IMG/VR virus record: IMGVR_UViG_3300014932_000113
Span: 1-33,597 of that record
Reading direction: 5' to 3' (one strand)
Source: a virus
DNA: 33,597 bases
The notes beneath the pieces are model-generated. The model did not search any database. It was not told where the DNA came from and worked only from the letters and a program-made list of their open reading frames with translations. The translations under genes were made by a program, and so were the position numbers. Below, in pieces: positions 1-33,597 of this stretch. Every line of letters begins with the position of its first letter. The stretch's first letter is position 1.

Positions 1-107
1 TTGATTTGCACTGACGGCATATCAAATATCTCAACTCTGCCAGGGCTGGCTAAGTCAACTATGGCTAAGGCGCCAGACGCTCCAGGATCTATACCTAGTA
101 TTCTCAT
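1..107 (-). CDS. RuvC-like Holliday junction resolvase, 5' part only
   Basis: The first 35 codons of a minus-strand gene run off the left edge. They begin MRILGIDPGASGALAIVD, which matches the first beta strand of RuvC and other RNase H-fold nucleases: an Asp in the GIDPG motif (D7 here) binds the catalytic metal. Phage RuvC-like enzymes cut branched DNA before packaging. A purine-rich GAAGA lies upstream of the ATG. The gene is divergent from the HNH gene that follows. The family is clear from the motif, but the rest of the active site is outside the window, so activity cannot be judged. Confidence 0.82.
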   Translation of the reverse strand, partial: MRILGIDPGASGALAIVDLASPGRVEIFDMPSVQI

Positions 108-150
108 CGGTAATCTTCGTAAAATAGAACTTTTAGTGTAGCATACCCCA

Positions 151-525
151 ATGGCTAAAGCTGCTCAGTATAAATATCAAATTGATCCGGACGCAAACGC
201 TCAACGACGAGCTAATGTAAGTGCTCGCCGACGACGTATAAAAGATCAATTGTTGGCTTATAAAGCGGGTGAAAGCTGTCGTATGTGTCCCGAAAATGAA
301 CCAGTTTGCCTAGAATTTCACCATATTGATCCGCGCACTAAAGATCACCCCCCATCTGATTTAGCAAGGGTAAAAGGGTGGAGCTTTGAGAGAATCATTG
401 CCCACTTAGAGACTACGTGTATCATATTGTGTGCCAATTGCCATCGAAAAATTCATAAACAATTACGTGAAAAACACCATAAACCTCCTGCTCGTAAGAC
501 CCGTCGGAAAGCCAAGACACTCTGA
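151..525 (+). CDS. HNH endonuclease
   Basis: This is a 124-residue basic protein. It has a zinc-type CxxC at 43-46 (CRMC), a central FHHID at 56-60, and a second knuckle CANCH at 94-98 followed by H102, which is the arrangement of small HNH nucleases. The first HNH histidine lies in the HHID pair. The N-terminal third and the C-terminal tail are rich in Arg and Lys, as expected for DNA contact. Stand-alone phage HNH genes are often homing endonucleases, and some help terminase. This one lies far from the terminase, next to a resolvase and a glycosyltransferase, so a homing or accessory role is more likely (inference). Its 3' end overlaps the next gene in a different frame. Confidence 0.85.
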   Translation: MAKAAQYKYQIDPDANAQRRANVSARRRRIKDQLLAYKAGESCRMCPENEPVCLEFHHIDPRTKDHPPSDLARVKGWSFERIIAHLETTCIILCANCHRKIHKQLREKHHKPPARKTRRKAKTL

Positions 526-1309
526 TTGCTTTCTTGATTTGATGGAATTAGTACGCTATAGCCTTGAAGATCTGGGCTACAACGTAACTCAAAGTATTCA
601 TGCCTTCATGCCTTCATGCCGTAATATCGTCTTTGGCGCTCATCTTATGACCGCCGAAGAATGTGATTCTGCGCCAGATAATACGATCATCTACCAAATG
701 GAACAATTGCCGATGTTCATGTCGGTAGCACTTGAGAGGCTCATGAGACGAGCTACTGTGTGGGAATATTCAGAAGCTAATTTCCCTTGGCTTGTTTCTC
801 ATAATATACAAAACGTAAAGTATGTACCTTTTGGGTATCACTATCGAATGAATAGAATCGAGCATAAAGACGATAAACCTTATGACTTTCTATTCTATGG
901 TTCAGAGAATAAACGACGTAAGTTGGTAATGGCGGGCTGGTGGGAGCTTGGCAATAGAGTTAAGTTCGTCTCCAACGGGGCTATAGGCGATGAACGAGAC
1001 GATTGGATAGCTGATTCTAAGATTGTTGTTTCGATGCATCAATTTCAAGATAAAGTAAAACCGATACATGAAATGGCTAGAGTCTACTATTTGATGTCAA
1101 ATCGGGTCTGTGTGCTGTCTGAAGTTAATTCTGATACTCACATATATCCTTGGGTAAAAGAAGCGATTGTGACCGCTCCTTACGAAGATCTGATTACTGT
1201 TGGCCAACGCTTAGCTAAGGACGATAAAGGCCGTAAAGTGCTGGCCATGAACGCCTGGGAAGCTATTAAACAACATCCCATGAAAGCAATTATTCTAGCC
1301 GCATTATAA
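467..1309 (+). CDS. CgeB-like family 1 glycosyltransferase
   Basis: The protein is about 280 residues and resembles the GT-B glycosyltransferases annotated as spore maturation protein CgeB or glycosyltransferase family 1. Recognisable blocks are an N-terminal RPVGKPRHSDCFLDL segment, VWEYSEANFPWL, YVPFGY, DFLFYGS, and a C-terminal stretch with the SKIVVSMH motif and the acidic-E region EMARVYYLMSNR that binds the nucleotide sugar in this family. The conserved N-terminal block starts before the first ATG (542), so the true start is probably GTG at 467, or GTG at 431. Both lie inside the HNH gene. Neither has a good ribosome-binding site, which fits translational coupling. A substrate cannot be read from the sequence; modified phage DNA or virion protein are both possible. 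Confidence 0.75.
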   Translation: MKNTINLLLVRPVGKPRHSDCFLDLMELVRYSLEDLGYNVTQSIHAFMPSCRNIVFGAHLMTAEECDSAPDNTIIYQMEQLPMFMSVALERLMRRATVWEYSEANFPWLVSHNIQNVKYVPFGYHYRMNRIEHKDDKPYDFLFYGSENKRRKLVMAGWWELGNRVKFVSNGAIGDERDDWIADSKIVVSMHQFQDKVKPIHEMARVYYLMSNRVCVLSEVNSDTHIYPWVKEAIVTAPYEDLITVGQRLAKDDKGRKVLAMNAWEAIKQHPMKAIILAAL

Positions 1310-1395
1310 GGGAAAACCCCTAGACTGAGTATTCAAAAAACGATCTATACTTCTTCTCCGCAGTAAATTTATTAACCACTAAAAGAGGCGATTGT

Positions 1396-1593
1396 ATGAA
1401 TATTGATCAAAGTCAAGCCCTAGTTGAACTTGCAAGAAATGTAAAAGATGTGAATCTTTTAATTACTAACCAAGTTCTTACTAAAGAAAAAATTATGGAA
1501 GCATGGAAGACTATTTTAGAAGTCAGAGCCAATGCAAATTTGGTAAAGTCCTATGTTCTTGACCGAATGGAACAGGAAGAGATAGCAGCATAA
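1396..1593 (+). CDS. Small conserved-looking protein of unknown function
   Basis: A 65-residue, mostly helical and charged protein with no recognised motif. The ATG is preceded by AGAGGCG at good spacing. It is the last plus-strand gene of the left cluster and its stop codon is followed at once by an intrinsic terminator, which supports a real expressed gene. The 86 bases before it hold no convincing promoter, so it is probably read through from the glycosyltransferase gene. Confidence 0.6.
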   Translation: MNIDQSQALVELARNVKDVNLLITNQVLTKEKIMEAWKTILEVRANANLVKSYVLDRMEQEEIAA

Positions 1594-1594
1594 G

Positions 1595-1616
1595 AAAAGC
1601 GCCTTTCGGCGCTTTT
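1595..1616. terminator. Bidirectional intrinsic terminator between convergent gene blocks
   Basis: A perfect 9-bp stem AAAAGCGCC/GGCGCTTTT with a 4-base TTTC loop is followed by a T run on the plus strand; on the minus strand the A side of the stem supplies the U tract. It lies between the stop of the 65-residue plus-strand gene and the stop of the 682-residue minus-strand gene, whose TAA begins one base after the stem. It should therefore end both the left plus-strand cluster and the long late transcript. Confidence 0.88.
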
Positions 1617-3665
1617 TTATTTCCTATTGATTTGCTTACCGGTTACTGGGTCATATACTCCAACATCCCCAGTTTGGCTAGTTAACGCATTTAACGCTGG
1701 GAAAGCATGAGTATACGGATTACCTGGATTAGCAAACAATAAACCTTTTACTAAATCCTTATGTAAAGCGTAATCAGTAACCGCACCACCCACTAGACCC
1801 GCCGCAGTCTGTAAAGTTGTTGATGGATTAATTAAGCCAAGCAAAGCGCCTACGGCCTTATTTTGATTACCAGTACGTGGAGTTTCAAAAGCGCTTACGC
1901 TGCGACGTGTAGCTTGAGCAATGTCGTTTACGTCTTGGATTTGATTAGATAAAGCCGTTGGGGTAGCCATTACTTTTTGAACCATTGGGTCTTGAAGATT
2001 CAAAGTATTTACAAAACGCATTGGGCTAACACCGGCTTTACTACGCTCGTCTAGACCAGCTCCTAAAGCGCGGTTTACTAATTCGGTTTGAGCTACTTCA
2101 GCAGAACCTGGGCCAGCACGATTCATTGCGATTTCGGCGGTATTAGGTTTGTTTGGTCTAAATAAGCGAGCCATAATGTTATCGCTGGCTATCGCTAATT
2201 CTTCTTGAGTAGCTTTTGGATCAACTACCTTTTTAAAGATAGCATTATTCTTATAAGGCACAACATTGCCCGAATAGAATTTATCAGCAACGCTATATGC
2301 TTTCGCGGCATCTGGATTAGTCTTGGCTAAATCTTCAGCCCAACCTCTAACGTCGGTACTTAGATTTTTGTAGAGTTGATCCAACTCTCCCGATATTGGT
2401 TTACCTTGACGAGCAGCAGCGCGAGCTTCCCCACCAATGAGCGTTCTAGCATCTCGCATTGCGCTATAAGGAATTGTTTGCAATTCACCAGCTTTTGCAG
2501 AAGATAAGATCTTTTTAACAGATTCTGGAACATCTGGTGACTCCAAATATTTAGGATATTCGGCTAAAAAGGCTTTAGCTTTAGCCGCAAAATTATCTAC
2601 AGGAATAACATTAGAGCCAGGAACGTTAATCAAAGCAGTATTAACATCGTCATACAACTTAGTTGCAGTTGTACGATTGGCGTTATATTGACCACGTAAT
2701 CCTTCAATCATTTGCGCGCCAGGCGCAGTTTCTGGTAAAGAAGCGTCTAAGCGGTTTAGCATGGCCTTAGTCTGAGCGGCTTGCTTTTGCATAAATGCAT
2801 CACGGCCGGTACCGGGTAAATCTTGAGTAAAGTTTTCGATAACTGTAGCCGTACGATTGCCCAGATCACCAGCAGAAAGTTCAACACCTTCGGCTTTAGC
2901 CTTGGCATTAATGGCCATTGCTTTCTCACCTTCGGGAGTGTAATTACCGGCTTTGTAATTTCCATATCGCTGACCAAGAATATTGGCACCGATAGTTGTT
3001 AATAAGTTAGCAGCAATTGAAGTACCTGGACCAAACCCAAACTCAGATGCAGTTTGCCCCGCCCCGCCACCTAAAGCGCTAGATATTACTTGAGAAGCTG
3101 GACCTTCAGCCAATTGCTTGGCAACAGTAGAAGTAACCGGGGCGGTTGTTTTAGCAATTTGATTCGCTAATCCTACCGGAGCCATAGCGGAGAAACCTTG
3201 TTTAGTCATCTCGCCAATAACGCGTTCCGGTGCTGTTTGGGGTTTTGGTAAACCAATCATATCAGCCAGATTAGTCATAGATTGGCTAACATTATTAAAT
3301 CTTTGTTTAGATCCTAAAGCTTCAGATCCTTTATTCATAGCATAGGCAAGGGGTGCCCCTACCAAATCGAGGATTTGTGGTAAGCCTTCTGCCGCATAAC
3401 GAGCTGTTAAGCCTGTTTGACGAACAGCTTGATTAGCCAAATTTTCTAACATACCTGGGGCAGTACCACCTGCTGGCATTGGAGCTAAACCAGAAGGTTT
3501 AACTACTTTACCCTGAGCAATTAGATCAGCCTCATTAGGCATACCTGAGCTTTCGGATTTACCCGACGGAGCAGGAGATGGTTCGCCCGGAATATAAGCT
3601 TTTCCAGCCGGACTTATAACGGTACCTTTATCTAGAAGGTCTGCTTCTGTAATCTTTTCGGCCAT
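1617..3665 (-). CDS. Large putative ejection or internal virion protein
   Basis: A 682-residue protein, last gene of the late block. Two near-copies of a 20-residue element open it, at about residues 7-26 (EADLLDKGTVISPAGKAYIP) and 45-64 (EADLIAQGKVVKPSGLAPMP). A long Ala/Gly-rich region with hydrophobic helical stretches follows (about 80-240), then a charged helical C-terminal half. Place and composition fit the large internal or ejected proteins that podoviruses carry after the tail genes. I do not recognise a catalytic domain. The assignment rests on position, size and composition only. Confidence 0.6.
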   Translation of the reverse strand: MAEKITEADLLDKGTVISPAGKAYIPGEPSPAPSGKSESSGMPNEADLIAQGKVVKPSGLAPMPAGGTAPGMLENLANQAVRQTGLTARYAAEGLPQILDLVGAPLAYAMNKGSEALGSKQRFNNVSQSMTNLADMIGLPKPQTAPERVIGEMTKQGFSAMAPVGLANQIAKTTAPVTSTVAKQLAEGPASQVISSALGGGAGQTASEFGFGPGTSIAANLLTTIGANILGQRYGNYKAGNYTPEGEKAMAINAKAKAEGVELSAGDLGNRTATVIENFTQDLPGTGRDAFMQKQAAQTKAMLNRLDASLPETAPGAQMIEGLRGQYNANRTTATKLYDDVNTALINVPGSNVIPVDNFAAKAKAFLAEYPKYLESPDVPESVKKILSSAKAGELQTIPYSAMRDARTLIGGEARAAARQGKPISGELDQLYKNLSTDVRGWAEDLAKTNPDAAKAYSVADKFYSGNVVPYKNNAIFKKVVDPKATQEELAIASDNIMARLFRPNKPNTAEIAMNRAGPGSAEVAQTELVNRALGAGLDERSKAGVSPMRFVNTLNLQDPMVQKVMATPTALSNQIQDVNDIAQATRRSVSAFETPRTGNQNKAVGALLGLINPSTTLQTAAGLVGGAVTDYALHKDLVKGLLFANPGNPYTHAFPALNALTSQTGDVGVYDPVTGKQINRK

Positions 3666-3667
3666 AA

Positions 3668-5035
3668 TTATTTACCTGAGACTGGAACTGGCTCACCACC
3701 ATCACCAAACACATAATAGCGTTTGCCGTTTAATTCGCGTACTTCAGCGTAGCGTTGTAGTGGCTTTTCTCGGAAGATTGACTGACCACCTTGAGATTTA
3801 TTCCATGCATCATCAGCCGTAGCCAAGGTGCCAGTTGTACGCTTATGATTATCAATAAAATCGTAGTAAGCAGCAGTACGATCATTCTGAGCGCGTTTAG
3901 CAGCCAACAAGAACTTAGTTGCATCAGCATCACCCATACCACTAACAGATGCTTCCAATCGTTTAGCGTCAGATTCGGTTTGTGGACCTTTCTGAGCAAT
4001 CTGATCTGACATAATAACGGCGGAAATAGTACCGTTAAGCGATGCCAGATTAGAGACATTTTGTTCTGCTTCTGGAGTAAGTAATCCAGCAGCTTTAGCA
4101 TAACCAGCCAATTTACGAACAGTATCCGTAGTATTGATTTGGTTGATATTAGTATTATTAAGAGTGCTTTCTGCAATAGCCAATTGATTATTTGAAGTAC
4201 GAGCAGATGACGCAGCCAATTTAGCTGGAGCCAATACATCTTTAACCAAATATTGACCGTATGCTTGGCCTTCAGATTTGCCTTGCTCACCTTGTGACAA
4301 TACAGGAGCATTGCCTTTAGCGATATTTTGAATCATTTGGGAGCGAGTCATGGCAACTTGATTACCATTCTTATCTAATACGCCGCCAGTCGGGATGTCA
4401 TAGTTGGCTTTGGCTGATTCACGCGCATTTGCTCCAGCACCTTCAAGAGCTGCAACAGCCCCCGTAGCACCAGGAAGAACTGCGGTACGGAACCCGCCAG
4501 GAACTGATGGATCAGCAATCATAGTCTGATTCTTATCAACTTCTGGGATGTAACGATTTAGATTAGACGGATCGTTAAAGTTCAAAATATGACCACGAAC
4601 ATCTTTAAGATTTGGACCGAAGTTCTCTAATAGAGCTTTAATCTGTGTTTGATCCACAAATGCAGAACGAGGATCATTTCGTAAAGTTTGAGGATTGAAT
4701 CTTCCTAAAGTATCTGGCCCAACAGGAATGTTGCCACCATTTGGCATTGGTCCTGCTTGTGGGACGTCTTTGACTACATCAAAAGCACCTAGCGTAACAT
4801 CGTTTAAAAGACTTTCACGTCGTAGTTTACGCTGAGCTTCTTGCAATGCTGCACCATGACTCAAAGCATTGTAGCCTTGATTCTGAGCATTATTGTAAGC
4901 TGCGCCTACATCGCCAGATAACAAACCTGTAAGGAAAGTATTGCGAGCAGAATCCGCAGCAGCTTGCGCTTCTTTGGGACCTACTAAATCCAGAATATTC
5001 TGGGGAACAAACCAACTTGTAACTGGCTCTGCCAT
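3668..5035 (-). CDS. Putative ejection or virion-associated protein
   Basis: A 455-residue protein directly upstream of the 682-residue gene, separated by two bases. It is rich in Ala, Asn, Gln and Lys with long predicted helices (about 15-80 and 240-420) and no membrane segment or catalytic motif that I can see. In podoviruses this place, after the tail hub genes and before the last late gene, usually holds proteins carried inside the capsid and released with the DNA. This function is inferred from order and composition. Confidence 0.55.
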   Translation of the reverse strand: MAEPVTSWFVPQNILDLVGPKEAQAAADSARNTFLTGLLSGDVGAAYNNAQNQGYNALSHGAALQEAQRKLRRESLLNDVTLGAFDVVKDVPQAGPMPNGGNIPVGPDTLGRFNPQTLRNDPRSAFVDQTQIKALLENFGPNLKDVRGHILNFNDPSNLNRYIPEVDKNQTMIADPSVPGGFRTAVLPGATGAVAALEGAGANARESAKANYDIPTGGVLDKNGNQVAMTRSQMIQNIAKGNAPVLSQGEQGKSEGQAYGQYLVKDVLAPAKLAASSARTSNNQLAIAESTLNNTNINQINTTDTVRKLAGYAKAAGLLTPEAEQNVSNLASLNGTISAVIMSDQIAQKGPQTESDAKRLEASVSGMGDADATKFLLAAKRAQNDRTAAYYDFIDNHKRTTGTLATADDAWNKSQGGQSIFREKPLQRYAEVRELNGKRYYVFGDGGEPVPVSGK

Positions 5036-5046
5036 GATTTTTCCTT

Positions 5047-5880
5047 TTATCCGAAGAAGCTACCGATTCCCATAAGACCGGAACCAGAATTGCTCTTTTG
5101 ATTACTTACGCTTGTACCAGTGCTTACGTTGCCAGAACCACCGGCAGGATTGATACCCAATGCTTGGTTGATAATGGCTTGCTGTTCAAGCGGTAGATTG
5201 CGAGTTGCATCCATGATCTGCTGTTGATAAGCTTGATCAGACAATCCAAGATTCATATTATTTTGACCAGCAGTATATCCCTGGGCTTGTTGGTTAGAAC
5301 CAATTGTATTTAATTGATTAGCAGCATTTAAGTAGCGATTCTGATCTGCGGAAGATTGACCTACTGCGTTTGTATACGCGTTGTTGTAGATATTTCCCAA
5401 AGTATTGCCGGCAGTAGTAAAGAAATTACGATTTGTTTCAGCCTGGGCCACGCCCTGGCGTGAACCACCATAGGCTCCTGCTGCGGTTGCATCTCCGCTT
5501 ACACCATTCAAAGCTATTTGATTGGCGCGGCCTAACTCATTTAGAGTATTACCGGCTACATAGTTTGTGTAAGGATTCAAATATTGGTCAATGTTTGCTA
5601 CCGAAGAAGTATTTGCATTCTGATTGGTCAAACCAGCAGCGGCGTTAATACTGCCAAATCCTGCGCTATTAGGGTTAGCAGTTGCCCGGATCATTCCTTC
5701 GCCTACGTTATAGTCGCCAGTACGTGGAGCAAATTGTTGCGCTTGAAGATTATTCGCCACACCGGTTGCCCGATCGACGTTATTCATGAATAGCGCTTTT
5801 ATTTGCGGATCAAGAGCCGAATTAGAAGCTGAACTTGATGATCCAGTACTGCTCGAGTTGCTACCAAGAACTTGTGACAT
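5047..5880 (-). CDS. Ala/Asn/Ser-rich virion protein
   Basis: A 277-residue low-complexity protein: a Ser-rich N-terminus (3-22), a long Asn/Ala/Gln-rich helical middle with the segment AGAYGGSRQGVAQAETNRNF at about 137-156, and a Gly/Ser-rich tail ending in GIGSFFG. Proteins with this AYGGSRQG block occur in the tail or internal-protein region of many podoviruses, in my recollection of the family, usually annotated only as structural. It lies between the GNAT-like gene and the two larger putative ejection proteins, and is probably one of that set. Confidence 0.55.
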   Translation of the reverse strand: MSQVLGSNSSSTGSSSSASNSALDPQIKALFMNNVDRATGVANNLQAQQFAPRTGDYNVGEGMIRATANPNSAGFGSINAAAGLTNQNANTSSVANIDQYLNPYTNYVAGNTLNELGRANQIALNGVSGDATAAGAYGGSRQGVAQAETNRNFFTTAGNTLGNIYNNAYTNAVGQSSADQNRYLNAANQLNTIGSNQQAQGYTAGQNNMNLGLSDQAYQQQIMDATRNLPLEQQAIINQALGINPAGGSGNVSTGTSVSNQKSNSGSGLMGIGSFFG

Positions 5881-5881
5881 A

Positions 5882-6295
5882 TTAAATCTCCATCAACATA
5901 CAATTGTATGCCGGTTTAAAATTGTATTCGCGTAAGAAGGTTCTTTCCCATCCTTTACGACCCGCCGTTGTAACTCCCTGGCATCCAATGAATTTAGCAA
6001 ACTCAAGGATTGAAGGAGCTATCTCTGCTACGCCTTCTAGGTTTCCGGCAACGATAGGTGCATGAAGCAACTTCTTGCGCGGGTAAACCATAATCTCTGT
6101 AATAATTACTGCCTTATCACTAGCCCATAACTGTAATGCATTGGTGGCTACCCCGTCCAAAATATCTTGAACGTTGTGCGTTCCTAGGCTATATTCTAAT
6201 GCATCTTCCACCCATTTACGACATCTAATGAATTCAGATAGCCATTCCGGCTGAGTACCGTCTTCCTTCAAATATTTATCAAAATCAAGAATCAT
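5882..6295 (-). CDS. GNAT-like virion protein of podovirus type
   Basis: A 137-residue protein. The C-terminal third has AGRKGWERTFLREYNFKPAY, like the last strand-helix unit of GNAT acetyltransferases, where a conserved GWER-type segment precedes an aromatic beta strand. Small proteins of this kind lie beside tail and internal virion genes in many podoviruses and are often annotated as internal virion protein or acetyltransferase. The acetyl-CoA pyrophosphate loop (Q/RxxGxG/A) is not evident, so the protein may be a structural derivative without activity. Its start overlaps the stop of the 69-residue gene upstream by four bases. Confidence 0.55.
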   Translation of the reverse strand: MILDFDKYLKEDGTQPEWLSEFIRCRKWVEDALEYSLGTHNVQDILDGVATNALQLWASDKAVIITEIMVYPRKKLLHAPIVAGNLEGVAEIAPSILEFAKFIGCQGVTTAGRKGWERTFLREYNFKPAYNCMLMEI

Positions 6296-6501
6296 ATAGC
6301 TGTAACTACTAAAACCCCTAAATTACTTACTGTTAGCTGCCATTTACTACCATTTGCAGAACGTAAAATCAAACGCTGAGGACTGACAATTTCTACATCA
6401 GCTTGGCGTTTAAAAGTCTGTTGATCCATTTGTTCAATAAAAGCATTCCTTTGAGCTTCAAAAGACTGAGTATATTGACCTGGAGGATTAGGTAATTTCA
6501 T
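6292..6501 (-). CDS. Small conserved phage protein
   Basis: A 69-residue protein beginning MKLPNPPGQYTQSFEAQRN, with a C-terminal beta-rich half (RLILRSANGSKWQLTVSNLG). It overlaps the genes on both sides by four bases, so it is translationally coupled between the gp10-like tail protein and the GNAT-like protein. I recall short proteins of this form at the same place in other podoviruses, but they have no assigned function. A structural or assembly role is inferred from position. Confidence 0.6.
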   Translation of the reverse strand: MKLPNPPGQYTQSFEAQRNAFIEQMDQQTFKRQADVEIVSPQRLILRSANGSKWQLTVSNLGVLVVTAI

Positions 6502-7982
6502 CGTTTACCCCCCGCAGCACCTTCAAATCGCACAATACCCACACGCCAGTCGGCGTCTACATTTCCGTCAACTTCCATCTCTACTTGACGGCCGGTAAAA
6601 CGTATAGAAGTGTACGGTACAAGGTCATATGGTCCAAAAGAAGATTGAGTATTATTGGGTGTAAATCTAGTTTTAAAGGTAATTTTGGCTTGACCTTGAG
6701 TCTTTTCGTCAGGAATTAACATCTGAGCCTGGACGATATTATCACCATTACCAATTTCTACTGGGCCAGAACGAGCATACCGTCCACTAGTAATTGCTGT
6801 ACCATCATTTGTCCAGTTAAACTCATGATCGTACAAATACCCATCTGGCGACGTAGCTAATGGATTAGCAAAAACCCCAGAGCCAGTCCATGCCGTACGG
6901 GCAAGAGTGCCAATGTTCCAATGACCTTCGCGGTAGTTGTACACAACATATCTGTCGTTTTCGGTACTAGTCAAAGATGGGTAAAACCACCATACTTCAC
7001 CAAACGTAGTATTTACACCAGCATAGATCTTAGCTCCTTGAAACTTATTAAGATCAGAAAACACGTAATCTTGAACATCGCAAGGTAATGGTTTAACTAA
7101 ACCATCATATTGGAAGAAACCATTAGTTCCCATCCAATATGCTGTTGAGTCCATTGCGGCAATTGCGTTGGGTCCAGCAGCCCCACAAAATGAGCCAATA
7201 CGGTCAAAACTATATACATACGGAGTGCCAATATAGGTCATACTGTGAAGATCAGAGTCTGTCCAAATCAAAGTAGTTCCTCGAACTCGGCGGCCACACA
7301 TGATACTTCCAGCGGTTTGAAGTTCAAAATCACCAGCTTGATTAGTCGCAGCCGCAGTCCAAGTTGTCATAGATTCTTGATCAGACCAAGCTACATTGCG
7401 AGGGTTGCCCCCGGCGCCTAAAGCTACTAAAAAACGCTCTGGTGTGACAACTACACCACGATTACTAGTCGGTGCATTAGTTACGGCAACTGCTTTATTA
7501 GCGCCGTTAAGATCCCAAGACAATAATCGGCCATCATGCGGAGCGCACATTACTGGCAATTGACCAAAGTTATCCATTGACCAAGTAGCTGCTTCTAAGA
7601 TCAAAGTTGACGAAGGACGGACGGTGCCATAAGTACCGTAACTGTAAGAATAGATTCCATAACCTAAACCGTACACACTATCCACACGACCTGTTGTAAA
7701 GGAAGTAGGAGTAATATCAGTAAAAGATCCACCAGTCGAGACATAGAGCGTAGAGTTAGTGCCAATTAAAGCGTAGCGTTGGTAGCTATTATCTTTCCAA
7801 GCGTACAACCCGCGGCATACCCCACTAAAGGAAGACGTGTTGTTCTTTTGCCACCCTCCAACAGGGCGCATCGTCCCTTCGTACCAACGTACTAAATTGG
7901 CTTCATACCAACGTCCTTGAGATTGATATTCAGTACCGTTACGGTACACGCCTGGAGGGATTTTAACGGGATAGAGGGCCAT
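6498..7982 (-). CDS. Tail hub protein like P22 gp10 (DNA stabilisation)
   Basis: The 494-residue protein opens with MALYPVKIPPGVYRNGTEYQ and continues with repeated Trp/Tyr/Gly-rich beta strands such as GRWYEANLVRWYEGTMRPVG and a final RFTGRQVEMEVDG section. This pattern belongs to the beta-propeller packaged-DNA stabilisation proteins typified by P22 gp10, which form the nozzle below the portal and connector and keep DNA inside the head. No lysis or fibre motif is seen. Its neighbours, the lysis cassette upstream and small virion genes downstream, fit a late tail gene. The family call is fairly firm; the exact place in the tail is inferred. Confidence 0.72.
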   Translation of the reverse strand: MALYPVKIPPGVYRNGTEYQSQGRWYEANLVRWYEGTMRPVGGWQKNNTSSFSGVCRGLYAWKDNSYQRYALIGTNSTLYVSTGGSFTDITPTSFTTGRVDSVYGLGYGIYSYSYGTYGTVRPSSTLILEAATWSMDNFGQLPVMCAPHDGRLLSWDLNGANKAVAVTNAPTSNRGVVVTPERFLVALGAGGNPRNVAWSDQESMTTWTAAATNQAGDFELQTAGSIMCGRRVRGTTLIWTDSDLHSMTYIGTPYVYSFDRIGSFCGAAGPNAIAAMDSTAYWMGTNGFFQYDGLVKPLPCDVQDYVFSDLNKFQGAKIYAGVNTTFGEVWWFYPSLTSTENDRYVVYNYREGHWNIGTLARTAWTGSGVFANPLATSPDGYLYDHEFNWTNDGTAITSGRYARSGPVEIGNGDNIVQAQMLIPDEKTQGQAKITFKTRFTPNNTQSSFGPYDLVPYTSIRFTGRQVEMEVDGNVDADWRVGIVRFEGAAGGKR

Positions 7983-7984
7983 AG

Positions 7985-8497
7985 TTATGCTATTTTAAGG
8001 GCTAAATCCTTCAAACGGGAAACTCTTGCAGTCCAACCTTTACCAAATACTGGAAAAGTCTTTAAGGACTCCAGATAGGCTTGGCGTTTAGCAATATAGT
8101 CTAGGATGATGAGTTTTGGGTCGGCTTTAGCCATAGCGGCTAAAGTACCCGCTCCAATCGCTCCATCGGGCGTAACGCCTAAGCTTTCTTGCAGAAATTT
8201 GATAGCGCGCCCCGGACCGCTATTGACGGCAGAATCAAAAACGCACGCATCTATGCCAGACGGTAAAACGTCACATTGGCAAAGATTCCAATAGCGTTTT
8301 CGGTAGATCTCTTCTACTTCATCATCGCTTATGATGCGAAGATCTGTGGGGGTTAAATGGGGATTACGCTTGTATTCTCTATAGACTGCAAGAGTAATGC
8401 CCTTCATTGTAGCGCCACCAGGATCGGCTGGATGGTCTGAAAAGCCGCCCTCTTCTACAAGAGTATGCTTTAATACTTCGGAAAAATTACGCATCAT
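7985..8497 (-). CDS. Endolysin, GH108 family with peptidoglycan-binding C-terminus
   Basis: A 170-residue protein with the GH108 signature near the N-terminus: VEEGGFSDHPADPGGATMKG at about residues 14-33, in which the Glu before GG (E16) is the expected catalytic acid. The middle has YWNLCQCDVLPSGIDACVFD, and the C-terminal part (FLQESLGVTPDGAIGAGTLA) is the peptidoglycan-binding domain usual in this family. It cleaves the glycan strands of murein. There is no signal peptide, so it needs the holin to reach the wall. The start overlaps the Rz stop by four bases (ATGA); the next in-frame ATG is three bases later. Confidence 0.9.
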   Translation of the reverse strand: MMRNFSEVLKHTLVEEGGFSDHPADPGGATMKGITLAVYREYKRNPHLTPTDLRIISDDEVEEIYRKRYWNLCQCDVLPSGIDACVFDSAVNSGPGRAIKFLQESLGVTPDGAIGAGTLAAMAKADPKLIILDYIAKRQAYLESLKTFPVFGKGWTARVSRLKDLALKIA

Positions 8498-8904
8498 TTA
8501 GATACACCAATCTGTTCGTTAATCCACTTTTGCAAATCAACTAGCATCAGCGTGGTTTGAGCGCATTGTCCAGCAAGTTCATTGTAGGCGGAGATAACAT
8601 TAGAGACGCTGGGGGTGTTGGAAATTCCTGGCACTGTACTGCCACTGGCGTTGTTCCACACGCTTGTAGACTTGTAATAATTACGCAAAGCAGCAAGCTT
8701 AGCTTCATGTTCATCTTGAATTCCTTTGGTAACTAATGCGTTTTGTTTCTTGATTGACTCGACATGAACCTCTTGCGCTTTTGCAATCGATTCCGTTTCC
8801 TTCTTGAAAGCCATAAAATCGTTATCGCGTAAATGCCACCCAGCATAAAAAATGCCGAGTAGAAGTAGACTAGCCACACCAATTTTGACATATAGTAAGT
8901 TCAT
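8494..8904 (-). CDS. Rz: Rz-like inner-membrane spanin
   Basis: A 136-residue protein with one N-terminal membrane segment (about residues 6-23, VKIGVASLLLLGIFYAGW) followed by a charged, largely helical periplasmic domain (about 28-75). This is the layout of i-spanins such as lambda Rz, which cross the periplasm to meet the outer-membrane lipoprotein Rz1 and fuse the membranes at lysis. It overlaps the putative holin gene upstream and the endolysin downstream by four bases each. An Rz1 frame is nested inside it (separate entry), which makes the identification strong even though Rz sequences vary widely. Confidence 0.85.
   Translation of the reverse strand: MNLLYVKIGVASLLLLGIFYAGWHLRDNDFMAFKKETESIAKAQEVHVESIKKQNALVTKGIQDEHEAKLAALRNYYKSTSVWNNASGSTVPGISNTPSVSNVISAYNELAGQCAQTTLMLVDLQKWINEQIGVSK
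8547..8714 (-). CDS. Rz1: Rz1-like outer-membrane lipoprotein spanin nested in Rz
   Basis: An open frame of 55 codons lies wholly inside Rz in the +1 frame. It begins MNMKLSLLLCVIITSLQAC: a short basic start, a hydrophobic core and a lipobox LQAC with the lipidated Cys at 19. The mature part is only about 37 residues and Pro-rich (TTPVAVQ, EFPTPP, LSPPT), as in Rz1 proteins. An AAGGA ribosome-binding site lies seven bases before the ATG. A second in-frame ATG at 8708 could also serve. Signal peptide, lipobox, proline content, ribosome site and embedded position agree, so this is a confident o-spanin call. It also shows that the host has an outer membrane. Confidence 0.88.
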   Translation of the reverse strand: MNMKLSLLLCVIITSLQACGTTPVAVQCQEFPTPPASLMLSPPTMNLLDNALKPR

Positions 8905-9089
8905 ATTGGTTTAGAAGTTACAAATCTCAATATAGCCACAATAACTCCGATAATGATGTAACTAATACCATACCAGTTTTCGGGTAAAACGCTTTGAATC
9001 GAGGAGAAATTATCCATTATCGCGCCTAGTACTACTAGCGCGGCAGAGAACCAAATCGTCTTGGAATGGCGTATTTTCTTTTTAATCAT
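8901..9089 (-). CDS. Putative holin, two membrane segments
   Basis: A 62-residue protein with a basic N-terminus (MIKKKIRHSKTIW) and two hydrophobic segments, about residues 12-26 and 43-58, joined by a polar loop. It overlaps the start of Rz by four bases and follows a second membrane protein gene. Size, topology and place in the lysis cassette fit a class II-type holin, which opens the inner membrane to release the endolysin. Holins share little sequence, so the neighbouring 77-residue membrane protein could be the holin instead and this one the antiholin. Confidence 0.65.
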   Translation of the reverse strand: MIKKKIRHSKTIWFSAALVVLGAIMDNFSSIQSVLPENWYGISYIIIGVIVAILRFVTSKPI

Positions 9090-9319
9090 CTGTCAAACAT
9101 ATGCTTCATGAAAGTGTAGATTACGCCAATCGCAATACCTGCACCGGCTAACCATTTAACAAAGACGACTATGTAGGTAGCAGTGTTCCATGCGGCAACT
9201 AAAGACTCAACATCCTTAGAAAGTTTATCTACTTTTTCGGACAACAGTTCGACGTCTTTTCGTAGTAACGCGTCACTTACTGCTTCAAGTTGATTTGGTT
9301 GCATGGCCAAGATACTCAT
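9086..9319 (-). CDS. Membrane protein of the lysis cassette (holin or antiholin candidate)
   Basis: A 77-residue protein with a helical heptad-like region at about residues 10-44 (LLRKDVELLSEKVDKLSKDV) and one strong membrane segment at about 49-70. The form, a coiled coil followed by one transmembrane helix, resembles the XhlA-type accessory lysis proteins. It overlaps the metallopeptidase-like gene upstream by 35 bases and the putative holin by four. A second in-frame ATG occurs at residue 6; neither start has a strong ribosome-binding site, so coupling to the upstream gene is likely. Confidence 0.6.
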   Translation of the reverse strand: MSILAMQPNQLEAVSDALLRKDVELLSEKVDKLSKDVESLVAAWNTATYIVVFVKWLAGAGIAIGVIYTFMKHMFDR

Positions 9320-9590
9320 AAAAATTAGGGTTGTCTTTTAACAGAGCGATAATTCCCGTTGCAGTGCAATGGACTTGCCTTTCTGTCATACCAAGTTGCA
9401 TGGCATCATCGATTGCGTGGATGAGTTCGTGCAACACTGTGTCCGCTTCAAATGCAAGTTGCTGCTCGGTGCGGACCCGAACAACTTGTTTCTCATAATC
9501 ATATTCACCCCAAGCTTTTGGCATTTCTTCTTCAGAAACCCAAATGACTGGAATATCCCGACCAACGATCCTAATCTTTGGTGGGAGCAT
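9285..9590 (-). CDS. Small HExxH zinc-metallopeptidase-like protein
   Basis: A 101-residue protein with HELIHAIDD at residues 54-62, a HExxH zinc site in a predicted helix, after a beta-rich N-terminus (IRIVGRDIPVIWVSEEEM). Short minimal gluzincin-like proteins with HELxH occur in phage genomes and resemble the SprT and ImmA/IrrE folds. A third zinc ligand cannot be fixed from the sequence; His74 (RQVHC) and several Glu residues are candidates. It lies between the tail collar gene and the lysis cassette. Its substrate is unknown; a role in virion maturation or host protein cleavage would be a guess. Confidence 0.65.
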   Translation of the reverse strand: MLPPKIRIVGRDIPVIWVSEEEMPKAWGEYDYEKQVVRVRTEQQLAFEADTVLHELIHAIDDAMQLGMTERQVHCTATGIIALLKDNPNFYEYLGHATKST

Positions 9591-9596
9591 GGCTTA

Positions 9597-10304
9597 TTAG
9601 GCTTTCATAATGTATGCGAGTGCATAGTACGGTGGCAAATTGGCGTTAGTTCCGCTTGTACCAGTAGAAGCATTAGAAACAGTAATTCCAGTTGTAGAAG
9701 TTCCTGTATTTGTAGTGCCAATAGCATTTGGATTTCCTGAAGCCGCTTGTCCTGGCCCACCAAGAAGAACTGCACCTGAATGTAAATGGCCTGGATCAGT
9801 TACGGTTGCCGTATGGGTATGGGTAACTACAATTGAATCAGCAGAACCACCAGTTGCCGCTACGGCATAGGTATCACCAGCGCCAATAACAAATCTATTT
9901 TTTAAATTAGGAGTGCTATTTGTGCCATCGCATAAATACCAACCAGTTGGGACGCTAGCAATTGAGCCCGACCACAACATGATCATGCCAGTAACAAATG
10001 CATTACCCCAAGTAGGTGTTGCGCTAGATCCTGCTGAAACTAATACTTGGCCAGAAGTACCAACAGAACCGCTAAGTTTAAGTTGACCAGTAATGTTTTG
10101 AATACCAGAAACTGTTTGAGTTCCGGCAACGGTAAGCGTTTTTCCGGAGCCTACATTTAGGCCTACTGAAGTGCCAGTTCCATCGCCCTTAAAAATACCG
10201 TCAAGGGTATCTAAGTCAGTATTAAGCTTGGTTCCCCAGGTATCGGTTGACGCGCCAACTTCTGGCTTTGTCATTCCTAGGTTCGTGGTGGTGGTATCTG
10301 CCAT
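9597..10304 (-). CDS. Tail collar-domain fibre protein
   Basis: A 235-residue protein. The N-terminal part (1-100) is Gly/Thr-rich beta structure opening [20 protein letters not shown], a start often seen on phage fibre proteins. A collar domain follows at about 106-143 with [20 protein letters not shown]. The C-terminus has a His-rich [15 protein letters not shown] segment (161-175) like the metal-binding region of T4 gp12-type fibres, and ends [13 protein letters not shown], the normal end of the domain. It is likely a distal tail-fibre or spike component that touches the cell surface. It is the last of the fibre genes before the lysis cassette. Confidence 0.82.
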
Positions 10305-10313
10305 TTCTTGCCT

Positions 10314-11048
10314 CTATTGTGGGGGTAAGCCTTCGGGGTTAATTATAGTCCAAATTCCAGTATTATCGTCTTTTTTGACCCAAACCGTAGACACATCAGA
10401 CTGCGGTGCCCAAGTAGGTACGCTAGGGTCTGGCTCAGGTTCCCATAGTAATCTGCGGGTCATTGCGTCTTGGGCATTTAAAGCGTCTAAAAGATTGACG
10501 TTATATACTGACCCCGCGGCGCTATAGTCGTCTACAACAGATCCCCAAGCTACAATTTGCATAGCAAAAACCATATTATTTGCGTAAGCATTTTGGCCAG
10601 ATAATGCTTCGGCAGCGTTAGCCACCATTGTAAGAATGGCGGTTTGGGCGGCGTCGGCCGTAGCAGCTTCAGCTTGGCTTACAAAATAGACAAAAGACGG
10701 AACTGTTGTATCGGTTGCAGATCCTGTTTCAGTAACGGCAGCAGCTAAAGTTAATTGATAAGCCAAAGCATCTGCAACAGATACAATTTCCGTAATAGCC
10801 GCCGGTAGGGTTAATGTAGCGGCTAAAACTTCATTTGCGGAACTAGTTTCTGATAAAGCTACTGGTATTACAATGACGGCCGCTATGACATCTGCTGTAG
10901 TAACCGATTCGGATAACGCCATAGCAAATGAAATTGCTGAAATATAAGCATCGTTTGCGGAAGCAGATTCAATGATTCCAGCGGAAAAAATCCCTACTGT
11001 TTGAGCAGTAGAAAAACCATTAGCCGAAATTGGAATATATCCAAACAT
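10314..11048 (-). CDS. Tail-associated protein with 20-residue repeats
   Basis: A 244-residue protein. Residues 26-165 fall into seven tandem 20-residue units of the form (S/T/A)E(S/T)xSxA(D/N)xxxAxxxxxPAA; the clearest are ALSESVTTADVIAAVIVIPV and ALSETSSANEVLAATLTLPA. The C-terminal 50 residues have a linker rich in Pro, Trp and Glu, and STVWVKKDDNTGIWTIINPE, a common form at the ends of phage fibre proteins. The repeats suggest a regular extended stalk or beta solenoid (inference). Its stop and start meet neighbours with no gap, so it belongs to the fibre operon. Confidence 0.6.
   Translation of the reverse strand: MFGYIPISANGFSTAQTVGIFSAGIIESASANDAYISAISFAMALSESVTTADVIAAVIVIPVALSETSSANEVLAATLTLPAAITEIVSVADALAYQLTLAAAVTETGSATDTTVPSFVYFVSQAEAATADAAQTAILTMVANAAEALSGQNAYANNMVFAMQIVAWGSVVDDYSAAGSVYNVNLLDALNAQDAMTRRLLWEPEPDPSVPTWAPQSDVSTVWVKKDDNTGIWTIINPEGLPPQ
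10554..10973 (-). repeat. Seven tandem 60-bp coding repeats
   Basis: This is the segment of the 244-residue gene that encodes the 20-residue units (residues 26-165). The repeats are diverged in DNA but keep exact 20-codon spacing with no insertion or deletion. The amino-acid register (Glu at the second position, Ala at the seventh, hydrophobic end) is clearer than the DNA identity, so the array is old or under selection for protein shape. Confidence 0.7.
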
Positions 11049-11275
11049 TAGCCTACCAAAGCCTTTACTTCATCTTCAGTTAAACCCAATGCGGCTAGTT
11101 TAGCTAGTGCAGAAGCCTTTGTATCAATGATTGCTTGTGCATCAGTTTGGGCTTGTGCAGTTACGGCTTGTAGGTCGTAAGCTACTTCATTGCCGTCTGC
11201 ATCGTAAGCGGTATCGCCACGAATAACAGTTACTTGTGGATATAGTTTTATGATTGCTTGTCCTAAATTAATCAT
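11048..11275 (-). CDS. Small fibre-region protein, paralogue of the 84-residue protein
   Basis: A 75-residue protein. It matches the 84-residue protein at 12971-13225 at both ends: MINL at the start, the VIRGDxAYDxxGNEVAYD block at about residues 17-34, and LxALGLTxDExKA at the end. The middle is a charged Ala/Gln-rich helix of different length. It overlaps the 158-residue gene upstream by four bases. The function is unknown; a chaperone or small fibre part is plausible because each copy lies directly after a paralogous fibre gene. Confidence 0.65.
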   Translation of the reverse strand: MINLGQAIIKLYPQVTVIRGDTAYDADGNEVAYDLQAVTAQAQTDAQAIIDTKASALAKLAALGLTEDEVKALVG

Positions 11276-11748
11276 TGTGCAATTTCCATAAGAGTAATTG
11301 TTGATGTAACACTATTTACTTGTGTATAACTTAAAGAAACATTTAAAAGACTATTTTGTTGGGTTTTATAAGTTGTAGCAGAAGTAGTAGCTGGGCTATC
11401 TAAATAAGAAGTGCAAATAGAACCAATATAATTTGGAGAAGAAGAATTTGTATATCCAGCCGCAGTATCTAATGTAATTAAAGTTGTGCTTCCTCTTAAA
11501 AGTCTTAATCCTAAACCAGTAGCATTAGATTTAGCACATCCACATTGTTCAACAAAAACAAGAATTTTACTTGTAGCAAATTTAGGTGTAATGGTTGCAG
11601 TTAATCCAATATCAGTCCAAGTTGATGTTGTTATTTGCACTTCAGTTGAATAAGTAGCATTAACCACTTGAATAACACTACCAGCACTAGCTTGTGTAGT
11701 AGCGTTGTTAAATGTAAGACCATTAGTCCCATCAATAATCATGCTCAT
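11272..11748 (-). CDS. Beta-rich tail-fibre protein, copy 2 of duplicated module
   Basis: A 158-residue Ser/Thr-rich protein. From residue about 24 it aligns with the 190-residue protein at 13222-13794: VIQVVNATY, then a DxGLTxxITPKFATSKILV block, then YLDSPATTS, and a final ITLMEIAQ. This form is common at the tips or side domains of fibres in aquatic phages. Its N-terminus (MSMIIDGTNGLTFNNATTQ) is typical of short trimerising fibre starts. It starts on an ATGA overlap with the 55-residue gene. Exact role unknown. Confidence 0.68.
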   Translation of the reverse strand: MSMIIDGTNGLTFNNATTQASAGSVIQVVNATYSTEVQITTSTWTDIGLTATITPKFATSKILVFVEQCGCAKSNATGLGLRLLRGSTTLITLDTAAGYTNSSSPNYIGSICTSYLDSPATTSATTYKTQQNSLLNVSLSYTQVNSVTSTITLMEIAQ

Positions 11749-11912
11749 GCTTGCTCCTCAGCAGGAAGTGGAGTGTTACCTTCAGCTACCCATTTTAGGT
11801 AGGCTTGGTAATCTGTGTTGTCAGGTGCAAAAGGAATTGATGCGTTGTCTGATAAGCGTTTAAGTGACTTTGATGGATTTCCATTCCAATCATTTGGATT
11901 TAATTTATACAT
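11745..11912 (-). CDS. Small tail-region protein with NxDYxxYxxW motif
   Basis: A 55-residue frame begins one base after the stop of the 352-residue fibre gene and ends in an ATGA overlap with the next gene. It contains DNTDYQAYLKWVAEGNTPLP, a motif I recall from the C-terminus of tail-fibre assembly and small tail proteins in many phages. Tight spacing on both sides and the motif support a real gene. A fibre chaperone role is a guess from the motif. Confidence 0.7.
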   Translation of the reverse strand: MYKLNPNDWNGNPSKSLKRLSDNASIPFAPDNTDYQAYLKWVAEGNTPLPAEEQA

Positions 11913-12971
11913 TTATAATTCCGCAGAAAAAGCTAAAGCAGTTAAATAAATTGTTGCTCCGGGACCCGATGAAATTGCGTACACATCCCAATTATAGTTA
12001 TTACTTATAGAAAATACATCACCAGAATACCCACCGTCAGAACCAAGTGTGTATGTTGCCGTTGGTGTTGTTCTCATTCCTTGAGCAATAAATGCGGCAA
12101 CTCTGCGCCTAGTCGTATAGTAAGTTGAAACTTGGGCTAAATCATAATGAAAACTTGTTCCGTAGTTAATGTAATAACGCTGGCACAAATATAACTCTTG
12201 CTGATATTGACGATACTCATAACCAGTAGCATTACTACCTACTTCTAGTTGAACACCAGTAATGTAGAAAGTTGCTCCGTTTGTTCCTACTACGGATGTT
12301 GCTCCTGTGGCAGATTCATAATCTGCAGAAGCCCATGAGCCAGCAGTACCACTATAAGTTGAACCTACCCCTAATCCAAAGCTAACATACAATCCTCTGC
12401 CGTTTGTAGCACCAACCCATGTACCAGCAGTAGCACCAGTAATTGTTACTGTTTTGTATTCGTAAGTGTTTGCAGAAGAAATTGTGTATGTAAATGGATA
12501 GCAATAATTAGTTGCACTATTTTGAAGAACACCTCCAAATGTGCCTGTTAATGAAGATGACACCCAAAAACTCAATGTAACTGTTTTGGCACTAGCAGTA
12601 CCAAACTGTAAATCGGCAGTATTAAAACCTTCAATTCTTTGTTGAATATTGAAATAATCGCCAGCACCTAAAGAATAAGCTGACAAAGATGTAATTCCTA
12701 AAGCATAACTAAATCCAGCGGCTAAAGCATTTCCAGTTGTGGCAATTTGTTGGACTGAATATTTAGATGCTTGTGAATTAGAAGTAGCCCATCTATCAAG
12801 TGTATAACTTGTTCCACTTGATGGAGTAACGCTAGCACCAGCATTTCTTTGGTCAATAACCATCGCACCATTGATAATGCGATTCTTCATAATAGAAGCA
12901 TTACCAGCACCTAATATGCCACCGCTAGTAGAAGTCTGAATTACATCAGCGTTTACTGTTCCGTAAGCCAT
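11913..12971 (-). CDS. Tail-fibre or spike protein
   Basis: A 352-residue protein. The first part contains NRIINGAMVIDQRNAGASVT and TLDRW (about 30-62), a block I recall from many aquatic phage fibre proteins. A jelly-roll-like beta domain follows, with FYITGVQLEVGSNATGYEYR at about 235-254 and LCQRYYINYG, the usual end of carbohydrate-binding-like fibre domains. The last 80 residues are probably the variable receptor-binding tip. It lies between the two copies of the duplicated fibre module. Host-surface binding is inferred from family and place. Confidence 0.75.
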   Translation of the reverse strand: MAYGTVNADVIQTSTSGGILGAGNASIMKNRIINGAMVIDQRNAGASVTPSSGTSYTLDRWATSNSQASKYSVQQIATTGNALAAGFSYALGITSLSAYSLGAGDYFNIQQRIEGFNTADLQFGTASAKTVTLSFWVSSSLTGTFGGVLQNSATNYCYPFTYTISSANTYEYKTVTITGATAGTWVGATNGRGLYVSFGLGVGSTYSGTAGSWASADYESATGATSVVGTNGATFYITGVQLEVGSNATGYEYRQYQQELYLCQRYYINYGTSFHYDLAQVSTYYTTRRRVAAFIAQGMRTTPTATYTLGSDGGYSGDVFSISNNYNWDVYAISSGPGATIYLTALAFSAEL

Positions 12972-13225
12972 TATGTAGTCCCTAAAATTGCTTTAATTTC
13001 ATCAGCAGTTAAGCCAAGTGCAGTCAATTTATTTTGTGCTGATTGTTTAGCAGTTATTTCTGCTTCTTGTTTAGCAGTTTCTTCAGCTTGTAATTCAGCT
13101 AATTTAGCTTCTGCGGCAGATTTGTCGTATGCGACTTCATTACCTTCTTGGTCATAGGCTATATCGCCACGAATAACTTTAATATCAGAATTAAGTGCAT
13201 AAATAGCATCATGTAAATTAATCAT
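12971..13225 (-). CDS. Small fibre-region protein, paralogue of the 75-residue protein
   Basis: An 84-residue protein that shares VIRGDIAYDQEGNEVAYD and LTALGLTADEIKAILG with the 75-residue protein at 11048-11275. Its middle is a longer Glu/Ala/Gln-rich helix likely to form a coiled coil. It overlaps the upstream 190-residue gene by four bases and shares one base with the downstream fibre gene. Function unknown. Confidence 0.65.
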   Translation of the reverse strand: MINLHDAIYALNSDIKVIRGDIAYDQEGNEVAYDKSAAEAKLAELQAEETAKQEAEITAKQSAQNKLTALGLTADEIKAILGTT

Positions 13226-13794
13226 GCCGCAATCTCCATTAAAATAATTGATGCTGGTGCAGATGTTCCTGTTTGATTAATAAGAAAAGTTCTGCCACTT
13301 TCTGCATAATATTGAAGTTTATATGTTGTAGATGATGTTGTTGCTGGGCTATCTAAATATTGTAAAGACCAAAGGTTTGACATATTTATTTGAACTCCAA
13401 CTGCAAGTTGAACATCTAAATAAACACTTAATGTATTTGGTGACCAAATTCCAGTCGAGCCTCTAACTAATTGAAATGCGCCACCAGAATCTCTAGAATT
13501 AGCTGAAGGATAAGTTTGCCATTGTGCGCTAACTAAAACAAGAATTTTGCTTGTTGCAAATTTAGGAGTAATAGAAACAGTTAAACCAGTATCAACAAAA
13601 GAAGTTGATGTAGTGCTAGAACTTGTGCCATAAGTAGCGTTAACGACTTGAATAACACCACCTGATTGTGGGCTACCAGTAGTTAATACTGTGCCTGTGC
13701 TTGCTGGCAATGTAATAGTATTTGTTCCTGATACGGCTGGAGCAGCTAAAGTAATAGCACCGCTTGTATCGCCACTTATAATTACTGAACTCAT
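13222..13794 (-). CDS. Beta-rich tail-fibre protein, copy 1 of duplicated module
   Basis: About 190 residues. The start chosen is ATG at 13794, which overlaps the stop of the upstream gene as ATGA; an earlier in-frame ATG at 13806 is possible. The N-terminal part (SGDTSGAITLAAPAVSGTNT) is a common fibre module with the TITLPASTGTVLTTG segment. From there it aligns with the 158-residue protein through GVIQVVNATYG, TPKFATSKILV, YLDSPATTSSTTYK and the final ILMEIAA. It probably forms a surface-exposed fibre domain. Confidence 0.7.
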   Translation of the reverse strand: MSSVIISGDTSGAITLAAPAVSGTNTITLPASTGTVLTTGSPQSGGVIQVVNATYGTSSSTTSTSFVDTGLTVSITPKFATSKILVLVSAQWQTYPSANSRDSGGAFQLVRGSTGIWSPNTLSVYLDVQLAVGVQINMSNLWSLQYLDSPATTSSTTYKLQYYAESGRTFLINQTGTSAPASIILMEIAA

Positions 13795-14942
13795 AGAACC
13801 ACCCATCTAGAACCGCTAGTAACTGTTACAGATTTACCGCTTGCAACTGTTACAGGGCCTACTGAATGACCGCTATATCCACTTGCAATTGTGTAACTTG
13901 TTCCAACAGTTAAATTATTAACAAAAATACCATTACTTGCTACTTGTTGTGGTGCGCTTTGGTCACCAGTGGAAGGATTCCATTTTAATTCTGTAGAACT
14001 CGTATAAGCAGTAGATAATGTTCCGCTAGTTGAAGCGGCAAATAAAGGATAACGAGTAGCATTAGTAGTTGTATCGTCTGTAATGGTTGCGCCACCTGAA
14101 GGAGTTGTCCAAGTAGGAGCAGCAGCAGAACCACCTGAAGTTAATACTTGACCTGAAGTACCATAACCTGTTGTACCGCTAAGGGCAGGTGTAGTACCTA
14201 AGTTAGTGCTTAAGCCGATAGCACCTGAAGCGTTAATAACGTGTGATGATTGTCCTGCTGTGCCGTAGGTTAAGTATGTTTTGTAACCATTACCAGAACC
14301 AACAGACACATCACCATCATGTCCTGAGAAATAAATACCATTGTTAATACTATAAAAATCTGATGGAGTGCTTGAACTAAATACAGAAGAGTTCATACCA
14401 AACTCACCGTAATTGGTTGAGTCAGTACCGATGTCGTTACTTAATACATAATTGGTAGAAGCTCCTGCAGTTCCTGATTTGTTCTGCATAAGAAACTGTA
14501 AGTAACTACTTGCTACAGTTGCACCTGAAGCGTATGCTGAATTAGAAGCATTAAAACTTAATACAGGAGTAGTACTAGTTGAAGAACTTGTAGCTAATTG
14601 TGGAACAGTTGCTGTTCCTAGTGAATCTTGTATAACTGCTTTTTTAGCCGTATAGTCACACCATACGTCTTTTGTACCTGTAGTAAAGCTTACTGCAGAT
14701 CCTGAATTAGATGAAGATAATACGGTAGTCCTGGTTAGAATTAAACCAGTTGCATCAAGAGTACCATAACCAACCTCCCAGTTTGAACCTGATTGGTCAG
14801 CTATGGTGTAATACGTTGTGTTGCTGGCTCCTACTCCAGCAGAAAAGGATTGATAACCTGCTTGAGCACCGAGCAGAGTTGCTGCTCCTGTGCCTACAAC
14901 AATAGTAGTTTCTTTAACCCGATCCGCTAGAACGAAAGCCAT
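13791..14942 (-). CDS. Long tail-fibre protein
   Basis: A 383-residue protein that begins MAFVLADRVKETTIVVGTG and continues with the SNWEVGYGTLDATG and TTGTKDVWCDYTAKKA blocks (to about residue 110), an N-terminal domain I recall from many tailed-phage fibre proteins, probably the virion-proximal end. The rest is Ser/Thr/Gly-rich beta structure with repeat-like GTSGQVLTSGGSAAAPTW at about 260-280, a short motif also seen in the collar protein ([18 protein letters not shown]). It is the first and largest gene of the fibre run. Confidence 0.75.
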   Translation of the reverse strand: MAFVLADRVKETTIVVGTGAATLLGAQAGYQSFSAGVGASNTTYYTIADQSGSNWEVGYGTLDATGLILTRTTVLSSSNSGSAVSFTTGTKDVWCDYTAKKAVIQDSLGTATVPQLATSSSTSTTPVLSFNASNSAYASGATVASSYLQFLMQNKSGTAGASTNYVLSNDIGTDSTNYGEFGMNSSVFSSSTPSDFYSINNGIYFSGHDGDVSVGSGNGYKTYLTYGTAGQSSHVINASGAIGLSTNLGTTPALSGTTGYGTSGQVLTSGGSAAAPTWTTPSGGATITDDTTTNATRYPLFAASTSGTLSTAYTSSTELKWNPSTGDQSAPQQVASNGIFVNNLTVGTSYTIASGYSGHSVGPVTVASGKSVTVTSGSRWVVL

Positions 14943-14951
14943 ATATTCCTA

Positions 14952-15317
14952 TTAACTAAATTGTACTTTAAAAGTAAACTGAATTGAATCTCCGTTGCTT
15001 AAAGCAATACCAGTAAAGTCACCTTTAACAAACAAGTTACCTGAAGAAGTAGCATCAAACAAACCAGCATTAGTGATTGTCTCACCAGTTGCTGCAGTCT
15101 GAGTACCAACTACTTGAAAAGTATCATTGGTTGTAGAAGTTGTAACTTGAGTGGCTGTGCCTGAGACACGAGGAGTCACTTCAGTAAACAAAGTTGTGTC
15201 AGTCGCACCAGTTGTACCTGCACCAGTACCCCAAGCAACATAGCTTGGTGTAGTACCTGATCCGTTGATACGGCTAGTTACGATGGCACGACCAGTGTTA
15301 ACTAGTAGTGTAGCCAT
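14952..15317 (-). CDS. Small beta-rich structural protein
   Basis: A 121-residue Thr/Gly-rich protein: MATLLVNTGRAIVTSRINGS at the start, YVAWGTGAGTTG at about 26-37, and ITNAGLFDATSSGNLFVKGD near residues 81-100. The pattern recurs in tail or baseplate-proximal proteins next to fibre genes in related phages. It overlaps a 50-residue gene upstream by 16 bases. A virion role is inferred from composition and place. Confidence 0.62.
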   Translation of the reverse strand: MATLLVNTGRAIVTSRINGSGTTPSYVAWGTGAGTTGATDTTLFTEVTPRVSGTATQVTTSTTNDTFQVVGTQTAATGETITNAGLFDATSSGNLFVKGDFTGIALSNGDSIQFTFKVQFS

Positions 15318-15454
15318 TTTTTAATTCTCCAAATAAACATCTTGATAGGGTTGCAATGGTAGTAATCTATAACGCCAAGTTCCACTTTACTGCCATCAGC
15401 ACGAATGATGGTAGCAACAAGTTGGATTTCTTTAGCGTCTAGATTAGTTTGCAT
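15302..15454 (-). CDS. Small conserved phage protein (50 residues)
   Basis: The frame starts ATG on a TAATG overlap with the stop of the 137-residue gene and runs 16 bases into the 121-residue gene. The product has IIRADGSKVELGVIDYYH and a basic, aromatic end (IKMFIWRIKKWLHY). Short proteins of the form TIxRADGxxxxLGxxxYxHxNPxK occur in structural regions of other phages, in my recollection. It fills the only gap in this part of the operon. Function unknown. Confidence 0.6.
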   Translation of the reverse strand: MQTNLDAKEIQLVATIIRADGSKVELGVIDYYHCNPIKMFIWRIKKWLHY

Positions 15455-15867
15455 TACGTATGTTGTTTTACCAACTCAAGAACGATTGTAAATGTTAAGA
15501 CTTGCCCTGTGCCTTCATAATCAAAGGTAGCTACAATATCTCCTGTTGGGCTGGCAGCATTATTAATAATACCACCATAGTGTCTAGCTTCTACTTTACC
15601 ACGTCCTGCAAAGTTCCAGAACACAGTATTAGCAGAAGCACCCTTCCAAAGGACGTTCACAGTTAATAAATCTTCTACGTCGTAAGTGATTTTATCAACA
15701 CGTAAACGGTTAGCTTTAACGCCATTAATATCAAAGTCACTTAAGTTAGCAGGGGCAACAATAGTGTAAACACCAGCGTCCGTAGCTGTTAAAGTACCTT
15801 CGTATTTGATTACAACATGGCGAGGGCCGTCAACTAATATTTGAGGTGTTTGAATGACAGTAGTCAT
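15454..15867 (-). CDS. Putative structural protein
   Basis: A 137-residue beta-rich protein with DGPRHVVIKYEGTLTATDAG near the start, RLRVDKITYDVED at about 54-66, NVLWKGASANTVFWNFAGRG at about 70-89 and a final strand LTFTIVLELVK. No catalytic motif. Its place, two genes after the capsid operon break and before fibre genes, fits a virion or tail-connector protein. The assignment is by context only. Confidence 0.55.
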   Translation of the reverse strand: MTTVIQTPQILVDGPRHVVIKYEGTLTATDAGVYTIVAPANLSDFDINGVKANRLRVDKITYDVEDLLTVNVLWKGASANTVFWNFAGRGKVEARHYGGIINNAASPTGDIVATFDYEGTGQVLTFTIVLELVKQHT

Positions 15868-15879
15868 GTAAGCCCCCTA

Positions 15880-16587
15880 TTAGCGTGAAATTTCTTCAGC
15901 AGCTAGAACGTAATCAACTGTTAAAGTATCGGTTGCAGTAGGAGTAATTTGGAATACTGGAGACAAAACAGCGTTAGTCAAGGTAGTAGCAGAAGCACCA
16001 ATAGTAGGAGCAGAAACACGAGCTACTAAATTACCGTTAGCAAACACTTGTAAATCAGTACCATCAAAGTACAAACCAAGTTCTACGTTAGTAGCTGCAG
16101 CAGCAGTAGCTACACCAGTAACTAAAGTAGTAGCTGTAGAACCTACAGTAGATACTAAGTTAATAGAAGTAGAGGAAGCAGCTTTAGCAAACCAAAGACC
16201 ATCAGTAGTTGCTGATCCAGCCTGCAAACCTACATAGAAAGATTTAGTTCCAGAAACAGCAGAAGCCTGGAAACGAGACACATACCATGCTTTTTGACCA
16301 GAAATAAATTGGAAATTTTGTGCTGTTTTATAAGCAGAAGTTGCAGTAGTTGTGCCACCTGGTGTTAAGACAGCAACACCTCCTGCACCAGAAGCTAATG
16401 CAAAAGTAGAACTTGTACCAGTTACTGTATACTCAGCAACCGTTGATTGAAAATCATTAACATAAGAAGCTACGCCATAACCGACGTCGCTGCTGCTGTT
16501 AAATGGGGATTGTAAAGGATAATCGCCTAGTGGCTTTCCTTTGGCTACGGTAGTAGCACCGTATGTAAATCTTGTTGGTGTGCCCAT
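15880..16587 (-). CDS. Putative structural protein with lectin-like beta fold
   Basis: A 235-residue Ala/Thr/Ser-rich protein. Residues about 90-215 alternate short beta strands: WYVSRFQASAVSGTKSFYVG, then GLWFAKAASS, VELGLYFDGTDLQVFANGN and a closing TDTLTVDYVLAAEE. This looks like a concanavalin-like jelly roll. Proteins of this type close to the capsid genes could decorate the head or form part of the tail. No gene-specific motif was recognised. Confidence 0.55.
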   Translation of the reverse strand: MGTPTRFTYGATTVAKGKPLGDYPLQSPFNSSSDVGYGVASYVNDFQSTVAEYTVTGTSSTFALASGAGGVAVLTPGGTTTATSAYKTAQNFQFISGQKAWYVSRFQASAVSGTKSFYVGLQAGSATTDGLWFAKAASSTSINLVSTVGSTATTLVTGVATAAAATNVELGLYFDGTDLQVFANGNLVARVSAPTIGASATTLTNAVLSPVFQITPTATDTLTVDYVLAAEEISR

Positions 16588-16646
16588 TTGTATCTCCTAA
16601 AAGTGATGGGTTCACGTCAATTAAGACGTTTAGGATAAAAGAATTA

Positions 16647-16838
16647 TTACTTAGGGTAATGCAAAGCTTCTACTTTATGTAGACGCTTCTTTTTAAAGCC
16701 AGAGTCTTGGCCTTCTTTGTTTTCTACTGCTTGGGTGTTACCGAGACCTTTAGGTGCGTTCATTTTAGGAATAGCCATGTTGCTAGACTTGTCCTTAACT
16801 ACAGCATTCTTAGGCTCTTTAATAATTGGATAGTCCAT
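16647..16838 (-). CDS. Small basic protein of unknown function
   Basis: A 63-residue Lys-rich protein (MDYPIIKEPKNAVVKDKSSN at the start, GFKKKRLHKVEALHYPK at the end) with no hydrophobic core. AAGGA lies before the ATG. It is the first gene after the internal late promoter, which supports it as real. It could be a minor head or DNA-binding protein; nothing in the sequence decides. Confidence 0.55.
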   Translation of the reverse strand: MDYPIIKEPKNAVVKDKSSNMAIPKMNAPKGLGNTQAVENKEGQDSGFKKKRLHKVEALHYPK

Positions 16839-16891
16839 TATTTGTCCTTAAGAAGGAAAGGAAAGGGATCTTGTGAACCCCTAACCTTCCT

Positions 16892-16920
16892 ATTATAACA
16901 CAAACTAGTTCAAATGTAAA
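16892..16920 (-). promoter_or_regulatory. Internal late sigma70 promoter after the capsid gene
   Basis: Read on the minus strand: TTTACA, a 17-base spacer, then TATAAT preceded by TGT (extended -10). It lies between the stop of the major capsid gene (16928) and the 63-residue gene (start 16838) and points into the small structural and fibre genes. It shares TGTTATAAT with the two promoters of the control region. It would allow more tail and lysis transcript or a different timing from the head genes. Confidence 0.8.
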
Positions 16921-16927
16921 GAACTAA

Positions 16928-17842
16928 TTATGGGCCGTTTACGCCATAAACTGCACGTGGGTCTGTCCAACCAAAGCTGTAACGCTCATAGCCTTTAGCT
17001 TTAGCATTCATGGTATCAAAATCATTATCCATGTCAAAGCTAATGCCAGTACGTTCAAAGTACTGCATACCGCATTGGATATTAGTACGTAAGAACCAAG
17101 CGTGTGGGCTTGTGAGGTAATGGTTCATAGTGATACCTTCTGGGATGGCATTAGTTGCCTTCAGAACGTTGATATCGTTATTTGCAGTACCTGATTGGAA
17201 TACAGACTTCAGAATGCGATTAGCATTGTACCATTCTTGACGAGCTACGATCAAGCTACGTGGCATAACGTTAATGAGCAAACCACGGTCATTTTGGAAA
17301 CCCATAATTGCTACAGTTGCATCTTCCAAAGAAGCTTCGGAGAGGTCAACAGAAACAGTAGGGGTGTTAGCGAAAGTGCCACCAGAAGTATTAGGGTGTG
17401 ATAAAGAGCACAAAGGTTGATTATCGCCACCTGTGTAGGTTGCATTAAACGCACGGTTGTAAACGTTAGCACCAACGTTTTCTTTGGTTTGACGGAAAGA
17501 CATTGCCAACGCAGCAGCACGACGCTTAGAAACTTGCTCATACAAGTTGTCATCCAACTCTTCTTTAGTTACAATGTAACCAAGAGCGTATGCAATGTGT
17601 GTGTAGCGAGTTACAAAACCTTGGACTTCTGAGTCATATTGAACGCCAGAGCCTTCAGATTTAACAGGAGCAAGACCGAATCCAGTTAACTGAACGTCTT
17701 CCTCGTAGTTTTGATGTGAAGTATCTTTGTCGAACAAGTGAATGTATTCTTCAGGATGTTCGTCATAGGTTTGTCCCCACCAAGCTTTGATACCAGGCCA
17801 TAGGGCCTTTGGGTGAGTACCAGTTGTAATTACACCAGCCAT
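16928..17842 (-). CDS. Major capsid protein, Mu gpT-like HK97 fold
   Basis: A 304-residue protein that resembles the Mu gpT-type major head subunits: an N-terminal WPGIKAWWGQTYDEHPEEYI segment, then the long EGSGVQYDSEVQGFVTRYTH strand region and YIVTKEELDDNLYEQVSKRR spine-like helix (about 90-109), PLCSLSHPNTSGGTF, and a C-terminal FDTMNAKAKGYERYSFGWTD. Its size, the scaffold and decoration-like genes just upstream, and the lack of another candidate agree. No N-terminal delta domain or protease gene is seen, so a separate scaffold is probably used. A strong promoter lies just downstream of its stop. Confidence 0.85.
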   Translation of the reverse strand: MAGVITTGTHPKALWPGIKAWWGQTYDEHPEEYIHLFDKDTSHQNYEEDVQLTGFGLAPVKSEGSGVQYDSEVQGFVTRYTHIAYALGYIVTKEELDDNLYEQVSKRRAAALAMSFRQTKENVGANVYNRAFNATYTGGDNQPLCSLSHPNTSGGTFANTPTVSVDLSEASLEDATVAIMGFQNDRGLLINVMPRSLIVARQEWYNANRILKSVFQSGTANNDINVLKATNAIPEGITMNHYLTSPHAWFLRTNIQCGMQYFERTGISFDMDNDFDTMNAKAKGYERYSFGWTDPRAVYGVNGP

Positions 17843-17861
17843 TTTATATATCTCCTATTAA

Positions 17862-18461
17862 TTAAGCACCGAAGGCTTGTTTGTATTGGTGTTTATTAAA
17901 AACAACCAACAAGTTATTGTAAGCACCTGGAACGTTTGTAGGCTCTTGGAACATGCCAACGATCTGGAACATAGAAGCTGCAGTAGCTGAAGCATCGGCA
18001 GTTACATAAGTAGCTGATAATGGTGAAGACTGTGACAATGTTGTTTGGTTAGCTGTAATTGTAGGAACAGCAGTAGAACCAACTTTAGCATCAGCAGAAG
18101 CGTTAGCTTGAACTTGGAACACTACGTTAGGATCAGTTACAACATAAACATAAGAATAGCTACCAGAGCTTAAAGTAATGTACAACTTACCTAAGTCAAT
18201 GTTTGTACCAGCCAAGCTTACGCCAGGGTTAGCTACACGAATAGAAACAATAACGCCCAAAGGTACGTCGGTTGCTGCTGCTTTAGTTACAAGAGCTACA
18301 CCGTTTGCATCGTTACCAACAGCAGACTTTACGATATCGCCAATGGCGTATGTGTTAGAAGCGTCGTTAGCGATAGCATAGAGGATGCCTTGCTCGTTAA
18401 AAGGTGCACCAGTGATTGTGCTGTTAGGCGACAGTCCTGATACGGCATTTACGTTTGCCAT
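17862..18461 (-). CDS. Putative head decoration protein
   Basis: A 199-residue Ala/Val/Thr-rich beta protein: MANVNAVSGLSPNSTITGAP at the start, YAIGDIVKSAVGNDANGVAL at about 38-57, and VPLGVIVSIRVANPGVSLA at about 66-84, with LVVFNKHQYKQAFGA at the end. It lies directly before the major capsid gene. Small beta proteins at this site commonly stabilise the head as lambda gpD does. The role is inferred from gene order and fold type, not from a specific motif. Confidence 0.6.
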   Translation of the reverse strand: MANVNAVSGLSPNSTITGAPFNEQGILYAIANDASNTYAIGDIVKSAVGNDANGVALVTKAAATDVPLGVIVSIRVANPGVSLAGTNIDLGKLYITLSSGSYSYVYVVTDPNVVFQVQANASADAKVGSTAVPTITANQTTLSQSSPLSATYVTADASATAASMFQIVGMFQEPTNVPGAYNNLLVVFNKHQYKQAFGA

Positions 18462-18486
18462 TTTTTTTCCTTAATTAGAAAGTTAA

Positions 18487-18945
18487 TTAGTATTTGATAC
18501 CAGCGTTGTAGAAACCTGTAGAATCTACTCCAGGTGTTTTACCACCACGAATTGCTGCATCAGTTTTATCGTTACGCTCTTGTAATTGTGCTTGGTCTTC
18601 GAGCCAAAACTCTTCTTTGATTTTCATCAAGTAAGCGTACATTGGATCACCTTTTTCACCAGCACCTACTAAGAACCTAACCTTATCTCCTAAATCAAGG
18701 TTACGTGATGTAACATTCTCCGTAACCCCATCTACCTCATTTGGGTGAACAAACTCATAACCGTTTTCAGTGGCAGCCTGTATACGACCTGGCGTGTCAT
18801 TGAAAATATGCAAGTGATAGCCTTCAATTTGCTTTCCTACTTGCAGCTTACCCTGAGTCCCATTAAATACGCCTTTTTTACGTTCACGACGCTCTACCTT
18901 AGTAGACTCTGGTGTAGCTTTAACTTCTTTTTTAATTTCAGTCAT
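18487..18945 (-). CDS. Conserved protein between scaffold and decoration genes
   Basis: About 152 residues when started at ATG 18945, which has AGGGAG at good spacing; a longer reading would need a TTG start overlapping the scaffold gene. The N-terminus is highly charged (Lys/Glu), followed by VGKQIEGYHLHIFNDTPGRI and a beta-rich NLDLGDKVRFLVGAGEKGDP. The position in the head operon suggests a head assembly or minor capsid part. No known catalytic motif. Confidence 0.6.
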   Translation of the reverse strand: MTEIKKEVKATPESTKVERRERKKGVFNGTQGKLQVGKQIEGYHLHIFNDTPGRIQAATENGYEFVHPNEVDGVTENVTSRNLDLGDKVRFLVGAGEKGDPMYAYLMKIKEEFWLEDQAQLQERNDKTDAAIRGGKTPGVDSTGFYNAGIKY

Positions 18946-18956
18946 GGTTTTCTCCC

Positions 18957-19796
18957 TTATTCCCAATCATATTCTGCAACATAAGCTTCTTTGGTCATCA
19001 GACCTTGCTTAACAAATTTATCACAAGCTGCTTTAGCTTCTGGAGGTAAGTTGTTGTAAGTCTTCTTACCTGAACTTACCGATGGTCTAGCTGTTCCGTT
19101 AGGAGAGCCTTCCATTGGGTTAGGTGTACGTTTCTTACCAAACTTCTCTGGAAACATTTCTTGAAGTTCTGAATCTAGTTTATCCAAGAAGGCTTGTCCG
19201 TTAAGGCTAGGGTTCTCACGTCGGAGTTCAACACCTAAACCATTAGCAACACCAGTCATTCTTGAATCTTTACCAAACCAATCATTCTTTTCCATCCAAG
19301 TATTGAGGATAGGATCTTGAGTGATCTGTGGAACTTCTTTAGCTTTTTCTTCAGCAGCTTTTAAGTCCTCTTTAGCTTCTAGACGTTGCTCTTTCAAGTC
19401 GTCCATTGCATCGTCAATCGCTATTGCCCTGTCGCCATCGCCTTGTGTGATTGCATCACGCTTAGCTTGCTTCAGTTGCTCTAGTTGACCTTCGAGATCT
19501 TTGGTCTTCTTCTCAAATTGCTGTTTTTGATACTCACGAAACTCTTTAGCAGACTCTCGTGCTTCTTCAGCAATCTTCCTAGCTTCCCCTAATTCTTTAA
19601 GCAATTTCTCATTGTTCTTACGCAGGATTGGCATAATCTCTTTGCCACGACGTACAAACGTCTCAGCATCAACCCAATCGCTCTCAGAGCCACGAAACTC
19701 TTCTGCTGCTACCCACCCCTGTGCCCTTGCTTCGGACTCGAACTGGGACGCTTCTGGAGCTTCCTGTGGTGCTTTTTGTTGTAGTTCTTCACTCAT
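18957..19796 (-). CDS. Scaffolding protein
   Basis: A 279-residue protein of very high charge with a long coiled-coil stretch at about residues 58-155 (for example KKTKDLEGQLEQLKQAKRDA), an acidic N-terminus rich in Glu and Ala, and a basic, structured C-terminus (KTYNNLPPEAKAACDKFVKQ). This is the usual build of podovirus scaffolds, where the helical C-terminal end contacts the coat. It lies between portal and capsid genes, one base after overlap with the co-chaperonin gene. It should fill the procapsid during assembly and leave before packaging. Confidence 0.8.
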   Translation of the reverse strand: MSEELQQKAPQEAPEASQFESEARAQGWVAAEEFRGSESDWVDAETFVRRGKEIMPILRKNNEKLLKELGEARKIAEEARESAKEFREYQKQQFEKKTKDLEGQLEQLKQAKRDAITQGDGDRAIAIDDAMDDLKEQRLEAKEDLKAAEEKAKEVPQITQDPILNTWMEKNDWFGKDSRMTGVANGLGVELRRENPSLNGQAFLDKLDSELQEMFPEKFGKKRTPNPMEGSPNGTARPSVSSGKKTYNNLPPEAKAACDKFVKQGLMTKEAYVAEYDWE

Positions 19797-20137
19797 TATA
19801 CAATTCCTTTTAATAGATGTGGATCAATTAAGCCCATATCGTCGTCTAACTTGGCTACTAAATTATCATAATTAATCATGCGATAATCTTTGCCGTCTTT
19901 ACCTTTGTACATTAAGCCAGAGTACTTAGCAAAAGCTACTCTCATACCAACTTCAATAATGCCTGTAGGGCAGTCTTCACCCATCGCCATTACTTCACCT
20001 GTGGTGTTCGCAAGTTGCTCACGTTCACTGGTTTCTTCTGTTGATACAATAATGCCACTAGCTGTTTTGTTTTCTACTACTAAAGGTTTAATTAATACCC
20101 TATCAAGAATAGGGGTAATGCCTGCTACATTAGACAT
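19796..20137 (-). CDS. groES: Phage GroES-like co-chaperonin
   Basis: A 113-residue protein of Cpn10 type. It begins with PILDRVLIKPLVVENKTASG (9-28), matching the GroES first strands. Next is a mobile-loop-like ASGIIVS with a hydrophobic tripeptide that docks on GroEL, then NTTGEVMAMG, VGMRVAFAKYSG and KGKDGKDYRMINYDNLVAKL, the usual closing strands. A GroES homologue caps the host GroEL chamber; T4 gp31 is the model of a phage version needed for its coat protein. Lying between portal and scaffold genes, this one likely serves folding of this phage's coat protein (inference). It is a bit longer than bacterial GroES because of a C-terminal tail. Confidence 0.9.
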   Translation of the reverse strand: MSNVAGITPILDRVLIKPLVVENKTASGIIVSTEETSEREQLANTTGEVMAMGEDCPTGIIEVGMRVAFAKYSGLMYKGKDGKDYRMINYDNLVAKLDDDMGLIDPHLLKGIV

Positions 20138-20357
20138 CTTTATTTTCCTTTACTGATTCCATTAACTCCTCATAGGTGATATTAAGGATCTGAGTAACTG
20201 CTGCTGCACGACCACGAAGACCAGCATCATCTTCAGTACCTGCTAACAACATTTCCTTCAACCACTCTCTATCTTGTTTAAGAGCATACATAAACGCTCT
20301 TGTAACCCTACTATCTCTCCAATGTAAAAACTCTTCTTCTGTTACTACTATTGCCAT
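20130..20357 (-). CDS. Small conserved protein between portal and co-chaperonin
   Basis: A 75-residue helical protein (MAIVVTEEEFLHWRDSRVTR at the start; ITYEELMESVKENKDV at the end), overlapping the co-chaperonin gene by eight bases. I recall short proteins with a similar start just after the portal gene in other podoviruses, without known role. Strong context supports a real gene. Confidence 0.65.
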   Translation of the reverse strand: MAIVVTEEEFLHWRDSRVTRAFMYALKQDREWLKEMLLAGTEDDAGLRGRAAAVTQILNITYEELMESVKENKDV

Positions 20358-20371
20358 ACTTCCTCCTTATG

Positions 20372-22417
20372 TTACATCTCTTTTTTTGTTTCTCCTTCTG
20401 TAGGCTCAGAAATAGTCATTTGTTTTAAATGTTTTTCTAAACCCATTACAGCATCTAAAGAATCAAGCATTCCTTTGTGTTGTGCTTTAGCCATTCCGAT
20501 TTGAGCATCAAGCATAGCTAAGTCATGTCCTGTTTTAACACCACCTGCTTGCTCAATAGAGAGGATAGCATCGGCTTCTAACTTATGGATCTGTGCTTGT
20601 TGCTTCTCAGCGTTCTGAGCAAGCTTCATTACTGTTAACTTAGCTTGCAGTTGTGCATCGGCTGTCTTAGCTTGTTGACGCATCATCTCAATTTGGATTT
20701 TCTCTGATGGACCTGGCTTGATAGCGTTAGGGCCTTTAGGATCAGGAAGGATTTGATCAATGTTACTTACCTTCATTGCTTTGAGGTAGTTCTTTTGAAC
20801 TTCATACATATTCATGCCTGGAGTTGTAGAAGCTAACTGTAACAACGCTTGTGCTTGTTGTACACGCTGTACATCAGAAACAATGTTAGGATCTGCGGCA
20901 GGACGCACATCAGATACAGGGCCTTTAAAGTCATCAGCATCAATAAAGTTCTGACCTGTGTCACTATTGTAGTCTTCAATGCCTACAAGGTAGAGTTGAT
21001 TCAAACGATACAACTTACGGAACTCATCTTTAAGAGACCTGTATGTACGCTTGAATATACCCGAAAAGATTTTCATCCCTTGCTCTGCCATCGTTCTCGT
21101 AGTTTCTGCAGCGGTATTCTGACCAGGATTTTGTCCTGTAAGAATATCAACAGACCCACCAATACGCTCACCGTAATTAATGAGCAGATTAAGCAAAGTA
21201 TAGAGAACTTGAGAAGGCTCACGTACTGGGAGAGGCACAATGCCTTTACGCAAGTCGTCACCTGTTGTGTCAACATGTTTCCATTCCAATGGTGCAAAGT
21301 TCATGTTACCACCACGAAGCTTAATACCACGAGACAAGAAGCCTCCAGCAGTATTAGCCATTGTACCACAGTCAATTAACTGATTAAGGATGGTATCAAT
21401 ACTTTGGTTAAGAGGCCCAAGTAACACACCAAAGCCCAAGTCATAAAAGCCACCATCAGGTGAAGGAATGAAAGGAAACTTAGTAAAGTATGTTTCAGGG
21501 GTGATACGCAGTACATTACCTTTATCATCTCTTTCAATAGAGCTTGTAAAGTAACGAGCTACGATACGTAGAACTTGTTTAGTATCACGACGCATCCAAA
21601 CGATGTACGGTTCAGCGTAACCGTCTCCATCAAAGTCAATGTAGCAGTGTTGCTCAAGGATTTCGTATGGTGTGGAATCGTCAACAGAATTAGGAGCAGT
21701 CATGCCCTGAGCTTTGTTCTGAGCCAAAGTCAAATTAGACTCTGGAACAGCAGCAGGCATTACTTCAGTCATCTCAGAGAACAGACCACGAGCTACACGC
21801 TCATAGATATCGTTCTTGGAGAAGTATTGTACGTGGGTGATACGTGGGGATGTATCTAGATGTTTAGTCCAATAGTTTACGACAAAGTCCTTAGCAAGGA
21901 TGTTCTCGGAAACGTTGTACTTAAGGATAGGGTCAAAGTAGGACTTCTTGAAAGCACATCCTACGATTGGCTGAGAGATCAATACACGATCCATCTCAGC
22001 TTCCCAGTTGGTGTCTTGCTCAAGAATCTGATAAGACATGAATTGGCTTACACGATGAGCACGTGCATCTTTAGAACCTGAAGGGTCATCTCCAATTACA
22101 CGACATTGAACAGGAGTTTCCCCATTAATAAGTACAGGATAACTACGAGCATGGAACTGAAGAGCAGCAATAGTAATAAGTGGAAACTTAACGTTAGACG
22201 CACCAGGCCAAGGGAAAGACTTAGCTTCTGCGACTTGCAAGGCAAGCTTCATAGCTTCTTCAGTACGCTTTTCCCAAGCTGAACGTGACTCTTTATCAGC
22301 CTCAAAGCCTTTCCAGACATTGTAGCTAATAGTATTGATAGTAGCTTCGTCCAACATCTCAGCGATGTTAGGCAGTTCTACAATCTCATCAAGTTTAAAT
22401 TCAGTATTTATTTGCAT
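20372..22417 (-). CDS. Portal protein
   Basis: A 681-residue protein. AEAKSFPWPGASNVKFPLIT at about 63-82 is a block characteristic of podovirus P22-like portals, followed by FHARSYPVLINGETPVQCRV, a mixed alpha/beta wing, GFGVLLGPLNQSIDTILNQL and LTGQNPGQNTAAETTRTMAE in the stem or clip region, and a long helical Gln-rich C-terminus (about 540-640) like a barrel. It forms the 12-subunit ring at one head vertex and is the docking site for the terminase encoded just upstream. Confidence 0.9.
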   Translation of the reverse strand: MQINTEFKLDEIVELPNIAEMLDEATINTISYNVWKGFEADKESRSAWEKRTEEAMKLALQVAEAKSFPWPGASNVKFPLITIAALQFHARSYPVLINGETPVQCRVIGDDPSGSKDARAHRVSQFMSYQILEQDTNWEAEMDRVLISQPIVGCAFKKSYFDPILKYNVSENILAKDFVVNYWTKHLDTSPRITHVQYFSKNDIYERVARGLFSEMTEVMPAAVPESNLTLAQNKAQGMTAPNSVDDSTPYEILEQHCYIDFDGDGYAEPYIVWMRRDTKQVLRIVARYFTSSIERDDKGNVLRITPETYFTKFPFIPSPDGGFYDLGFGVLLGPLNQSIDTILNQLIDCGTMANTAGGFLSRGIKLRGGNMNFAPLEWKHVDTTGDDLRKGIVPLPVREPSQVLYTLLNLLINYGERIGGSVDILTGQNPGQNTAAETTRTMAEQGMKIFSGIFKRTYRSLKDEFRKLYRLNQLYLVGIEDYNSDTGQNFIDADDFKGPVSDVRPAADPNIVSDVQRVQQAQALLQLASTTPGMNMYEVQKNYLKAMKVSNIDQILPDPKGPNAIKPGPSEKIQIEMMRQQAKTADAQLQAKLTVMKLAQNAEKQQAQIHKLEADAILSIEQAGGVKTGHDLAMLDAQIGMAKAQHKGMLDSLDAVMGLEKHLKQMTISEPTEGETKKEM

Positions 22418-22422
22418 TCTTT

Positions 22423-23940
22423 TTAGTAGCCTGTGGTAGCGTTTCGACCAATCTGATCGTATCCAAATTCATGTAAGGCAAGCCTGTACTCTTCGTCCTC
22501 AAGTTCGTTTGCTGTTGCGGCTACTTGCATTTGATTGAGTAACAATCCGACATATGCCCAAGCGTCAACTTGATCGTCATGTCTATCTCTAGGAAACCTT
22601 AGTAGCTCATCTTCAAACGTTTGATACCAATCTGCAGAACTGTCAAACTTTACAGCACCTGCTCTCATACGAGCTTGCATTGATCTAGCTCTACTTAACT
22701 TATCTCCACTAGGCTTGAGCAAGACTAGGTTAATAAACGTATCGCTTTTCATCATAGCCTCGTTAAGGTATGGGCCGATGGACTTCTGAATTGTACCTGC
22801 CTCAATTCCAAACAGTTCAGGCTTGTAAGTTCGCTGGAGGGCAAGGATAGTTTCCACAATCTGCATCGCATCCATCCTATCACGGACGATGTTCACACAC
22901 TGCAAGTGCTGATTCTCATCCATCCCTGCCACAGCAAAAACACTGTAATCACTATGTTGCCTTTGGCTGATTGCTAAGTCACATGCAATATAGTAATTTA
23001 AATTCTTTTTTCTATCTTCTTCTTTAAGTGGGGCAAAGTCACTCTTCTTAAAGAAGCCGTTAGCATCATCAAGAGGGACGTTAAGCATCTCTTGAGAATA
23101 TACGTCAGCTAATCCTTGTGCTACGTATTGAGCTTTACGCTCTTCTAAAGCTTTCTTGTTCCACCTATCAGGCCACAGAATCTTACTAAAGTCATCTGTA
23201 TGAGCACGATACTTAATGGATAACCAAGAAGTTTTGTAATCTGTGTACTGCTTTAAATCTTCTGTTACTAAGTTCTTTAAAGCTTTAGTACCTAATGAAG
23301 CTAACTGAGACTCAGGCATTAGACGTTCTAATAATGAGTCCAGGTGTAAAATAGTACCTACAATACGAATCTTACCTGTGACTGACAGGGCAGGTATAAG
23401 TGCTGAGTAGAACCATCTACGAAGCTTCTCTCTACGATCTTTATTTAGAACCTGTTCATCAGATTCCATATCGTCACAGATAATTAAGTCAGGACGTTTG
23501 TTTAACCATTTCAAACCACGAAGCTTTTGTTCTGAACCTTTAGCTTGAATACGAAACGTATGACCGTCATCGAATTTACCTATTATATCATCTTCGGTTT
23601 GCTTTGTCAACTCAATGTTGCCAAATAAACCATGTATGTCTTCATTGTCCCTGAGTTCCTTAATAATATCACCTAGGAACAAACCAGCTTGTGAAAAGCT
23701 GTCTGAGACGATCAAGACATACTTAGACCTACGAAATAGTACTTCTGCAAGACAGTAGGTATACGTAACAGCAGTAGACTTACCATGACCACGAGGAGCA
23801 GCAATAGCCACAAACTTATCTTTTGAGCAACATAGTTGCCATAGCTCACGATGGAACTCTGGGGTTTGAGTAGCTGAGTCAAAGTTCTTAACCAGACAAG
23901 CATTACTAAAACCCTCAATGACTTCACTAGATAACTCCAT
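22423..23940 (-). CDS. terL: Terminase large subunit (ATPase and nuclease)
   Basis: A 505-residue protein. Walker A is APRGHGKST at 48-56; Walker B is LIICDDMES at 152-160, ending in the catalytic acid region; a coupling motif lies at KIRIVGTILHLDS. The C-terminal RNase H-like nuclease shows YYIACDLAISQRQHSDYSVF, FGIEAGTIQKS and DRHDDQVDAWAYVG with the expected metal-binding acids. It translocates DNA into the procapsid and cuts it. Start and stop lie within a few bases of the small subunit and portal genes. Confidence 0.95.
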   Translation of the reverse strand: MELSSEVIEGFSNACLVKNFDSATQTPEFHRELWQLCCSKDKFVAIAAPRGHGKSTAVTYTYCLAEVLFRRSKYVLIVSDSFSQAGLFLGDIIKELRDNEDIHGLFGNIELTKQTEDDIIGKFDDGHTFRIQAKGSEQKLRGLKWLNKRPDLIICDDMESDEQVLNKDRREKLRRWFYSALIPALSVTGKIRIVGTILHLDSLLERLMPESQLASLGTKALKNLVTEDLKQYTDYKTSWLSIKYRAHTDDFSKILWPDRWNKKALEERKAQYVAQGLADVYSQEMLNVPLDDANGFFKKSDFAPLKEEDRKKNLNYYIACDLAISQRQHSDYSVFAVAGMDENQHLQCVNIVRDRMDAMQIVETILALQRTYKPELFGIEAGTIQKSIGPYLNEAMMKSDTFINLVLLKPSGDKLSRARSMQARMRAGAVKFDSSADWYQTFEDELLRFPRDRHDDQVDAWAYVGLLLNQMQVAATANELEDEEYRLALHEFGYDQIGRNATTGY

Positions 23941-24467
23941 TAGGCTTCGTTTTCAATCACAAAAGGCTTAGGAGTAATGTCTTTCTCTTTAGGCTTAGCA
24001 AAGGTTTTAAACTGTTCTGCTAGTGCGGCTAACCTGGCATCAACAGTTTTTTCAATCTGTTCTTGCTGTGGTTTAGTCTCAATAACATCTTTACGCTCTA
24101 GCATGTCATTGGCTACTTTGGCTGCATCTTTCATCGACACAGGAACACGGATTAGTTCAGATGTCTTAGGGTCATATTGATAGTTACCTTTTTCAAGCCT
24201 ATCTTCTGTGACATCTAAAGCTCTAGACACAATTTTATTTAAACGAGCATTTAGTTTAAGGTTGTCCTCAGCTTTGAGGTCGTCAACCATCTTCTTAAAC
24301 CACTCAGTGTATCTCCAACGATTGAACGTTGCTAGAGGTATCTCCAACGCAGCAGCAGTTTGAGCACCATTACCGATGGCAAGGAATGTAGTAGCAGCTT
24401 CAAGCTTTTGACTTTCAGACCACCATTTACCTTCGCTCTTTAAATCTCTTTTCTTTCTACGTGTCAT
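23940..24467 (-). CDS. terS: Terminase small subunit
   Basis: A 175-residue protein: basic N-terminus (MTRRKKRDLKSEGKWWSE), a helix-turn-helix-like part at about 18-55 (AAALEIPLATFNRWRYTEWF), a central helical oligomerisation region and a charged tail. It shares one base with terL. By place, size and N-terminal HTH it is the DNA-recognition subunit. It is the first gene of the late block and begins 32 bases after the promoter -10. Confidence 0.85.
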   Translation of the reverse strand: MTRRKKRDLKSEGKWWSESQKLEAATTFLAIGNGAQTAAALEIPLATFNRWRYTEWFKKMVDDLKAEDNLKLNARLNKIVSRALDVTEDRLEKGNYQYDPKTSELIRVPVSMKDAAKVANDMLERKDVIETKPQQEQIEKTVDARLAALAEQFKTFAKPKEKDITPKPFVIENEA

Positions 24468-24498
24468 ATCTTAGACAATCCTCTACTCAATGTTTGTA

Positions 24499-24527
24499 AT
24501 TATAACATAAGAATGTCATAATGTCAA
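24499..24527 (-). promoter_or_regulatory. Late-arm consensus sigma70 promoter
   Basis: On the minus strand: TTGACA (24522-24527), 17-base spacer, TATAAT (24499-24504) preceded by TGT, an extended -10. It matches the consensus in all twelve core positions. It fires toward terS, whose ATG lies 32 bases beyond the -10. A 9-base TCATAATGT (24516-24524) lies across the -35 and repeats the core of the 12-bp element found downstream. Confidence 0.92.
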
Positions 24528-24573
24528 GCTTTATTTTAAAGACAACCAATACATAGGGGACAACACAAAGTAC

Positions 24574-24602
24574 TTGACAAAAACAAGAAGTAGTGTTATA
24601 AT
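24574..24602 (+). promoter_or_regulatory. Early-arm consensus sigma70 promoter
   Basis: On the plus strand: TTGACA (24574-24579), 17-base spacer, TATAAT (24597-24602) with a TGT extension. All twelve core bases match. The two promoters share TGTTATAATTAC. Their -35 boxes are 46 bases apart, and that spacer contains ACAAC twice (24542-24546 and 24560-24564), the half-site of the 18-bp repeats further on. Transcription would start near 24609, about 1,040 bases before the first clear start codon. Confidence 0.92.
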
Positions 24603-24611
24603 TACTATATA

Positions 24612-24679
24612 GTTACGGAGTAGCTACTTCTTAGTAACAATATAGATAGTATTTAATATAGTAATAAAGACTATTACTA
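24612..24679 (+). promoter_or_regulatory. Two hairpins at the start of the early leader
   Basis: Hairpin 1 closes GTTAC (24612-24616) with GTAAC (24634-24638) and contains the palindrome AGTAGCTACT. Hairpin 2 is an 8-bp stem TAGTAATA (24659-24666) / TATTACTA (24672-24679) with a 5-base loop. Neither is followed by a T run, so they are not terminators. They lie in the first 70 bases of the early RNA and might protect its 5' end or bind a factor. Confidence 0.5.
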
Positions 24680-24681
24680 AA

Positions 24682-24793
24682 TAGAGCTAAAGAGCACAAT
24701 GTAGTCTACATAGAGCTAGAGAGCACTATTCAGTACTATAGCTGTTATTGTTTTTATAAGTCTTTTACACTCCGTAGAGCCTATGGAGCACAT
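24682..24793 (+). repeat. Three copies of a TAGAGC...GAGCAC leader repeat
   Basis: TAGAGCTAAAGAGCACAAT (24682-24700) and TAGAGCTAGAGAGCACTAT (24711-24729) are 29 bases apart. TAGAGCCTATGGAGCACAT (24775-24793) is a third, diverged copy. Between the first two lies the dyad ATGTAG-T-CTACAT (24699-24711). The core AGCTAAAGAGCAC also occurs twice inside early genes. Confidence 0.65.
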
Positions 24794-24913
24794 CTTAGCC
24801 TGTCCAGGCACAACCCTACCCCTTGTTTTAAAAATTACATCAGCGTCATAAATAGCGTTATATATATAATTAAATAATTCTTTTTTTCCCTCCCCACCCT
24901 GGCACTTTAGAGC

Positions 24914-25104
24914 GTTGTTTCTATACCACACTGTTGTATCCACACCACAGTCCTAGCACGTTGCTGCGTTGTTTCTATACCACACTGTTGTTTCTATACA
25001 ACACTTATGATCATGTGTTGTTTTTATACCACACTATCTAACTCTGTCACGTTGCTATATAGTTTCTTTGAAGTTCCTGGAAGAGTGTTGTTTCTACGCA
25101 ACAG
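24914..25104 (+). repeat. Array of six 18-bp iteron- or operator-like repeats
   Basis: Consensus GTTGTTTCTATACCACAC. Copies start at 24914, 24933, 24968, 24987, 25017 and 25087; the first four form two pairs with exactly 19-base spacing, and the 26-base block 24912-24937 recurs without change at 24966-24991. The unit is a weak dyad (GTTGT at one end, ACAAC or ACCAC at the other; the 24987 copy is most symmetric). A seventh copy in inverted orientation lies at 25536-25553. Such arrays serve as replication-initiator or repressor sites in phages and plasmids; which applies here is open. Confidence 0.8.
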
Positions 25105-25154
25105 TCTGGTGAGTCTGTCCCCATTACTATGTGGTTGCACCAAAGCTGTGCAGG

Positions 25155-25326
25155 TTTCATAATGTGGAACAGGCTGCAGAGATTTCACCATATGAAATGG
25201 AGGAGAAAGTGCTTAAAAAATAGGCATTTCATAATGTGACATTTATTATCAACAACTTACGATAACTTCAGACTATCCAATCACTACCCATTATTGAGTA
25301 GACCTATCGGGCCTTTTCATAATGTG
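25155..25326 (+). repeat. Three exact copies of TTTCATAATGTG with related dyads
   Basis: The 12-mer occurs at 25155-25166, 25227-25238 and 25315-25326. Related palindromic sites lie close: ATTTCA-CCATA-TGAAAT (25182-25198) and TTTCACATTGTGAGAAA (25490-25506). The common TTTCA half-site points to a dimeric DNA-binding protein. The core TCATAATGT also covers the -35 of the late promoter. Confidence 0.7.
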
Positions 25327-25535
25327 CAATTCAATTCTAAAGCCCTTTATAGGCTCTCTCAGCCCTTTTCCGTGATTCCCTTGCCTTAGTATGTCCAAGC
25401 GACGATCTCGATTTTCCTGGTGTAAACCCTAATACATATAGAACCCATGTCTTATGACTTTTTGTTATATCGCCCAACTGTGAACTACATTTCACATTGT
25501 GAGAAAACCCCTAAACTAAGGGTTATCCCTAATAG

Positions 25536-25553
25536 CTGTGGTGTCGAAACAAC
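25536..25553 (-). repeat. Inverted seventh copy of the 18-bp repeat
   Basis: Read on the minus strand this is GTTGTTTCGACACCACAG, matching the repeat consensus at 15 of 18 positions. It lies 430 bases from the main array and 100 bases before the first early gene, in opposite orientation. Confidence 0.7.
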
Positions 25554-25605
25554 ACTTTATTCATTACAATAAATACATCGGAACAGAACAACGAACCGAT
25601 ACAAA

Positions 25606-25620
25606 TGAGAATGATTCTCA
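25606..25620. promoter_or_regulatory. 15-bp perfect palindrome, Fur-box-like
   Basis: TGAGAAT-G-ATTCTCA is a perfect inverted repeat around one central base, 33 bases before the first early ATG. It differs from the 7-1-7 Fur pattern TGATAAT-n-ATTATCA at two symmetric positions. It lies downstream of the early promoter, so a bound protein would act as a roadblock, or the site serves a promoter not recognised here. Confidence 0.5.
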
Positions 25621-25652
25621 AATGATTACTAACCAATAAGGAATAGAACAAA

Positions 25653-25841
25653 ATGGCAATTACCAAAAAAGAAGCTCAAAAGATTAGCTCACTATTCAAT
25701 AGTGTGACTGTGGCTCTTACCCATATCCAAACCACTAAAGATGGATATGAAGATTTCATTCAATGGGCTAAGTGGCACAATGAAGCCTGTCAAGAGCTTC
25801 TAGACAATCACAAGATCGACGTAGTTCAATTCAAAATCTAA
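25653..25841 (+). CDS. First early gene, small unknown protein
   Basis: A 62-residue protein, MAITKKEAQKISSLFNSVTV at the start, helical throughout, with a mid-part rich in Trp and His (DFIQWAKWHNEACQELLDNH). AAGGA lies upstream. It opens the early gene chain. No motif of known function was recognised; a host-takeover role would be a guess from place. Confidence 0.65.
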   Translation: MAITKKEAQKISSLFNSVTVALTHIQTTKDGYEDFIQWAKWHNEACQELLDNHKIDVVQFKI

Positions 25842-25852
25842 GGAATATAAAA

Positions 25853-26047
25853 ATGGAAACTTTAATCTACGGCTTAGCTAAAGGCGAAACTAAAAGCTAT
25901 ATGGAAACTCTGTTAGCTACTCAATGCAAGACTGAGCAAGACATCGCTAAGGTGCTCTCAGTAGCTAAAGAGCACGGCTTTCACTCTTTTAGGATCGCTA
26001 CTTATAATGGCGAAAAGCCTAATTTTGCTAACACTTTAAACATCTAA
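25853..26047 (+). CDS. Small early protein
   Basis: A 64-residue protein with METLIYGLAKGETKSYMETL and HGFHSFRIATYNGEKPNF. I recall short phage proteins of the form IYGxxKGET...HSFRxxxxDGxxPxF in early gene clusters; none has an assigned role to my knowledge. It has AAGGA eight bases before its ATG. The codons near 25952-25975 also form an inverted repeat (GTGCTCT...AGAGCAC). Confidence 0.68.
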   Translation: METLIYGLAKGETKSYMETLLATQCKTEQDIAKVLSVAKEHGFHSFRIATYNGEKPNFANTLNI

Positions 26048-26058
26048 GGAATATGAAA

Positions 26059-26136
26059 ATGAAAAATTGGCAAGCCGTACTCCTCACAATCGCTCTATTC
26101 ATCGTGGCACAGATTGTATGGCACTATACTAAATAG
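26059..26136 (+). CDS. Very small single-pass membrane protein
   Basis: A 25-residue protein, MKNWQAVLLTIALFIVAQIV followed by WHYTK: one hydrophobic segment with a short basic tail. ATG 26059 keeps the same spacing to AAGGA as in the gene before; an ATG six bases earlier is possible. Its stop codon is the last base before the hammerhead stem I. Small membrane peptides are frequent in phage early regions. Confidence 0.55.
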   Translation: MKNWQAVLLTIALFIVAQIVWHYTK

Positions 26137-26187
26137 GCTAACTGATGAGGCTTGATGAGCCGAAACACTCGAGAGAGTGTATTAGTC
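26136..26187 (+). ncRNA. Type I hammerhead ribozyme
   Basis: All core positions fit. Stem I 5' strand GGCTAA (26136-26141), CTGATGA (26142-26148), stem II GGCT/AGCC (26149-26152, 26158-26161) with loop TGATG, GAAA (26162-26165), stem III CACTC/GAGTG (26166-26170, 26175-26179) with a GAGA tetraloop, then T26180 pairing with A26165, A26181 as the nucleotide at the cleavage site, and stem I 3' strand TTAGTC (26182-26187), which pairs with GGCTAA over six pairs including one G-U. Both ends of the RNA lie in stem I, so it is type I; cleavage is expected after A26181. It is in the early transcript strand, between two small genes, starting on a stop codon. Cleavage has not been shown here. Confidence 0.88.
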
Positions 26188-26221
26188 AAACGAAACACTA
26201 CCCTTAAAGGAAATAGAAACC

Positions 26222-26383
26222 ATGAGCACAAGAAATTATCTTATTGAACAGTATTTAGATTTTCGTAATAACTATCTGACCATCGATACATTCGCTGACC
26301 ATCAAGGCATGACAAACGAGCAAGCCAAAGCACTAATCGATTTAGGCAGAGACTTATTTAATACTAAAAACATTCACGCATAG
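26222..26383 (+). CDS. Small early protein, possible helix-turn-helix
   Basis: A 53-residue frame, MSTRNYLIEQYLDFRNNYLT at the start, then IDTFADHQGMTNEQAKALID, which has the spacing of a helix-turn-helix. I recall small early phage proteins of similar form (YLDFxNNxLTxxxFA). AAAGGA lies upstream. It is the first gene after the ribozyme, so it would head the 3' cleavage product, which would carry a 5'-hydroxyl end. DNA binding is a guess. Confidence 0.65.
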   Translation: MSTRNYLIEQYLDFRNNYLTIDTFADHQGMTNEQAKALIDLGRDLFNTKNIHA

Positions 26384-26394
26384 GATATAAACAA

Positions 26395-26622
26395 ATGAAA
26401 AACGCACAAACAATCACAGGCACTCTAGAAATAATCAAACGCTTACCATCAAGCTATTTCGGAAACCCTCGATATCTGTTGAGTGTCGGAGGTGTTGAGT
26501 GTTGCACCTCTGTTAATGCTATGCTCGCATATAGCATTACAAACCATGACGGCAAACAAGTAGAGGCATTAATCGGCTTATATCGTGGCAAATCAACTAT
26601 CGAAACTGTAAAGGAAATCTAA
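26395..26622 (+). CDS. Small early protein
   Basis: A 75-residue beta-rich protein: TGTLEIIKRLPSSYFGNPRY near the start, then VNAMLAYSITNHDGKQVEAL and IGLYRGKSTIETVKEI. This form is common in phage early clusters by my recollection, without a known function. It ends one base before the next ATG. Confidence 0.68.
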   Translation: MKNAQTITGTLEIIKRLPSSYFGNPRYLLSVGGVECCTSVNAMLAYSITNHDGKQVEALIGLYRGKSTIETVKEI

Positions 26623-26623
26623 T

Positions 26624-26857
26624 ATGAAAATCACCCCAATCAAATCCAATATGACTCAATTAGACCTCGCTGATGGCACTAGAGTGCTCTTTAGCTACTC
26701 TACCCCTGTGGCTTGCTTCGAGCCTCGTTTAGGCTATCTCAAAACCGCTAAGAAATGGAGTCAAACAACAACCCGCCACATCAACCATTGGCTTGATGGT
26801 GTCGAGGCTACACAAGCCGAACAAGTATTTTTTGATAACCTTGTACATGGAGCGTAA
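26624..26857 (+). CDS. Small early protein, DUF8033-like
   Basis: A 77-residue protein with MKITPIKSNMTQLDLADGTR, VLFSYSTPVACFEP, YLKTAKKWSQTTTRHINHWL. I recall this as a phage domain of unknown function (DUF8033, by memory). It includes the inverse of the 13-base AGCTAAAGAGCAC element at 26684-26696. Function unknown. Confidence 0.7.
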   Translation: MKITPIKSNMTQLDLADGTRVLFSYSTPVACFEPRLGYLKTAKKWSQTTTRHINHWLDGVEATQAEQVFFDNLVHGA

Positions 26858-26861
26858 GCAA

Positions 26862-27056
26862 ATGGAAAAAATCATTTATATCGAAGCTCGGAAAAACTAT
26901 GGTGCATGGGTTTACTATCCCGCTTGCCCTCAGTCTGAACTCTTCGCAGAAATTGCGAAGGCTAAAACGCTCTCTATCGACACAATTAAATTCATTGAGA
27001 AGCTAGGTTACAAAGTAGAAAAGAAAGCCGAACAACCTTTAGGATGGAGCAAATAA
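26862..27056 (+). CDS. Small early protein
   Basis: A 64-residue protein (MEKIIYIEARKNYGAWVYYP; CPQSELFAEIAKAKTLSIDT). The start at 26862 is chosen for its GGAG, which lies in the end of the preceding gene; the open frame goes further upstream inside that gene. No motif of known function recognised. Confidence 0.62.
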   Translation: MEKIIYIEARKNYGAWVYYPACPQSELFAEIAKAKTLSIDTIKFIEKLGYKVEKKAEQPLGWSK

Positions 27057-27058
27057 TT

Positions 27059-27466
27059 ATGATCAACTTAGACCAATACAAAACCACAAACGAATCCGCA
27101 ATATATAAAAATATTCCCATCGAAATTCTGGGCGAGGTAAGAGCTTATTTTAAAGCGGAGGGTGTGAAAATTCGTGTCCGCTATCGTGGACAACGCAACA
27201 ACCCAAACGATAGACGCCCTCAGCATAATAGGTGGAATTGGTGTCTCCCTCAGTTCGCAGATAGATTTAGTGTCTATTACGCTGACAGTCGCAAAGCTCC
27301 TACCTATCAAGCATGGGTAGCACCTAAGCAATCACGCACCCTCTACGAGTTCCACAAAGCCGTGATCACGACTGCCTACTGCTACGCTGACAGTCTCGAA
27401 GAGGCTCAACGCATGATGGGTAGTGGCTCTGTGTTTGTATCAGTCAGAAAGGTAGGTGCAGAATGA
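27059..27466 (+). CDS. Early protein of unknown function
   Basis: A 135-residue protein from ATG 27059, which has GGAG nine bases upstream. The middle is basic and aromatic (IRVRYRGQRNNPNDRRPQHN, WNWCLPQFADRFSVYY) and may bind nucleic acid; a helical C-terminus follows. It ends in an ATGA overlap with the next gene. Nothing in the protein identifies a family with confidence. Confidence 0.62.
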   Translation: MINLDQYKTTNESAIYKNIPIEILGEVRAYFKAEGVKIRVRYRGQRNNPNDRRPQHNRWNWCLPQFADRFSVYYADSRKAPTYQAWVAPKQSRTLYEFHKAVITTAYCYADSLEEAQRMMGSGSVFVSVRKVGAE

Positions 27467-27633
27467 TTTATTTAATGTCAGAGGTCTATGACCACTTAAT
27501 GCAAAATCATACTATGGTGGATTTTGTGGATTCGTTCCCCGAATCTTGGATTGATGAGGAGGAGGGCGAAATCTATTTAGCTAAAAAAAGTGGTGTTGCT
27601 CTCTTTAAAATCAAAATGGAGGTAATGAAATGA
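27463..27633 (+). CDS. Small acidic early protein
   Basis: A 56-residue frame starting on an ATGA overlap and ending on one with the next gene. It has MVDFVDSFPESWIDEEEGEI and a short hydrophobic end. Coupling on both sides supports it. Function unknown. Confidence 0.6.
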   Translation: MIYLMSEVYDHLMQNHTMVDFVDSFPESWIDEEEGEIYLAKKSGVALFKIKMEVMK

Positions 27634-27866
27634 AAACTTATGCGATGTTTTACGATGATTGCGAAATACATGTCACGCTAAAGGTAGGCACTCTAGAAAG
27701 CCTTGATTCGCTCCGTGAGGAGCTTATCGAGACTCTAAAGGGTAACCCCACACTTGAGCGAGGATATGCGGAGCAGTACCCCTTTTATCAAGCGGATTGG
27801 GAAGTGGTGGGCTATGGTTGGGAGAAACCTAGCTTTGATATGTCTACTATTTTGGAGGTGAATTGA
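27630..27866 (+). CDS. Small acidic early protein
   Basis: A 78-residue protein (MKTYAMFYDDCEIHVTLKVG; SLREELIETLKGNPTLERGY) with GGAG upstream of its ATG inside the preceding gene. Predicted beta strands flank a helix. It shares TGATG with the next start. No family recognised. Confidence 0.6.
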   Translation: MKTYAMFYDDCEIHVTLKVGTLESLDSLREELIETLKGNPTLERGYAEQYPFYQADWEVVGYGWEKPSFDMSTILEVN

Positions 27867-28036
27867 TGAACTACACACTAGAAAACTTGTTCCAATCCAT
27901 TAACGATATATTTGAGCAAGTAGACGAGGGACGGATGACATTAGATGATGGCGAGGCATTAGCATTGAAATGTTGCAAAGCCTTCACACGCATGACAGAA
28001 GTAAAACAATGGAAAAAGGAGCATATCAATGAATGA
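27866..28036 (+). CDS. Small helical early protein
   Basis: A 56-residue frame (MNYTLENLFQSINDIFEQVD at the start; EALALKCCKAFTRMTEVKQW). TTTGGAGG precedes it. It overlaps its neighbours by one and eight bases. Function unknown. Confidence 0.58.
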   Translation: MNYTLENLFQSINDIFEQVDEGRMTLDDGEALALKCCKAFTRMTEVKQWKKEHINE

Positions 28037-28244
28037 CTTCCACGCACACCTAACCAAACCCATAAACTACGCATCTTTGGAGGTTGATGGAATCGACACA
28101 AGAGACTATCCCGACTTCTGCGATGCCTACTTCTCGCACGGAGAATACGAAGATGGCGAGGAAATGAGTGACGCAGCCCTCCAGGATTTGAGCGAAAAAA
28201 ATCCTAATTTGTTATATGATAAGATTATCGAAGTAATTTACTAA
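28029..28244 (+). CDS. Small acidic early protein
   Basis: A 71-residue protein, strongly acidic, with LEVDGIDTRDYPDFCDAYFS and GEEMSDAALQDLSEKNPNLL. AAGGAG lies seven bases before the ATG. The DxRDYPDFxDAY block occurs in small proteins of other phages by my recollection, with no known role; acidic proteins of this kind may mimic DNA, which is a guess. Confidence 0.66.
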   Translation: MNDFHAHLTKPINYASLEVDGIDTRDYPDFCDAYFSHGEYEDGEEMSDAALQDLSEKNPNLLYDKIIEVIY

Positions 28245-28256
28245 GGAGCTACACGC

Positions 28257-28430
28257 ATGAACCACACTATATTTTTTAACACTAAAGACTTGCTATTGAC
28301 TTGGCTCGATGAGAACTTCCCCGATGCTGTCCTCGCACACGTGGAGGCTGACGGAGCACGATATGAGACCGATGACTGTACACTCGAAACTAAAGGCAAC
28401 AACTTAACCCTGATTTTTAAAACAATCTAA
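28257..28430 (+). CDS. Small early protein
   Basis: A 57-residue frame after AAGGAG, starting MNHTIFFNTKDLLLTWLDEN and ending NNLTLIFKTI. It lies between two better-supported small genes with 12-base gaps on both sides. No family recognised. Confidence 0.58.
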   Translation: MNHTIFFNTKDLLLTWLDENFPDAVLAHVEADGARYETDDCTLETKGNNLTLIFKTI

Positions 28431-28441
28431 GGAGCATACAA

Positions 28442-28726
28442 ATGTATAACAATAACGCTTATTACGAACCCGAAGACGGAGACGACGAGGAAGTGTTCGA
28501 GCAAGCCGTGGTCGAGTACGCTAACGAATTGATGCTTGATGAGTGCAACCCGATGGAGAATTGGAACGAGGGAATAATCGAGATTGGTTTAGATGATTCA
28601 GACTATCCGACACCTTCCCACGCACCTATGGAGATTGTCCAAAAGGTAATAGAATATTGGCACGAGAGAGCGATTCATAGAGCTACGAGGCACTATGAAG
28701 ATCATCCAGAATACTTGTATGATTAG
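28442..28726 (+). CDS. Acidic early protein
   Basis: A 94-residue protein of high negative charge (YYEPEDGDDEEVFEQAVVEY at the start; APMEIVQKVIEYWHERAIHR near the end). AAGGAG lies seven bases upstream of the ATG. Function unknown. Confidence 0.62.
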   Translation: MYNNNAYYEPEDGDDEEVFEQAVVEYANELMLDECNPMENWNEGIIEIGLDDSDYPTPSHAPMEIVQKVIEYWHERAIHRATRHYEDHPEYLYD

Positions 28727-28744
28727 TCCTATCTCGCCTATAAT
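28715..28744 (+). promoter_or_regulatory. Weak candidate promoter in the early chain
   Basis: TATAAT at 28739-28744 with TTGTAT (28715-28720) 18 bases before it, in the only gap longer than 50 bases between small early genes here. The -35 matches at three positions, so this is a weak candidate that could boost the distal early genes. Confidence 0.3.
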
Positions 28745-28779
28745 AGCTATACCTTACCAACTACCGAGGAGAAAACCTG

Positions 28780-28953
28780 ATGACCAACTTACAAGACGAG
28801 ATGTTCCCCGAAGAAGCGAAGCTGATGTGGGAAGAGTTTTGTTATCACAACATGATGTGCGATGCTGTGGCACTTATGTTAAAATATGGGCGTGACAAAG
28901 TAATCAACGATATTGTTGATATGTACGAATCTGCGGAGGCTATAAATGACTGA
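28780..28953 (+). CDS. Small early protein
   Basis: A 57-residue helical frame (MTNLQDEMFPEEAKLMWEEF; KYGRDKVINDIVDMYESAEA), preceded by GAGGAG and overlapping the next gene by eight bases. Met-rich. Function unknown. Confidence 0.6.
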   Translation: MTNLQDEMFPEEAKLMWEEFCYHNMMCDAVALMLKYGRDKVINDIVDMYESAEAIND

Positions 28954-29296
28954 AAACTTAATTAAACAACTACGTGCATACGCAGATAACGATGAATATG
29001 TCGTTACTCGCAATCTTTTGCTACGTGCAGCGGACGCACTAGAGGCCCAAGAAGATAACCGCAAAGCCTTATGGAATAAGGTTCTAAACGATAGTCAGAA
29101 CTTTTTAGATGCTGAACGCTATCGTTGGCTTCGTGATGGCTCGTGGGATGTACCACAAGAAGAGATAGCACCTGCCATTGTGATGTGTGATGGTAAGATG
29201 ACTACGCACGTGTGGCTCACAGGCGATCATGTAGACCAAGCCGTTGATTCGTGGATGACTAAAGAATTTAAACGTAAGGAGACTAAGAGTGAGTGA
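28946..29296 (+). CDS. Early protein with ERYRWLRD motif
   Basis: A 116-residue protein with MTENLIKQLRAYADNDEYVV, a helical LLLRAADALEAQEDN, LDAERYRWLRDGSWD (about 54-68) and a C-terminal HVDQAVDSWMTKEFK. I recall ERYRWLRD proteins from many phage genomes, none with a known role. It overlaps its neighbours by eight bases at both ends. Confidence 0.68.
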   Translation: MTENLIKQLRAYADNDEYVVTRNLLLRAADALEAQEDNRKALWNKVLNDSQNFLDAERYRWLRDGSWDVPQEEIAPAIVMCDGKMTTHVWLTGDHVDQAVDSWMTKEFKRKETKSE

Positions 29297-29546
29297 TATT
29301 ACAGTTAAAATAGATGTGGCGATGTGGCTTAATAATAAAGGACATGTAGAGTTATTTTTTGAAGATGAGCCTAAACCTATTGAGTCTCTTTCTCTATTAG
29401 ATTTACTTCGTTGGGAGCTTAACTCGCACAAAGTATTTAATACAGATACACTTGATAGAGACGATGCTAAGAAGTTTATCAAGCTAAAAAAAGTATTGAC
29501 ACAATGCTTAGACCATTTGAATCGTGAGCTTACTAGTGCTAAGTAA
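29289..29546 (+). CDS. Small early protein
   Basis: An 85-residue protein starting at GTG, chosen because AAGGAG lies at good spacing and no ATG follows closely. It has a beta-rich first half and a helical end (DAKKFIKLKKVLTQCLDHLN). Function unknown. Confidence 0.58.
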   Translation: MSDITVKIDVAMWLNNKGHVELFFEDEPKPIESLSLLDLLRWELNSHKVFNTDTLDRDDAKKFIKLKKVLTQCLDHLNRELTSAK

Positions 29547-29688
29547 ATATTGGGTACACGATGAGGACGGCTTATCCCTTAGATGGTTTTATACTAAAGC
29601 TGAGGCTCTCGCATTCGTAGGCTCTAACGCATGGACTATCGAGCTAAGAAAAGCTCCTAAGTTCGAGTTTGAGGAGGCATTATTTTGA
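29536..29688 (+). CDS. Small early protein, non-ATG start
   Basis: About 50 residues, with KYWVHDEDGLSLRWFYTKAE and ALAFVGSNAWTIELRKAPKF. This is a recognisable small phage protein form (YWVxDExGxSLRWFxTKxEA) by recollection. GTG at 29536 or 29524 must serve as the start, both inside the gene before. No ATG is available. Confidence 0.6.
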   Translation: MLSKYWVHDEDGLSLRWFYTKAEALAFVGSNAWTIELRKAPKFEFEEALF

Positions 29689-29804
29689 GCTTTACTATCT
29701 ACCAAGTAGACGGCTTAAAGGTGATACAATGGTTTAATACTACGGATGCACTCTTAGCTAGTATGCTTGCTAACCCTAATGACGCTTATCATAGGAATGT
29801 ATAA
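29685..29804 (+). CDS. Very small early protein, TTG start
   Basis: A 39-residue frame with a TTG start eight bases after AGGAGG, the strongest ribosome-binding site in this stretch, and a start overlapping the stop of the gene before. The product ends just at the ATG of the next frame. The strong site supports translation; function unknown. Confidence 0.5.
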   Translation: MSFTIYQVDGLKVIQWFNTTDALLASMLANPNDAYHRNV

Positions 29805-29902
29805 TGAAATTTAATAACTTAGAAGCATTATTGATTATTGTATTATGTATTACTAGTGTAGTAGATACTATTTTTAACGTATTAACTTATATCAGAGGAT
29901 AA
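29804..29902 (+). CDS. Very small membrane protein
   Basis: A 32-residue frame with one hydrophobic segment (LEALLIIVLCITSVVDTIFN). The start overlaps the stop before by one base (TAATG), and TAGGAATG lies upstream. Similar in kind to the 25-residue membrane peptide beside the ribozyme. Confidence 0.5.
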   Translation: MKFNNLEALLIIVLCITSVVDTIFNVLTYIRG

Positions 29903-29903
29903 C

Positions 29904-30071
29904 ATGACTGACGCAGAATTAAAATCTATATTAAATCGTGGTGGTATTGGTGAAACTCTCTACGAAGGTGAAGTAGGAGAAATGAACATGACCACATGGA
30001 GAAAATTAGCAGAAGTATTTAAAGATTATTATGATTTACAGAGATATAATGAAGATAATGCCAGAAGTTAA
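29904..30071 (+). CDS. Small early protein
   Basis: A 55-residue frame (MTDAELKSILNRGGIGETLY; TTWRKLAEVFKDYYDLQRYN), with AGAGGA before the ATG and one base after the preceding stop. It is probably helical. Function unknown. Confidence 0.55.
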   Translation: MTDAELKSILNRGGIGETLYEGEVGEMNMTTWRKLAEVFKDYYDLQRYNEDNARS

Positions 30072-30183
30072 TCGTGCGGCCACATATTCTCCTGAAGAAA
30101 TGGATTGTGAGTGGGTTTCTTGGGATTGTGATAATGTTTCAAGGGAGGCTCCTGGAGGCGATGATGAAGAAGACGATGGGTAG
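30058..30183 (+). CDS. Very small acidic early protein
   Basis: A 41-residue frame that overlaps the gene before by 14 bases. It has CEWVSWDCDN and a very acidic end (GGDDEEDDG). The overlap is longer than most here and the start lacks a strong ribosome site, so this is a moderate call. Confidence 0.4.
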   Translation: MPEVNRAATYSPEEMDCEWVSWDCDNVSREAPGGDDEEDDG

Positions 30184-30256
30184 GTATCAAAAGTCACAGA
30201 AAACGCCTAAAAAGCACCTTAAAATTGATTTAAATGGTACTATGGAGACACCATGA
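30161..30256 (+). CDS. Very small basic early protein
   Basis: A 31-residue frame, MMKKTMGRYQKSQKTPKKHL followed by KIDLNGTMETP, with a GGAGG two bases before the first ATG (better spaced for the second or the one at 30176). It overlaps the acidic frame by 23 bases and the next gene by four (ATGA). Basic character and overlap make it plausible. Confidence 0.45.
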   Translation: MMKKTMGRYQKSQKTPKKHLKIDLNGTMETP

Positions 30257-30462
30257 GATGTTATTGCTGCAACAACCTTCTGACTGATTATGAAGCAACG
30301 ATTAAATCAGTTAATAATAATGATTATCTAGATATGTGTCTAAAATGTCTAAAAACAGTCAAAGATGATGTACTATATAGAGATAGAATAGACTTACTAA
30401 GTAGTAGTGATGTAGATGATTTAGACATCTATTTAGAAGATGTAGACTTTGATGATTATTAA
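30253..30462 (+). CDS. Small zinc-ribbon protein
   Basis: A 69-residue protein with a zinc-binding layout: CYCCNNLLTDYEA at residues 3-15 and LDMCLKCLK at about 26-34, followed by an acidic tail (DVDDLDIYLEDVDFDDY). Small four-Cys proteins of the form CxCCxxxLxxxEAT...DMCxxCxK occur in early regions of many phages by recollection. It may bind a host protein or nucleic acid; the role is unknown. Confidence 0.72.
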   Translation: MRCYCCNNLLTDYEATIKSVNNNDYLDMCLKCLKTVKDDVLYRDRIDLLSSSDVDDLDIYLEDVDFDDY

Positions 30463-30541
30463 GTATTATTATTGTTTTTATTATAATATTATAACTATGT
30501 AGTAATGTAGTACTAAGTAGTAATATCGAGAAAGGTATTTT

Positions 30542-31687
30542 ATGAATTATTTGTCTGTATGTAGTGGTGTCGAGGCTGCGACAGTAGCTTGGCATGGTTT
30601 AGGATTTAATCCATTAGCATTTTCAGAGATTGAACCTTTTCCTTCAGCAGTATTATCTAAGCATTATCCGAATATCCCAAACATGGGAGACATGACTAAA
30701 TATAAGGAGTGGAATTTAAATGGAACAGTTGAACTTCTCGTTGGAGGAACCCCTTGCCAATCATTCTCAGTCGCAGGTCTCCGTAAAGGTATCGAAGACC
30801 CAAGAGGTAATCTTGCCCTCGTCTATTGTGGACTTCTTGACCATTTTAGACCCAAGTGGTTCGTTTGGGAGAACGTGCCAGGTGTCCTCAGTAGTAGCGG
30901 AGGACGGGATTTTGGTTCCTTCCTCGGGGCGGTGGCAGAACTCGGGTATGGGTTCGCATACAGAGTTCTTGACGCTCAACACTTCGGAGTTCCCCAAAGA
31001 CGACGTAGAGTCTTCGTTGTCGGATGTCTTGGAGGTTGGGAACCTGCCTCAAAAGTTCTATTTGACACCGATTGCTTGTCAGGGAATCATAAGAAGAGCA
31101 GAAAAGAGAAACAAGGAGCTACCTCCCTTATTGAAAGGGGCATTGCATATGGTGGCTCAGATCCCACTTGCTCCGACACAGTCACAAGAAAGTGGCACAA
31201 AGGCTCAGGAGGCCCAAGCGGAAATGAGTGTGGACTCTTTGTAGCAGAGTCTCATGTTTATGAAACACATCCTGCTGATAGCCGTGTTAAAGAGATGGGT
31301 GATGTTTGTCAGACAGTTACAAGTCGGTGGGGTACAGGAGGTGGTAATACTCCGTTGGTGCAACAGGCTTATAGCATTCGTGAAGATGCTAAGGCGAATA
31401 ACTTTAGTGCGACTCCTTTACAAGTATCTACAGCATTAAAGGCTCTGCAGCCTAGCGTTCAATCGCACCATGCACAGACCTTTATCGCTGAGCCGATGCG
31501 TGTTCGTAAGCTAACTCCTAAAGAGTGTGAACGATTGCAAGGCTTCCCAGATGATTACACAAACATCGAATGGAGAGGTAAGGAAGAAGCACCTGATGGA
31601 CATCGTTACAAAGCTATGGGAAACTCTATGGCGGTTCCTGTAATGAAATGGATTGGAGAAAGAATAGCGAATGTCGAACTTTATTAA
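30542..31687 (+). CDS. C5 cytosine DNA methyltransferase
   Basis: A 381-residue enzyme with the C5-MTase motifs in order: motif I LSVCSGVEAATVAW (4-17), motif IV GGTPCQSFS (68-76) with catalytic Cys72, motif VI FVWENVPGV (107-115) with Glu110, motif VIII QRRRRVFVVG (152-161), a variable target-recognition region (about 165-325) and motif X YKAMGNSMAVPV near the end. It transfers a methyl group from S-adenosylmethionine to cytosine C5. With no restriction partner it probably protects phage DNA from host nucleases. A long overlapping frame lies inside it (separate entry). The end overlaps the primase-helicase gene by 17 bases. Confidence 0.93.
   Translation: MNYLSVCSGVEAATVAWHGLGFNPLAFSEIEPFPSAVLSKHYPNIPNMGDMTKYKEWNLNGTVELLVGGTPCQSFSVAGLRKGIEDPRGNLALVYCGLLDHFRPKWFVWENVPGVLSSSGGRDFGSFLGAVAELGYGFAYRVLDAQHFGVPQRRRRVFVVGCLGGWEPASKVLFDTDCLSGNHKKSRKEKQGATSLIERGIAYGGSDPTCSDTVTRKWHKGSGGPSGNECGLFVAESHVYETHPADSRVKEMGDVCQTVTSRWGTGGGNTPLVQQAYSIREDAKANNFSATPLQVSTALKALQPSVQSHHAQTFIAEPMRVRKLTPKECERLQGFPDDYTNIEWRGKEEAPDGHRYKAMGNSMAVPVMKWIGERIANVELY
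30720..31244 (+). CDS. Possible overprinted protein inside the methyltransferase gene
   Basis: A 174-codon open frame lies within the methyltransferase in the +1 frame. It starts MEQLNFSLEEPLANHSQSQ, contains VPSSGRWQNSGMGSHTEFLT and a basic ACQGIIRRAEKRNKELPPLL. I recall phage proteins with this very form deposited as separate genes beside cytosine methyltransferases. The similarity may be only an image of methyltransferase conservation, because the frames lie over motifs IV to VIII. There is no clear ribosome-binding site. Expression is unknown. Confidence 0.3.
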   Translation: MEQLNFSLEEPLANHSQSQVSVKVSKTQEVILPSSIVDFLTILDPSGSFGRTCQVSSVVAEDGILVPSSGRWQNSGMGSHTEFLTLNTSEFPKDDVESSLSDVLEVGNLPQKFYLTPIACQGIIRRAEKRNKELPPLLKGALHMVAQIPLAPTQSQESGTKAQEAQAEMSVDSL

Positions 31688-33245
31688 ACATATTCCATGC
31701 GAAAAGTGTGGCTCATCAGACGCTAATGCGTTGTTCGATGATGATCATACTTACTGCTACGGATGCCTGACTTATGTTGCAGGCGATGGAGAAGTAATTA
31801 AAGAAAAGAAAGAATCAAGACCTATGCTAGAAATTAAAGGTGAAGTAAAGTCAATTAGTGAACGAGGAATCACTCGTGATACTTGTCAGCACTTCGGTGT
31901 GACGCAAGACGCTACCACGCACTATTATCCTTATGCAAATGAAGATGGAGTTGTTGTAGCGACTAAGAATCGTATCGTGGAAGGTAAGTTGTTTGGTATC
32001 ACAGGACAATGGAAGGACACGACTCTGTTCGGTCAGCAGTTGTTCGCTAAAGGTGGTAAGACTGTGACGCTTCACGAGGGTGAACTAGATGCTCTCGCAG
32101 GCTTTCAGATGTCAGGATCTAAGTATCCCAACGTATCTGTACGCAACGGAGCACAAGCAGCATTAAAAGATGTTAAAGCAAACTATGAGTGGTTATCTAC
32201 ATTCGAGAATATCTACATCTCTTTTGATGCAGACGCTCCAGGTCAGAAGGCTGCCAATGAAGTTGCTGAAATATTAGGCAGTAAGTGCAAGATTATTAAG
32301 CACCTTACAGGCTACAAAGATGCTTGTGATTATTTGTCAGTAGGAAAGGGAGCAGATTATGTTAAACAGTGGTGGGCTGCAGAGCAGTGGACACCTGACG
32401 GTATTATTGCAGGATCCTCTTTGTGGGAAGAAGTCAATCGTCCTGTTGAAAAGTCTTCAGCCTTATATCCGTGGGGAGGAGTTAACGAACTCACCTATGG
32501 TATCAGGCCTGCAGAACTTATTACAGTCACTGCTGGATCGGGGCTTGGTAAGTCTCAATTCCTTAGAGAGATCCTTTGGCACTTAGTCAAAACAACAAAC
32601 TCTAACATTGGCTTAATGTTTATGGAGGAGTCGGTACGTAAGACTGCTCGTGGTATAATGTCACTTCATTTAAATAAACCGTTGCACCTACCTGATACAC
32701 AGGTATCGCCAGAGGAGTTAAAAGATGCTTTCGATATTACTTTGGGTACTGATAGGTTGTTTTTTTGGGATAACTTTGGCAGTACTGATATTGACAATGT
32801 CATTAACCGTATTAGGTATTTTGCCAAAGCTGCTGACTGTAAGTATGTTTTTCTCGACCATATTTCTATGGTGGTCAGTGCTCAGTCTAATGGTGATGAA
32901 CGTAAGTCGATAGACGAGTTGATGACTAAGTTGCGTATGCTTGTGCAAGAGACAGGGATTAGTTTGATTGCTGTGTCACATCTGAAGCGTCCAGAGAGTA
33001 AGGGACATGAAGAAGGTGCTGCAACGTCCTTGTCACAGTTACGTGGTTCAGGCTCAATAGCACAGCTATCTGACATTGTTATCGGCCTTGTCAGGAATGC
33101 CCAGCATGAAGACCCTATGGAGCGTAACACCACACGAGTCAGTATTCTGAAGAATCGCTTTAGTGGGTTAACAAGTCCTCATTGTGCTTCGCTGCTCTAC
33201 AATAAAGATAGCGGACGCATGATGGAGATACAGGAGGAACTATGA
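31671..33245 (+). CDS. T7 gp4-like DNA primase-helicase
   Basis: A 524-residue protein. The N-terminal zinc ribbon has CEKC (10-13) and CYGC (29-32). A TOPRIM primase domain has LHEGELDALAG (134-144) and YISFDADAPGQKA (182-194), with the metal-binding acids E136, D186 and D188. The RecA-like helicase has Walker A GSGLGKSQ (289-296), Walker B VFLDHISM (393-400), VSHLKRP (435-441) and QLRGSGSIAQLSD (456-468). Such proteins unwind the fork 5' to 3' and make lagging-strand primers. It places replication in the early arm. No DNA polymerase is seen before the window ends. Confidence 0.95.
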   Translation: MSNFIKHIPCEKCGSSDANALFDDDHTYCYGCLTYVAGDGEVIKEKKESRPMLEIKGEVKSISERGITRDTCQHFGVTQDATTHYYPYANEDGVVVATKNRIVEGKLFGITGQWKDTTLFGQQLFAKGGKTVTLHEGELDALAGFQMSGSKYPNVSVRNGAQAALKDVKANYEWLSTFENIYISFDADAPGQKAANEVAEILGSKCKIIKHLTGYKDACDYLSVGKGADYVKQWWAAEQWTPDGIIAGSSLWEEVNRPVEKSSALYPWGGVNELTYGIRPAELITVTAGSGLGKSQFLREILWHLVKTTNSNIGLMFMEESVRKTARGIMSLHLNKPLHLPDTQVSPEELKDAFDITLGTDRLFFWDNFGSTDIDNVINRIRYFAKAADCKYVFLDHISMVVSAQSNGDERKSIDELMTKLRMLVQETGISLIAVSHLKRPESKGHEEGAATSLSQLRGSGSIAQLSDIVIGLVRNAQHEDPMERNTTRVSILKNRFSGLTSPHCASLLYNKDSGRMMEIQEEL

Positions 33246-33376
33246 ACGCAAAAGAGTTTGCACATGAACTAGAAAAAGCCGCATCCTTTATACGCCAGCA
33301 ACAAGCTGAAATCGAGACGTTGAAAATGATGCTTGCCAATAGAAATGATGTTATTGATAAATTGGATTTGAAATGA
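33242..33376 (+). CDS. Small coiled-coil early protein
   Basis: A 44-residue frame on an ATGA overlap with the primase-helicase stop, with AGGAGG just before it. The product is a single helix with heptad character (AASFIRQQQAEIETLKMMLA). It ends on an ATGA overlap with the next gene. Function unknown. Confidence 0.62.
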   Translation: MNAKEFAHELEKAASFIRQQQAEIETLKMMLANRNDVIDKLDLK

Positions 33377-33597
33377 ATAATGAACCAGTAGCGTGGATGG
33401 ATTACCTAGAGCATAGCGATGTGTATGACCTTAATGTAAGTGGTCGTGGTATTCCACTCTATACCCATCCAGTAGAAGAACCAACAGATGCTATTAAATT
33501 ACTTGAAAAGTATGCAGACAAATTAGAAGATGAAAGACCAAATAAAGGACTTTCAGATGTTGTTTTAGATTGTGTTGAATTACTAAGAAAGGCACAA
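33373..33597 (+). CDS. Early protein, cut at the right edge
   Basis: The first 75 codons of an open gene. The product has EPVAWMDYLEH and GRGIPLYTHPVEEP, a start and motif pair I recall from many short phage proteins (EPVAW...IPLYTxP), then a helical part. The end lies beyond the window. Function unknown. Confidence 0.65.
   Translation, partial: MNNEPVAWMDYLEHSDVYDLNVSGRGIPLYTHPVEEPTDAIKLLEKYADKLEDERPNKGLSDVVLDCVELLRKAQ

Follow-up and report, generated by a model that had tools for sequence, protein, structure and literature searches.

A compact type I hammerhead ribozyme on the stop codon of an early phage gene, a probable intercistronic processing site

Why would a phage place a self-cleaving RNA between two of its early genes? 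The question is raised by an element at positions 26136–26187 of a 33.6-kb IMG/VR virus sequence from a freshwater phage, the whole of which (33,597 nucleotides) is referred to here as the window. Hammerhead ribozymes of all types were described in bacteria and prophages by Perreault et al. in 2011; in that study, intergenic prophage hammerheads flank single genes or small gene blocks, mRNA processing was proposed as their role, and three clusters cleave in vitro, one of them also in E. coli (PMC3088659). The role of prokaryotic and phage hammerheads was still listed as an open question in a 2017 review (PMC6155905). The basic idea of a hammerhead between phage genes has been known since 2011, and the window ribozyme is a further example of it.

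The minus strand of the window carries head and packaging genes, including those of the portal, the terminase large subunit and the major head protein. On the plus strand, a series of small genes begins at ~25.6 kb and leads to genes for a cytosine-5 DNA methylase and a T7-type primase-helicase. The early region yielded no match to named phages by BLAST. An earlier note on this DNA had proposed a type I hammerhead in the early transcript, overlapping the stop codon of a gene for a short membrane peptide and cleaving after A26181. The present analysis supports the ribozyme, its overlap with the stop codon and its predicted cleavage site, and it finds the surrounding early genes to be co-directional. 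The elements of the locus are as follows.

24574–24602, plus strand: candidate early promoter, TTGACA-17-TATAAT with an extended −10 TG (12 of 12 consensus positions; predicted activity)
26059–26136, plus strand: membrane peptide gene of 25 codons, MKNWQAVLLTIALFIVAQIVWHYTK (open reading frame list)
26135, plus strand: A adjacent to stem I on the 5' side, invariant in the subtype
26136–26187, plus strand: type I hammerhead ribozyme (fold, motif scanner and jackknife covariance model)
26136–26141, plus strand: stem I, 5' strand GGCUAA (read directly; fold)
26142–26148, plus strand: core CUGAUGA (read directly)
26149–26161, plus strand: stem II, 13 nt, consisting of GGCU, the loop U26153-G-A26155-U-G26157 and AGCC (fold)
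26162–26165, plus strand: core GAA and A15.1 (read directly)
26166–26179, plus strand: stem III, CACUC-GAGA-GAGUG with a GNRA loop (fold; pairing kept in the relative L157)
26180–26181, plus strand: U16.1 (26180) and A17 (26181), with the predicted cut between 26181 and 26182
26182–26187, plus strand: stem I, 3' strand UUAGUC (read directly; fold)
26188–26189, plus strand: AA adjacent to stem I on the 3' side, where A26188 is proposed to make a tertiary contact with the final loop II base
26182–26221, plus strand: 40-nt leader of the downstream mRNA after predicted cleavage, with AAAGGA at 26206–26211
26222–26383, plus strand: downstream small early gene, 53 aa, function not assigned (open reading frame list)

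The element contains every conserved position of the hammerhead core (C3 U4 G5 A6 N7 G8 A9, G12 A13 A14, the A15.1-U16.1 pair and H17). Three helices surround the core in the type I layout, in which stem I is open and stems II and III are closed by loops, and this layout is exactly that of the minimum-energy fold. Stem I consists of 6 bp, including one G-U pair. The peptide gene, which has 27 codons if counted from the ATG at 26053, ends with the TAG at 26134–26136, and its last base, G26136, doubles as the first base of stem I. The peptide has no match in PHROG, and the 53-aa downstream product shows weak matches to PHROGs that lack a known function.

The window element is real, conserved and almost surely a hammerhead, as judged from its core and three stems, its fold, shuffled sequences and a covariance model. 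The minimum-energy fold of 26130–26200 is exactly the hammerhead (−17.1 kcal/mol, z −3.1). The strict motif was absent from 300 first-order shuffles of the window and the relaxed motif occurred three times in 100 shuffles; reversed-sequence controls gave no scanner matches, compared with ~100 real ones. To avoid circularity, this phage and its kin were left out of the training of a jackknife covariance model, which was built from 25 hammerheads of other phages. The window hammerhead scores 63.6 bits with this model (E 4e-14), and the next-best place in the window reaches 14.9 bits. The search revealed no further hammerhead within the window; a weak model match of 15.9 bits at 10152–10225 on the plus strand lies antisense to a minus-strand gene and was taken as chance.

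The fold depends on how much surrounding RNA is included. In a long in silico context, the window hammerhead lies 2–3.4 kcal/mol above an alternative fold and its stems have a probability of ~0.01 or less, as calculated for secondary structure, with tertiary contacts and irreversible cleavage outside the model. The long-context fold of the window includes pairing with the upstream coding region. A conserved anti-ribozyme role of this pairing was rejected, as it is absent in the relative L124 and appears in the relative L157 only in the longest contexts. The hammerhead is the best fold of L124 in all contexts tried and that of L157 with up to 40 nt per side.

The Rfam search that the earlier note had suggested gave a discordant result. 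At gathering thresholds, Rfam 15 does not match the window hammerhead, which is the covariance-model half of the outcome that the note had listed against its own claim. The best library score is that of RAGATH-1 (19.5 bits, threshold 56.3); Hammerhead_3 gives 13.4 bits (threshold 48.5). However, a match to a curated covariance model at threshold is a practical test of a hammerhead and not a defining one, and the same search also fails on dozens of other unmistakable hammerheads of this kind. The Rfam miss therefore reflects the coverage of Rfam, not the window element. No hammerhead was reported by Rfam 15 at its own thresholds in 16 loci that hold ~45 such ribozymes, and the best phage members tested score 23–30 bits with Hammerhead_1 (RF00163), whose threshold is 34.

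The hammerheads overlooked in this way compose a compact subtype that is common in phage contigs. A first set was collected from viral contigs with a core-only pattern (ACTGATGAG...CGAAAC), and only matches with the full type I fold were retained; with the relatives included, it contains at least 89 distinct ribozymes in at least 55 loci. Stem I has 6 bp in 65 of the 89 ribozymes among the set 1 matches listed and the relatives. In the 71 members with a stem I of at least 6 bp, the preceding base is A in 92%, a G-C pair closes stem I in 94%, and the first and second bases after stem I are A in 83% and 74%, respectively. Stem II most commonly spans 13 nt (61 of 71), usually with a U-N-A-N-U loop. 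A second set was collected from other contigs with a class-specific pattern that does not require stems I and III. It added at least 111 new matches, and the full type I fold is found in 106 of 111 among the matches listed. In at least 102 of these 106 members, an A directly follows the sixth position of stem I; the cleavage-site base H17 is C in 96 and A, as in the window, in ten.

Base pairing in the subtype is maintained through sequence change. Across 28 phage members, which were chosen for pairing, 11 of the 16 pairs vary on both sides, and where a single phage has several copies, their stem sequences diverge but still pair. The class-specific pattern occurs in 11 stretches of 257 Gb of bacterial genomes, several of which are short contigs of metagenome bins, and the subtype thus appears nearly absent from bacterial chromosomes. 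Two isolated phages carry it unannotated. In Pelagibacter phage Jormungand (L292 5000–5076; MT375528, 38211–38287), the hammerhead is located downstream of ardA genes, inside a gene annotated as hypothetical. The second is Flavobacterium phage elemoB_14-3B (L291 4995–5068; MT497068, 17205–17278, minus strand).

Conserved bases outside the stems suggest a tertiary contact. The base on the 5' side of stem I is A in all 202 members of the class, about half of which was selected with this A required, and the first base on the 3' side is A in 186 of the 202. Mutual information over these members recovers the helix pairs, and the strongest signal outside the helices links position 9 of stem-loop II, the last base of its loop, to the first base 3' of stem I. 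When the flanking base is A, position 9 is U (160 members) or G (21 members); a flanking U is accompanied by A at position 9 in all 14 members that have it, which come from seven contigs, two of them close kin. The window copy has the G/A combination (G26157 and A26188). This covariation supports a direct contact, which is probably a form of the loop II-stem I contact known in hammerheads (PMC6155905, PMC3088659), here made through a base that flanks a bare stem.

The subtype occupies a narrowly defined position with respect to genes, as counted with genes called by simple open reading frame rules throughout. Among the set 1 matches listed, which come from unrelated phages, both flanking genes are co-directional in 69 of 81 cases, and 79% of the ribozymes lie in an intergenic gap, versus 14% of random positions. 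A stop codon lies within 12 nt upstream of the ribozyme in 74% of set 1 (6% at random) and 78% of set 2 (5% at random); when only gaps are considered, the values are 83% and 19%. The stop codon stands directly before stem I or, as in the window copy, is a TAG that shares the first base of stem I. In other members, a TAA ends the 5' strand of stem I, and in L112 the UGA of the core itself is the stop. On the other side, a ribosome-binding site and a start codon follow the cut at a median distance of 30 nt, and in 63% of set 2 the next start lies 15–60 nt past the cut, versus 10% at random. Members typically cut roughly 25–40 nt ahead of the next start, and the window copy cuts 40 nt ahead.

Several phages carry the ribozyme repeatedly. 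Nine hammerheads are arranged in series within 4.3 kb of one record (L294, G001:C1:4440-8726). A 5.8-kb contig (G003, L196) contains eight, and a third record (G002) contains seven in series. In the early regions L294, L196 and L097, with nine, eight and seven serial hammerheads, a ribozyme occupies most of the gene boundaries.

These comparative data support a processing site at a gene boundary. The preferred reading, to which a probability of about 0.7 is assigned, is that a functional type I hammerhead cuts the early polycistronic RNA once, at the boundary between the peptide gene and the next gene, and so acts as an intercistronic processing site. The early RNA would start near the promoter at 24.6 kb, fold and cleave itself after A26181. 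The promoter is a plausible start for this RNA: the same arrangement is found in L124, L125, L127, L128, L131, L135, L139, L153, L157 and L161, and no terminator-like plus-strand site was found between it and the ribozyme. After cleavage, the upstream mRNA would end in a 2',3'-cyclic phosphate 45 nt past the stop codon, with stems II and III as a folded cap, and the downstream mRNA would begin with a 5'-hydroxyl and a 40-nt leader that holds its own ribosome-binding site. The cut could thereby separate the decay and translation of the two mRNAs and serve for insulation or processing. A further hypothesis is gating by translation: with the first base of the ribozyme in the stop codon, its 5' strand would be covered whenever a ribosome terminates there, and cleavage could probably take place only between ribosomes.

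The close relatives of the phage provide a comparative view of the locus. A terminase search identified 67 relative loci, and those with the peptide gene were sought by a DNA pattern. The gene is present in this phage (identical as L122), in L124 (and L192), in L157 and in L128. L124 and L192 have an A-U pair for the G-U of stem I, and otherwise differ only by an A at the variable core position 7 and a C at H17. The stem III sequence of L157 has changed to CCCU-GUGA-AGGG with the pairing fully kept. All of these changes would preserve a working ribozyme and suggest a purifying pattern. Inheritance has kept the peptide gene together with its hammerhead and leader, in a block that corresponds to 26045–26225 in L124 and 26046–26235 in L157, and the downstream genes next to the block differ between relatives. 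Block inheritance beside differing downstream genes fits an insulator. In L128, a 9-bp hairpin (GGGTTTGTC..GACAGACCC) stands behind the peptide gene where the hammerhead would be. No hammerhead was found in the other terminase relatives at E values up to 5. The hammerhead is not essential, since only a minority of the terminase relatives have one and L128 keeps the peptide gene without it.

The relatives also bear on a sequence repeat near the ribozyme. The earlier note had pointed out that CGAAACACT recurs downstream and had suggested that the second copy is perhaps a decayed half-copy or a regulatory pairing partner. The two occurrences (26161–26169 and 26191–26199) are real, and the interpretation was abandoned: the repeat is lost in L157, in which the second copy reads TGAATCACT and the ribozyme CGAAACCCT. 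The second copy overlaps a leader that recurs in this phage (compare ATTACTAACCAATAAGGAATAGAAC at 25623).

The same relatives lend weight to a different function, in which the ribozyme makes a 3' end for the upstream gene only, in place of a terminator or stable hairpin, and what happens to the downstream RNA is incidental. It is the peptide gene, not the downstream gene, that the ribozyme accompanies; the hairpin of L128 occupies its place behind the same gene, and the distance to the stop codon is at most 12 nt in 74–78% of cases. However, a start codon with its ribosome-binding site mostly follows at a tight distance, so that both sides look placed, and this function is considered unlikely. 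A selfish or neutral motif, one that multiplies in the intergenic gaps of phages and does little for its host genome, is more improbable still. Its patchy presence among close relatives, the arrays of related copies in one genome and the frequent occurrence of hammerheads in mobile repeats elsewhere (PMC7761336, PMC3088659) would suit such a motif, but the copies within a phage differ in their stems while the pairing stays, neither a mobile unit nor shared flanks or target duplications were seen, placement is stop-flush and co-directional, and bacterial chromosomes are nearly devoid of the subtype. A chance or inactive look-alike, to which the lack of an Rfam match at threshold might point, is scarcely credible in view of the shuffles, the jackknife model, the compensating change in relatives that keep the hammerhead and the failure of Rfam to match the entire subtype.

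A broader extension of the processing-site reading is tentative and is rated somewhat below even odds. The hammerheads may represent a distinct, compact phage subtype, stabilised by a contact with bases beyond stem I, that serves as a stop-flush, ribosome-gated gene-end cassette. One such cassette, or as many as nine in series, would dice early operons into gene-length mRNAs and allow early genes to be shuffled as insulated units.

Cutting of polycistronic early phage RNA between genes is familiar from the RNase III sites of T7 early RNA. The T7 sites are cut by a host protein, whereas a hammerhead is cut by the RNA itself. Among known ribozymes, the window copy resembles the type I hammerhead of RF00163 in its core, the order of its parts, its open stem I and its closed stem III. 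Unlike RF00163, the phage stem I is a bare 6-bp helix without an internal loop, and the contact between stems II and I seems to use bases just outside stem I; the window copy does not turn up with the RF00163 model at all. RAGATH-1 (RF03152) shares the type I layout, the short open stem I and the short stem II, but the window copy lies far under its threshold, and the RAGATH-1 model differs in its long stem III and in lacking a conserved 3' flank. The clusters in the available text of Perreault et al. (2011) include triple arrangements and pseudoknots, and that text contains neither arrays of seven to nine hammerheads, nor stop-codon-flush placement, nor a 6-bp stem I flanked by A and AA (PMC3088659). 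Descriptions of the subtype, of its placement on stop codons and of the long arrays were not found in the open-access literature, and newer work on phage arrays may exist.

On the purpose of phage hammerheads, a question standing since 2011, the present set offers a precise placement rule: on the stop codon and one short leader ahead of the next start. The relatives constitute natural experiments in which one gene is followed by a ribozyme, a rewritten ribozyme or a hairpin instead, and Jormungand and elemoB are isolated phages in which 5'-hydroxyl ends could be mapped. The locus is valuable mainly because it opens the way to a large, strictly placed phage subtype, which annotation based on Rfam overlooks.

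Additional sequence elements are observed around the early region. A second perfect sigma-70 consensus with an extended −10 (24527–24499, minus strand) diverges from the promoter at 24574–24602 on the plus strand. The two are separated by 46 bp and the pair is kept in many relatives; they are likely to be the early promoters of both arms. Another perfect promoter consensus (23610–23582, minus strand) lies within the terminase gene and is kept in relatives, and it may merely be conserved coding sequence. A near-palindromic 22-nt repeat, GTTGTTTCTATACCACACT, occurs six times within 24909–25106, and a seventh, weaker copy at 25536–25557 directly precedes the first early gene; the set looks like an operator or iteron array. 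The early-leader motif CTAAGGGTTNNNCCTAATAG at 25516–25535 recurs in relatives (L128 6732, minus strand; L131/L132) and forms part of the 9-bp hairpin that takes the place of the hammerhead in L128, with a promoter or a processing hairpin as its possible role. Elsewhere in the window, a strong GC hairpin with A/U tracts (1596–1631, minus strand) has convergent genes on either side and a sub-threshold match to STnc130, and is probably a terminator.
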